From positions 3,565,641 to 3,629,640 of the forward strand of contig CM034599.1 in the NCBI GenBank assembly GCA_020091685.1: a stretch of 64,000 nt of DNA, given 5' to 3'. Shown here in pieces: positions 1 through 64,000 of the stretch. Source of the DNA: Lutjanus erythropterus (Eukaryota > Chordata > Actinopteri > Lutjaniformes > Lutjanidae). A program made the translations under genes and the position numbers. Below the pieces are notes generated by a model. That model did no database searches, was not told the origin of the DNA, and saw only the letters and a program-made list of their open reading frames with translations. Numbering within the stretch: the first letter of the stretch is position 1; each line of letters opens with the position of its first letter.

Positions 1-145
1 AGCACCACAAGCCGAGAGAAGGAATTGGAGATTGGAGGAGAGAAGGCAGACATCTCTACAGCTGATATCTTTGAAAGTTGGCAACTCACAGCAAAACTAT
101 ATAGGTGGATAAATAGCACTACAGGCCAGGGGAAAGTATGCATTT

Positions 146-235
<90 letters not shown>
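146..235. repeat. (GATA)n microsatellite, about 22 units, probable LINE tail
   Basis: An uninterrupted TAGA/GATA run of 90 bp. It is followed at 236-255 by CCATCTTTATTAACCC, which resembles the common teleost arrangement where a GATA tract adjoins ACTTTATTGATCCC, the reverse complement of a LINE-like 3' end. The tract gives a false open frame on the minus strand (a repeated YLSI peptide). Confidence 0.93.
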
Positions 236-262
236 CCCATCTTTATTAACCCAGTATCTACA

Positions 263-1825
263 AACCAATTGCATGCAAACAAACCAACCACCCAAACTAA
301 ACCCATGTAGCTTCACACACAGAATCTGAAGTCTTGTGTTCACAGAGTTAATTTAGCAGTGAAGAGAACGTCCTCAACCCACCTGATTCTCTACATAAAC
401 AACCACCAGTTGGATGACAGAGTTTCAGCAATTTAGGTGCCAATTTTGCAGATACGAATGGAGCCTTTAATAGACTGTGATGCTTTCTCTCTGTGCTATA
501 TTAGGCCGTTAGTGGCTCTCTGTGGTTTTGCATGATTTGAAAAGTTGTGTCGTTACATTAGCGGCCGGTGTCTCCTTCTAATCCCATTTGCCTTGTGGTT
601 ACAAACAAGGTGCCAGCAGAGCCACTCAGCTGAAGGAACAGGGAATCCATGCTTTATACCAAGCAGCCCTAATTCAATTGACATTACTGGCTGGCTTTAA
701 TGGATTTTACCTGGTGAGCCTGCAAATTGAATATTTTAAGGCATATCAACTCCTCCGGAGCCACTGAAAAGAAAAGGTGCAATTTTCATTTTGTGAGCTT
801 TCGGTAACGAGACGGTGACATACAGGAGATTATAATCTATTTCTTGGATTCAAGTTGATTCGTCCTCGCTAAAGCACAGTCCTGCTCGCCTGTGGTTGGG
901 GCTTTTATCTCCCTCAAGCCATTTGATGTTCTTAACCACTGCTTCTCGTTACTGGAACTCATACTCACGCACTCCCTCAATGCTCACATGCACCACACAC
1001 ACACATAACTACATCTTTTTGTACACCTCAGCCCTCGCGGCTCCGGTCTTGTCTTTGTGTGAGGAGTCAAACTCTTTGCTGTGTCATCTCATTGAGCTTC
1101 TGAGGTTGTTATTGTTTTATCTCCTGGTGTGTTGATCTCGGCGCGAGGTGGGCGGCCGTCCTTCTCGTGCCTCTCTCTGTAAAGGTCACTGAGCCGCGGA
1201 TGAAGTCGTGTCGATCAGATGAGGGCCCAGAGACTGACAGCTAATTTTCATCAAAGCAGCTGTGGGCGAGGGGGGCCAAGACGCCGGCTGCCTGGGGGCT
1301 TCTCGCCTCTCTGAGGATTCTCCGCTACTTATCAGGCTTACTGGCTCGCTGTGGGGAGATATGGCCCTGCAGACTGCTCAGATCTACAGTGTACTGGCTC
1401 TATGAAAACCTAAAATTCTCTTGGATTGCATGTTAGAGAGTTACATAATCGGGACACAAAAAGGGTAACTATTCCATTACAGTTAAAGAACTCAGATTAG
1501 GAGATTCTCAATCATCCAGGTCTTGGTTTTCTCTAGGAGCTGTTTTCAAGCAAGCAGGATTACAGTTTTATAATACATTTTAAAAGACGAATGATACACT
1601 ACACTGCACAGAAGTGCCGACATTACAATATGTCATGAGTCTCACAACGCTGCGCTGGTCTCGAGTGAAACCACAGGTAATCTTACAGCTGCCAATTCAT
1701 TATCATGGCCTCTAGTGAAAAAAATCACTGGGTGGAAATGTGGCCATTATTTTGTCTGTAAATGAGAAATGGGCAACAACATCACAGTACAGTGACAGTT
1801 CTGCCTTCAGCTGAAGGCTGAGTTT
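263..1825. other. No gene seen; unique-looking intronic sequence
   Basis: No ORF with splice support. 540-760 is balanced in composition, free of recognisable repeats and contains homeodomain-like TAATTCAATTG and TTTAATGG motifs, so it is a possible conserved non-coding element. 1135-1320 is locally GC- and CpG-rich (for example GGCGCGAGG, GAGCCGCGG and ACGCCGGC) compared with its AT-rich surroundings. Confidence 0.5.
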
Positions 1826-2085
1826 CCATCAGGAACCTCTGTAAACAAACCTTGGTACTGTATTCCCTGTCGGTCTCGGAGGCTCAGTTCAGTTCAGATG
1901 ATCGGCTGTGTTCACCTGAAGGCTGCTGACCACAGATTACAGATAATGACAGCTATCAGTTACTATTAGCTACTTTAGCAGTAAGTAAACTAAAGCTGTC
2001 TGACCATCAGGAAACTGTAAACAACCTTGGTACTGTATTCCCTGTCGGTCTCTGAGGCTCTGTTCAGCGCAGGTAATCGGCCGTC
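1826..2085 (+). repeat. Local direct duplication, copies at 1826-1911 and 2004-2085
   Basis: Both copies read CCATCAGGAA, then GTAAACAAACC or GTAAACAACC, then CTTGGTACTGTATTCCCTG, then TCGGTCTC-GAGGCTC and end in a CGGCCGT/CGGCTGT block. The offset is about 177 bp. Divergence of roughly 10-15 % indicates an old tandem duplication or two units of one dispersed repeat. Confidence 0.75.
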
Positions 2086-2249
2086 ATGAAACTCTGTAGT
2101 TAAACAACTGAGAGTTGAAGCTGAGCAGCCGGAGAACATTAGAGGGAAAACCAGAAAATATTTACTCCATAAAATATGATCCTGAGGGACCTGGGGACCT
2201 GAGTTTAGGGAGGAGGCATGGTTCAATGCAGTGGAGTCAGTAAGAAAAT

Positions 2250-3053
2250 TTTTTTTGTGCAGCAGGCTAACAGAGAGTCAGCACAGGATCCTTCACAGAT
2301 TGTAACGTGACATTTCTCCCCTCTGTGTCAAGTGTAAGAAAGAGACTGGGTCTTACATATGTGGCATTTGGAGCTGCCGTCTGATATTTAAATCCTGGGG
2401 AAAAAACTCACAGGAACTCTGTTTTTAGTAAGAACATACAAATAAATCCTGGTATGTTCCTCTAAAGTCTCTCAGGTGAAGGCCTCCTTGACAAGTGTTC
2501 AGAAAAAAATATTGAACAATCTTCTGCTATTAGCAAGGAGATACATTTTATTTCAATGGATTAAGCCCAGACCTCCAACTGTTATCCAGTTGTACGGAGA
2601 AATCTTTCAAGTTTTGCCAATGGAGCGCTTAAGCTCAGTTTTGAAGGGGAAAGAGAAGGTTTTTGATAAGTTGTGGGCGCATTTTCTAAACCACCACCCA
2701 GACTGAGCAGCAGACTTAATACGCAGGAGGTGTTGTAATGTGGACTGGCCCCTGTGAATGTCTAAAAAGTGCCTCCCTCCTGGGTACTTAGTTGCTCTGT
2801 CTTAGCTCTGTATTCCCTGATTCATGTGACATATCTTTGTATCTATGTAATGTCCCATGTAGTGATGCAACATGTAGGTCTGTATACCAGGTTGTTGTTG
2901 TTTATTTATTTTTGTTTTTTTGTACTCAACTACATTGGAATTTTGAATTGTTTTCCATGAGAAGACAAACTGAAATACCTTTAAAATACCCAAGAATGGG
3001 AAGATACTAACATATAGCTGATGTATAGCACAAGACTTTAAACTTTAAACTTA
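2250..3053 (+). mobile_element. 5'-truncated L1-type LINE: ORF2 C-terminus and 3' UTR
   Basis: One frame (about 2275-2365) gives RILHRL, a stop, RDISPLC, then CVKCKKETGS and GIWSC. This is the C-terminal cysteine motif of L1 ORF2 (C-x-K/R-C-x-x-E-x-G-T-x-x-H-x-x-W-x-C), with tyrosine where the histidine normally stands. After frame disruption, 2476-2706 encodes the last part of ORF2: LLLARRYILFQW, PRPPTV and a final MERLSSVLKGKEKVFDKLW block, the usual L1 ending before the stop at 2704. AT-rich sequence with TTTAAACTTTAAAC to about 3053 is probably the 3' UTR. No poly(A) tail or target duplication is clear. At least one in-frame stop and a shift make it dead. Confidence 0.82.
2476..2706 (+). 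pseudogene. L1 ORF2 C-terminal fragment (dead)
   Basis: This is the 76-codon remnant of reverse-transcriptase ORF2, read in a different frame from the upstream cysteine motif. It lies downstream of the RT domain and contains no catalytic residue. The hydrophobic LLLARRYILFQWIK helix and the MERL motif are diagnostic of the extreme C-terminus in fish L1 elements. There is no ATG context; the frame opens on GTG and is not a gene. Confidence 0.8.
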
Positions 3054-3162
3054 CTGCTGTTAATTTAAACGTGCATTCAGTCCTGACAAAGGAAGGAATA
3101 GCCTGGCAAATAATTAATAAACCTACAACAATCATTGGACATCACAGGTTAAACAATTTTGT

Positions 3163-3192
3163 CATATTTGGTATTGAGATATACCAAATATG
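3163..3192. repeat. Perfect 12-bp palindrome arms with 6-bp loop
   Basis: CATATTTGGTAT and its exact complement ATACCAAATATG are separated by TGAGAT. AT-rich and not followed by a T run; it could form a small cruciform. Function unknown. Confidence 0.85.
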
Positions 3193-3266
3193 GCTAAGTG
3201 AGAGAAAGTAATCAGGTTAGAGTTACTTTATTATTGTGAGTACATTTTTAGAACAGCACTTCCAAC

Positions 3267-3582
3267 AAAGGCTGCACAATTAATCACAATATTATTGATA
3301 TTGAGATTATCAAAATCACAATATCCAAACTGCAGAACCAACAATTAATTGAAAGAGGGAAATTGTGTGAAAACAGCATTACAGTGAAGTTCTGCAGTGT
3401 TGCACAGACGACCTGGCCTAAAAATCTTGTTTTTCAAATGTAAGAAAACATGTTTGTTGTCACATCATAGTAATTTTAATATAATAAGGGTTTTTTAATG
3501 CAAAAATGATCATTCCTACTAATCATTTTGCAATTTCAGTCAAAATCATTCCAATTCTTCTTCATCATATCGTGCAGCCCTG
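3267..3582 (+). mobile_element. hAT-type MITE with target-site duplication
   Basis: The left end AAAGGCTGCACAATTAATC and the right end (reverse complement CAGGGCTGCACGAT) form short inverted termini. The flanks CTTCCAAC (3259-3266) and CTCCCAAC (3583-3590) are a 7 of 8 match, the 8-bp duplication length of hAT elements. At 316 bp with no coding capacity it is non-autonomous. The same family recurs in reverse at 28833-28983 and 44549-44674, sharing AATATCCAAA followed by CTGCAGAACCA. Confidence 0.82.
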
Positions 3583-3820
3583 CTCCCAACACAACACACT
3601 GCTGTATTATTTTTCATCCGTAATGCTGCTGATCTGCACACGCCAGCCTTTATTCCTCTCTGTTCATTTTCTGCCCTCTTTCTTCTTCCCCTTTGCCAGT
3701 ATTCTAAACATGGTTTGCATTGATTTATTCTCCTCCACCAATTAAAAGCAATTTTGTGAGCATTAGAGTAAGCCATGCCGGGAGCCGTTTACTGCGGCAG
3801 GCTGTTCATTACCTCATTGC

Positions 3821-3852
3821 GTGTGTGTTTGTGTGTGTGTGTGTGCGCGCGT
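3821..3852. repeat. (GT)n microsatellite, interrupted
   Basis: GTGTGTGTTTGTG run passing into GTGCGCGCGTG, 32 bp of alternating purine-pyrimidine. Confidence 0.9.
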
Positions 3853-4640
3853 GCCGGCTTGTCTCTGGTGTGACCTCCTGGGTGCCTCTGTTCTGCTTAT
3901 TTAACTCTGTGAATGTGCACAAGCATGAGCGTATGCATGTGCGTGCAGCAGACGTGTGTCTCTCCATCTCCATTCATGTTTAGGTGCACACGAGCAGATG
4001 GGTGCGGGTGTGTGTCAGAGATTCCCCACACGTGCAGGGCATTAGTTTTCTGTTTGCAGGCTAAATCCTCATGTTGTTAAAGCAGTGTCAGTTGCCTCTG
4101 CCACGACACAAAGCTTATCTGTTAGCAACTCCCATACCCCCTCGGGAAGGGGAGGCATGGCGGCGCGGCGTGGGCTGAGGGGACGTGTTTAAGAAGACAG
4201 GAAGCCGGTGCAAATAACCCTGGGCTCTGAGGGAAGGTTAAGAAGCCAACAGCATGCTGAATAGGGAGTGTTATCCCTGAAGGATCCCCTTCGCTCTGCA
4301 GCCAGCCTGTCCTCTCCACCCTGACAGACCTTTGTACCATGATGGCAGCCATCACATCAGAGTGTCAGTGCACAGGTGTTTGTCTGTCAGTAACCATCAG
4401 CGGCTCTCAGACCACCATCAATGCTGGTGACACCTGCTTTATTAATATTGCTCTGGTGTACTACAGGTGGCAGAGTGAAGGGCTTTTGGTTTCAGTCAGG
4501 GAGCATTTTCAAACTCAGGGAAAGTCGAGTGTCAGTATGGAGTTATAGGAGTGCCATAAAGAAAAATAAATCTATGTAATAAGAATAATATTGAGTAAAA
4601 GAATGAATAAGTAAATAAAAAATGTAAATAAAACTACTTG
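3853..4640. other. No gene seen
   Basis: Intronic. 4130-4330 is relatively GC-rich (GGCGGCGCGGCGTGG) with no start, splice or repeat pattern I can interpret. An AAATAA-rich stretch follows at 4560-4625. Confidence 0.45.
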
Positions 4641-4710
4641 GTTTGGTTCAGGAAAAGATCATGGTTTGGGTTAAAATAACTTTATTATGTCTGTAACATG
4701 ATAGAAAGTG
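4641..4710 (+). repeat. Dispersed repeat G (fragment)
   Basis: GATCATGGTTTGGGTTAAAA recurs with small changes at 20979-21050 and 38837-39010, each preceded by an A-rich GGAAAAGATC-like block. Three independent copies in one window mark an interspersed repeat. Class unknown. Confidence 0.7.
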
Positions 4711-5039
4711 TTGTGCTTGTATGAACCAACTAACTGATCTCTTCCAACCTGTTTATAACGGAAAGCATCCCAGCTTGTTACTAATAATTGTGTATTAACT
4801 TACAGTGTTAACATTACAGTTAAGGCTGACTCTTGCTGCATCCATATTGTTATCCCATTATAACAACCATCAATGTCGAAAGGTATGAGGGAAATTAAAA
4901 CACGTAAAAGCACGTAATGGAACAAGAACCACTGGTGTTCTGGTTTAATGAGTGATCGTGTTAATTGGTGACTAGTGACCAATGAGATTCTGTGATCTGC
5001 AGTGATAGAAAAAATATTTAATTACAAATAAAAATCATG

Positions 5040-5160
5040 CATTTCAAGTCCTACCTAAAGTGCCAAAGTAAAAGTACTAAGTAAAATAAAGTAACTTTAC
5101 TTTTACTTCAGTACCTCACTTGGTACTTTTTCCTTAAGTACTTTAGTAATGTCTGCAGAA
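5040..5160. repeat. Fragment of family F hAT-like MITE (AAGTACTT-rich)
   Basis: Dense AAGTAAAAGTACT / AGTACTTTAGTA motifs are typical of a very abundant teleost MITE whose ends read CAGTGGTGGAA. Better copies lie at 25795-26074, 33052-33297 and 50745-51072. No termini are preserved here. Confidence 0.55.
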
Positions 5161-5287
5161 AACACAAAACAGAAGATGTAGGTCACTCTTTAAACTGAAA
5201 CAGAACGTACCAGAATACTGCCCCCAGACCCCCCTACAGGTTTATGAATGCGTCACCTTTTTCACCGCTTATGAGCTTGCAGGTCTG

Positions 5288-5312
5288 ATATATATATACA
5301 TATATATATATA
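5288..5312. repeat. (TA)n microsatellite
   Basis: TATATATATACATATATATA run followed by an A6 stretch. Confidence 0.88.
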
Positions 5313-7440
5313 AAAAACACCACGTAGACATGTTGACAAAGTTAAAAATGTGATTTTCACTGGAGGGGGTCTTTAAATTCTATATGATCTGTATAGTTTT
5401 TGCAAGTTTTTGAGTACAGTGAATAAAAATGTTTGTGCTAATAAGTGTAAAAAGTAGTCTCAGAAGTACTACGATAAAATTATGATAAAACTGACTTCTT
5501 GTTTTTGTTGAGCCTCTTTAGAGCTTTCGGGGTGTGTTGTTTTTAATGTTTGAAGAGGTTACTTGTGGTGCTCCTGTGTGCCACTTTATTCTCAAAAATA
5601 GTGCCTTTCTGTATTTTTATCTGCAGGTGAAAAGTGGCACCATACCACGATACTTTTCCTTTCCAGCACTCTCTGACAAGTTTGATGTGGAAGTGTGTGA
5701 CTGTGCACGTCAAGCTCTCATGTCTCACAGGTTTCCACAGTCATGGGAAACATCCCGGCTAAATAAAATCTGTTTATTGGCACAAACATTACACAAAAAT
5801 GTTTAGATAGTTAGGGATATAGCCAGACACGTTTTGTATTTATATGTGTTTATTATCAATTGATTTTTAAAGGAATCAATACAAATGAGCAGCTTGAAGT
5901 ATCAGTCCTGCAGAATCGATCCACCCATCTCTAATGTAAAACTGACGCTGCAGGGTTACCCACAGCATCATAGCAGTTTGAAGCTGCTGCATTTTGACGA
6001 GTTGGGAGCGAGAACATGTCGAATAAACCGAGGTAACCTGATGATTTACAATCGTCACCTTTAGGTACAGTAATGCACCCTTTGACCAACTCATCACATG
6101 AAACCAGAGCTGAGACATCATCGCTGTGTGAGCTGCAGCAGCAGAGCCCGGCGCTCAATACAGTTTCCCATTTACTACCCATTTCCTCTGGGCACACAAC
6201 TATTTATTCCCCCATTTTCTCAAAACTGGAAATGAAATGAAAAAGAGCAAAAACAGAGAAAAAAAGGAAAACAAGTGTGCGGGTTAATCTCTCTCGCCAA
6301 AGGCAACATTGTGACATTATCTCTTCGTCACAGCTTAACAGAGGCCTGCTCCTCTGAGTATGTGTTCCTGTCTTTGTTTGTTTGGTGCTGTGTGCACATA
6401 CATGTGCAAAACCATACATGTGTGAGGACATATGTGCATGCGTACATATGCATGTGTGTGCTTGTGTGCGCGCCGGAACATTTTCCTGAGCCTGTGTGAA
6501 TTTTGAGAGCGTTTGCTGTTGTGCTCAAAATGAAAGGCACCGTGTTTACCTACACACACGTTCATCTGCAGATTAGCCTGCGGCTGCCTGCCTGCCTGCC
6601 CCCGTGCAGGAGACACACACTTTTCCAGCAGCCTTTGTTGAGCCCCACTACCTGCTCACTCTACATCAGCTCCTCTCAAACACACTTTAATACCCTCCAA
6701 CAAGGGATGATACTGCAATTCACAGGCTAGACGGGCTATTTCACAAACCTTCAAACTAGCTATCTGCAATCAGTCATGTTGCATTAATAAACAGAGACAT
6801 CTTCTCGAATTTGTTGAATTAAATGTGAGTCTGGTTTGATTGAAAACCCTTTTATCTGATGAAACGGGAGAAAAAGCTGTGCATATATTTTATAAGTCCT
6901 AAAATATCCCACAAACGAGTATTATTGACTGTTCCTGCTTCTCTCGGCTGCTTTATTTTTTTCTCCAGCGTGGTTTTTCCGCTCTCTCGCTGTGCTCTTG
7001 AATATCGTGAAAATCCAATTAGGTGGACACATTCTGCGAGAACGCCACAAAAACGCGCTCCATGATAGCAATCATATGAATTCTTCAAATGGGATTTTCG
7101 ATGCTCCCCTTTCACACCGCATCTACACTAAAGATAGAGTAATTGGCAAACAGATCTCCATACAAAATGTTTTCCCCTCTCTTTTATGGCCACTCAGCAT
7201 AACAATGGGTACTTCTGTAATCTCTGCTGTGTGATTCAGAAATGAAAAGCCAATGAAATGTGTCTCCTGGCATGTGGGGGAAAATCACTGCTACTGTATG
7301 TAGAGCATGTTACCATCGTTTAGTGGCTTCCCCATTGACACATGAACAAACGGCACATAATTGCTCTGTTTCAGACTCTTATTTTACAGTCAGTTCTGGC
7401 AGGCCGTGGTACATCCTTAAACAGCCCTGATTTACCAATA
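5313..7440. other. No gene seen
   Basis: Several 60-90 codon frames exist on both strands between 5534 and 7234, but they overlap each other, mix GT/CA-rich peptide (6360-6480 is TGTGCATG-rich) and show no paired splice sites. 5634 has an acceptor-like TCTGCAG but no donor that preserves a frame resembling any family I know. Treated as intronic. Confidence 0.5.
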
Positions 7441-8851
7441 AAAGGGATAGTTTGGATAATTTGAAGTGGGGTTGTATGAGGTACTCATTAATAGTCAGTG
7501 TGTTACTTACAGTAGATGACAGTTGACATGCCTCCAGTTTGGTGACCGGGAGTCCCGGTATAGGGAGGTAATCAATGCACTGCTGTGGACAGAGTCAGCA
7601 ACAAAACATATTTCAGCCACTTAAAAAAAGTCAGTGTCAGTTTAAGTGTACTCCAAATTTAGAATCTAAACTAACCAGCTAACTAGCCAGGTAAGCTAAC
7701 CAACTAACCAGCTAAATAAATCGGTGACTTACCAGCAAACTAATCACCTGACTAAAATAAACCAGCTATCTTACTGGTCAGTTAACAAGACGACTAACCA
7801 CATATATAACCAGGTAGTTTAACAGCTGAGTAACCAGATAACCAATGAACACACTAGCTAGCCAGGTGACTAACCAGCCAACTAAGCAAGTTAAGTAACC
7901 AACTGTCGAACAGCTGCTAACCAGTTGACAAACAACTGTCCAGTGGACTAACCAGCAAACTAAACAGCTGACTACCCAGCTAACTAACCAGCTGACTAAG
8001 GAGTTAACTAATTTGATAACGAACCAACCAGTTAACAAACTAACTAACCAGCCAACTAACCAGGTTAACTAACCAGCTAGCTAACAATCTAGCTGACCAG
8101 GTTAACTGGTCAGCTAACTAACCAAGTTAACTAACCAGCTAACTAACCAGCTGGCTGAATGAGCTCAATAACATGATTAACTGGAGTTAAGTTGGTGTGG
8201 ATAACCAACTAACAAGCTAGCTAACCAGGTGACTAACCAGACAACTAAGCAAATTAACCAACCAACTGACCCGCTGCTAACCAGCTGACTAATGAGCTGT
8301 CTAACCAGCTAACTAACCAGTTGGCTAACACGTTAAATAATCAGATAACTAACCAACCATTTAGCACGCTAACCAGTCAGGTTCACAGTTGACTTAATTA
8401 ACCAGCTGACTAACTCAGACTTCTCCCTAACCAGGTTAACTAACAAACCTCCTGACCAGGTTAACTGACCAGCTAACTAACCAGGTTAACTAACCAGCTG
8501 GTTAATAAGCTGAATAACATGATTAACTGTAGTCTTGTTGGTGTGGAGAGAGTGATATGTGGCTTATTTAACGGTGGTTTCCTGTCATAAAAAGCTGTCT
8601 GGCAGAAAGATACAGCAATGGAAATATCAAAATATAGTACAAACTTCAACTGATATAAATTTTTAAAATGTTTAAAATATGTTTTGCTGCTGACTCTGTC
8701 CACAGCAGAATGTTGCTTAGCTTCCTACACTGGTACTCCTGCTGCTTCTCCAAATTGAGGATATGTCGACTGCCATCCACTGAAAGTAATACACTGACTA
8801 TAGATAAATACCTCATACAACCCCACTTCAAATAATCCAAACTATCCCTTT
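7441..8851. mobile_element. Family A DNA transposon, about 210-bp inverted ends, minisatellite-filled
   Basis: The left end (AAAGGGATAGTTTGG, then ATTTGAAGTGGGGTTGTATG) is mirrored at 8632-8851, which ends in CAAACTATCCCTTT. The match extends inward for about 210 bp per arm, including CTGTGGACAGAGTCAGCA in the left arm and its complement at 8690-8707. No transposase. The interior is almost entirely the tandem array at 7667-8530. Other copies at 12295-12459, 33772-34067 and 42552-42912 are 170-360 bp, so the 1.41-kb length is due to the array. The family is common in percomorphs by memory; its superfamily is not assigned. Confidence 0.88.
7667..8530. repeat. Degenerate minisatellite of CTAACCAG / CTAACTAACCAG units
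   Basis: About 865 bp built from variants of AACCAGCTAACT in register multiples of 4 bp, giving 8, 12 and 16-bp spacings. It explains the LVSWLV-like minus-strand frame at 7778-8038, which is not a gene. A block CTCAATAACATGATTAACTG...GTTGGTGTGG at 8165-8200 recurs at 8510-8546, so the array was also duplicated as a roughly 345-bp unit. Confidence 0.88.
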
Positions 8852-10344
8852 AAAAGCTAAACTTCGGCAGTCTATCTGCTGTAATAGATGTTAATATTTA
8901 CATAGATACAGGTGATGAATCCTAAATTCTTACTTGTCATTCATGTTGACATTATGTTTCTTAAAAAGAGGGAGAAAATGAATAATTCGGAGAAAAGAGT
9001 GATGTGAGGCTGATAGAGTGAGGATATTGTGTTTGCCTGATCATGCTGACAGCCAGCAGACAGTGAAGGTCTGCCCCAGACTCATGTTTATATTACAGTT
9101 TTCATAAAGGGACTGTGTGAGTGCATTACATCTGAATCACTCTGTTGCTGTCCTATTAACACTTTATGATAAATATTACTATGTACATCTACAAACTGTG
9201 CTTATTTTGGTATCTTGTAGCCTATAGTGTTGAAGCATCTGTTTTCCTTCTGTGTTTTTCAACACATTGATTTAAGTAACTGCAGAGTGCACAGTCACGC
9301 TCTGTGCCTGCATACACACTGACTCAGTCACTCTTCCTCCTCCCTAACCTGCCTTTCTCCTCTTTCTTTCTCTGAACTCCTACTCACATATGGCCTTATA
9401 CCTACAGTATTTGTTTTCTGTCTTGTCATTTCCTTTTTGAAAATGAAATGAAAGGAGACGAGACCGAGTCTACAGCTGGTGCAGAGGTAGAGGCTCTGTG
9501 AGGCTGTATTTAAACACAGCAGTGCTCTGAACTAAATGCTAACGTCGGTATGCTAACATGCTCTCAATGACAGCATTACTGTAACATGTGGATGCTAGAC
9601 AAGATTAATGTTAGCTTATAGCTCTAATCATAAAGTGTAGCAGAGTTATAGGGGTATGTTAGTAGTTTTTAGTCATAAATTTAGGGTGAATATATTTTCT
9701 AACCCTTTAATGGGTGTAGTGGGCATTTTGATCAAGATAAGGGACAATGATTTCAGGGCTTAGTTCACTGCTTGGGCTCATTTTGCAACAACATGGACGC
9801 CCTTGCTCTTCAGCATTACAGCTAACTGTTAGCATACTGATAGGTCTATGATGCTTGGTTTTGATTAATTAATTGATTGGCACGTGTTATTTGTTTCACC
9901 TAGTCCCGCCCTTCTATGCTGTGATTGGCTACTACTACTGAGCTCTGATTTTCTGGTTCTTTTGCTTTGACGATGTGTTCTTGTGATTGCCAGAGAGCCT
10001 TTCTAATGTTGTGAAAGGGTCTTTTTTTTAAGCTTATCTATGATTTCTTCATAAATCTACCCAAATACTGTTGTTGCCTAAACCTAGCCACATATTTTTC
10101 TTGCTTTAATCTTTGGCAAGTTAAATAAGAGCACAGAGTAAATGTTAGTATAAGGGCTGCAAACAAGGATAGAATTATAACTACTGTTTTAATTAGTGGT
10201 GAAAAGCAGGACTTGGTAGTGAATGTTGAAAACTGTGACTCTTTAGTGTTTTACAGATAGTTCTTGGGATTCAGGACACCTGGCTTAAATCCAGGACAGT
10301 CTCAGACAAACTGGGACGTCTGGTCAAAGTGAAATTTTGAGCTG
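8852..10344. other. No gene seen; repeat E relic inside
   Basis: 9535-9620 has GCTAACATGCTCTCAATGACAG with GCTAAC/GCTAGA motifs, typical of the reverse 3' part of repeat E. The remainder is AT-rich with no exon signal. 9880-9960 holds a short less AT-rich patch containing CACGTG. Confidence 0.5.
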
Positions 10345-11072
10345 AGCGGGGTCAGGGATCATCAAGGTTATTCCGATTCATCCTGAGGGAAATGGTAATG
10401 TCTGAACCAAATATCATGGCAATCCATCCAATAGGCCCTGAGACATTTCACTCAAAACCACAAATATAACATGTCTTTTCTCTTTGTTCTCTTTGCTTTC
10501 CTGCAGGACAGCAGCCCCGATCGTTCCCTGTCCCTGGTGACATATTATTCTTTACTTATTTCAGTGCTGATGTTCTTGCATTTGGTTTTTCTGTATAATT
10601 CCAGATTAGCCACAAAGCCTTTTCAGGCTTCAACCTTTTCATATCAGCTCTGGTGTGTTGACAGCATTCAGACCACACATTAGGATGGACTTCACGTTGC
10701 TTTAATACTCTCGGATGTTGCAGAGTTAGGTAAACACAACTTGGGCTTTCCCCAGTCTTGTCTCAGTGTCCTTCTGTATCCTCCTGTCTATGCTAATAAG
10801 TTGCTAATAAGTGAAGTGCTTTGCAAACTCATGGGCAAGTCACGGTATCACCTTCACCAAAGTCAGAACACATTGTCTGACCATGGTGGTCTCTACAAAA
10901 TTGTGTGCCCATTCATTTAGTTGAGAATAAGCTGAGATACTTCACTACAGATGAAAACTTTCCACCAGTGCTAGATTTAAAATCAGGGGTCATCCATCCT
11001 CTTGACATAATGGAATTCTGTACCAAATTTCATGGCAATCCATTGATTGTTGAGGCAATTTAGAGACTCTCT
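10345..11072 (-). repeat. Repeat E, two reverse-oriented fragments (10345-10466 and 10960-11072)
   Basis: Both contain the complement of ATTGCCATGAAATTTGGT (ATCATGGCAATCCAT at 10414 and TTTCATGGCAATCCATTG at 11027). Forward copies lie at 15165-15345 and 15800-16055. This module followed by CATCCTGAGG or TGGTGATCC is very widespread in percomorph genomes by memory. Class unknown; I cannot see an RT frame. Confidence 0.72.
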
Positions 11073-12294
11073 CCAAAGCCACTAGGCTCCTCGAGCAAAA
11101 TCAGAAATTTTACCTCACAGAACATGAGTTGCTTTTCTAATGCAGCCTCCATCAGTTCATTTGTTTGTATTGTTGTGTCTCTTCCTTGTTTCATTGCAGG
11201 TTTATCCCCTCATCGTCCACATTTTGGTGCCAAACATGTTCACCAAAACAGGAAAAGAAAGCGATTTTTAAACTAACAAATGACACATAGAATGGTGCAT
11301 TTCTCTGACTGGTTCAAATGGTGTTCATATCAACCCAAATTAATCACACCCAGGGGGCTAAGCCAGGCTTGTGTTATCCTGTTTTATCCTGTGTTTGGAT
11401 TCAACACCCGACCAAACCCTTTAAAACACAATAAAACAAGTCATACATTTACACAAATCGATCAAGGCAGCGCAAAGGCAGCAAAGGAGTCTGGTAACTT
11501 TGGAGAGAGCAGTGTAATAGCTTATATAATGTGGTTTCTCAGCGGAAAAGGCTTTCAGACAACAAGGTACATTGCTTAAAGTGGAGCTAGGGTTGGGCAT
11601 TTGGACGAATATATCGCCTATTGATGATGGGGCTGAATCCATCATTGGCTGTGTTTTTTGGGGGGGTGTGGGGGGGGGGGGGGATTTTTGGGAGATATTT
11701 GTTATTTTATTTTGCTGAAGTAATGGTCTGCAGAGTGCCAGCCACGGCACCGTGCTGCGCTCTCATCCAGTGGCACCGTACCCACCCACTCATCTGCACC
11801 ATGAGTGCCCTGAGCTGGGTGAGGAGTGAGAGGAAGAGCCAGACGCTTTGCACTCTTTTCACCTGATGAATTAAGGATAAAATTCGACAAAAAGCAGAGT
11901 CGGTGGTTGTTGGAAGAGTAGAAAAACTAACTAAAGACTGTTTTAGTGACTCCTTGCAAGTGTGTTTTACAAGGAGTTAATGAGCCAATTAAGCTTGTGT
12001 TAGTTCAGTAAAAAGAAAGACACTGTAATTCAGAAGATGTATTTCTCTGTTTAAAAAGAAAAATAAGTGTGAGAACATTTAATTTCTTGACACTTGAGTT
12101 TATTTTTTATTAGTGAGTTTATTTTCTTTATTGGACATACTGAATGTGTGAAATGTACGTAATGTAGTGAATTTGCTGCTTGCACACATCTCCCAGCTGA
12201 GACTCGAGAGGACAGGAGAAGGTGGGAGGAGGCCAAAGATATGGCCAATCACAGATGGTCGTTTGGAAAGTTGTAACATATCGCCCAAGTGGGG
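11073..12294. other. No gene seen; contains a 24-base G tract
   Basis: The 11280-11579 plus-strand frame and the overlapping 11421-11750 minus-strand frame have no splice support and probably arise by chance. A GGGTTGGGCATTTGGACGAATATATCG stretch near 11589, split here as GGTTGGGCATT and CGAATATATCG, resembles a degenerate hAT end, but no partner terminus was found. Confidence 0.45.
11660..11683 (+). repeat. G-rich homopolymer tract
   Basis: G7, TGT, then G14 on the plus strand, with TTTTGGG after it. Potential G-quadruplex and a likely sequencing-length error site. Confidence 0.92.
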
Positions 12295-12459
12295 CTTTTT
12301 CAGGTGGCTAAAGTTTCTTGCTGAACCTGTCAACAGCAGCACAGCAGTACTCCCGCTGCTTCTCCAAAATGGGTGCGTGCCACCTGCCATCTGCTGTAAA
12401 TATCCCACTGACTATGGATAAGTACCTCACCCCACTTAAAACGTGAAGTGTCCCTTTAA
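12295..12459 (-). mobile_element. Family A MITE, right-half fragment
   Basis: Starts with TTTTCAGGTGGCTAAA, continues CAGTACTCCCGCTGCTTCTCC, with breaks, then CTGACTATGGATAAGTACCTC and ends GTGTCCCTTT. This parallels 8640-8851. No left terminus was found upstream, so it is truncated. Confidence 0.8.
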
Positions 12460-15164
12460 GTTCAGACCAGAGTGCTGGACAAAAAGACTGACATTGCCAT
12501 CCTTACAGTACAGACACATCAAATCCAGCGATGATGGAATCTTGATGCAGTGGAACATCCCATCGCTCTGGTCAGTCTGCTGTGTTTTATTTTGACTCAG
12601 ATCTTTTCAACATGGCGGCTTGGTCACAAACTTTCTCATTTTTCAGGTAAACACCACCCTAAAATATGTTCCTGAAGACATTTTAGGTGAGATACAGGCA
12701 GCGCAGTGACAGAATCTTGTTTCATATTTGATCAGAACTGCCTGGGTTGACAGTTTGATCTGACTTTTGTGAGTCTGCTATGTTGCGTTGGATACCCATC
12801 ATGCACTGCGCGGCTGGATCTACTCCTCTCTATAGAAAATGAATTGGATCCATCAACGGATTTCGTGCGTCTGCACCATTACAGCCATGCTGCTAGCGTG
12901 GCTAAAAAGGACCCTGACTCACATGCATTAATATGAAAACAGACACTTCTGCTTCATGCTGTCTCATAGCTGAGGGGGGGTAAATCCATCAATGATACCA
13001 CAATGTAATAAGACATGGCCCCCGCATACACTCTCAGACACTATACACACACAAACACATCAGTTAAAAGCATTAAACAATCTTTCTTGAGTCTTTTAAG
13101 ACTTTGCAAAAGTTTCTGTGTCTTATTGTACAGAAATAAAATAAGTCTATTTTGATATGTCACTTTGGAATTGGACTGTAGGCGTTTGGCCTGATTTATT
13201 TTTTGCTTGCCACTGTGTGTGTGTGAGTGTGTGTGTTTTCATTCCAGTGTCTGTTCTTGAGGCACTTATGGTCTGTGAAGCAGCAGACTCGTAGATGAGC
13301 CCAGTGCTTTACACTGTTCCATTAGCCGTCAACCACAAACCATCACAAAGTGCTGTGCTCCCGCTGCCTCTCTGCCATTCCCCCACACTGCAGCTCCTCT
13401 CTTTTCCCCGTTTCCCACTGAGCCGTCGCATTCCCTGCACACTGTTTATGTAGGCGGGATGGCACAATAAAACAGGAAACACTTCCTCGGGGAGCCGCTG
13501 ATTGTGGATGCATATGGTCCTCAGAGGAGTCGACAGAGAGAAATGGTCAGAATAGATCACCAAAACCCTGTGATGACTGTGGTGCCGGGGGCAGCCCAGC
13601 AGAGCCAGATGGAAGCAGGCCACAGAGGTAACTGGAGTGCAGGCCGGGTTACGGGACACAGACCGCTGGCTGGGGACTCCCATTATCGTCCAGGCTCGAC
13701 CTTATTGGATTTCCCCCGGAAATGTTTATTCCTCTCACTGCCCCACTGAGAGGTAGCGCTCCTACTTATCTCATCACTATTTATTAAGGGAGCCCCTGAG
13801 GAGTCCGAGCATACAATCAGGTCTGAGAGAGGATGGGAGGCAGAGAGGAAGAGAGAAAAAGAATGAGGGGATAAAATATACAGTCGCTGAAGCATGATTT
13901 TCTTCACTTTTCATCCAAAAAAAGGTGGCGATGACCAGTGGTGGATTCAGGCTGTGTGAAGGGCAGGGGTTGGAAAAATATTAAGGTGTACACAGCTGTA
14001 TGCAGTGGGGCACCATCACACCAAAATTCCTGATGCTTATTTTCTCGAGGGCACAATTTGTCCACTGTCCACCAAACTTTTTTCCTGGGGACGCTCTTTT
14101 TAAAAATGACAAACTGATCAATGAATTCTGGGACGAGTTTATTTGTGCCTAAATGAAAGTTCATGACAATTTTTACTGCCATTTCTGCATCACCTCACCT
14201 TATATTATCTTGACATGTTATTGAAAACATACACACGTGGAAACATTAGAAATGAGGAATAATTTCCTTCAAGCTGAGTTAACAGGCTCTCATTTTTGTC
14301 CTTTTGCACAATTTCTTCCATTGTCTTTTATTTATTTGGGGGCCCAAATAAAATCTCCTGTGACCCACCTGTGGGTTCTGACCCAGTCTTTGTTGGGAAG
14401 GACTGCTGTAGAGGGCACTTTACCCAGTTTTGTCCACTGGAGAAGCACATTTCTTACATTTAATCTACCATAGGAGGGATGTTGATCGCCCTTCCTGCCC
14501 CTTCCCTGAATCCACCAGTGGTAATGACATAAAATGGCATAAGAATCTGGACCGGACCACTCTGGGCTCTCTGATTGCCTCTGTAAAACCAGCAGCCACT
14601 TTGTTCAGCTCCGTTTGTCTCAGACTTACTACGGCACAGACGATGATGACTCGTCAGGTTCTCTTCTGATTGCTGACAGTTTTGAAGAGTTGTGTCTAGT
14701 GTAACTTTAAACTGTCAGCTGTTGCCTTTTCACTGCAGCCCGTCTTCCCCCTGTGGGCCGTTGTCTCTTTACTTCCCCTCAAGTTGTGTAATACTTTGTA
14801 TTCAGAACAGTCATTCTCGATTGTAGCTCCGCTGCTGCACAGGAGACCTACTCAGAGACGGAGGAAAGCCCAGGTGCATTGACATAAAGTGTTCCCTCCT
14901 CCTTCCTTTTCTGAGTGTCAGCTTGTCAAACTTTGAGGAGACTTTTACCCAATTGTTATCTGGCTTGCCCTTGACTTTACTCTTTATTTGTGCCGTGAAA
15001 TGCCACATAACAGAGTGATACAGTTTAATTGTATTAAATGTGTACAAAAGGCCGCAGGAAACAGCTACCCAAAGGATAAGGCAGACATTTTGTACAGTGT
15101 ACAAGACTAAGCCAGTGTGGGACAGCAATGTCATTTTGACAGATGGTCTGTTGGTTTGTTCACC
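12460..15164. other. No gene seen
   Basis: 13213-13236 is a short GT tract. 13300-13760 is moderately GC-rich, has frames on both strands but no coherent splice pair, and could be conserved non-coding. 13830-13875 is purine-rich (GAGAGAGGATGGGAGG). 12600-12900 begins with AACATGGCGGCTTGG and ends GCTGCTAGCGTGG, a composition seen in fish transposon leaders, not proven. Confidence 0.45.
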
Positions 15165-15345
15165 ACTTTGGTCCAGATTGAAATGTCTCTACATCTATTA
15201 GATTGACTGAATTTTGTTCACATATTCATGGTTCCCAGATGATGAATCCGCACAAATTTGGTGATACTCTGACTTTTCCTTTAGTGCAACCAGCAAGTTT
15301 TCACTCAGCCATTAAAATATATAAGGTTAAGTTTCAAAGCTTTTA
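15165..15345 (+). repeat. Repeat E fragment
   Basis: Contains ATTTTGTTCACATATTCATGG, read as separate blocks ATTTTGTTCACATATTCATG, then GATGATGAATCC, TTTGGTGATACTCTGACTTTT and GTGCAACCA, matching the module order of 15800-16055 at roughly 70-75 %. Confidence 0.68.
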
Positions 15346-15799
15346 ACTCTAGTAATTGTCATCTGAATCAATATTGGAATGATGAAAGTTTAGGGTTTTT
15401 TTGAAGACAGAAAAGAGATGTTGCATTGGCTTCACTGAAAAAAGGCAAAAGACTGTAAAAGACTGAGGAATGGGGATCCTCTATGGCATTAAATTATTTT
15501 TAAAAAACACACATAAAAACCAGGAGCATGCATGTGATACAAGCTGACAGAGTTGTATCCATGAGAAGAAAAGCATCCTCATGAGGGACCGTGTCTGCTG
15601 TGTGCACAAATGCACACAGAGAGTGTGACCTTGACCTCATATGTGCTTGCAACTGCACAACACTTGTTTCCTTGTCATTGACTTTTGAGAATTAGGGGGT
15701 GGGATGGAAAAGACAGTGACTGATGTCCCCCCTGCTGTTCCCATCTCTCATCAGAATCACATTAATAGCAATGTGTATAAGTAATTAATGACCGCAAGT

Positions 15800-16055
15800 T
15801 TGTGTCCAAAATGGTATTCAGGACTCCCCAGACACTGAATCGTAACTTCTTTGGTGATCACCTGACTCTTCATCGAGCACCACAGTGAGGTTTTGTGTGA
15901 GATGTCTCGACAACTTTTGGTGAATTGCCATGAAATTTGGTGCAAACAATTCATGTCCCCCTTCAGGATGAATTGCAACTATTTTGGTGATCCTCTGACT
16001 TTGCATCTAAAGCCAACATCAGGACAAATTTCAGTTTGTCCAGTAGTTTGAAGGT
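15800..16055 (+). repeat. Repeat E fragment (best copy)
   Basis: Module order: TGGTGATCACCTGACTCTTC, AGCACCACAGTGAGG, then GAATTGCCATGAAATTTGGT, TTCATGTCCCCC, TCAGGATGAATTGCAA, TTTTGGTGATCCTCTGACTTT, AACATCAGGACAAATTTCAG. The first and last parts repeat one another, so the family carries an internal duplication. Confidence 0.75.
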
Positions 16056-16138
16056 ACAGACGTTACTATTTTTAAGTGCACAAGTCCACAAACAACAAAA
16101 TACTGACATAGCAACATTTATTTTGGGTTTAAGGTGGA

Positions 16139-16262
16139 TCAGCAGGATTTGTCCGAGCTGTTCCAGAACACATCAGGACATCAAATATCAGCGTTTTGGG
16201 TGGGTGAAACATCCTGAGCGCAGCCAAACAATGAGAAAGAATAAGAAAATACAGATAGAGAG
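16139..16262 (+). repeat. Dispersed repeat K
   Basis: GGATTTGTCCGAGCTGTTCC, then CATCAGGACATCAAATATCAG, then GTTTTGGGTGGGTGAAACATC, match 44203-44322 (GGATTTGTCCGAACTGTTCC, GACCTCAAATACTGACG, GGTTGGTGGAACATCCTGAG). It sits inside the longest open frame of the window (16036-16638), showing that frame is not a gene. Confidence 0.75.
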
Positions 16263-16869
16263 CAGGGTCATAGTTGGCTACATCTCAAATTATAACATTG
16301 TAAATTTACACATAAAGCCTTTCATCATTCATTCAATGTTCTGTTATTACCTGCTGTCAGGTGTAGTGGTTATATATCTGCACAAGCAGGTTTATGAGGT
16401 CTCTGTCCAGGTCAACATCCTCACTTATTCTGTCGTCTTTCTCCATGATGAAAACTTCCCCTTAACCCTCTCCTCTCACTGCAGTCATCGATCGCCCCTT
16501 ACTGTGGCTGTAGCAAATCTTTTTTTTTCTTTTTTTCCTCTGACGTCGTTTTCACATTTCCTCTTTATTTCAGTGACAGTCCAACCCTCAGGTAACACGG
16601 CATTAACAGCACTCGCTTTTCCCGTTTCTTTGCTTTAGCAGGTTTTTTAATTCCACTGCTGACGCTGTTAAAATGACAGAATTTCCTTTATGGATCTGTC
16701 AAAGCAGGATGTTAGACTCCAAACTAAATAAAGTTCTAAGTAAAGATGCTATTTTCATGAATGAACACTTCCTGACATATGTGGCAGAAAGCACAGCCAT
16801 ATATGGGATTTCTAGGGCGTTAATTATGCTAATTTATAAGTGCACGTGAACTCAAATACGCACAAGTGA

Positions 16870-17060
16870 ATCATTTATATGTGAAGTTATGAGTGTTTGT
16901 TGACATTATAGTGAACATAGCAAACATTATACCTGCTAAACATCAGAATGTTGTGAACATGTTGCATTGTAAGCATGCTCACAGTAACATTTAGCTCAAT
17001 GCAGCACTGTGCCATAGTAAAGCCTCACAGAGTTTTATTCTTGTTAAATCATGCTTTAGT
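16870..17060 (+). repeat. Repeat E 3' portion
   Basis: CATTATACCTGCTAAACATCAG, here given in parts CATTATACCTGC and TAAACATCAGAATG, then TTGTAAGCATGCTCACAG, ACATTTAGCTCAATGCAG and AAGCCTCACAGAG follow the order I recall for the 3' part of repeat E. It is separated from the upstream copy by about 800 bp of other sequence. Confidence 0.68.
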
Positions 17061-20000
17061 TTCTGATCTAGCGTTAGTTTAGCTAAATATGAGGATTGCA
17101 TAGTTGGCTATATATTCAGTAGCTGCTATATTTGAATCCATATATTCTCTGTCTTAGGTTATAACAGGAATCTAATAGCCACTGGTGTTGGATGACTGCT
17201 ACTTAACCTGCAGGAGACTCCTACACCGGCTGGTTACAAGGCCAAATTGACCATTAAGTCAATAAAAGACACTTCAACCATACTACAACACTTGCTCTGT
17301 GAGCCTGGATATGGTCTATGGAGTAATGACTGGTTCCCTTCTGAGACTCTGCTGTGTTTAAAACATTCTGAAGCCTCACTGGAAACCACTGATAGACATC
17401 CTGATCGCTGAAGTGTAAAGAAGCCAGATACAAGACCACTGCCCCCGTTGGGACCCGAGGAGGACTGTGCATGGGCTCTTTGTGTTACAGTTGTGTGCTC
17501 ATGGCCAGTTTAAGTTCCTCCTCAGCACTTCCTTTCACTCTGGATTGAACAGTGGATCTTCCATTTAGTGGAGAGAAAAAAAAATCCGCCCTTGGATTGA
17601 CACTGTAAGCTTTTATTTTGCGAGGTTCTGTGTATTTCAGGATTTGCAGACAGTTAAGATGAAGAGTTGTGATTTAGTTTTTGGTGTCGCCACTTCTACA
17701 CCTGCCTCAGCTAAGGCAGACAAGTTGAGGTGATTTCCAGCTTTTTCAATGTTTAAGTTTAGCAAGCAGCTTCTTGATACATTCAGTTAGAATGGATATA
17801 AATGCAACCTTCAAGCCAACTAGAGGTTGTAAATATATCTCTTGTGGCTGCATTATATTATGAGCTATTGGTCCTGTTGTAGTGTCAAAAAACAGTGGCC
17901 TTTAATTTATTTTGGTTACAGTTTTTCTCAGATTTAAACAGAAAAACTGGAACTATAGACTGCAAAACTCTGAGCACAAATAGAAATCTTAAATCACATT
18001 TTTGCAGACATTTAAGTACAAATCACATTATTTCAGACAATTTGTTCCCCTATAAAACATTCACGTCTCACCTGTTTAAACCCAAAATACTCCAATCACA
18101 TGTCAGAGCAGAAGAGAGGCCTCAGGTGACCTCGACTGGGGGAAAATCGAGCAGTATGGAGAGCAGAGAGGGAGAAGGAAAGAAAGAGGAGGAGGAGAGG
18201 GAGGAGGAAGGCGAGGCAATATTTTTTAATGAAATCAATAACTTCTTATTGTAGGGATTCTTATTGTATTTATCAGTGCAGCTGTGAGTTTTGACAAAAT
18301 AGGAAACACTGGGGTATCCTCAGAGCTCCGACAATTTTGTAAAATCAGCGATTCTGTAAATTTAGAGTCTGAGTCTGGGCGGCTGGGCTGTGAGTTCCCA
18401 ACTGGGGCTCATTGGATAAACAAATTTGACTTGAATCCTCTGCTGGTACAATAATTTAGTGTTTACCATTAAATTGCAACCTACTGTGGGAAATGAGGAA
18501 AGAGAAACAGTTTCTACACAATTTTATCACTCATGCTTGAATATTGGGACAGAATCTTTTTTTGAGGGGGTTTAGATTTTTACTCCTGCATTCTGCTGGG
18601 AATATACTGTTTTAAAGATTTTGAAGATCGAACTCCAGAATCCACCTTGCAAGGCCTCAAAAGTGATGCAGCCAATCAGCATCCTAGGAGGAATGACTGG
18701 CAGCTACGTAGATACTGTGATATTTCTTCAGTGAAAGAAGATCAAAGAACAGCACTGAAGGCTTTTCAGATGTTTTTGCTTTGGCTTTGGCAAGAGTTTG
18801 ATCTGATTGATTGAAGTTATCATGTGTTAGATGTGACAGACAGGTGGTTCATCCAATCGCCTGTCAAGTTAAAGTGCCTGCCCTTTTCCAAACAGTTTCT
18901 AAAGACGATGGTTGTGTGTCAGATTAAGGTTTATGTGAAATGACTACAAAACATTTAAAGTGTATGAGTAAAGTTGTAATAAAACTTACTCGTCCCACAG
19001 TTAATTTATTACATTTGAATTTTTACATTTACTATTACAATGAAGAAATTCTGGCAATTAATTTAATATATTTTACTTCAAAATCCATTTTTTTTCAGTG
19101 CACATTGCCCTCCATCGGTTTGTTGCGTCCAAGTTTTCTGGATCAAGATGCACTTGGACACATTTAGAAATCGGGAAAACCTACTCAGAATCATGTAATG
19201 GATTGCAGCATCCAACTCTGCCTCCCTGGTAAACATCCACACCTTTTAACCTCCATTCTCAGTTTGTAATGCAGGCTGCCTGTTAAAAAAAACTACAGTT
19301 TCCTTTCAGAATTGAAGAAGCTCACTTGAAGAAGACATCATATGAGTCTTACACACAGGCTGAGTAGAGCTCCTCGTGATCAAGTAAAATTACCTTCATG
19401 TGTAAAAACTCTTCAGCATGTGCTGTATTTCTAACACTCTTATTCCAGTAGTCTACATGACCTTTTCAAATTTTGAAGTCTTCTGCCACAAAAGCCTGAA
19501 TCAGTGCAGTCAGAGGGCTAAGAGGGCTGGAGACTTTTGAATGATCTCTTTACAAATAGATGTTATTTTGTGTGAGGAGTTTGCAGAGAAGGTGAAGTTT
19601 TGTACCTGCAGAACAAAATACTGTACAAATATTCAACCAGAGTGACAAGTGAGAAGGCAGACAGACACAAAGACACCACTGAGCAACAGTTGGATGAGAA
19701 TGTAAGACTACAAGAAATCACCTGTCACTGGTGAAAGAGGAAGATTCAAATAGATTTAAATAGGAACATATTCAATGTCAAGTGCACAATGATGTCTGGA
19801 ACAAGTTGGAATTAATCGGTGTGTGAAAGAGAGGGTCAGGGGTCAGCAGCACTACATTAGAACTGGATCACAGAATACCAGCCTAACGTACTACTACCAC
19901 AGTTTAAACCTGTTCAATTAGACCACTGGCAGACTGCAGAGGGCCCAAAGAGACGCGGGTTCCCAAAATATTTAGAACCCAGGTGCATTGTTGGGGTTCA

Positions 20001-20873
20001 GAAATGATCTTGGGTCATTTATCCTTTTCTGGAGTGGAAAACAAATTCAAAGTCAGCGGGTTTTCTGGGGGAAATGTGGTTACAACAGCATTCTCCCCTG
20101 TGGGGACATTGACTGAACTGAGGTTTTAATCATTTAAGTGTTCTTTCTTTTTCTTTCTTCTGTTGATCATGTCTGGAAATTAATGGAGTGCAAAAAGTGA
20201 CTCTAAACTTTGACTATAAGTTGAACTCAGAGTGCAAGCAGCTCATATTTACTGATATGGTGACCGACCGTAGTCTGTAACATTTTATCTCCTTTCTATT
20301 GTCAGTAAAAACAATAGATGTTTTAGTAAAGTTTTTAGTTTTGAAACTACATTGTAGCCTCATCTATTTTAGTCTATTTTAGCACATTTTGATTGAGTCA
20401 CAGTAAGAATTCATCTGTCGTTCTGACCTTGTCTCATCTTAGAAATGAAAATAAGTTCATTGACAAACACATTTTGTTATAGTCTTTATTAACAGAATTA
20501 ATAATTTAAAAAAAACACAATAACTCAATGAAAACACCAGCATGTCAGATTTATTTTGTCCTCTCCTGCCTGGTTTGACTACTTCTCATTGTGTTTCATT
20601 ATGACGACCACAGAGCGCCGTTCAATAGACAGTTTGAAAGAGTGCAAAAGGATAGATGTTTTCATTTCACTAAACCAACAACCTTTTAAAGGGCAGGGCC
20701 ATTATTTTTTCTTTCTTTCTTTTTTTTTTTGGTCATTCTGTAGCTTCCCAATCGTGTTCCTCGTGATTTAAATCAGAAAGTTCAAATTTTGATATTTTTT
20801 AGCATCAGAAATTATATTTTCCCAAGCCCCTTTGAAAACATTTTCCCATGTGACCTGTTGTAGGTTTCTGCAT
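17061..20873. other. No gene seen
   Basis: AT-rich intronic DNA. 18157-18217 is a GA-rich tract. The plus-strand frame at 17895-18254 runs into this GA tract (KEEEEREEEGE) and is judged spurious. 20704-20730 is a CTTT/T-rich tract. Nothing else is interpretable. Confidence 0.45.
18157..18217 (+). repeat. Purine-rich GGA/GAA tract
   Basis: About 60 bases almost without pyrimidines (GGAGGAGGAGAGGGAGGAGG). Low complexity; possible H-DNA. Confidence 0.85.
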
Positions 20874-20897
20874 CATGTCTAGAAGGGAACCCTAGAT
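20874..20897 (+). repeat. 24-base sequence shared with 51631-51654
   Basis: CATGTCTAGAAGGGAACCC, then T or C, then AGAT: 23 of 24 bases agree between two sites 30.8 kb apart, both in the same orientation. Probably the visible remnant of one interspersed repeat. Confidence 0.75.
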
Positions 20898-20978
20898 CTG
20901 CAAAACTTGCTGGATTTGTAAGAACTGTTTCTTCATTGTACAAAGGAATCATGTTTTATAATGTGACAGCACTGTGGT

Positions 20979-21050
20979 TAAGGTCTTCTTAGGTTTAGGG
21001 ACAAAAAGCACTTGGAAAGATCATGGTTTGGGTTCAATAAACTATACACA
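20979..21050 (+). repeat. Dispersed repeat G (fragment)
   Basis: AAAGATCATGGTTTGGGTT as at 4641 and 38850. Confidence 0.68.
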
Positions 21051-21139
21051 GTTTGTATATATATCAATAAAATTAAACAGTAAAAACAGAAACTTACTTG
21101 GCAACATGCATTTCATTAACATGCATCTTTTACACAAAT

Positions 21140-21541
21140 ACCTGGACCAATACTGGTACCATTAAAGTGATACCCGTACCAACGGGGTACTTCATGAGAT
21201 CTGGGGTTTTTTTGGGGTTTTTTTTGGTTATGGTGGCATCTTGGTATGCTGAACTGCCAACTCCATCAATACACTGCGCTCAACTTCGAAACCATAGGCT
21301 GTATCTAACTGCTAGCTACTGGCTGTAGCTGCTGCAGAAGTGGGCGAATCACACGTTGCATTAATTCGACTGACCCTTGTTATTGGCTGCAAGTACAACC
21401 ATAAAAATAGTCATTTTTTCTGGATCTGTGTAGAAAGGATCAACTGAAAGTATCATTTGACTAGAGAAGTTTCAGTACTACTTCGTACTGGGTTATTTCA
21501 ATCGATACCTTATCAATATCGAGTACCGATACCCAGCACTA
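21140..21541 (-). mobile_element. hAT-like element, one terminus preserved
   Basis: The right boundary, read on the minus strand, is TAGTGCTGGGTATCGGTACT followed by CGATATTGATAAGGTATCG, a terminus style frequent in fish non-autonomous hAT elements. 21140-21185 carries related GGTACC/GATACCCGTACC motifs. No matching left terminus or target duplication was found, so the start is approximate. Confidence 0.55.
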
Positions 21542-21545
21542 ATAC

Positions 21546-23941
21546 ATGCAAGAATGCACTAACTCCATCATTAACAGAGCAAGAGCATACGCTACAGTGT
21601 TGTGACGTAAGAGATTTCAAAAGGCAAGTAAGACAAATGAGAGAATAAACACAAGCATTGATGAAAGAAAAGAAAAAGAAATGATATTCATTATATGTCT
21701 TTAAACTGGTTGGTCAGAAGAAGTGATTTCAGGGCTTCTTTTACTGCAGATTAATGTAGGATACATTCCTCTTTGGAGCATAAAAGCAATCTTATTTTTC
21801 CAGTTCCTTACAACATTGTGTCGTAAAAGAACATACAGTTACAAATTGTTTGTTGGATTTTATACACTTCAATGGGTAAGGTAAATAAAAGCAAGACTCC
21901 AAGACAAGATCCAGGAGAAAAACTTGTAGAGCTACCACTGTTACATTTAATAATGTCAATCATGCGTCCAGCACATTGTCCCTCCACCAGACCCCTTAAA
22001 TAGGTGTGATCACAGGCGATCGCTGCACACTATTAGATTTGTGTCCGACTCGATCCTTACTTGCTCTGAAGTCTCACACATGTAGACAACGATTACCTCA
22101 CAAAATCAAGGTGTCTGCAGGTTTTAAAGCCAGGTGCCTCAGTTGCTCTCCACCAACTGCAAAAGCCTGGAATGCGTAAAATACTAGTTTTTATATTAGA
22201 GTTATTAGTTTTATATTGTGCAATGAAGTTTTACTCTGTTAACAAACATAATTTGTGGTCGTTGATAATATGGACTCTATATAAGTTATCAAACGAACAG
22301 TTTCAAAGAACTTTACAAGGCAGACAAAAGAACAGATGTTACATGTGACAGAAGGGAAATCTCTTTTATTTCAACTTCAATCAGTGGTCAAGAATGCACT
22401 TTATTTCGTCAGCTATGAACATGGTCTGCAGACTATAGGTAGCCCGCAGATGATCATATTTTTGACCCATACGGGAATGAGGGGGTCTAAGAAGGCAAGG
22501 TTACATGTGGAATAAGTATACTGATACATATAAAGGTTGAGGGAGGGGATGGCATCAGCTAACCTATGTTCCTGCTTTTAGCTTACAGCCGAGTAGGAGT
22601 TTCCAATTGAAAAACCTATACAGCACAGAGAGACGTCACCCTCTGGTCAGGAGCATTAAAGTAACATATCACACCTGTGGGTCACCTCATTCGTGACAAC
22701 ATCACACCCTGCACACTTGCAGTATGTGTACTGCTCACCCACACAGTCATCTTCTTTCTGCTGATTGAGAAGGGAAAAAAAACCAAACCAACTTCACTGC
22801 TGAGTGATGATGAACGGTTCAAGGTTTGCTTTCATTCATAAGCCCAGTATTCATCTGTATCGTCAGCTGGAAGAGTCATGTTGAGGTTGTGAAAGACGGC
22901 AAGCCATGATTGGTCGGGGTCCAATGTGTGGTCACGCCGAGTCACGGCTGCAGACGCTGACGCAGATCTCGTCTCAAAAGGCAAAAACATTGTGTCGTCT
23001 CAGCAGAGGACCGCCATGGCAAAATCTATAAATGTGCGCAGGCTTTCATTCACGCAACAGAGGAGGGGAAGACATCAAATCATCATGGAAACGCTGCAAC
23101 ACAAAAACACCATCACACACACACACACACACACACAGGTATAGAGTAGGTGTTTATCTTTATTCCTATAGAAAATGGAAGCATACCATCTGTCATATTA
23201 CCCATTTTCGCTCTGCATATAACCCCCTTCACAACATGATAGGACATCACATCAAAGAAAGAGGCTTGACTGGAGAGGGCAGATATATTCATTGGCATAC
23301 AGACAGGCAATCACACAGTGCATGTTAAAGTGCAGCAACAAATTCGAGATGAAAGCAAAGTCCTATCATTGGTCTCATCTGCCAACCTGGTATGGATTGG
23401 ACGGGGAAAATAATTTGCCCTTCTTTTATAATTTAGTCATCTCTCTTCAATCCTGGAACTTCGCCGTCACCCTCAGACACATGTTCCATATTATGTTTGG
23501 GAACATTAGTCTAAATCTATTTTACGTCAACACTTTCCCCCTCAGATCACGCTTTACAGTGTGGGTTAGTTTTAAGAAAGATTTTCATTTACAGTGCTTT
23601 TTTTTTCTTTTATGGACATTTTCCTTTTTCTTTGTAGTTCACCGAACCAAGGACATCAGCGCTGTAATTTTCCCGCAGTCGAAGAAACCTTTTCATAATG
23701 TCCTTTTCAGAGCGCGAGAGAATGAATCTATTACTGAGGGAGGTAAAGGAGGGAGAGGAGTGGCATAATAGGATCATCACCACTTTTACAATAACCTCAT
23801 TTTATATAAAAAGGAAAAAAAAAACAAAAGAATATTCACCCTGCATGGCAGATCCCAAAGTATTTTTTATTGATTATTTTGATACACTCTGTTTTATGGA
23901 AGAGCATTAGGGTCAAGCATATTTTTTTAGTTTGCAGTTTA
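21546..23941. other. No gene seen
   Basis: Includes a 24-bp CA microsatellite at 23114-23137. The frames at 22926-23328 run through it. The 158-codon plus-strand frame at 23292-23768 is phenylalanine- and serine-rich, ends in purine-rich sequence and has no family resemblance. Confidence 0.45.
23114..23137. repeat. (CA)12 microsatellite
   Basis: Uninterrupted CA run. Confidence 0.95.
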
Positions 23942-24430
23942 GGAATAAAGTCAAAATGTCACGAATAAAGCTGAAATGTTGAGGATGAAGTTGAAATGTC
24001 ACGAATAAAGCTGAAATATAAAGAATCAAGTTGAAATGTTGAGAATAAATGTCAAGAATAATGTTGAAATCTTGAGGATAAAGTTGAAATGTCAAGAATT
24101 TAGTTGACATATCAAGAATAAAGTTGAAATGTTGAGAATAAAGTTCATATATCAAGAATAAATGTCAAGAATAATGTTGAAATCTTGAGGATAAAGTTGA
24201 AATGTCAACAATAAAGTCAAAACATCAAGAGTAAAGTATAAATTCTGAGAATAAAGTCAAAACGTTGAACATAAAGTCAAACTTTAGTGCCAGGCCTAAT
24301 AAAAAGGCAAGGGAAAAGATTTTATCACTTTTATATTTAACATTTTGAGAATAAAGGCAAGATATCTAGAGTAAAATGAAAATGTCAAGAGTAAAGTTGA
24401 AAAACTCAAACGAGAGTAAGGTCAAGATGG
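23942..24430 (+). repeat. Minisatellite of about 20-bp AATAAAGTTGAAATGTCAAG units
   Basis: More than 15 diverged units: AATAAAG, then (C/T)TGAAAT or TCAAAA, then GTTGAG or GTCAAG. About ten units keep AATAAA exactly on the plus strand. A short interruption lies at 24290-24345, then the array resumes and ends at 24430. 24433-24475 carries the motif in inverted orientation (TTTATTCTCAACATTTTGAC). The minus-strand frame at 23913-24155 is a by-product. Confidence 0.9.
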
Positions 24431-24982
24431 TATTTTGATTTTATTCTCAACATTTTGACTTCATTGTCAAAATGCTAATTTTTTCCTCTTTATGTTTTTT
24501 TTCCTTTATGTTTGACCCAAATACTCTTCTGTATAATTTAGAGTCAAAATGAATGAGATTTTAGTGACGACATTCACCAACACTCTGGGTTCTGCACATC
24601 TGCAGATTAAAATAGCAGGTGCTTGCTGTGTTTTGATTATTTGATCAACCGGTGGAACACATAAGAAAACACACGTCTAAAACAGCCAATTGTCCTCCTG
24701 GGAAACAAAAACTGTGTGATCAAAACCAAGACAGCAGCTGGGACATCTTTTGAAGACAAGACAGTGCAGTGAACCATCTGGATAATGTATTGCTAGACAG
24801 AATGACAAAAAAAAACAAAAAACATCATTGTCTGGTTGGACGCAGCTGCCATCCATGGATCAGCTGGATGCATTCGATGATGACTCACTGGAATGAGGAC
24901 GTTCTTGGTAACAGACGAGAATCCGTCAGCCTTATACATCCATAAATGTGTCTCTCTTTTTTTGTCTTTTCTTTCTCCACAG

Positions 24983-25129
24983 AGTGAAGTTGAAAGAAGG
25001 GGTGACGTTTCTCGGGGCTCGTCCCAGCAACCCCACCCAGTGGATAGTTAGCCAGGACGTGAGGAGCGAAGGCCACCGTGTGGTGACTCTGCACTGCCGC
25101 AGGAAGGAGTCCAGCTACGACCAGCAAAG
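24983..25129 (+). CDS. Internal coding exon of a TMEM132-family transmembrane protein (partial gene, one exon)
   Basis: Seen: a pyrimidine-rich tract ending in CCACAG precedes the exon, and it ends CAAAG before GTCAGC, a normal donor. Between them 147 bp stay open. One base completes the first codon, 48 full codons follow and two bases are left, so it is a symmetric phase 2-2 exon that could be skipped without a frameshift. The peptide contains KEGVTFLGARPSNPTQW, then a VVTLHC segment and CRRKES. Known: TMEM132 proteins (A to E) are single-pass type I membrane proteins with long extracellular immunoglobulin-like regions, mostly neuronal. This pattern (basic K-x-G-V, then R-x-S-x-P-x-x-W, then a short strand ending in C-x-K/R-K) matches the region I remember from TMEM132D. 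Inference: it belongs to the mid-ectodomain of one TMEM132 paralog, possibly D or E. Flanking exons are not in view, which fits the very large introns of these genes. Family call fairly sure, paralog not. Confidence 0.78.
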
Positions 25130-25794
25130 GTCAGCAAACAAATCACTGCACGTTAAAGGAAAACACCAAGTTTTTGGAGGACTGACCTTTTGATTACCTT
25201 TCTTTAATAGTATAAAGTATCGTCAGCAGGTCACTTCCTCACAGAGTGAAAAACACACCTCCATGACCTTCTCTCCCTTCCCCAGAACGAGGGAACATGT
25301 TTATTAACCCTGCATGAATTTATTTTTTTGGACACTTCAGAGCAAAGTAATGAGCTGTAACACTGACATATTGTCAAGCTGACAAAAAGCTCACAGACAG
25401 TTGTATTTTCACTTCAAACATGCATCAACATGCATCCCAGATTCCCTGAGGAGAAACTTAATAAAATTCTCAATCATTCCTGCCTTGTAAATTTGGCACT
25501 AAATGCAACATGTGAAGTTGTTTCTTTCTTTGTGAAAAACAAAACAAAACAAAACAAAAAAAATCCCGTTAACTTTTTGAAGCATTGCTGAACAGGCCAG
25601 TCAGCTTAATAAATAGACCTAATAGCAATTAAACAAAGAGAAGTTGACTTCTCTCTCATCTTTTCTGTGTGACTCTGTGTGGACACGACCCCGCGGTCTC
25701 ATGCCCTTTTCTGTCTGACTTCCTGTCCGTTCGATCTGCTCTGTTCTAACTGACGTATCCATCAAAGATGAACTCAGTGCGTATTCTCTATGCA

Positions 25795-26074
25795 GCGCCG
25801 AGTATCTGTACTTTACTTGAGTATTTGTTTTTGTTGGAAACGTATGACCTTCACTACATTTCAAAGACAAATATTGTACTTATTATATTGTAGCTTTGAA
25901 GTCAGCTGTTGCTGTTTTTTTTTTCTTTTCTACAATGTGATTGGCCTCATGCTGTGTTCCTCACAGAAGGAAACCAATCACAGTACCCGCTCTCAGCTGG
26001 GATTGATGTAAAAGCAGAAATCCGTAAATATACTTTGACTCGAGTACTGGAGTTGAGTACTTCGTCCACCGCTG
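25795..26074 (+). mobile_element. Family F hAT-like MITE copy
   Basis: CTGTACTTTACTTGAGTATT, then CTTCACTACATTTCAAAGAC and AAATATTGTACTTATTATAT, with a right end GAGTACTTCGTCCACCGCTG. This is the well-known teleost element whose ends read CAGTGGTGGAA with ACTTAAGTA motifs. The left terminus is missing. Confidence 0.78.
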
Positions 26075-27254
26075 GTGAGTGCTTATCTAAGTGATGTTCC
26101 CTCTGCTGAAATGACAGCCTTGACTTGACATAAAGGTCATGGGTTATGTCTGTCGAGGCCGCTGGTGGGAGGGGAGAAGACTATTGCGATGTCCCCTCTT
26201 CACTCTCCCTCCCTCGTTTTATTTGCATACTTATTTTCTCCGCTGCCATAGCCTCCGAGTTGTTTAGGTCATTTCCTATCTGTATTCACGTCCTTAAACT
26301 AATCTGGCAGATAGTGGAGTGATTGCCAGCACTGGGGAAAAAAGGTTGCTGTGTTAATTAAGTGCTGATTGAAGGCCTTTGTGTGTTTTAATGGTTTTTC
26401 CTTCTTGGATCAGGAAGTAGTTTTAATAGATCTAACTTTCTAGTGACAGGTGTAATTTTATGGATTAGAGGCAGATTTGGGGTTGGGGGGGAAAGCTCCA
26501 CTTATTTGCTCTTTAGCTTTCGTTCCACTTAGCAAATTTTAAGCCACTCCCTTAAGAAAACAGGACACTTGACATCGCAACTGCAACTTTATAATCAAAG
26601 TCATGCAGGGGTTATTTAAGTGTAGAGAGGGCTATGAAACATATGTAATTTGAATCTGTTGGTGCAGTGATTTGTGCAGACACGCTGCCATTAGTGGATC
26701 ACTACGAGCAATGATTATGGTGTAACTACAGCACGTAAAACAAAGATAAGCGCCCCTGCCTTTGAGCGTCCACGGCTGTAAAATCAGAAGCAGCTAATAA
26801 AGATTTCCTTTAACAGACTCCTCATACAGTCATCTGTTGTGTGAGGCTGCAGAGCTTCATGCAGTCCAGCAGCTCAGTCGTGACCGGGCAGCTGCTGACG
26901 GTTGCACTCAGATCTCAGCGGCATTTTTCTTTACACAAGTTCAAAAGTTTCACTTCTCAGAACGCACAGCACAACTTTATTTGACTTTATTATCCGTCAG
27001 TTTCAAACACGAGCAGCCCTAGGAACTCAAAGTCGCCTCCGCACTGAAACTTCTTTTCAGACCTTCCATTCACTCGTATAATAAGTTTTGACAGCCCGGT
27101 TTTATAAATAGAAAGGTTTCGGCTGCCTGCAAATATACAGAGATGCAAAATATGCTGTTGATAATCATTTTGTTTGTATCTGCCTCATCCTTCCTCTGTT
27201 TATTGACTTTAATAAATATAAAATAATATCTCTAGCTGCTATAATTATGATCAT
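26075..27254. other. No gene seen; candidate conserved non-coding block
   Basis: 26250-26470 is repeat-free with several developmental-type AT-core motifs (TTAATTAAGTGC, TTTTAATGG, TAATTTTATGG). The remainder shows no exon signal. Confidence 0.45.
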
Positions 27255-27871
27255 GACTGAATAAGACTCTAAAAGCACATTAAGAGCTACAACTGTTATC
27301 AGATTTGTTGTTGTGTTACACAGTACACAAGATTTGACATGTATTTACTTTAGAGCTGGTTTTATATAATTTTACCAAGAAGGCTGAATATGAAATAACA
27401 TAATACTGACATAATATTCACATAAGACAACATAATAGTCAATTTCTTCAGAAAATGATTCCAAATATTTGCAATCCACTGAATCTTCCACACTCTTTTA
27501 TATCAACGTAAAGGTCCAGTGTGTAAGATTTGTGAGGATTCATTGGCAGAAAATGGTAGAAATCGAATATAATATTCATAAGACCACCATGTTAAGCTGC
27601 CGTGTTTCTACTGTAGCCCAGAATGGACAAACCAAACACTGACTCTAGATACAGCCTGTCACATTTTGTGCTGGTTTTGCTGTAGGTTCTCTGATGCATT
27701 TGGAAATTTAGTGCGAGACGACATGTTTGTGACCTGCAAGGTCTGCTGCTGAATGCCACTAAATCCTACACACTGGTCCATGAAAAATATCTGACTAAGA
27801 CTCTAAAAGCACTGTGGGAGCTACAACTGTAAGCAGAAATATATTTCTTTTAACAGATTTGTTGTTGCCAT
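27255..27871 (+). repeat. Local direct repeat flanking a MITE (27255-27324 and 27791-27871)
   Basis: AAGACTCTAAAAGCAC, then GAGCTACAACTGT, then CAGATTTGTTGTTG occur in the same order on both sides of the family B MITE at 27510-27782. In the second copy an extra AAGCAGAAATATATTTC lies between the blocks. Offset about 535 bp. Confidence 0.78.
27510..27782 (+). mobile_element. Family B MITE, both ends present
   Basis: The left end AAAGGTCCAGTGTGTAAGAT and the right end (reverse complement CATGGACCAGTGTGTAGGAT) form near-perfect 20-bp inverted termini. Internal GAATATAATATTCATAAG and AGAATGGACAAACCAAACAC also occur in the 39734 copy. 273 bp, non-coding. Confidence 0.85.
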
Positions 27872-27877
27872 ACAGAA

Positions 27878-28060
27878 CAGGGCTTGACATTAACACTTGC
27901 CCACTTGCCCTGGGCAGGTAAACTCTGTCTGCGGCCAAGTTGAATGCCTGCTGCACTTGTCTGATGGGAAAAACGAAAAATAAATGTCTTTAACCATTTT
28001 CCTGTGTTTCTGACTGTAAAGCCGCTCTGATCTGAAACACACTGCACAGTGGAATAATGA
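27878..28060 (+). mobile_element. Family D element, left-end fragment
   Basis: CAGGGCTTGACATTAACAC followed by TTGCCC motifs. The copy at 32361-32785 is reversed and ends TTAACATTGGACCCTG, giving complementary termini of the CAGGGT/CTTGACATTAA type. Confidence 0.6.
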
Positions 28061-28832
28061 GCCATCTGCTTGTTTTTGGCGTTCCGATCTCAATCGCCCC
28101 CTGGTGGCTGGCTGCAGCACAGGTCACAAATCCCGCCTCCCCAATGTTAGTAAATAGGAGATGGGACAAACTAGAGCATCAAAGTACAAATCAAATAAAT
28201 GTTTCCCAAAGATGCTTTCTGTCATTTTTGCTAGATCTTATTATGCTGATGTTCGTTTTTTTGATCAGTTTTAATTAGTCATCTTCTACTATAAAAAATA
28301 AGGTTTCATACCAAGGCTGACAGCTGAGCTGTGGTTGCAACTGAGTCAGCCAACCAATCAAAAGTGCAGCTCCAACCCCAGTCACTACTCCACAGACTGT
28401 CTCCAAATGATGTTATCAGCACAAGATGTAAGCTCTCCTATCCAGGATATTTTGGCATCATTTTTGTGAAGGCAGAGGAAGTGGAGACATAGTCTCCATC
28501 TTTATTCATGCAAATGGACAGTCCTCAGACACTTAAAACTAGTTAGCAGCTGTGTTTCTTTTATTTCATTGTAGCAGAAAAAATGTCAAGGGAAAAGGTG
28601 ATGAGTAATCTGATCCCCATGGCTTCCAGCTCTGCAGCTCTGAAACCTGTTTGGGAGAAACTATTTTGATTTTAAAAGCCTGACTCGTAGCTGCTAATGT
28701 TAGCTGTTAGCTTCCCTGGATGGTCTCGTTCACTTATAGAGGCATAATGATTTAATTGTGCAAATCCCTGCTGAATTTTATTCATTTTTTAATAGGCCAG
28801 CATTTTTTGTTTTTGACAAGGACGATTTGCTG
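28061..28832. other. No gene; probable further interspersed repeat
   Basis: CAATCGCCCCCTGGTGGCTG, then CTAGAGCATCAAAGTAC and TTTTTTGATCAGTTTTAATTAG, then AACCAATCAAAAGTGCAGC are a combination I recall as repetitive in percomorphs. There is no second copy in the window to prove it. Confidence 0.45.
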
Positions 28833-28983
28833 TCAGGTAAGTAAAATCTCTGCAGCACTACAGTAGTTCATTATGATGCTGTTTGCTCATACATTTTTAC
28901 TTTTTCGAAAAACTGCATTTTGTTTCTGGTTCTGCGATTTGGATATTGCACTTGGCCATATTGGGATTAATTGTGCAGCCCTT
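28833..28983 (-). mobile_element. hAT MITE, same family as 3267-3582, reversed
   Basis: Ends GGGATTAATTGTGCAGCCCTT, the mirror of the 3267 terminus. Internal TCTGCGATTTGGATATTG is the complement of CAATATCCAAACTGCAGA in that copy. The far end is lost. Confidence 0.75.
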
Positions 28984-29336
28984 GTACACATGAACGTGTT
29001 TAAAGGTGTTTTTTTTTGTGTGTGTGAAATAAAATTCTGTTTTCTAAAATTCTTCAAATACTAAATGACAAACTGAATAAGTGAGGGGGCGGGGCAAGTT
29101 AGTCCAAGTTGAATTCTTGGCCTTTAACAATAATGTCTCCCATGGATGTAATATATATTCGGCCTGTGTGTGGCTGTAAGTGGAGCTGCAGCATCTTGAA
29201 CAACATAAAAAGGAGCTTTCAGCAAACTGCAGCCACACTTGGCAGCTGGCTCCTCCTTCCCTCTGGAGTCATTCTCCTCCTTTATGCAGGTACTTTTCTC
29301 ACATCCCTGTCTGTCTCACAACCTCACCATCACTCC

Positions 29337-29338
<2 letters not shown>

Positions 29339-29403
<65 letters not shown>

Positions 29404-29421
29404 ACACACACACACACACAA
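29339..29421. repeat. (CA)n microsatellite, about 41 units
   Basis: An 83-bp CA run with a single TA interruption near 29399. It produces three overlapping histidine-threonine frames that are not genes. Confidence 0.96.
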
Positions 29422-30146
29422 ATGTTCTCCGTTACAGTAGTAAAATCATGCCTTATTGATTTACTCAGTGAAGGAGCCAGAGACAAGAGTGAGCATATTT
29501 AGTCTAATCCCTGCTGTTTGGGCCATGTACGATGGACTGCTCCTTAATCCTCAAAGCTGTCAAAGTCACTTCACAGAGAAGACCAAAGACGCCCCGTGAT
29601 GGCTATACAATACACAATGCTCCAATTTTTCTTTCGTCTTGTCCTCCCCGCTCCCAGTCATTTCAATGAAGCTCTTTTAGAAGGGGATTAGACATTGCTA
29701 TCTCATCTGTTGAGCTGTCATTCAGCCCGCTTTCTTCTTTCCTGCTCCTTCCTTCAGGATCGCAGGATGATGAGGTGTGTGTGAGAATGCTGTCGGTCAC
29801 ACAATCCTGGATCCTGTTTGCATTTCAATTTGTACTTTTTAACAACAGGATGAACATGAATCCATCTCTCCACATGTGAGTTCTGCACTAGTGTTCAAAC
29901 ACTGCTCCCATCCTCGAGAGCCCCTCTTCCACCTTACTTAAAGCTTTTCACTTCCAGTCCTCTCAAAAAAGTGCTCAGAAACTTTAAAATTGATGGATGG
30001 TCGCACTTCTGAAAAGTATGCATGTGTTTTAATTACTGCACCACTCTACTTAAATATTTATCAAACGATTTGCCCTTATGATTTCACTGGGTTTTTTTTT
30101 TAAGATGCACTGTAAGAGTTTTAGTTTCAATTTCTAGGTCCCATAA
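29422..30146. other. No gene seen
   Basis: Intronic sequence of mixed composition; no repeat unit or exon pattern recognised. Confidence 0.45.
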
Positions 30147-30271
30147 TTTCATAGGTGCTAATTGGTAGGTATTTCATAGGTATTTATTTATTAAGTTTTT
30201 TAAGTATTATTTATATATTTTTTATTTTTCATAGGTGCTAATTGGTAGGCTAATTTGATAGGTGCTAATTG
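30147..30271 (+). repeat. Short tandem-like repeat, CATAGGTGCTAATTGGTAGG at 80-bp spacing
   Basis: TTTCATAGGTGCTAATTGG is identical at 30147 and 30227, with a third partial copy (GATAGGTGCTAATTG) at 30257. Sequence to about 30470 with AAATTTCATG and ATGTGATAA repeats twice (30315-30345 and 30410-30440), so the whole block is probably one old tandem or transposon-derived repeat. Confidence 0.75.
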
Positions 30272-30602
30272 CCAAGTAATATATTTGGAATTTCTTAGAA
30301 ATTACCTCCAAATTTCATGATTAATTATGTGATAAACAGCAGGTACCATTTTCACGGAGTTGGTGCAACCTATTTGAAATTTCTCTGAATTTAACTACAA
30401 ATTACCCACAAATTTCATGGTAAGTATGTGATAATTTGCAAGTGTTGTTTTCATGCAAGTAGGTGGTACTTTTACTGTTCAGCACACGTCCCAAGAAAAA
30501 AAAAACACTGCTTGAAAGACACAGAAAATCACTTTTCATTCACTAAAATCAGTTTAAAATTAATATTTTGTGTCATTTTTTGTAAGTAACTGTAAGAAGC
30601 GG

Positions 30603-30701
30603 GATAATGTACATTGAACAGGTCCTCAGGATGATTCAAGACCCCTGCATCATCCTGAAGGGGTTTATTTCACAATAATGACCTGCACACTGTACATTAT
30701 C
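30603..30701. mobile_element. 99-bp hairpin MITE
   Basis: The outer arms GATAATGTACATTG...GGTC and GACC...TGTACATTATC match at 19 of 22 positions. A second inner pair, CTCAGGATGA and TCATCCTGAAG, is nested between them. Such compact foldbacks are typical of MITEs and can be processed as small RNA precursors; the latter is inference. Confidence 0.75.
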
Positions 30702-32360
30702 TCTTACTTGATGCTATATAGATCTTTTTTTTAATCAAAATGTAAAGTATTGTTAGGGCATAAAACCAATGATCTGTCAAGACTCAATATTTGAACAATG
30801 GTATGGCGTCACTGCTAAATCGTGACCTTTAAAATGGAAAACCTGGAGAATCGTGACACCTCTAACAATTGACTTCATATAACTTCTGAACTGGAATTTC
30901 AGCTGGTGTACGTGGATGGTTTGCTAATCTAAAGCAAACTGTCTGTAGATGGATGGCTGCCTCAGGGTGAGCAGCTGTTAGTGAGAGAGCTAATGACACC
31001 AGCAAACATATATGTCATCAGTAAGTGCTCTCAGGACTGCAGTGAGCTTGGATTTTCATCTTAATGCTCACATGCACTCGTGGAATCGTAGCTCTGACCG
31101 TCAGCCGTGGTGCAAATGGATCATCAGCCTGCGACTGCACCTCGGACAGTGGACTGGACTTCAGTGTCGTTGAATGATGTGCTAATTGAAGCCTGCGTGT
31201 GCACATGTGCCATAATGGGAGTCCGGCCCCACTGTAAGCACAAGAGCAGAGGGTAACTGATTGGTCAGCTGTGCTCTGTGTGCAGGTTCACTCAGTCACT
31301 TGAAGCTGCTCATCCTGGCCAGCTGAGCCGCTCCTTTCTTCTCATCACAGCTGAGCTCCAGCCACGCCCGACTCACTGTGAATGATCATTTAAATAATAA
31401 ATAAAACAGAGATCACGATTTTACTCTGGCCAACTCGCTCTGCCTCCTCACAGGCAACCTTCAGACTGACACAGCATCGGCGGTAAAGCTAAACTTAATA
31501 TACATTTTTGTCAGTATTCATCAGACGGTATGAATTTTTGCACAAAAGATTCTTTTCAGAGGAATGACATACTTTGAATCTGTTTCACAGCCCTGCAGAC
31601 ATTGAATTTTCCTGCAGTAATGCAAACCCACACACTTTCCCAGACTCGCGGCATCCAGCCTAATAAAAGCAATACTGAGGTGACAGTTTTTCATCACGGG
31701 GTGCGACAGTGTAAAGACAGGTTGGGCTTTTGACTGAAAATAACAGAGCCGAATTCACCCTAAAGGAAATGCCACCAAACAGCTGATGTCAGTTCTTTTC
31801 AAAGAAATCCATTGAGCGTGCAATAATGAGTTAATAGCTGTCCAGGATTTTGTCATGATGTGTTTTAATGAGAAGACAGACCCCTGCTGCAGTTGTATTG
31901 TGTGCAGTGCTTTAAAACTGTGGTCATTTATTACCAAATCAGACTGAAAAACAACGGCTTTCAAGATAAAAACACTTTATAAAGACTGAAATTACTCACT
32001 GCCTAATTAATACTGTAGGATTATGTTGTGTGTTATTACTTTAGATTATTGATGTCTTTTAAATGTGCAGGTGGAAGTTATTCTTGAAAATTAATTGAAA
32101 GTTCACTAAACCCCGCCTCTGAACACTGATTGTCCAATCATAGCTTAGCACCTGTAAGTCTTTGGATATCTTCACCTGCTGAAACTGTGTGTACAGGCTC
32201 CTTCTTTCAAGGCAAACATACTGATATGAAATAGTAGGGTTAGCACAGGTGTGACCAGTGATAAGAATTAAGGTCCCATTCCATTTAGTGAAGCAGAGCC
32301 CTTCCAGTGAGAAAACACAATGTGTAGTCATGTCACATTTCAGATGAGTTGTTGATATAC
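30702..32360. other. No gene seen
   Basis: No splice-supported frame. 31300-31400 and 31600-31700 are of ordinary composition. Nothing specific recognised. Confidence 0.45.
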
Positions 32361-32785
32361 TGCAGGACTCAGCAAAAAGGCTTGCCTACTCGCCCGGGGC
32401 AAGTAAAATGCCATGTAGGGCAAGTAGATTTGACAACTCACTTTTTCAATCAGGAAAGCAGTAAAAAAGAATTTAAATATTTTAATAATCAATTAATAAT
32501 TAAAGTGTTTATTCATGCAGAATGATGGAAAATATCAAATATGGAGATGGAGATTTGTTATCATATTAAACTGAATATTTTTGGTTTTGAATTGACCAAA
32601 AAAAAAAAAAAACAGTTAAAGACACCACCTTGGACTTTAAAACATTCAAAAAACAGGATGTTAAACGTAACAATTAACTTTTGTCTTTGTTGTCATTTGA
32701 ATAGTTATAATAAATAAACCAATTAGCATGGAGGCAAGTGAAAATTGATTGGGCAAGTGAAAAAAAACATTAACATTGGACCCTG
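32361..32785 (-). mobile_element. Family D element, reversed copy
   Basis: The left part contains GGCTTGCCTACTCGCCCGGG and GGGCAAGTAGATTTGAC; the right part contains GATTGGGCAAGTGAAAA and the terminus TTAACATTGGACCCTG. Internal A15 at about 32599-32613. Compare CAGGGCTTGACATTAACAC at 27878. Confidence 0.6.
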
Positions 32786-32942
32786 TGATAGTTCTACCAA
32801 ATAGAGATTTTTTTTTCCACATGCTTTTATTTCAATAAATGTTGAAATGATCCAGTATTTCACCAAAAATCAGATTAGATTAGAGAAAAAGTCCAAAAAC
32901 TGAAAACGAATTTGTGTCTCATCAAAACTGTGTTCTTTAATG

Positions 32943-33038
32943 TTTTTTTTTTTTTTTTACTCTTCCGTCATTTCAAGACCTCTCAGATTTATCCGGTGAC
33001 CCTTTGGAGGAGCCCGACCCCTGGCTTGGGAAACACTG
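32943..33038 (-). mobile_element. hAT-like terminus (CAGTGTTTCCCAA type)
   Basis: Read on the minus strand the end is CAGTGTTTCCCAAGCCAGGG, then GTCGGGCTCCTCC, a characteristic hAT terminus of vertebrates. It is preceded by a T16 run at 32943-32958. The other end is not identified. Confidence 0.6.
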
Positions 33039-33051
33039 GACTAGTCTAGTT

Positions 33052-33297
33052 AACTGTATATAAAGTAGTTCAAAGTGGGTCCAAGCTGAACAGCCACAAC
33101 TTAAATATGCTGCTTACACACTGATGCTTCAGGGATCCAAACAATACTTTTACTTTAATACTTACTGTTAATACTAGTGTACCTTTGCTTAAGTTGGATT
33201 TTACATACAGGACTTTAACTTCATTTTTAAAAGTATTTTTACATTTCTTTATTGGTACTTCTGATCTGAATATTCCTTCCATAACTGAGATTTAACT
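33052..33297 (+). mobile_element. Family F hAT-like MITE copy
   Basis: TATAAAGTAGTTCAAAG, then AATATGCTGCTTACACACTG, TTGATGC-like TGATGCTTCAG, AATACTTTTACTTTAATACT, AGTGTACCTTTGCTTAAG and the right end CTGATCTGAATATTCCTTCC. The order equals the recalled family consensus. It directly abuts the hAT terminus ending at 33038. Confidence 0.78.
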
Positions 33298-33771
33298 GCT
33301 CAGGAAATAGAAGTGGTATATCATCAAAGGTTGATGTTAGAACAAGCAATATTTTGATAATAATAAAATGATAAAACTGCACTATAATGCTAGATTAGAT
33401 AACTGGCCATACCCTGCAATAAACCTTTTTCACTGGAGAGATTCTGAACTCATCCTGGCAGGAAAAGGTGTCAATAATATCATTAATGACAGCTGCATTT
33501 TATTCAGAAGTGCTAATATGCAGGCTTGTTCACTGTCAAAGCTTTACTGGCGTTTTAAAAAAAAAGGAATGGAGCCGTCATTACTGTGCTGTGCTTTTCC
33601 TGCTGTCACAAGCCAGAACGTATCTGCTCACAAACACTGATGCTCCTTTATTTCCACATCCTCTAAATGGATCAGGTGGTGATGTTTTGCGTTGCATGTG
33701 TCTTAGCATTAACATATGTAATCATCAAGTGCACATTCAAGACCCTTTTATAGGCTTCTTATGTTAACATT

Positions 33772-34067
33772 AAAGGGGTGGTTCAGATTTTTCGAAGTGG
33801 GGTTGTTTGAGGTGTCGATATTCAGTGCAGGCAGGAGTACCAGCACGAAAGCATCTATGCACCCTTGAAAGCCACGAGACTTGTCTGCAAGGTAAAATTA
33901 CTGTTTTTGTCAAAGGAGACGTGTGGCTTTGAAGAGACAATATATGGGTATAATGGATTTAGTTCCCTGTTGCAAAGGAGTGATGTAACGTACACTTAGA
34001 CTGATATCGATTTTTTTTTTTTAGGTGGCTAAAATATGTTTTGCTGTTGACCCTGTCTACACCAGCA
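33772..34067 (+). mobile_element. Family A MITE, right end lost
   Basis: The left end AAAGGGGTGGTTCAGATTTT then GAAGTGGGGTTGTTTGAGG; the inner right part TTTAGGTGGCTAAAATATG then TTTTGCTGTTGACCCTG as in the 7441 element. The final CTATCCCTTT terminus is absent. Confidence 0.75.
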
Positions 34068-34466
34068 CCTCTTGAAAAAGTCTACTGGCGACTGAGTTTT
34101 CAGCCATGGAGTTCAGGGTTACTACTAGCTTGCACTAGCGAGCAACAGCTGATCAAATTTGCTGGTGATGTTCATCATTTCAGCCAACAAAATCAGTGGT
34201 TTTTAGAAGCCTCCCTTTGTTTTCTGTTGACCCACTGTTTTCAAATATCTGACACTTTTATTAGTCTGTTGCAAACACATGTGGGCGTGCAGCAGTTCAT
34301 GTTATTTGTCGTCCTGTAAACACTTAAGGGTTTTGAATGGAACATAGCAACTAACATAATCACAATATATTTCACATGCTTTGCAGTAATGTTTAACTTT
34401 TGACTCTGTGTTGTGATGAATGCCAGTCGTTTTCTGACTTAAGCAAACTCTGTTTCTAAGCTGACT

Positions 34467-34736
34467 GGGACTGCAACTATCATTTTCATCATCAGTTAAT
34501 CTGCAGATTTTTTTTTCCCATATTAAGATTTTTTTTCCTATTTTCTGACTGTTAACTGGTGTATAACAGTCAGAAAATACTGAAAAATGTCCTTCCCAGT
34601 TGTCCAAGGTGATGTCATAAATGTCTTGTTTTTCAGTCCAAAATCTAATTTAGTTTATCTGAAAAATCAGCTGAAAACAGCATATTTTTGTGCCATTATT
34701 GCATGAAAAGTTATTTAAACAATTAATGGATTATCC
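34467..34736 (+). mobile_element. hAT MITE of the GGGCTGCAAC / AATTAATCG family
   Basis: GGGACTGCAACTATCATTTT, then CATCAGTTAATCTGCAGATT, a middle CAGAAAATACTGAAAAATGTC, then CTTGTTTTTCAGTCCAAAATC and an end AACAATTAATGGATTATC. Shorter relatives lie at 57461-57580 and 60381-60547. Confidence 0.75.
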
Positions 34737-34739
34737 ACA

Positions 34740-36214
34740 CAGCAATATGTTTCTGGAGTCTGGCAGGCAATGAGACAGGCAGTCTCTGAACTCAAACTCC
34801 AGAGTGTGAATTTTCAGAGCAATGGGCTTTTGTTTTCAGGATAACAAAGTTACCTTTACATTACACATTTACACTGACAACTGACGGTTTTAAACAGCTG
34901 ATCAATTAACAGCGTTATTGTCAATTCACGAAGTGATTCGCGATACAATTCACGCCTGGGGAGGAGGGGGCGGGAGGAAAAAAACTTGCTTCAACCATAG
35001 AACATATAATAAACAGGGATTCAACCTATTTAATACAGATTAAACTCCAACTCACTAACTGGACTGTTGTACATTTTTTTCAGATGTACGGCTGCAACAT
35101 GTTGCTCCTTTAAAGAGAGCATGGTTGGACATGGACTTCCTATATTTTTTTATAAGCCGGTATGGTGAGAGATGACAACCTGGGGTCTTAACTGTGCATT
35201 CACAGCCACATATAGATGCAGATGTAGATTATTTTTTGACCTTCCATCATACTTTGAAGATAACGCGTCACCGTGTCTTTGACAGGTTGAGATTTTCAGC
35301 GACGGTGCTACACCACATCAAAGAAGTCAAAATGAATCCCTATAGAAAGGGACAAAATTGCCATGTGGAGTGCGCATGATATTGGCTGAAGTGCACTTTG
35401 GTAGATTGAAAAGTTCACTTTGTCACCATTAAGGCGAGTCCATTCAAAACAAAAGCAGTACTGCCTCCTCAGCATGTCATAAGCCATAAGTGGAGGCCTC
35501 AGTAAAAGTGCCATGTCTGGGCCTCAGTAGTTCATTAAGACTGTCTGGGTGCAGATGGATCTCTCTTGTGAGCCACCACTTCATTAATCCCTGACGCCAC
35601 ACCCAGGGAGGGACAGCAGGCAGTCCACTTATTATTACAGCCCCTCAGCAAGAGAGCCCGTCCAAGTGGGAAGAGGAGGGGGTGAGCGTGGGGAGGACAT
35701 ATATATTTAAATATCTTTTTTAATTATCCTAACTTCAAACAACCTCATTGCGGCCTGTTTTACGTTGTCTGAATCAAATCTGCATAGAGTTCAGATGAAT
35801 GTAATTAAATTCAACGTACATTAATTTTGCTATAAAGATACATGAATTTTCCTCTAAAGTAGGCTTGTAAATCTCATCAATGTGAACGGTTAGGGTCCCA
35901 GAGGGAGAGAAATCATACAGCTGTGTAATAACGGGTGAGATTTGGCAGCGACCTCACAATTTATCTCAATTTCAAAGTCTAGAGAAGCTTTAAGAACATA
36001 ATTATTTATAGTTTGTGACATTTACTGCAAAACTGCAATGAAACAAAGGACCCAGGATTGCTTTTTTAGTCCTCAAGGTGCCTGAAAAACTGATGACCTT
36101 ATTCACATGTGGATGCATCATTCTTTCCCTGATATCCAAGAGTCCGTGAGACATTTGTGCCAATGCACTTTGCTCCATGAGATGTGAAAATGTCTAGTTA
36201 CAGTAAGAATGGCT
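34740..36214. other. No gene seen; candidate conserved non-coding block
   Basis: 35700-35990 is AT-rich but complex (AATTAAATTCAACGTACATT and CATCAATGTGAACGG) without repeat hallmarks, so it is a possible enhancer-type element. The rest is uninformative. Confidence 0.45.
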
Positions 36215-37421
36215 TTTAAAGTGGCCGTATTATGCTCATTTTCAGGCCTCTACCAGGCCAGGATTTTTACGTGCTTTAATGTTCAAAAAACAAATTTTTC
36301 TCATACTGTCCATAGCTGCAGCACCTCTATTCACCTTCTGTCTGAAATGCTCCGTTTTAGCTCTTTTCTCTCTAAAGACCCTTTCACACCACCATGCGGT
36401 AACTACTTTGACAGCTGCCAACCTGCAAGAGCATACCCCCAAAAAGCAAAGCGTTTTTAAAAGCAGCTGCTGAGGTCCACGTCTTCCTCCTACTCCTCTT
36501 CTTCCTCTTCCATCTCTCATTCCTCCTCTTTCTCTTTCTCCTCCTCCTCTTCTTTATCTGTTTGAGTTTCCTCCGATCCATCTTAGCCTTGGCCTTGCTG
36601 CCAACATTGCAGCTTTATCATCCGAGCGAGCTACCTGCTGAGTGCTAATCAAAGTTACACAATATTGCCAAGCAAGTGAATTCCTGCAGTTTGACCATTT
36701 CTTTTTCACACATAACGATATCATTGCCCTCAGGGTATGTCTGTTACGTAAATTTACATACAGCAGCAAAACACTTCTGTCTGACAGACTTCAAATGCAA
36801 CTTAATGTTAACACAGTTTATCTTTACTGTCCCTCAATATTACAACATTAGTCCAGCATCACCACAGCCTGTGGGAGTAGCCACATTCGCCGCACAATAT
36901 GCTAACACCAAGTTCAACAGGCAAACCTATGAAGTAAACAGTAAAACAACATAAAATATGCAAAAAAATTTAGCTGTCGATTAATAAGGCGAGGACCATC
37001 ACCTTCTATTTATTTATTTTTTATTGATCCTTTATTTAACCAGGAATATCTCCTCTGGTTAAGACAACATAAGAAACAGTTACAAAGCATACATGGATCA
37101 GGGGCTAAAATGAATCATGGCAAATAATGGCACTTATTTGAGGGAATGACGCTGTTCTGTCAAAACAAATGTTACCTAGCTGGAGGATGGTCACCTTGCT
37201 GCAGGTGAGGCTGTGTTACACAGTGATGCAAAAAAGTAACAGAAGAAAAGGCTGGATTACAAACGAGACATTTCGGGAAGTTGAAGAGCAGGATTTTTTT
37301 CTAAAAGGAGTGTAACTCCATTTGGCTTTGGACCCTGCAGCCGTTTGACCTGCACAAAAAAAGCTATAAAACACAGTGAAGAAAAGAGAAAAACACAAAA
37401 GCATAATATGGCCACTTTAAA
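36215..37421. mobile_element. Family C DNA element, about 1.2 kb, TTAA-flanked
   Basis: The left end TTTAAAGTGGCCGTATTATG is mirrored by CATAATATGGCCACTTTAAA at 37402-37421. The inner left part (AATGTTCAAAAAACAAATTT and CTGTCTGAAATGCTCCG) matches the recalled fish element. The inner right part (AAAGCTATAAAACACAGTG) complements the 45739 copy. Extra sequence between includes a CT tract at 36483-36556 and a CCTTTATTTAACCAGGAATA module at 37028. No transposase frame. TTAA at both borders suggests a TTAA target, not proven. Confidence 0.8.
36483..36556. repeat. CT-rich tract inside family C element
   Basis: CTTCCTCCTACTCCTCTTC and similar, 74 bp nearly pure pyrimidine. Confidence 0.88.
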
Positions 37422-38836
37422 GGTGAACTAATAACAAATAAATTAACAAAACATTTGTTCACAGTCAGTACAGGGCAGTGCTATTTCTGTGATTTCAAAC
37501 TTGATTTTAAATTAGGTGCTGAACTCTCTTGAATTATTTTTTAAAGTGCAACAACAGCCCTGAGACTGAGCCACACGCTGTAGGCTTTAATGCTGTATAA
37601 TGCTGCATAAATCAAGGCTGAAATGAAATGGCCCAATTACATTAGGGGCAAACAGGAATGTTAACTTGACAGTCTTAATGCTAACACCCTTAATAATGAA
37701 TCAGCCCTCTTCCCACTGGCCTCCATTTACCGTAAACACTCTCACTGGAGCCTCATTGGCAGTATTTACCAATACACAACATTACACAACTGTCTACACT
37801 GCTCTGATTTCTTGTTCATCTCTTAATAATAGGAATGACGTGTGATCGATGCTCGTGTGTGACAGCCCAGACGTGTCACAGCTTTTTACGGAGGCTCCTT
37901 TTTGATCAAGACGGAGAGAACACTGGGGCTGTTATTAGGTGCCGTATTGTGAGGGTGATGAGAAAGGAACATTCAAATTGTATTTAATAGAATAGATGTG
38001 GGCTTGGTTTCCTTTATCAGGACCGGAGCAGAGATGTGGCATATTCTGTGCCTCCCCAGGACATTCAGCTGATTACAGCAGTCAGCCCAGATTACATCTG
38101 ACTGTTCAGCTGCTCCTCTGTTCCATTGCCAAGGAAACAATATGGAGAAATAATGTCCCAGTGTGCCTCACTGCACTTTTTCCCAGTTCAGGCCAGACAG
38201 TAATCGCACTCAATGGGGTAGATTTGATCTGTACTGTATACATCTACAGCAAGTGATCCTGAAGTTACAAAAGAACTGTTAAAGCTGGGGTAAAATCAGC
38301 TCGGGTAAGGTCGAATTTGAAAGTATCCAACAGAAAAAAAAAAGCCACCCCCTCCCTTCAGGCCCCTCCCTCCAAAGCCGCTCCCCAAAAATAAACAAAG
38401 ACACACTGCCTGACTGCCGCTGAAAGACAACTCACTAACCGTGTCCAACTTCCTCATGTCTCATTTACAGGAAACACATCCTCATTCCTAGATTTCAGAA
38501 TAGGCTGATTGCCAAAGACTCCCAAAATCACATATATGACCAGCAGAGCAGCAGGACAGGTGTACCAGGTCTTAAGGACGTTATGTGTGTCATGTGGCAA
38601 AAGTCACATGACACTGCAAACGTGGTTCGTTGTGAAACGGCAGCAGTTTGGTTAGGTCAAGCATATTGATCTCAATTTTTTTCTCAGTCAAGTACCCCTT
38701 ACAAGATAGAAAGTATATCAGCTAATGCATGTCCCTTTAACTAAAATATTTTTAAAACCATGATGAATGAATCTGAAAACTTTTCACAGATCCTCGGCAG
38801 AGTGCTGAGGATTCCTGGGTTATGGCACCACAACTA
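37422..38836. other. No gene seen
   Basis: 37560-37760 looks like single-copy regulatory-type sequence (CAATTACATTAGGGGC and CCTTAATAATGAATCAGC). 38280-38420 is C-rich with CCCCTCCCTTCAGGCCCC and may be another interspersed repeat. A palindrome at 38587 is listed separately. Confidence 0.45.
38587..38614. repeat. 10-bp perfect inverted repeat
   Basis: GTGTCATGTG and CACATGACAC with an 8-base loop GCAAAAGT. Confidence 0.88.
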
Positions 38837-39010
38837 TTTGGTTTTAAATTTCAGAAAAGATCGTGGTTTGGATTAAAGTATGTTATCTATGTCCTGTGAC
38901 ATAGTGATGCACCTAACGTAATGTAATGTGATTTAAAACTTTAAGTAAGTCAACACTGACTTATGGTTTTACATGGGACTTGAACCCCTCCAGAATGAAA
39001 GTCCACCTCC
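38837..39010 (+). repeat. Dispersed repeat G (longest copy)
   Basis: AAAGATCGTGGTTTGGATTAA as in the two other copies (one mismatch pair), followed by CCTGTGACATAGTG and GGACTTGAACCCCTCC. The last motif read in reverse (GGGGTTCAAGTCC) resembles a tRNA B box, which hints at a tRNA-derived SINE, but no A box was located. Confidence 0.6.
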
Positions 39011-39510
39011 TTCTGCCGACTTTCTCGGTCTATACTGCGACACCTAACTTCCTGCTTTGTTCCTGTCATAATTGCTATGGCCACTAGAAGTCGCCGTCTA
39101 ATAATAAATGTAAATATGGACCGTAATAAGCTGCTTGTACAGAAAACCTACAAAGTCTTTGTAGTGAGAACAGGCTGGAAAGTGTGGCTTCACTTTCTCT
39201 GCCATTTGTGTACGACTAGCTTGCTATAGCTTTAGCTATGTATCTGCTGAGCCTCATAGACTCTGGTTATTTCCAAAGAGTGCACAGGCTGAGTGCATGA
39301 TATATTGCTTGCTTTGAGGGTGTAGAGGAAACAAAAAGTGCATTACCTAGTCCAGTTTTAAGTGTAAAACTTCATTCATACGTGATTTTGGCTTTACATG
39401 GTGACCTAAATAACTCGTCAGTGATATAGGGAGCTGTTTGTTGCGGAGAAGCTCAGATTCACTCAGTTCACGCCATGCTGGATGCTGTCCAGAATGTGTT
39501 TGTGACAAAC

Positions 39511-39532
39511 TGTGTGTGTGTGTGTGTGTGTG
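39511..39532. repeat. (GT)11 microsatellite
   Basis: TGTG run ending in GCGCGG. Confidence 0.93.
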
Positions 39533-39733
39533 CGCGGAGTAGAGACAGATTGAGGTTTGCATGTGTCCCAGAGAGTTCATGTGTTTCAGATTTATGAAGG
39601 TTTATGAGTGAATATCCTGCTCTTAGAGGTTAATCCCTGAGAGGATTAGATGGTGGCCACCAGTGTTTGGAGTGTTGCATTACCACAGGGTTTATTTTAG
39701 TTACTTACAGTAAAACTGCTTTTTAAAAGACTT

Positions 39734-40250
39734 AAAGGTCCACTGTGTAAGATTTACTGTTTTTTTTTTTTGACAGAATGTGGCAGAAATGGAATATAAT
39801 ATCCATAAGTATGTTTTTATTGGTGTATAATCACCTGAAAATAAGAATCATTGTGGTTTTGTTACCTTAAAATGAGCCTGTTTTCATTCCCAGCTCATTA
39901 AATACTGACGATTTGTCTCTGGCCCTCGGTGCCTCATATAGATGCACATGGTACATGTTAGTGGCTAAAAGAGACGCACTGGGCCTTCGATGTAGTATAA
40001 AGAAGGAATGATTAAAAGGCTGGATTGAGGCTGTTCAAGAGCTAATTGAGATGCTAAACGGTGCTAACAAAACGTCGGCTGTGACGAGTTGTGATGAGAA
40101 CAGGTTGTATCCACACAGGGTCAGAATGGACAGACCAAACACTGACTCTTGATACGACCTTTTGCATGTTGTGTGAGTTTCACAGCCTCTGTATGTTTTC
40201 CTACAAGCTTGGAAGAAAGATGAGGTGCTTTCACTCTGCAAGCTCATCGG
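39734..40250 (+). mobile_element. Family B element, right end lost
   Basis: AAAGGTCCACTGTGTAAGATT, then GGCAGAAATGGAATATAATA and GTGTATAATCACCTGAAAAT, later AGAATGGACAGACCAAACAC as in the 27510 copy. A T13 run interrupts the left end. Confidence 0.78.
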
Positions 40251-40461
40251 CTAGCTGCCAAGCATCTTAAATCTTTTCGTATCTTATCTTTTTATGATCT
40301 CTGAATCCAACTTGCAATTTGGACTGAAGTACTCAACTCGTGTGACGGTTCGTTGGGGCCTGTAGTTTTGGAGGTCCATGGCTCCAGTACGTCAGCGAGT
40401 GTGTTTCAGGTCCGCCAAAAAAATCCTGAACACAGAAATTGTGACTAACAGTTTAACAGTC

Positions 40462-40485
40462 TTTTTTTTTTTTTTTTTTTTTTTT
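40462..40485 (+). repeat. T24 homopolymer
   Basis: Could be the poly(A) tail of a minus-strand retroposon. Sequence to the right (TACAAAAAACAGATACAAAG) shows no recognised element. Confidence 0.9.
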
Positions 40486-42551
40486 GGAGGTGTTTAGTTT
40501 TACTGTAATTATTAAAGATGCTAAATACAGAATTTGCAATATATACACTAGTACATTACAAAAAACAGATACAAAGCAATACGTAAACCATGCAGAATGC
40601 ATGCTAAAAAAGGAGGCATGAGAAAATAAGTGAACGATCAGCTAACACAAAACAGACAGGGACAAAACAGTTTAGCGGTGTAACTCCAGAATTCAGTTCT
40701 ACATAATTCTCAGTTTTTTTCATGTAACGTGTATAATATGTTTAGAAGAAAAACTCATTTTTCATTTACATTGACTTTAATAACCTCAAAATGTGGAAAA
40801 TTAAATTATCTAAAGAAATGTCTCATCCTGCTTCACTGTAACCTTGTCTGGGAGTGTGAATGCAGGCGCTTTCTGTCTGCATGCTGAACTGGTGGGAGGC
40901 GTCAAGAATAACTATATAGAAATCACTGTCACATAGAGGCATCAGTAATAAATTGAGATGGTTTCATAAGATATTAAAAGCTCCTTGATTCACCTTTACA
41001 TAGAAATAGTGACTTAGTCCCTTTTATCAGTTGTGTATGTCTGTGAAAAAGTAAATTTAACAAATTGCTAAATACGTACACTTTTAAAGACGTAAGTAAA
41101 CAGTGGTCTAAATAAGTACACCACTGGAAGGGACAGACCAACTCCTCACTGCATTTACACCTTTTGTTAAGGATCAGGAGCTTTCTGTTTTGTTTTGAAG
41201 TACCTCAGTGTGAAACAAAGGCCATGAATAAGCACAGCAGCACTGATTTATTTCCCATGCTCTCCGCCCATAAATAAATGTATGATCGTACCCTCTGCAG
41301 AAATGTCCTTATGTTTTTCTGAGCAGGCCGACACAGTTCAGACCTGTGGTTACATCCAAATTGTGGCTGTGCTCGCTGCAGGTAGCACTCAGTCAGGGAG
41401 GCAAAGTGGGCTGAGATGTAAACATGCAATTGTCTACAGGCATTCTGACAGACATACTGGTTGTTTCCCTTCTAATTACATCTTCCTAGTGTCTACTGAA
41501 CAAGTGCTCGGTTTGGATTGCACCGCGATGAGCTTTCCCTCACTCGGGGTTCTCCTCTGATGAACAACAAGCAAGCAGTGAGAGTGAGCTGCACTTGTCT
41601 TTAATATCACCATTCAAATTTCTCTCAACAGCTCCTTCCCTGCAGATTTATCTAACTGAATAGGCAAAAGAAACCTTGGCCTGCAGTTGGCTCCAATTAA
41701 CCTCAGTTTAGCTTGGCCTTCATGATGATTGGCTTTTATACCAAAGCCTATTCCAGCTGAAGAAATGTCTGCTCTGGCACCAAGGCTGTCTCATTTCTCT
41801 AACCTGCACAGGAGGAATATTTAAATGAGCCTATTAGAACAGGCCCCAGGCTGTTGAGAAAGGTATAGAAGCTGTATTTGGAGGAAAAATTACAAGAAGG
41901 GGGCTCCACATGCACAAAAGAGGAGAACTCAGCACATGTAACGCAACTGGGCAGCTCTGCCTTCAGTCAAGCAGATTCAATCAGCCAGAAGACAAACAGA
42001 AAAGGTACGAGTCTCATCCTCTCATCTGCGCTACAGCTCTTGAGCGTGCCAACACTGACAAGCAATCTTTTTCTGTCCTCTGTTATCATTCCCAGCCTAA
42101 CTGGGTGAAAGCGGAACTCTGTCCAGCTGATAACGTGCGGGGAAAAGTGTAGGATGCCACAGCAGGCACCCCTGTGCTGCAGCCCGCTGCATGTTTAGCA
42201 GGACTTACCAGCCCTGACATGTAATCAGGCGCTGTGTACACCTCGGAGGGCCACAGGCGTGTCAGGAGCCCGGACCCCGAGCGTCTCAAACGCAGCAGGA
42301 CCGGCCGACATGTTCATGCCTGTAGATGAGATGCCACACTTTGTACATGTCACCTCGTCTTCCACCTTGACCCTTCACACGTAAACACTGATACATGAGC
42401 GCACATGTACATTTACACACTCAGACATGTCCACGTGACGGTGAGGCGTCAGGCTGTGATTGTCTTGACACTGAAAAGACGTCCTCAGGAGGTCCTCAGT
42501 TAATCGATGTTGACATTAACAGCCTTTTGTATCAAGACCATACTCCTGATT
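40486..42551. other. No gene seen; candidate conserved block
   Basis: 41690-41880 is repeat-free, with AATTAACCTCAG, GATTGGCTTTTAT and ATTTAAATGAGCC, a possible conserved non-coding element. 42110-42310 is GC-richer (GTGTCAGGAGCCCGGACCCC). Short frames on both strands lack splice pairs. Confidence 0.45.
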
Positions 42552-42912
42552 AAAGGGATAGTTCAGATTATTTGAAGTGTGGTCATATGACAGTCCCTCC
42601 AGGATTTCGTGGGCTGGATTTCACACCGCTCTTCAAAAAAAATTGAGATACATGTTGTAACGAAACATGAAACATGGTGTTAATGGTAATTAGAATTATG
42701 AACGGTAAAACTAACCATCAGGACGGTCACCATGGTTTATCATTAAACCGGTAATCGTTCCATCCCCATGGATTCCTTTCAGAAAATGCTGTCCGACCAG
42801 TACTCCTGCTGCTTCTGCAAGCTGGGGATGAGTCAGCCGCCATCTACTGTGGATAATACACTCACTAAGTACCTCATACAACCACACTTTAAATAATCTG
42901 AACTATCCCTTT
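42552..42912 (+). mobile_element. Family A MITE, both ends, mosaic interior
   Basis: AAAGGGATAGTTCAGATTAT at the left and ATCTGAACTATCCCTTT at the right. The right arm continues CAGTACTCCTGCTGCTTCTG as in the other copies, but the left arm stops after about 40 bp. The interior begins CAGTCCCTCCAGGATTTCG, another element's end style, then carries a third, hAT-like end (GTAATCGTTCCATCCCC at 42751-42767). Confidence 0.82.
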
Positions 42913-44103
42913 AAACATCATTAAAAGCTGCATGTCTGCATGTTTTCCACGGCTGATGTGTCCATCAGTGACTGAAAAAGCCGTGTTGTGTAACGGCTCA
43001 GACGCTTTCCGACACTTGTCGTTAGTCTGTCATCGTGTGACCTGCCTCACCTCTTCACAGCCTCCGGATCGGCCCTCCATCTCTCGCAGGCTGTAAGTCA
43101 GCGAGTGGCGTTGAATCACAGCGCTGAATATGTAAATGGATGCCATTAAAGCTCTCTTTCTTTAATTAGTCTTTAGATTTCATGACTGAGTGCTTCCAAT
43201 TATGGATCAATGTCTCATTTCTGCACACGGACCTCTGGGTGTGTGGAGGCAGTTTTTCCGTTACAAAATGCTTTATAATTTCTTCTCTGCCAACACGCTG
43301 TTGACATCACACTCCCTAACTGCTGATCAATGACAAATTCTGCTGCTGTAAGCCCCCTGATATGTGTATTGTCTGCACTGGTAAGATTCTTATATATAAA
43401 CATGATCAGATTTTCACAAATCTGCAGTTTAACTTCTGCTCTGGATCGGTGCTGTTGATGTGTACAGTGGATGCTGTATGTCAGGAATATAGGGCTGATG
43501 TGTGTGTAATTGCTCTGGTGGTAATTTAGCACTGAGCTCATTAAGTGGTGCATAAGAGGTGGCTAAATTCTGCTTAATACCTAAATGCACTCCTGACTGG
43601 GGTGCATTCTGGGAGGAGGTGCTGATATAGCGCTTTGAGACTGTAAAATGCTACTCATGTGTTTTAAAAACGGCCATCAGGGTGCAGAGGTTCAGTTCCT
43701 AGAGCCCGTGATAGCAGCTCAGGGGTTTTATGAATCCAAAATGTTAATTAATCTTACTGTTAATTGGCTTGTGACCATCAATGTGTCCACATGCAGTAGT
43801 AGTGCTCATGCACACTGGGATTTTAAAGGCATTTATGGATGAGGAAAGCTTACAATTTTTTTTTTAATCTCCTAGAGGCGTAAGAAATGGCCTGTTGTTT
43901 TTTGTTCACATTTACGACTCTATGCTCAAAGGCCTCTCATGGTTTATTAAAAACCTACTTTATTAACCAGTCGCTAAAGGCAGCGATCACCAACAACTGC
44001 TAAGCTGAAAACAGGGTTTACCTACTCGTGTGTTGTAGGCCTCATTTTGACCTTTGTCATGACTGATGTGTCATCTACCTACATACCTGATATGATCAGC
44101 TAA
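42913..44103. other. No gene seen
   Basis: The minus-strand frame of 112 codons at 43215-43553 has no family resemblance and no splice support. A T9 run lies at 43857. Otherwise unremarkable intronic DNA. Confidence 0.45.
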
Positions 44104-44322
44104 AATAGTGATTGCCAAAGTGTGGACCGCGGCCCGTGAAGGCCCTGCAGGCAGCCTTGAGAGGTCGTGAAAAATAAATCAAACATTTTTCAAAGGTAAT
44201 GTCAGTAGGATTTGTCCGAACTGTTCCTAAACGCATCGAGACCTCAAATACTGACGTTTTAGGTTGGTGGAACATCCTGAGCAGCAAAACAATGAGGGGG
44301 AAAAAAAAAGAAAATAGAGGCA
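44104..44322 (+). mobile_element. hAT-like end plus repeat K
   Basis: TAGTGATTGCCAAAGTGTGG then ACCGCGGCCCG is a vertebrate hAT (CAGTGGTTCCCAAAGTG) type terminus. It is followed at 44203 by repeat K, which also occurs at 16139. The association suggests repeat K is the interior of this element, although the terminus is missing at 16 kb. Confidence 0.6.
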
Positions 44323-44392
44323 GAAGGCAGAGTCTCTGCAGATACAGTCACTGCCACACACTTCATACATGATGATTAAAAGGGATTATGTC

Positions 44393-44480
44393 AAGATAAG
44401 ATAACATGAGATAAGATGAGATATGGCTATATTAGTCCCACAGCGGGGAAATTTTCACTGTTGCAGCAGCAACATGGAAG
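44393..44480 (+). repeat. AGATA-type tract with LINE-tail-like sequence
   Basis: AAGATAAGATAACATGAGAT, then ATATGGCTATATTAGTCCCA and CAGCGGGGAAATTTTCACTG. This combination of an AGATA tract and TTAGTCCC...GGGGAAATT is a common reversed LINE/SINE 3' end in teleosts. Compare 146-255. Confidence 0.6.
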
Positions 44481-44548
44481 CATCAATAAAACAAGTAATA
44501 CTAAACATGCAATATAAACAAGTCTGTAGAAACAGATTTTAGAGGCCA

Positions 44549-44674
44549 GGGCATCTCTGCAGCACTACAGAACATGTTCTTGTAGTATTTTTAATCAAAA
44601 AAGTGCAGGGTTCTCTGATTTGGATATTGCACTTTCACTAACAATAATTAATATTCAATTAATTTTGCAACCCT
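44549..44674 (-). mobile_element. hAT MITE, same family as 3267-3582, reversed fragment
   Basis: TCTGATTTGGATATTGCAC and the end AATTAATTTTGCAACCCT; CTCTGCAGCACTACAG is shared with 28850. Confidence 0.72.
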
Positions 44675-45578
44675 ACTATTCATTAAAAAAAACAACCTGC
44701 AAACCTCCACTGGTTACAGTTGTGGTGATATTGCAGTAGGTGCTTCATCATCTGTTGCTTGGCAGAGATCTGCTCCTTACTGAGTGCACTTGTCTAGTTT
44801 TTTACTTTATTTCTGATGCACATTGATTCTTGGTGGTTCTGAGAGCATCCGCTTCTAAATCTGGGGCACAAAAGGTTAAATGTATTTACTCTTAATTTTC
44901 TCACCACTTTACAGACTGTAATATAAATTTGCAACATAATTTTTAATTCAAGATTAATCCAACAAGTAATCAAAGAACCTCTGATATAATTACTGTGTTT
45001 TCACAGTAAATGAGCAGTCAAATCCTCTTTATATCATTCAAAGTGGATGCAAATTGACTATTTGTGATTACTGGGCATCATTTCGACAGGCTGCTAATGC
45101 ACTGAACTTTTACTGTTTGATAGTCAGAACATCGAATCAAACATTTGCATAATTGTTTATAAATTTGCAGTGAAATGTAAGAATTGCTGGAAAGAGGATT
45201 TATTTGAAACTCTCTGCACATTTTGGAAGTCTGTCTTAATACCAGGTTGCACCTGACGAGCAGCGTACGCTGAAGGAAAACAGATTTTTGGTCTGAAAGT
45301 ATGGCCAGTGTGTGGGTGTCGCACACATTTATTATGAGTCTCTCAATTAAAATGGGTCTCTTAAGGGCTCCTGGGAAGGTAGGAGTTGTGACTCTCCATC
45401 TCTGCCTCGCTCTCACCCCTCTGATCCGTGGGACACTGCATTAAGACTGAGGTACAAAGCAATCATGCCCACACAGCCTCCGCATCACTTCCTCACCAAC
45501 ACTGTAATTATCACAAACAAAGCTCTTCTGTTTACACATGTGTTTATGTGCAGCAGCAGGAGTGTGACTTGTTTATCA

Positions 45579-45580
<2 letters not shown>

Positions 45581-45615
<35 letters not shown>
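45581..45615. repeat. (GT)17 microsatellite
   Basis: 35-bp GT run directly before a hAT terminus. Confidence 0.95.
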
Positions 45616-45616
<1 letters not shown>

Positions 45617-45617
45617 A

Positions 45618-45738
45618 CAGTGTTGGGGAATAGTCGACTACATGTAATTAAACTATAGTTTAAATACATTTTGCAGCCACCTAATGGTAGTTCTGCTACA
45701 TTCACATTTGCATAGTGATTCAAGTCATTGAAGTGTAG
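45618..45738 (+). mobile_element. hAT-like terminus CAGTGTTGGGGAA, interrupted by family C
   Basis: CAGTGTTGGGGAATAGTCGA then CTACATGTAATTAAACTATAG is a frequent fish hAT end. The family C copy begins inside it at 45739, so this element is older. Its other end was not identified with confidence. Confidence 0.65.
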
Positions 45739-46096
45739 TTAAAGTGGCCATATTATTACACTTTTTGGGGTTTTCTCTTTCCTCCAGTGTGTTATATAGC
45801 TTTTTGATGGCCAAATCACACCAAGGGTGTTACTCTCTCCTACAGAAAACAGTCCTCTGAACTGCCTCTGTGACATCACTATGTAACATGTTTGTACAGT
45901 ATAATGTGCAGCTAGTTTAGAGCAGAATTATGAGGAAATTTTAAGGAGACAGGAGCTAAAACGTAACAGTTCAGAGGGTGAGTAGAGGTGCTGCCGCTAT
46001 GGCCAGTATTAGAAAAAATGAAAGCATGTAACCCTGTTCTAGAAACACAGAATAAAGGTATGAGCTAGAAAAGGAGCAAATATGGCCACAATAAAT
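45739..46096 (+). mobile_element. Family C MITE, compact copy
   Basis: TTAAAGTGGCCATATTATTA at the left; GAGCAAATATGGCCACAATAA at the right. Inside, TTTTCTCTTTCCTCCAGTG and GTTATATAGCTTTTTGATGG complement the right arm of the 36215 element. 358 bp. Confidence 0.82.
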
Positions 46097-46201
46097 TCCT
46101 AAAATACTGAAACTATATTTACTTTACCGTTGCTTCTTTACAAATTGATGGACATTGTATGCAAAACAAAAGCTGACATTCCTTTCCTTCCATCGTGGGG
46201 T

Positions 46202-46238
46202 ATTTTATTTTTATTTATTTATTTATTTATTTATTTTG
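46202..46238 (+). repeat. (ATTT)n microsatellite
   Basis: TTATTTATTTATTTATTT run, 37 bp. Confidence 0.93.
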
Positions 46239-46654
46239 GTTCATGTGTGACCTGTGAACAAGTGCACACACTGCAAAAAACTCAATAGACCTATAGCCGT
46301 ATTGATATGACACAGTACGGTTAAAACAAGCGTTATAGCCATAGACATATATACATAGATGGAAAAAGTAAAGAGTAAAGGCAAAAAAAAGCAGTCTGAA
46401 GGACATTTCTACTGACCGTTAATGTCTGTCTGTTTTGTCTTTTATGTTGTTTTCATCTTGTTACGTCAGTCGTGCGTGATATGCACGGATGGATACACCG
46501 AGGAGTCATCTTTTCTATGCGTTACTGTCCTGTGCAATCAGGTTGAAATCTGTTCTGATGTTGGGAAAGCGGCAAACAATGACGCAAAACAAAAATGATC
46601 AATGGTTCCCCTCAAATGCATTAAAACAAAAGTAGCAAGTCTGTGTTGAAACTA

Positions 46655-46741
46655 TAAGGAGAAGGAAGTACAGATACTTGTATTAAAGTGCATGAAAGCT
46701 CAGTAGTAAAGTATTTGTACTTCATTACTTCCTGCCTCTGA
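46655..46741 (+). mobile_element. Family F end fragment
   Basis: GAAGTACAGATACTTGTATT, then AGTAAAGTATTTGTACTTC and ATTACTTCCTGCCTCTG, a degenerate CAGTGGTGGAAAGTAA terminus in reverse. Confidence 0.55.
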
Positions 46742-47050
46742 CGTTTGGTGTGATGTGTGTTTGCTTACCAGCATCATTTTATCAGATTTTAAAAGGTCTC
46801 TGTTGTGGTTCTGTGAGGTTAAAATCCTCATTTAGATCTGCGCATCCTTTTTTCACAAGACTCTCTGGCACAGATCTCACTGTGGTGTTGCAGTAAATTT
46901 GACATCTGGCTCTGCTGTCCTTATTTACCACTGACCTGTTTGCAAAACACATGCTGTAATATTGAGCTGATCCTTTCTCTGACTCTTTCACCCTTTATTG
47001 TGCCTCGCAGAGCTGCAGCTTAACCTTGCACATCCTACAAGTGAGGAGTT

Positions 47051-47109
47051 GGGGGGGGGGGGTAAAATCCCAGGTTGCAATAGAGCTAAAATCCCAGGTT
47101 GCAATAGAG
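47051..47109 (+). repeat. G12 tract followed by a 24-bp tandem duplication
   Basis: G12, then TAAAATCCCAGG-TTGCAATAGAG twice in a row (47063-47086 and 47087-47109), identical except for the last base. The near identity indicates a recent slippage duplication. Confidence 0.92.
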
Positions 47110-47166
47110 TACCATTGATCTAATATTCTGGGCCTCTCTGGTCAATGACTCCTGTGTGTTCTCCAG

Positions 47167-47275
47167 GTTCTGTTGCCATGCCAACGGTGCCCGAGCTGAA
47201 AGGACCCAGGTTTTGTGGGTCTTTAAGGACTTTAGCGAGGAGGAACAGGCGCTGCCAGTGTCACAGCACCTGCAG
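47167..47275 (+). CDS. Unidentified candidate coding exon
   Basis: I do not recognise this sequence. It follows GTGTGTTCTCCAG (acceptor-like) and ends CCTGCAG before GTGCAAGG (donor-like). One frame is open through the 109 bp and on to a TGA at about 47306. It reads like protein, with AERTQVLWVFKDFSEEEQ and LPVSQHLQVQ. A second frame is also open over this stretch, so openness alone is weak; the region is GC-richer than its flanks. It does not resemble TMEM132. It could be an old retroposed or transposon-derived coding fragment, an exon of another gene, or chance. Confidence 0.25.
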
Positions 47276-48696
47276 GTGCAAGGGCAGGCCCAGACGGTCA
47301 CATGATGTCACCCGCAGATCAGCCAGGGGGAGCCTGTGGAGACGGCGGGTGGGAGGGAGCAGTTTATCTGCACAAACATTTGCATCAGCGCCCCAGGGCT
47401 CAGTGTCTGCTGCCCCCTAGTGTGTGTGTGGCTGAGTTATCAGCAGCTTGTTATCCAGCCTTGAGATGAGTGCTTTGATGTGGGGAAAATTGAGTGTAAC
47501 TGTCAGGACAAGTAGCAATTTATTATATTGCAATTTGCTATTTAGAAAGCTTTGCGACGAATGAGACAGATATAGAGAGCAGCTGACTGGGAAGTGATGT
47601 CTGATGCACAAAGGTCTGAGGTCACCGGTGATGATAACTGCCATCATTAGGGATCCATTACACCATGGAGCCTACTTCAGCTGATGGACTCTAATGATGT
47701 TGCACTGCAGAAAAGCATTTAGTTTTGATTAGACAATTGTTGGCATGGTGCATTTCATTAACTCCAAGATGAGATTTTGTTGTGTGGGAATTGATATGCC
47801 ACTATTTGAGCCCGGTTGAACAGACGGTGCCCCGTTTCCCTCAAGGCAATCTGGAGCAAGTTAAGAAACAAACGTAATAATGGAATATTCCCCTCCTGAC
47901 ACTCTTCTGCCTTTTACATCCAACGTCCTTCCCCTCTTTATCCCCCTCCAACAAATTGACTTTTAACCAGCCTGACCTTCTGCAGATGATGTCTCTGCTT
48001 TCTTGCCTTAGCATATTATTGCACTGTTAAAAAGTACGTCTAAATGTGTGTTATCAACACTCTAAAATATCAAGAACCACGATTAAATCATCAAGAACCC
48101 AAATATCAACACAAAAAGTCATAAAGAACACCAATTTTGGCACTAAAAATTGTAAAGAACCTAAATAACAGCACTCCAAAATATCAAGAACCCTGATATT
48201 AATGCAAAAAATTGTTAAGAACTCTATCAAGACCAAACTGTTAAGCACTCTGATATCAATGCTAAAATCAAGAACCCAATATTAATGTTAAAAGTAGGGA
48301 TGCACCAATACCACCATTTTTTCAGACCAAGTACAAGTACAAGTACTTACATTTGGTTACTTGCTGATACCGAGTACCAATACAGGTACTTAATAATGCC
48401 ATTAAAGTTCTTACAACAACTTTTAAAACATGTTTTATTTGCATTAGATGGTCACTTTCTAAAAGTAACAAATCATTGTTGCTGTTTTGTGCTACAAGTG
48501 TAACCATGGTTACTGTAATTATTATATTTTTAGATTATTTTAGATTATAGAATTAAGTTTACTATTATAAATTGTGTTATATGATAATTATTTCATCATC
48601 ATTTACAGCATTTTACCTAGTAATTTTAATTACACATTTACATGTGTAGTATTTAAGTTTCTTCTTCATGTGCCTCTTGTTGAAGAGTTAATTAGT

Positions 48697-48891
48697 CTGG
48701 GCTAAGAACTAGAACCTTCTTTGAATTTATTAGACAGACTAGGTTACATAATAGAAATTAATCTCTGACCCACACTCCGGAGCAGAAGGTGGCGGTAATG
48801 CACCTATAATACGCTGGTTGCCAACCGCCGTTAAAATCCAAAAAGAAGAAGAAGAAGAAGAAGAAGAAGAAGAAGAAGAAGAAGAAGAAGC
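48697..48891 (+). mobile_element. 195-bp retroposon with (GAA)n tail
   Basis: Flanked by GTTAATTAGT at 48687-48696 and again at 48892-48901, a perfect 10-bp target duplication. The body ends GCAGAAGGTGGCGGTAATGC, then TTGCCAACCGCCGTTAAAAT, then A5 and GAA units. This 3' module followed by GAA repeats is familiar from many fish loci. It is 5'-truncated or a short SINE; no pol III boxes identified. Confidence 0.82.
48845..48890 (+). repeat. (GAA)15 microsatellite, retroposon tail
   Basis: Uninterrupted GAA run of about 46 bp forming the 3' tail of the inserted retroposon. Confidence 0.95.
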
Positions 48892-49745
48892 GTTAATTAG
48901 TTCCTACCTGTCATTGTTTACGGGGGACAGGTATGAGTGTGGGGCCATGTGTGCATCAGTTTTATTGACCCTGCTGTGAACCTCAGAGAGGGAAGTTGTG
49001 TGTCCTGTGCTGTCAGGACGTTTTGGTGAAGAATAAGTTCACAAAGAGAAGTTATAGCAGTTTATTATGAAGAAAGGATCGGCGGTGTTTCTTCTTCGTC
49101 TTGGATTAATTTGTCGACGCATCAACTAGTTTCCAGCCGTCAGGACTGATTGGACAGCGGCTGGCTGCGGTCTGCAGCTGCTCTCTGTGCATTTATTTCA
49201 GTTTTTCGTGGACTTACATGAAATTTTACGGACAGTTTCCAAAGTCTCTGCGGTCATTAGTGGATGATGTTGAGGACATGTTGAGGATGATGACGGCGTG
49301 TCCAAAAAAAGGTGAGCATCAGCAAACGTCTCTGCATCATGGCGGTTCTTTAGATGTTTGATTGTGTCGAGTAGCTACTTTTAGTGACGTGGTATCCGGT
49401 GTGTGGTATCGGAGTAGTTTTATGAGTATAGAGTTTGTGAGGACAGTATCGGACCGATACCCGATGCTGGTATTGGTGCATCCCTAGTTAAAAGTGATAA
49501 AGAACACCATTAGCAATGCTAAGAATTGTAATGAACCCCAATATAAAAACTAAAAATCATCAAGAACCTCAATGCCAACATCAAAACTCGTAAAGAACCC
49601 CAATATCAACACTACAAACTGTAAAGAACCCCAATATAAAAACTAAAAATCATCAAGAACCCCAATATCAACATCAAAACTCGTAAAGAACCCCAATACC
49701 AACAGCAGAAATTGTAAAGAACCTCAGTATCAACAAAATCAGCTA

Positions 49746-50744
49746 GAAATATTAAGACTAAAAGACTTTTACATAACTTTTGGTCTCTGACCAACCTGCC
49801 AGCTAAACATTTTTACTGAAGTGGCAGTAAATGATTTGAGTTCTAAATTAAAGCAGTGACAAACTTCTGTGTCCAATTCAAACCCACATATGACAGAAAG
49901 GCTGAATTCTCCCTTTTTCCACGTACATTTAATCAAGTGTGTGACAGTTTGCATGACTTAGGGAGGGAGCGAGACCAGCCGAGGAGCGAGACGGAGCAGC
50001 GAGAGAGTGTGTGTGAGTGTGTGTGTGTGTGTGGGAGTTGAATATTTTAGCTGATGAATGCTGCAGAACACTGTTAAGCTAATCGGAAATTTGATCCCCT
50101 TATTGGGTTTGATGCACACAAGCCAGAAGCCCTCCGTTTCCACCCATGGTTCATTATAATCGTATAATTAATAGTACTCAGCCCTTTTCTCTGTGTGCAC
50201 GTTAGAAAGGGGTAAAGAATAAATGATTAAATTAAAGGGAATCCGATGCTTATTAAAAGTGGGTTTTAATTCAGGCACTGTAGGTTATTTGAAATGTAAC
50301 AGCCTGATTTTTTTATGGGCTCCTGGAGAATAAGATAAATGGAAATTACTTTTCCAGAATGTATTTCTTGTCTATTGGGATGAACAAAGCAGTACGATGT
50401 AGAACACCTTTTAGAAAGTATACAGCGAGTGTCTTACTGTCTCAGAGCATTATTTTTAGTATTTTACTGGGTAACTGTATGTCTTTTTTTGCACAGACGG
50501 CAGAAGAGAGATGACAGGGAATGAGTGAAGAGGGATCGTGGAGTGCTATGAGGGAGTGGACTTTGACTGGACACAGAGAGAGAATATTGAGGGTCATGGT
50601 CAGTGCCCTAATCCTGAGGACATCAGAGTTCCCTGTCGAGCACTTTTTAAAGTATAGGTTTAGTAGAAGTAGACAATAAATAAATCTGAAGCCTCCTGTA
50701 AAACAAACATTTGATTTTCCTGTGCTCATGTGGTTTGGTAGGAT
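49746..50744. other. No gene seen; candidate conserved block
   Basis: 50005-50033 is a GTGTGTGAGTGTG microsatellite. 50120-50400 is complex AT-rich sequence (CATTATAATCGTATAATTAA and TTTTAATTCAGGC) without repeats, a possible conserved non-coding element. Confidence 0.45.
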
Positions 50745-51072
50745 CAGTGGTTGCAAAAGTATTCAAATATAGTAGTAGTATGAGTAGCAAAACATGGCCC
50801 ATGTTAGTGCCATTTTTATTACATTATTGGATTGTTATTATTATTTCATACATATGATGAATTTATGTGTAAGTATAACTACTGCATCAGTTACTTTAAT
50901 CTATAGAAAAACACCATATTCTATAAAAATTATTAGATGTTTTGGTATAAAATTTTAATATCCAAAGTCAGTAGTAACTAAGTATGTGGTTGAGTTTCAG
51001 TATAAAGAAGCATGGAAGTCCAGTACCTCAAAACTGTTAAGTATTCGAGTAAATGTACTTAGGTTTAGGGTG
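50745..51072 (+). mobile_element. Family F hAT-like MITE, nearly full length
   Basis: The left end CAGTGGTTGCAAAAGTATTC and the right part GTACCTCAAAACTGTTAAGT then ATTCGAGTAAATGTACTTAG correspond to the two ends of the family. The interior AGTAGTAGTATGAGTAGCAA and TAACTACTGCATCAGTTAC is diverged. No target duplication recognisable. Confidence 0.75.
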
Positions 51073-51660
51073 GTCAAAGTGCCTGGGAAACAAGAACAAA
51101 CTCAGAGTTGCAACCTGCACACTGAAAATGGCAAATTAGCGCCTGGGACGCTAACAGTTTGATGGCAAACAAGCTAACAGGTGTCATCTTTACTTTTGCA
51201 GCTATGTAGTCATTTTAACACCAGAGCTCACTTCCCCACGTGCAAATGTTCAACTGAAACAAGTTCCAACCTCAACATTATTTTGTAGAAACACTGTCAC
51301 TGCATCCCGGGTTTAGCTCCGCCCAAGACGTTTGTGATTGGTTTGTGGAGAGAGCTCTGGCTATGCAAGACAATGCGCAGGGGAGTATGTCTACTGTAGT
51401 TGTATAGATGGGTTTCGGTGCAACATCATCGCAGAGATGTGCCTGCAACAAGGGGCAGAAAGCAGCTCTTCCACATTGCACTGTCAGTGTTGCCAATTTT
51501 CAGACCCTCTCAGTCACTTTGCTTCCAAAAATCGTGCAGCAAAAAAATTAAGCGACTTGTTCTGCAAACCGCTCAGGGGTTTCTCTGTTCCTCTTTCTCT
51601 CTTGTGCCTTGCTGGCAGCAGGATTACAGTCATGTCTAGAAGGGAACCCCAGATATTTTA
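51073..51660 (+). repeat. Probable interspersed repeat H with hAT-like end
   Basis: 51309-51380 holds TAGCTCCGCCCAAGACG, TTGTGATTGGTTTGTGG and CTCTGGCTATGCAAGACAA, a combination I know as repetitive in fish. 51481 CTGTCAGTGTTGCCAATTTT resembles a hAT end (CAGTGTTGCCAA). 51631-51654 is shared with 20874-20897. The 107-codon frame over this region is therefore not a gene. Confidence 0.5.
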
Positions 51661-53334
<1,674 letters not shown>

Positions 53335-53483
53335 TTTTTATGCAGAAGAGGGATTATGTTTTCTGGTTGTCTGTCCGCTGTCCGTCCCACTCATGTGAAC
53401 GCAGCATCTCAAGAACACCTTGAGGGAATTTCCTCAACTTTTGAGCAAACATCCACTTGGACTCAAGGATGAACTATTTGGAA
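53335..53483 (+). repeat. Dispersed fish repeat J (fragment)
   Basis: CTCATGTGAACGCAGCATCT, then CAAGAACACCTTGAGGGAAT, TTTCCTCAACTTTTGAGC and ACATCCACTTGGACTCAAGG, ATGAACTATTTGGAATTTGG. I recall this ordered series as a very abundant percomorph repeat; only one copy occurs here. Confidence 0.65.
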
Positions 53484-53850
53484 TTTGGAAAAAGGTCATG
53501 TGGTCTGATGAGTCCAGATTTACCCTGTTCCAGAGTGATGGGGGCATCAGGATAAGAAGAGAGGTGGATGAAGTGATGCTGCCATCATGCCTAGTGCCTA
53601 CAATACAAGCCTGTGGGGGCAGTGTTATGATCTGGGGTTGCTTCAGTTGCTCAGGTCGAGGTTCAGCAACGTTATGTGTCCAAAAACTGAGGTCAGCTCA
53701 CTACCTGAATATACTGAATGAACAGGTTTTTACAGCAATGGATTTTTTTTTGCTTCCCTGATGACAGGGACATATTCCAAGATGAAAATGCCAGGATTCA
53801 TACATACAACCGCAAGGCAGTAACTCTAGTTAAATCATCACATGAATCCA
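53484..53850 (+). pseudogene. Tc1/mariner transposase relic (catalytic core fragment)
   Basis: The translated frame has VMWSDESRFTLFQ with the first catalytic Asp, then GGSVMIWGCFS, then LNILNEQV. After a one-base shift near 53755 it continues DIFQDENARIHT with the second catalytic Asp. This is the Tc1 family core: strand-transfer D, GGG(S)VMVWGC motif and Q-D-N-A-x-x-H motif. The N-terminal paired-type DNA-binding domain and the third acidic residue (normally D or E about 34 residues after the second Asp) are missing. No inverted ends found. Dead fragment of about 110-120 codons. Confidence 0.88.
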
Positions 53851-53968
53851 GTCTCTTCTGGTCTTGGATTATCTTACAGTGTCTGTATTCTTGTCCAATT
53901 TCTCTCTCCTCTGTCCGCCTTAAAGTCTCTTGTGGCCACTACATACGATATATCTCTGCTGCATAACC

Positions 53969-54068
53969 ATGAACCTCAAAAGCCGCAGAGGCGGCTACAC
54001 CTTGCTGATGCTGACATTTATCACTATTATTCTCATCCCTGTCTTCCCTTTATCTGACAGTGTTTCAG
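53969..54068 (+). CDS. Candidate first exon or membrane-anchor ORF, unidentified
   Basis: I do not recognise the gene. From an ATG at 53969 the frame gives MNLKSRRGGYTLL, then MLTFITIILIPVF, a basic N-terminus followed by a hydrophobic segment, as in a signal anchor, and reaches CAG before GTGGAG at 54068. The same DNA can be read as a strong acceptor: a long pyrimidine tract (CTTCCCTTTATCTGACAG) ends at 54060, after which another frame (FQVEFTPFTPAIT) runs on. The two readings exclude each other, and neither matches a family I know. It may be chance. Confidence 0.2.
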
Positions 54069-55292
54069 GTGGAGTTTACACCTTTTACTCCTGCCATCAC
54101 TATCTCTCTGTCTATTCTGGACAAGGCTGAATTGAAAAGGTCCGCTGGGTATGGGCGTCTGAGGGGTGCTTCTCCTCCTACGCTCCCTCCCAACTCCACA
54201 ACCCCCACTTCCCACCCTTTGGCTTTTCTCCTTTTCATTCCCTCGTCTCCCTCCGTGTGCTTTCACAGAAACATGCTGCAAAGATTTTCTCTGGAATATA
54301 ATGGACCCACCATACCTGGCTTTGTGCTCAAGTTTCTTGTTGCGAACTTGCAGAAGTTTTAACATTTCTTCGGTACAGCTCTCTACCTCCACACTCCTCT
54401 GTGTAATTAGCCTAATAATAAATATTATCATAATAATAGGTATCCATGGAAACTCCAGTCCATATGCAGTGTTTCTTCTCTTTGCTTTTCAAATCGATGC
54501 AGAACCACTGTTGTCTGCATTGACATTTTGAATGTATCCCTGACTATAGTGCATTCAGGCTCCGAGTGATTTGCTTTGATTGCAGAGCAGCTAATCAGAG
54601 GGCCATGAAAGTGTGACTTGAGGACTCTGGTTTCTGGTTAGGGGCCCTCAGCAGAGGGATTGTGTTTCACGCTGAGACCATCGGGGTCCTTTCTCAGAAA
54701 TCAGGCCTAAAGAGAGGCTCTGACCTCTGATGCTTGTTGGAATTAATTCACTTCTGATGGGCGTCCCTCAGGCTGACGACTAAGATTCACACACAGCTTC
54801 GACACGTTTGAGGTGAACTTAGCTTTTAGCCGTTCATCGTGATTGTCTAGACTGTTCTGTGTTAAATATCTTTTGAATGAATACTCGTATTAGCATTAAC
54901 TCTTCCTGTTCATATGAGGGGTTCTTTGCAAAAACAGGTATCTGTTTTTTGTGGGGGGTTTTTTACGTGCAGTCCAAGGAATATCAATAAAAGATGTTGG
55001 GTTATTTTGCGATCTTAATTTTGTTTTAAATGTTCAGAAATCATGTTTTTTTTGTCTCATAAGAATATCCACCAAACAGGTGCTGATTTGACTTTATTAT
55101 TGTTGTATGATGACAACACTAATAATAGTATATATTACATTTGCAAAAACATCTCTAAATCTCTAGGATGGGTCAGTAATAGTCAGGTAGTAGCTATCAT
55201 TGAGGTCTTATATTTTTCCAATATTTTTTAAGAACCTAAGGAGGATTTTACATCTTTATTCTATATTCTAACAAATCTCATTTTTAATATGC
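54069..55292. other. No gene identified
   Basis: 54160-54260 is C-rich with frames in three phases and no defined exon. 54420-54440 is AATAATA-rich. The remainder is AT-rich intron. Confidence 0.4.
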
Positions 55293-55368
55293 CAATAAAA
55301 ACATAACTATGAATAGTATGTTCCATTTCTGCCATATTCTGACCCCTAAATCTTACATATTGGACCTC
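55293..55368 (-). mobile_element. Family B end fragment
   Basis: AATAAAAACATAACTATGAAT, then TTCCATTTCTGCCATATTC and CTAAATCTTACATATTGGAC, the reverse complement of the family B left end (GTCC...GTGTAAGATTT). Confidence 0.72.
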
Positions 55369-58124
55369 TGATCAGCATCATCAGCATTGTATTATATTCA
55401 CCATCAGTATTATATTCCTGGCATCATTAGTGATATCCCAAAACTTGTTTTTTCAAATCTTGTTTCCAACAACTGAACTTGAACTGGATACAGATTCAAT
55501 GCTGGTGCTTTAAATTTTTTTTTAAATACAATTGTATTTGACAAAACATGATTTAAATCAACAGGCAACAATACACAATAAACACAAAATAAGCACAACA
55601 CCACAGTCACACTAACGCACACTAACCTAATAGACAGACACATACACATGTATGATACATCCTCAAAGCTTACTAGTCAGCCGACCAATCAACCCATAGA
55701 AATAACACAATATTTAGGAATAATAAACAAAACAAAACCTACCATAAACCTTTCCCATCTTTCACTTATCTGTTATCATGTAGACCCTCAGTCAGGTCAT
55801 TCCAAGGAGCCAGCAAACCAGTGCTTTAAAAAATAGTATTTAACAGCTCTATACTAGTAATCCGGTATGGATGAGATATGATTGCTATCATTGTTGTATG
55901 GCCCAGCTCAGTTTAAAAACTTTTGCTGCTGCTGTGAAGATGCAGGTTTACATTTTGAGCCTAATAAATCTGTGCATGCTCTCGTGTACCGCTAACTAAT
56001 CCAGATCTGATGATCCAAAACAATGAGTTTTTTAATGGATTGACAGAAAATTAACTTGCCACAAAACCTAAAAAACTAAAAACCTAAAAACTCCATCCAG
56101 AGATTGTATACAATTGCATATAAGAATTCGATGTGCTGTGTTGTGCATTTGTCAGACTGTATCTTTTGCATGTTGTAGAAGGCTGTGCACGCAAACACAT
56201 GTAGTGACCTTTGTACTTTACTGTCAGGAGAGTTTGTTGCATATTGATGTTGTTTTTAGATTAAATAACTTAATCTTGCCTGAGTGATTAGGTCCACAGT
56301 GTTAGTCAGACTGTGTGCAGGCACAGATTCATGCATGGATGCACTGGTGTACAGTATATACTGTATGCTCATACATGTATGCATAGATATTGTGTGTGTG
56401 TGAGAGCGTGCGTGTGTGTCCTGGCTTCATTGTGCTGACTGGTTTATTGCTGTTCCAGGTGACGGAGCATGAGAACAGCAGAGTTTCAGGGTGCTGTTTT
56501 CAAGCACCACTGAAGCCACAAATTTGATTATTTTTTTTCCCTCCACAAGTAGTTTAGAGTTTGCATGAGACCCCCCCACCCACTACCCACCCCACCACAC
56601 ACACACACAAACTGCTGTGGACCGCATCTCGTCTGGTTCCAGCAGCCTGCATTATGCATCTTCATCTGCCATTCTGTTTCCATTCAGCATGTCTTGTTCC
56701 AGTGAATCAGCAGCGTTACGTGCTGCTCTGTTGAGGTTTGTTATGGCCCGTTGTGGTATGTACACTACATTTTACTCTGTGTATCTTATATATAAAACAT
56801 ACTCGGAAGTAGACGAGTCTGGCCTGAGCTTCAAATGATTTGCCAGACACCGCTCTGTTCTTCTAATATTACAATAATACCCAGAGATGTCGAGGAATAC
56901 TTGAGCTGGGAGTTGAAAAATGAAGAAATTGGACCTGAAAATGTCACTTTATTCATCCCACAAAAGCTTCTGCGTCTGTGTCTCCGTTATTCTCTAATCC
57001 CCACTGGGTGAGGCGGTGGACACACGGATCGGCTCACATCAGGGAGAGATTAAACAAGGAGTGTCACAATGACACAGTGAGTTTGATAATGGGACAATAG
57101 AAGCTCTTTCAATTAAAGCTCTTTCTCTAGAGAAATCTGCTAAAAAGGAAATCCCTCCAATAACTTTGTCCTGAGTCTGTTTATTCATTTTGACATTTAA
57201 ATCTATCTTTCTTTAACCTTCTTGCAGCCTGAATTCAATATCTCTCTAATGTGCTCCATCAAGATAAAACGGAGCTCAATCACCTCTGCAGAGAGCTTTA
57301 GAGACGGTGTAATTAGTAAAGACAGAAGTTTAACAAAAGAAGTTTGGATTTGTTGATAATGCAGACTGAAAGGATGTGTGGAAGAGAAGATTATGCCAAG
57401 TTAAACTGTTTGTGTAAACCTGAAAGCTTCCTTCCAACACCTGTTTTTGTATTTGCAAAGTAGAGCTGAAACTATTATATTAAAATATTCAGCAGCTCTT
57501 TGAATAATTGATTGGTTACTAAATGCATTTTTTTTTCAAATTATTCCTGCATCTCAGTTATCAGTGTTTGTCTGATTTGATGCTCCCAGTTCCACTTAGC
57601 TCTCGCCAACGACTAAAGGCCAGTCAAATATTTACTCTGGTCTTTTGCTTGGTCACACTCTCCTTTTCTCTCCTTAGCGTCCTCTGTCAGTGTCCTCTTC
57701 AGGTCTCTTCACCTCTGCCATGTTGTTCATAGAAGCTGCTGAGCCCAGTTCCGGGTCTGTTGCATGGGCGCAGATTGCGTTGCTTCAGGGGGCTCATGAA
57801 CCTCCTACTGCAGCAGTCTGCAACCTTTATGATTAAAAGAAACATTTTTGAAAAAAAAAATCAGTCTGGACCCACAGCTTTTAAATTCTCTCTTTTCCCT
57901 CACAACTTTTCTGGTGATTTGGCTGGGGAGGCTTGCTTATGGAGGCTCAAGAAGAATAGCCAACATCAAAATTTAGAGGAAAAGGCACCGAGCCATAGTC
58001 ATTGGCTATGACGCACATTTTTTAGCTGACAAAATATTAAAGCTTTTTCAAATTTGGTGTTACAGTTGACAAATGTGAGAATCACTTTAAAAAAGCTCCC
58101 CAAACTCCAAAACTTCCACAGATC
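55369..58124. other. No gene seen; small repeats
   Basis: 55590-55650 is ACAC-rich. 56391-56419 is a GT tract. 56571-56609 is C7, CCACCCACTACCCACCCC and a short CA run. 57461-57580 begins TAGAGCTGAAACTATTATAT with ATAATTGATTGGTTAC, a degraded copy of the hAT family at 60381. 57060-57410 is repeat-free AT-rich sequence, possibly conserved. Confidence 0.45.
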
Positions 58125-58535
58125 TTTGAGTCTTGAGCCAAACTCAGACTTGTAAATAAAAAGTTTTGCTGACCTATAATCTTTAGTTTAGATAATTTAC
58201 TTTTCTACTTTAGATAAACTTGAATCTTTGAGTTGTAGAAACTCAAAAAGATTGTATTTCAAAACTGGGTCACAGTGTGAGTTCCAAACCTGATTTGTCA
58301 TTATTTTGGTGGCTGAAAATTAAATTAAATGGTTTTCATTGAAAATATGACATTTTTTCACTTTAACTTGAATGAATTTACTCTATAATTTTTTAAAATA
58401 CAATTTTTGGGGGCTCTCTAAAACTCAAAGATTTAAGTTTATCTAAAGAGAAAAGTGAATTATCTCAACAAAAGATTAGTAGTTTGTAAAAGTTTTCAAA
58501 ATTTTGAATGTTTGACTTGGGCTCAAAACTCAAAA
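58125..58535. repeat. Foldback element, inverted arms of about 140 bp
   Basis: The left arm centre GATAATTTACTTTTCTAC, TTTAGATAAACTTGAATC, TTTGAGTT is mirrored at 58418-58462 (AACTCAAAGATTTAAGTTTA, TCTAAAGAGAAAAG, TGAATTATC). Outside these, GAGTCTTGAGCC near 58128 pairs with GGGCTCAAAACTC near 58520, and inside, GATTGTATTTCAAAA pairs with TTTTAAAATACAATTTTTG. Arms run roughly 58125-58265 and 58380-58535, with a loop of about 115 bp. Probable MITE; family unknown. Confidence 0.8.
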
Positions 58536-60380
58536 ACCCATTTCAGTTTTTTTTTTTTCCATGAACACCCAACCTTAAAGTTCAAAGTGCGCTTATGGTC
58601 CTTTGCCCACTCGCCCAGCTCCGGCTCTGCCAGCACCCCGCAGATTCACCCTACTACAAGTCAAAGTAGCATCGAAATGACTTTGAGCTGCTATTTTAAG
58701 GTAGAATAGTTACACAATGTTCCTTTAAGGTTTTGGATGGTCTAAAAACAAGATAACACTATGAGCTTCAGGTTACAGTTAAAAGTGGAGTTTAAAATTT
58801 TGGTGCAACAGAATTAAGTTTAATTTAAGTTTAGAGTAAAAACTAAACAGAGATTAAAAGAGTTTTTTAAATTTAATCTTTCTTAACTTTAAACTAGGAT
58901 TAGAGTTTGGTAGAACATAATTTAAAGTTAAACCATAATTTAAACTGGTTTAAAAACTCAACCTTGATGCTGCAACCCAATCTGTATCTTTTACCTGTTA
59001 CACAACTGTTTTTGCGGGTTACCTGGCGAGTACCCGGCCTGCTTCAGGACTCTCATTTAAGCAACTCACACAGAATTTTAAACCTTGTAATTTATTGCTT
59101 AATTTGTTCTGAAATCTTGGAGCGCAGATGCAACACTCTTTGGAACAGAGAGCAAACAGGGTTTATGGTAATGTGGTGGAAATTTCTAAAACATCAGAAC
59201 CGCGTCTGTTATTTATGTCAGTGACTGGCTTTATGTTGTCATTTTGATGTATAAAAGTGCTACATAAAGCATTTTAAACACATACATTATGGTGCTAAGC
59301 TCTTCACTTATGTTTCATTGTGTGTCACTGCGTGTCCTGCAGATCTGCTGGTGTCATCGTGATTAATGGGCCTCCTGAATGTGCCTAAACAGCATCCTCT
59401 CTGCCACCTCCCTGCTATTCTCAGTGAGTCAGTCGTCAGCCGTCTCGGGCAGCACCTTGTCAACTCTGATTTCCTCTCGAGTCCGGTCTCTGAAGCCACG
59501 GGGCCAGCTGCTTCCAACTTCAGGGCCTGTTATCTACTAAGCCCCTCTCTATCGCCTTTGGCTGCCCTCCGGTCGTCTGTCTGTCCTCAGATTTCGTCAA
59601 ACTGCAGCTAGTTTACAGATAATTATCAGGCTGAGGCCAGCTGTGTGGCACGCATCCACGGGCCCTTTGTTGCTAATTGAATTAGACCCCATGCAGGAAG
59701 TGACAGAGAAATGAACAATTTCCCCCAGCGAGGCATGTGATTAGCAGGCTTGGAGAGGGGAGGTCGGCTCAGGATGGCACGCTGGTGTGTGAGTCAACGT
59801 CTGAGTCGCATTCGCCCTGACACCCGTGTTTCCGTCAGGTTTCATTTTATGATGTGTGTCAATGGGGGTCAAGTACAGCGGACAATCGCAAACAGACTGC
59901 TGCTGGGCGTTCAGTGTGACGTAAAGAACCCAAAATGTCTGTTTATTGTTCCTCTCTCTGCCATCTGCTTTACAACTTTTCAGCCAGAGAGATATATGAC
60001 CAGGAGCAGCTTTGCTTTTAAGAGTCTTCATAAAAAAAGCATAAATAAACCGTTTTCACCATGAACATTTATTACTTATTATTATAGGCACAGCTTTGTG
60101 CACGGAGCCCTTTCACAAGTTTTTACTTAAATTGCGAACACACTCCTGCACACACTCTCCATATGCTGCAGTAGCTTCTATTTATTTCCATGCAGGAATG
60201 TCACCAGCTGAACTTAAAATGATAGATTTTTTTTCCCCGTTCTTGTGTATTATAGATTTTCCACAGCATGGAAAACACCTACGAGTGACAGTATGACGAT
60301 ACAAGGACATGACCATCACACAGACTCCACTGGAGTGAGGGGAGTGATACAGTGACACTATTTTATGAAACACATTTAAC
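58536..60380. other. No gene seen
   Basis: 58540-58555 is a T run. 58780-58960 is rich in TTTAAAGTTAAA-type sequence and has an old repeat look. 59310-59720 is more balanced, with CTGATTTCCTCTCGAGTCC and GCTAATTGAATTAGACCCC, a possible conserved block. Overlapping frames on both strands lack splice support. Confidence 0.42.
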
Positions 60381-60547
60381 TAGAGCTGCAGTGACTAGTC
60401 GATTACTTGATTATTGTCAACTATTAATTGGCAACTGTTTTAATGATTGGTTAACTGTTTTAAGTAAATTTTATTTTTTATTATTTTCTAGTTTCCACTA
60501 ATCTACAGATTAATCAAGAATGAAATTAATTGTTAGTTACAGCCCCA
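60381..60547 (+). mobile_element. Short hAT MITE, 167 bp
   Basis: TAGAGCTGCAGTGACTAGTC then GATTACTTGATTATTGTC at the left; AATTAATTGTTAGTTACAG then CCCCA at the right. The flanks CATTTAAC (60373-60380) and CATTTGAT (60548-60555) agree at 6 of 8 bases, a degraded 8-bp target duplication. Same family as 34467-34736. Confidence 0.78.
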
Positions 60548-60839
60548 CATTTGATAATAATCACAGTCTTTACAATCTTTATTGTTCACAAATGTGGAAA
60601 TTTGCCTTTTGGATTCACAGGTTGTTTAAAAACACAACAGATAATATTTAACACATAGTGTGTCTCTAAAAACACATACATGAACATGATCTTACATCAA
60701 CACATGCTTTGCGCCAACACAAAAATATACATTTATTTATTTATCTATGATTTTTCTATTAAACATTACTTTACAGGAACAGATAAGACAGAGTATTATG
60801 TGTCGTGCAATGACCTTGTTATATACACTAAATAAAAAT

Positions 60840-60960
60840 GGTGCTAAATAGCACTAAAAGTGGCTCACAATCATACTGTTGAAGAACCACTTTTAGTGCT
60901 GTTTAGCACCTTCTTTTAAAGGTGCTAAATGGCACCATTAGAGGTGCCATACAGCACTAT
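60840..60960. repeat. Hairpin cluster built from GGTGCTAAATAGCAC motifs
   Basis: The arms at 60840-60863 and 60887-60910 (GGTGCTAAATAGCAC, TAAAAGTGG and its complement) match at 23 of 24 positions around a 23-base loop. Two more copies follow: GGTGCTAAATGGCACC (60921-60936), itself palindromic, and GGTGCCATACAGCAC (about 60943-60957). Compact transposon-like foldback of unknown family. Confidence 0.82.
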
Positions 60961-62191
60961 ATTGCTTCCACAAAAATTATGCAAAACGGCGCCGAACAAA
61001 CCGAGTAGTGAGTGAGTGAGAACTTGTGAGTGATTCCAATTGGCACCTCAGACATACGCCTGTGTTCAAAGAACTCATATTAAATTAAAAATGGAGCCAT
61101 TTGCCTTTGAAAAAGCCAACCCATCATTATTATGATATAACAAAGATGATGCAGCTTCTTTCAACCATTTGTTTTAGCTAAAACAATTTTCTAATTTAGT
61201 TGCGATGCTACATTTTTTGTGCAGAAGTTCAATGAATGGCATTGGGCCGGATGCCCAACAGGCATGTAGCCAGACACAGAGCTATGTCCTGTTCAAGATC
61301 TTTGAAAGTGTATCTCTAACTACATCCCAGAGGGCCATAACAGCTGGACAGAGCCAGAGAGAGTGCACTCAGGTGCCCACCTCCTCACAGCCGAGCCAGC
61401 CTAACCCTGAGAGGGTTTGATCCATCTTTTAAAGTCTAGATGGTGTGATGTAATCTGTGCAGTATTTTTACTCGACATCTTACACCAGGCTTATTCAAGT
61501 GGGGTCCTGTGACCTCAGTGCAGCCTTTTGATTATTTATAAAGATTATTTGTAAAAAAGAAAAAAAAAATCATTATGAATTAAAGAGACAAACTGAATGA
61601 AAAAAGATGTTTAATGCAACACTGTGTTAATTTAAAAAAAAGCTACTTCTAATCTAGGATTGCAAAGGTGCACTGGTGAATTTTATTTAGTTTTTGTAAA
61701 GTTTGAATGAAAGTGGCTATGATGCAGATGGACTTTGATGAGTTTGGCGAGAGCAGTTAAACAGCTGTTTCTGGTTAAACAAAATATCTTACTTTTTAAA
61801 ATGAAGTCTCTCATTGTAGTGATCATTTCCATAATGTCATCAAACACTTGCATAATAATCTTAGCCTGTCAGTGCAGCAAAAACAAGCACAAACAACAAG
61901 CAAGCATCACCTGTTCTGTACGCTCCGCAGGTGCGCCTGCATGGACGAGGTGGCTGACAGCGCGTCACGCTGCAGTGCGTTTTTATCACCCTTCTCCACT
62001 TCCATCACAGTTAGTTTTGTGGTTTGTGGTGATTTAGAGACTAGCTTTGTAAAGTTTACCGCCTGTCATGCTGTTGCTCTGTGTACAGTGACACATAAAA
62101 CAAGAGCTGAAACTTGAAACTACACCCTCTCTCATCAGTCAACTGCCAGCACATGTGGCCCTAGGGAATTTTTTAAATATGTGCACCAGCA
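60961..62191. other. No gene seen
   Basis: 61554-61570 is an A-rich run. 61490-61520 (TTCAAGTGGGGTCCTGTGAC) resembles a degenerate hAT end. Nothing coding. Confidence 0.45.
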
Positions 62192-62230
62192 AATATACAT
62201 ATATATACATATATATATATATATATACAT
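62192..62230. repeat. (AT)n / ATAC microsatellite
   Basis: AAATATACATATATATACAT, then AT repeats, 39 bp. Confidence 0.9.
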
Positions 62231-64000
62231 CCAGGAGTCGACCTGTGCTACCTGGCCACCACCCTCTGTGTTTTAAGTTGTTGCACTTTAAGCCACATAA
62301 TATAACCAGTTTTCATATAACCAGGAAATGAGAGATCCTCCTTCTTGTCTTCCCTTCACTTGTCCTCGTTTTTATCTTGCTGTCATCTTTTCAGGTCTTC
62401 TTTTTGAAGTTGGATATTTCTGTCACAAAAATGCAAAATTAGCAGCATGTCTACATGTTAAAATGACGCAGGAGGACTATTTTTACCCTGCACTGTACAT
62501 CCTCATAACCTCAATATTTTGTTGGCGTTTTTATTGTAGGGAGAAATATATAAAAAAAAACCTAATAAAACTTCTAGCATTCGCAGCTGCTATTAAACTC
62601 TGCCAACTGGATCATGCAAGGAGGGAAATAATTGACATCTCTGAAGGGAAAAAAGCTAATAACAGTCAACTTTTCTGTCTTTTCTGGCCCTTTAACTTTG
62701 TGAAGGTAGGAGTTTAGTTCCTGTACTCGGTAGTGTGTGCACAGTCTAACCAAACCTTTCTGCTGTGCACTCACTTTCATTCTTCTGCCTGTCTGTCTCG
62801 TTGCCTACATAAAGTGTGTGATGTTTACCAGAGCAACCTTTCAACACAAGTCTGCCTGTGCTGGAGACAGAAAGTAGGCCACTTGGGCTGCTGCCTGACT
62901 CAGGTCCTGTGTGCCGCTTGGTTTATTTCTGGACGTTCGGTTCATCGTCTGTGAACTTTGTTTGTCTGATAAACCTCATGGCTTCACCGGTCTGCATGCA
63001 GAGATTAGCATCTGTCTTTTTCCACCACGGCATTGTGGGACAGTTATGTAAGTCTGTGATGTCGAACTACGCCTTTAGAGGCTCAGGACTCTGATTGGTA
63101 CCCTGTTATGAAATGTGACACAACTTATTTGGTTGTCATCTTAATTATTTATACACACCTCTGTTGGATGTGAAAATTGGGTTGTTGTGCTCTGCTGCAG
63201 AACAAATCTTTCATTCTCTCAGAATAAAACTGAATAATATGAGAATGATGTGGAAACGGTGCCAGACGTACAGTACGTGGTGGATAAAACATTTTCTATT
63301 ATTCATCGTTTTACTGTTTTTAGTCTCCTATTCATAATTTAACGTGTTTTACATTTGCTCTGTTGTCTTTCCAAAATGAACCACATATGTATTATCTCTC
63401 TTTAACACAACAATTTATTTACTTGATATATTGAGTTAGAAAAGTCTTTTATTATTGAGCAATCATAGCAATCTTGATGCATAATATATTTTACTTCTAC
63501 ACAGGATTGAATTGTTCTCATTTTGTGACTTCTTGTTACTTTAAAAACACAGTGTACTTGTAATGATCCATAATTAGACACAACTTGCAAAGTCCAGGTC
63601 CCTTTTCCCTTTAACTTAATAGAAGACAAAACGCTTCTGCTGCTGGTCAGATTGTATCCATTTGTGGTCGCTTGTGGTAGCCTAGTTTAAAACGAACATG
63701 ACGCCCATGTTTACATCCATTTTGTTTCACCATCAAATAGGGAATTTACTTGTGTTGCGTGGCAGCTGGATTTGCAAGACCACAAGATCACACAAGAATC
63801 CATTTCGCCACATCTGTTTTTGTCTGCACCAGACTACAGGCATAGTTTTAGGTGTGCCGACAGCGTGAAGTGTCCATGGAAACGAAACGTCTTGAACAAA
63901 CAATGGCGGCTCCTGAAGAGGTTAGCGTAGACACTGTGATAGTATGAATTATGTCAGGACTGAAAAGTTGTGGAAAAGATGTTTTTACGCTCTCCTTCCG
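62231..64000. other. No gene seen; possible transposon fragment at the window edge
   Basis: The 129-codon plus-strand frame at 62328-62717 has no splice sites that fit and no family resemblance. 63640-64000 (TTTGCAAGACCACAAGATC, GGAAACGAAACGTC, ACAATGGCGGCTCCTGAAGA) is a combination I recall as repetitive in fish. A 14-codon frame starts at its ATG and then stops. It continues past the window. Confidence 0.4.

Follow-up and report, generated by a model that had tools for sequence, protein, structure and literature searches.

We found that a three-level nest, in which a LINE fragment lies inside a hAT element that itself lies inside a 31-bp minisatellite, was most likely not assembled from the outside in. 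The retroposon probably rode in with the hAT, which would have been loaded already when it landed in the array. The nest lies in the window, by which we mean the whole 64,000-nucleotide stretch of DNA that was analysed, located on contig C9; the genome comprises 938 Mb, and its repeats look, in our judgement, fish-like. The original prediction had read the order of events as array, then hAT, then retroposon. Its first step is sound, as the array was there before the hAT, while its last step does not hold, since a hAT copy on another contig, C16, carries the same insertion.

The nest itself is real and built of ordinary kinds of element. Its parts, in window coordinates, are as follows:

48052..48286, no strand: left part of the 31-bp minisatellite, degenerate, matching the right part at 61-75%
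48287..48294, no strand: left 8-bp hAT target duplication, GTTAAAAG
48295..49486, plus strand: putative non-autonomous hAT, including the retroposon and one of its duplications
48295..48313, plus strand: left 19-bp terminal inverted repeat
48687..48696, no strand: left retroposon target duplication, GTTAATTAGT
48697..48891, plus strand: 5'-truncated LINE 3' end with a (GAA)n tail, of an RNase-H-bearing LINE group
48892..48901, no strand: right retroposon target duplication, GTTAATTAGT, a site that is single in empty hAT copies
48902..49299, plus strand: hAT positions 403-800, putative gene-conversion tract with 96-100% identity per 100 bp to copies L002-L004, its far end not sharp
49468..49486, minus strand: right 19-bp terminal inverted repeat
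49487..49494, no strand: right 8-bp hAT target duplication, GTTAAAAG
49495..49735, no strand: right part of the 31-bp minisatellite, with TRF periods of 31, 62, and 93 bp from 49498

A base-by-base check agreed with the prediction that the minisatellite is split by a 1192-bp hAT with 19-bp ends and 8-bp duplications, and that this element is in turn split by a 195-bp GAA-tailed retroposon with perfect 10-bp duplications. The hAT ends are inverted copies of each other at 19 of 19 bases, with GTTAAAAG directly outside on both sides. The retroposon, enclosed by its two copies of GTTAATTAGT, has a tail that contains an uninterrupted (AAG)16 run; without it and one 10-bp duplication, the hAT has 987 bp of its own sequence. 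When the hAT and one GTTAAAAG were excised in silico, 30 bp remained between the neighbouring unit cores, and of the 16 spacings between cores once the array was rejoined, 11 were 31 bp, in line with the claim that rejoining the array restores a unit. We also scanned the window for inverted 12-mers at most 3 kb apart with identical flanking 8-mers. This hAT was the sole result, and the same scan found none in 20 first-order Markov resamples of the window.

The outermost layer has a clear 31-bp period in its right part (TRF scores of 211-340), and tandem units of this length fall within the minisatellite range of 10-60 bp. The left half is the more degenerate: TRF at score 40 called the right part alone, and the 61-75% match between the two parts came from an ungapped comparison using a 138-nt reference copy of the left part. 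Against the genome, the right part gave 67 matches on many contigs (40 of 93 candidates were scored), with identities of 67-84% apart from the self-match. With arrays masked, nine of these loci (L040-L048) and the 6-kb flank in the window yielded no element common to the arrays' surroundings; the only pairs found between array flanks were L042/L048 (overlapping genomic loci), L041/L045 at ~70% in two alignments, and L042/L043 over 37 bp. The window holds a further degenerate tandem array at 23943-24280, with ~20-bp units inside longer periods of 73-113 bp.

The hAT belongs to a large family: 24 bases of a left end matched 425 places in the genome at up to 2 mismatches, and a 27-base stretch immediately to the right of where the retroposon sits matched 558, also at up to 2 mismatches. 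We aligned 42 copies with the window copy, having removed L067 and L084 as repeats of others and left out L059, which repeats L002. Both ends were found by script in 14 of the 43 copies, window included. Thirteen of these have flanking 8-mers that agree at 7-8 of 8 bases, with sequences that vary by locus; the remaining two-ended copy (L058) matches at 0 of 8. That the 8-mers are paired within copies and specific to each locus identifies them as target duplications, and the element behaves like a mobile hAT type. We place it, by its 8-bp duplications and short inverted ends, as a putative non-autonomous member of the hAT superfamily. The prediction would have been undermined had the duplications been part of each repeat's consensus, and neither set is: the 8-mers differ between loci, and GTTAATTAGT is present only once in the empty hAT copies that were inspected.

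Several other features of the window touch on DNA transposons. At 48528-48548, the window hAT lacks ~85 bp that are present in other copies (for example L002, L003, L006, and L010); the gap sits at a 10-bp direct repeat, TTTTAGATTA, and looks like a deletion between short repeats. Within the hAT interior, we noted by eye an ATG-led stretch of ~95 bp (49217-49312) that ends before GTGAGC and could be a remnant first exon with its splice donor. Outside the nest, a reading frame at 53399-53758 resembles a Tc1/mariner transposase fragment; a Pfam search of the frame matched no family at an E value of 0.01.

The innermost layer is the 3' end of a LINE. Our comparison of the retroposon kept rows covering most of the query, which gave 9 aligned and 7 compared copies. 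Longer copies (L011, L012, L014, and L015) extend further upstream, and relative to them the insert is 5' truncated. Together with the repeat tail at its 3' end and flanking duplications whose length varies in the wider LINE group, this truncation marks the insert as a product of LINE retroposition by target-primed reverse transcription. Pfam identified an RNase_H domain upstream of the 3' end in L012, of the insert's own lineage (E value of 2.4e-7), and in L029 and L033 of a sister lineage (9.1e-9 and 3.2e-12). It found no RNase_H match in the remaining 4 of 7 LINE fragments, and no RVT_1 match in any of the 7, whose loci reach ~1.5 kb upstream. No SINE head was found in the retroposon, with 0 Rfam matches at the gathering score and 0 genes in a tRNA scan. 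We also considered a retroposon family with a fixed 5' end and rejected it, as only the two copies inside hATs, among five closely related places, start at that point. A text search of the literature for the letters of the LINE motif returned no paper that appeared related by its title.

These five places are all that the genome offers for the 5' part of the insert's lineage (35 positions, at most 3 mismatches), compared with 108 places for an 18-base motif of the wider LINE group (at most 1 mismatch). Two of the five occupy one identical hAT site: the window, and the hAT copy at C16:25040282, which the same LINE piece interrupts at an identical position. Both inserts begin CTGGGC, in contrast to the AAGTGGGC or AAGTGGAC of five longer aligned LINE copies, and in both an additional C separates the GAAG tail from the duplication. 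The surroundings are unrelated. The window flanks (2 kb on each side) share with the 3.15-kb C16 locus one 33-bp match at 85% and nothing else. Thus, the insertion is not private to the window locus, and the nesting by itself gives no order there. Most simply, a single insertion into a hAT was carried to two places by hAT transposition, and the retroposon would then be older than the landing in the array. The C16 element has no right end, aligning to the 1192-bp window element only as far as position 870; a target duplication of its own, which would be direct evidence that it transposed, therefore cannot be checked.

Several features argue against arrival on board. At the second base of the 10-bp duplication, the two window copies have T and the two C16 copies have C, as if two hAT variants had been the targets; in 37 other hAT copies this base is C in 28 and T in 5, and it is T in the empty copies L002, L003, and L004. 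A single insertion could produce the T/T and C/C pairs only through homoplasy and conversion. The retroposon bodies also speak against it: those of the window and C16 differ by 10.4%, for each of them some other copies are at least as similar, and the only private substitution common to them is the 5'-terminal C.

The two pairs of duplication variants fit two separate targets, which would be expected if the hAT had landed empty in the array and received its retroposon later, at a shared hotspot and independently of C16. The site does look like a hotspot. GAA-rich sequence directly before it was found at 32 places; among the 30 that were read, 4 have a GAA-tailed insert and 26 do not, and the remaining 2, known from their matched letters alone, look empty. 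The four inserts are those of the window, C16, C5:22303467 (L005), and C3:25278268 (L061), and in the last two, LINEs of other lineages end at this same 3' junction. The C5 insert matches the sister lineage at 83-95% over 61-112 bp and the window copy over only 42 bp, and has a clean duplication, AGCTAATTAGT. The C3 insert is ~81% identical to several lineages over 48-86 bp and belongs to neither the window's nor the sister lineage; it shares the 3' junction, while the left duplication and ~50 bp of hAT to its left are missing. An (ATT)n run lies at the 5' junction of the C3 insert. By a script rule, the 42 other aligned copies comprise 33 that read through the site, 3 with inserts, and 6 that are otherwise rearranged.

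If the window and C16 inserts are counted as one event, three independent events fell on one position. Random placement of 1000 insertions would put 3e-4 expected events at the 558 sites, a figure that is only a guide, being post hoc, based on an assumed number of insertions, and limited to a scan for GAA-tailed inserts. A script detected exact duplications of at least 9 bp in 7 of 29 tailed copies of the wider LINE group: the window, C5, L022, L025 with its duplicate L026, L028, and L029. In L022, L025, L026, L028, and L029 they start with GGAG, AGA, AGA, AAGA, and AGA, respectively, and overlap the tail, although the 10-bp duplications in L022 and L028 may be due to chance. On this thin evidence, the starts would fit priming in which the target pairs with the tail, for which AAGAG is available at the hAT site; the 3' flanks of other LINE copies are unlike the hAT site. 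It seems to us an even call whether (GAA)-tailed LINEs use this one hAT base as a landing pad, three lineages having done so through pairing of the tail with AAGAG just upstream of the nick, and whether hATs then ferry the LINEs onward. A hotspot common to several LINE lineages would offer a testable case of tail-guided target choice. We noticed no title about a hotspot of this sort in literature searches directed at other questions.

Even with such a hotspot, and with empty elements as the window's closest hAT relatives on C9, we consider a late independent insertion quite unlikely. Chance would have had to produce identical 5' truncations and an identical extra base at the junction in both copies, and the lineage has only five close matches genome-wide. 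Mammals also rarely show parallel insertions at orthologous sites, the published rates of precise parallel insertion being 0.18-0.29% for toothed whales and 0.01-0.04% for primates (PMC10531181). These rates concern orthologous sites in mammals and serve here as a rough guide only. The probabilities attached to this and the other three histories are our own judgement.

We return to arrival on board, and to how the sequence to the right of the retroposon bears on it. The closest hAT relatives of the window copy are the empty L002 (C9:3870513), L003 (C9:2640732), and L004 (C9:3933816), which lie within ~1 Mb on the same contig. At 37 sites, L002-L004 agree (at least two with letters) and differ from the consensus of the other copies; counted by eye, the C9 letter is present in the window at 33 of these (exceptions at 77, 388, 724, and 862) and in C16 at 4 of the 26 sites with a C16 letter. 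The right flank counts against arrival on board: the tree for hAT positions 402-667, built from 41 rows, joins the window to the empty C9 copies, although the four-row C9 clade has an SH-aLRT value of only 46%. Forcing a window-C16 clade in this region was 33 log-likelihood units worse, with an AU p value of 0.089. For positions 1-388 (30 rows), a quick tree placed the window with L002 and L003 (SH-aLRT value of 93); holding the window and C16 together gave a likelihood 6.7 units higher than the quick tree and was not rejected (p = 0.629).

Identity to the C9 copies also differs between the two sides of the retroposon. Over hAT positions 402-700, the window is 98.7, 98.3, and 98.0% identical to L002, L003, and L004, compared with 92.0 and 87.5% to L002 and L003 over positions 1-388. 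Counted as differences, the window departs from L002, L003, and L004 at 8/398, 9/398, and 9/393 positions in 402-800 and at 29/363, 47/376, and 7/98 positions in 1-388 (Fisher p values of 1.4e-4, 1.8e-8, and 0.024). L002 and L003 show a like contrast with each other (5/398 on the right versus 38/360 on the left), whereas other hAT copies diverge alike on both sides (13.0% left and 13.6% right). This pattern suggests a stretch homogenised among the C9 copies, from near the retroposon site to about hAT position 800, and fits gene conversion; the retroposon may have acted as the left limit of the tract in the window copy. Such a tract would account for the grouping of the right flank with the empty C9 copies. 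It would also explain the T in the right duplication, but not the T in the left one. Given their proximity and the homogenised core in common with the window, L002-L004 could reflect local conversion or local hopping.

Conversion could have gone further and passed the retroposon itself between resident hATs, in which case the window hAT may have landed empty. The uneven divergence does suggest conversion among the C9 copies, and the insert is common to the window and C16 while the right flank is not. However, with T in both window duplications, the tract would have to end within about 1 base of the right duplication. C16 and C9 are moreover different contigs, and the conversion suggested by our data is among C9 copies. 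We consider a transfer of this kind unlikely.

The empty C9 copies invite one more explanation, in which the retroposon was present in an old ancestor of the window, C16, and C9 copies and was lost precisely from those that are now empty. Precise deletion of retroposons is known, and is estimated at 0.003% in toothed whales (PMC10531181). An event so rare in mammals would be needed in all three empty C9 copies or in their ancestor, and 33 of the 42 other aligned hAT copies read straight through the site. We find this history hardly credible.

We thus favor a history in which the retroposon arrived on board. A (GAA)-tailed LINE fragment would have inserted by target-primed reverse transcription into a hAT copy elsewhere in the genome. 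The loaded hAT, or a descendant of it, would later have been moved by hAT transposase supplied in trans. One loaded copy would have come to lie on C16, and another would have landed inside a minisatellite unit on C9, producing the 8-bp duplications. Later gene conversion with the empty C9 copies could then have homogenised the window hAT to the right of the retroposon.

Divergence does not supply the order that the nesting withholds. We tried to rank the events by age and rejected the approach, as the retroposon (10/144 sites from its consensus) and the hAT (73/987) are not separated (Fisher p = 1.0), with small consensus sets of 6 LINE copies and 38 hAT rows. Gene conversion can also distort the ages of elements (PMC8230782). 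The claim that the locus is a clean record for dating repeat families is accordingly not borne out: the insert shared with C16, the hotspot, and the signs of gene conversion all blur what the nesting can tell. Nested repeats are often read as a record of time, and this locus shows, within one genome, how such a reading can fail. It could fail by several routes, as an insert may ride in its host element, one base may be used by different LINEs, and conversion may rewrite flanks. The case is modest but instructive.

Each part of the nest has counterparts among known systems. The hAT resembles the non-autonomous hAT-superfamily elements of vertebrates, with which it has in common 8-bp duplications, short inverted ends starting with TAGGGATGCACC, a length of ~1 kb, and hundreds of genomic matches. 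The RNase H domain and triplet tail of the LINE are reminiscent of the I group of LINEs. LINEs with both features include that group, such as the Drosophila I factor, which has a TAA tail, and the Nimb clade. The likeness to the I group and the Nimb clade consists of the RNase H domain and a triplet-repeat tail, here (GAA)n with duplications of 10-14 bp where found; these two features suggest a relationship. The nest as a whole resembles the nested transposons that are generally used to order insertions, in its physical nesting and its intact target duplications. Unlike in those systems, the inner insert here is also present in another copy of the outer element.
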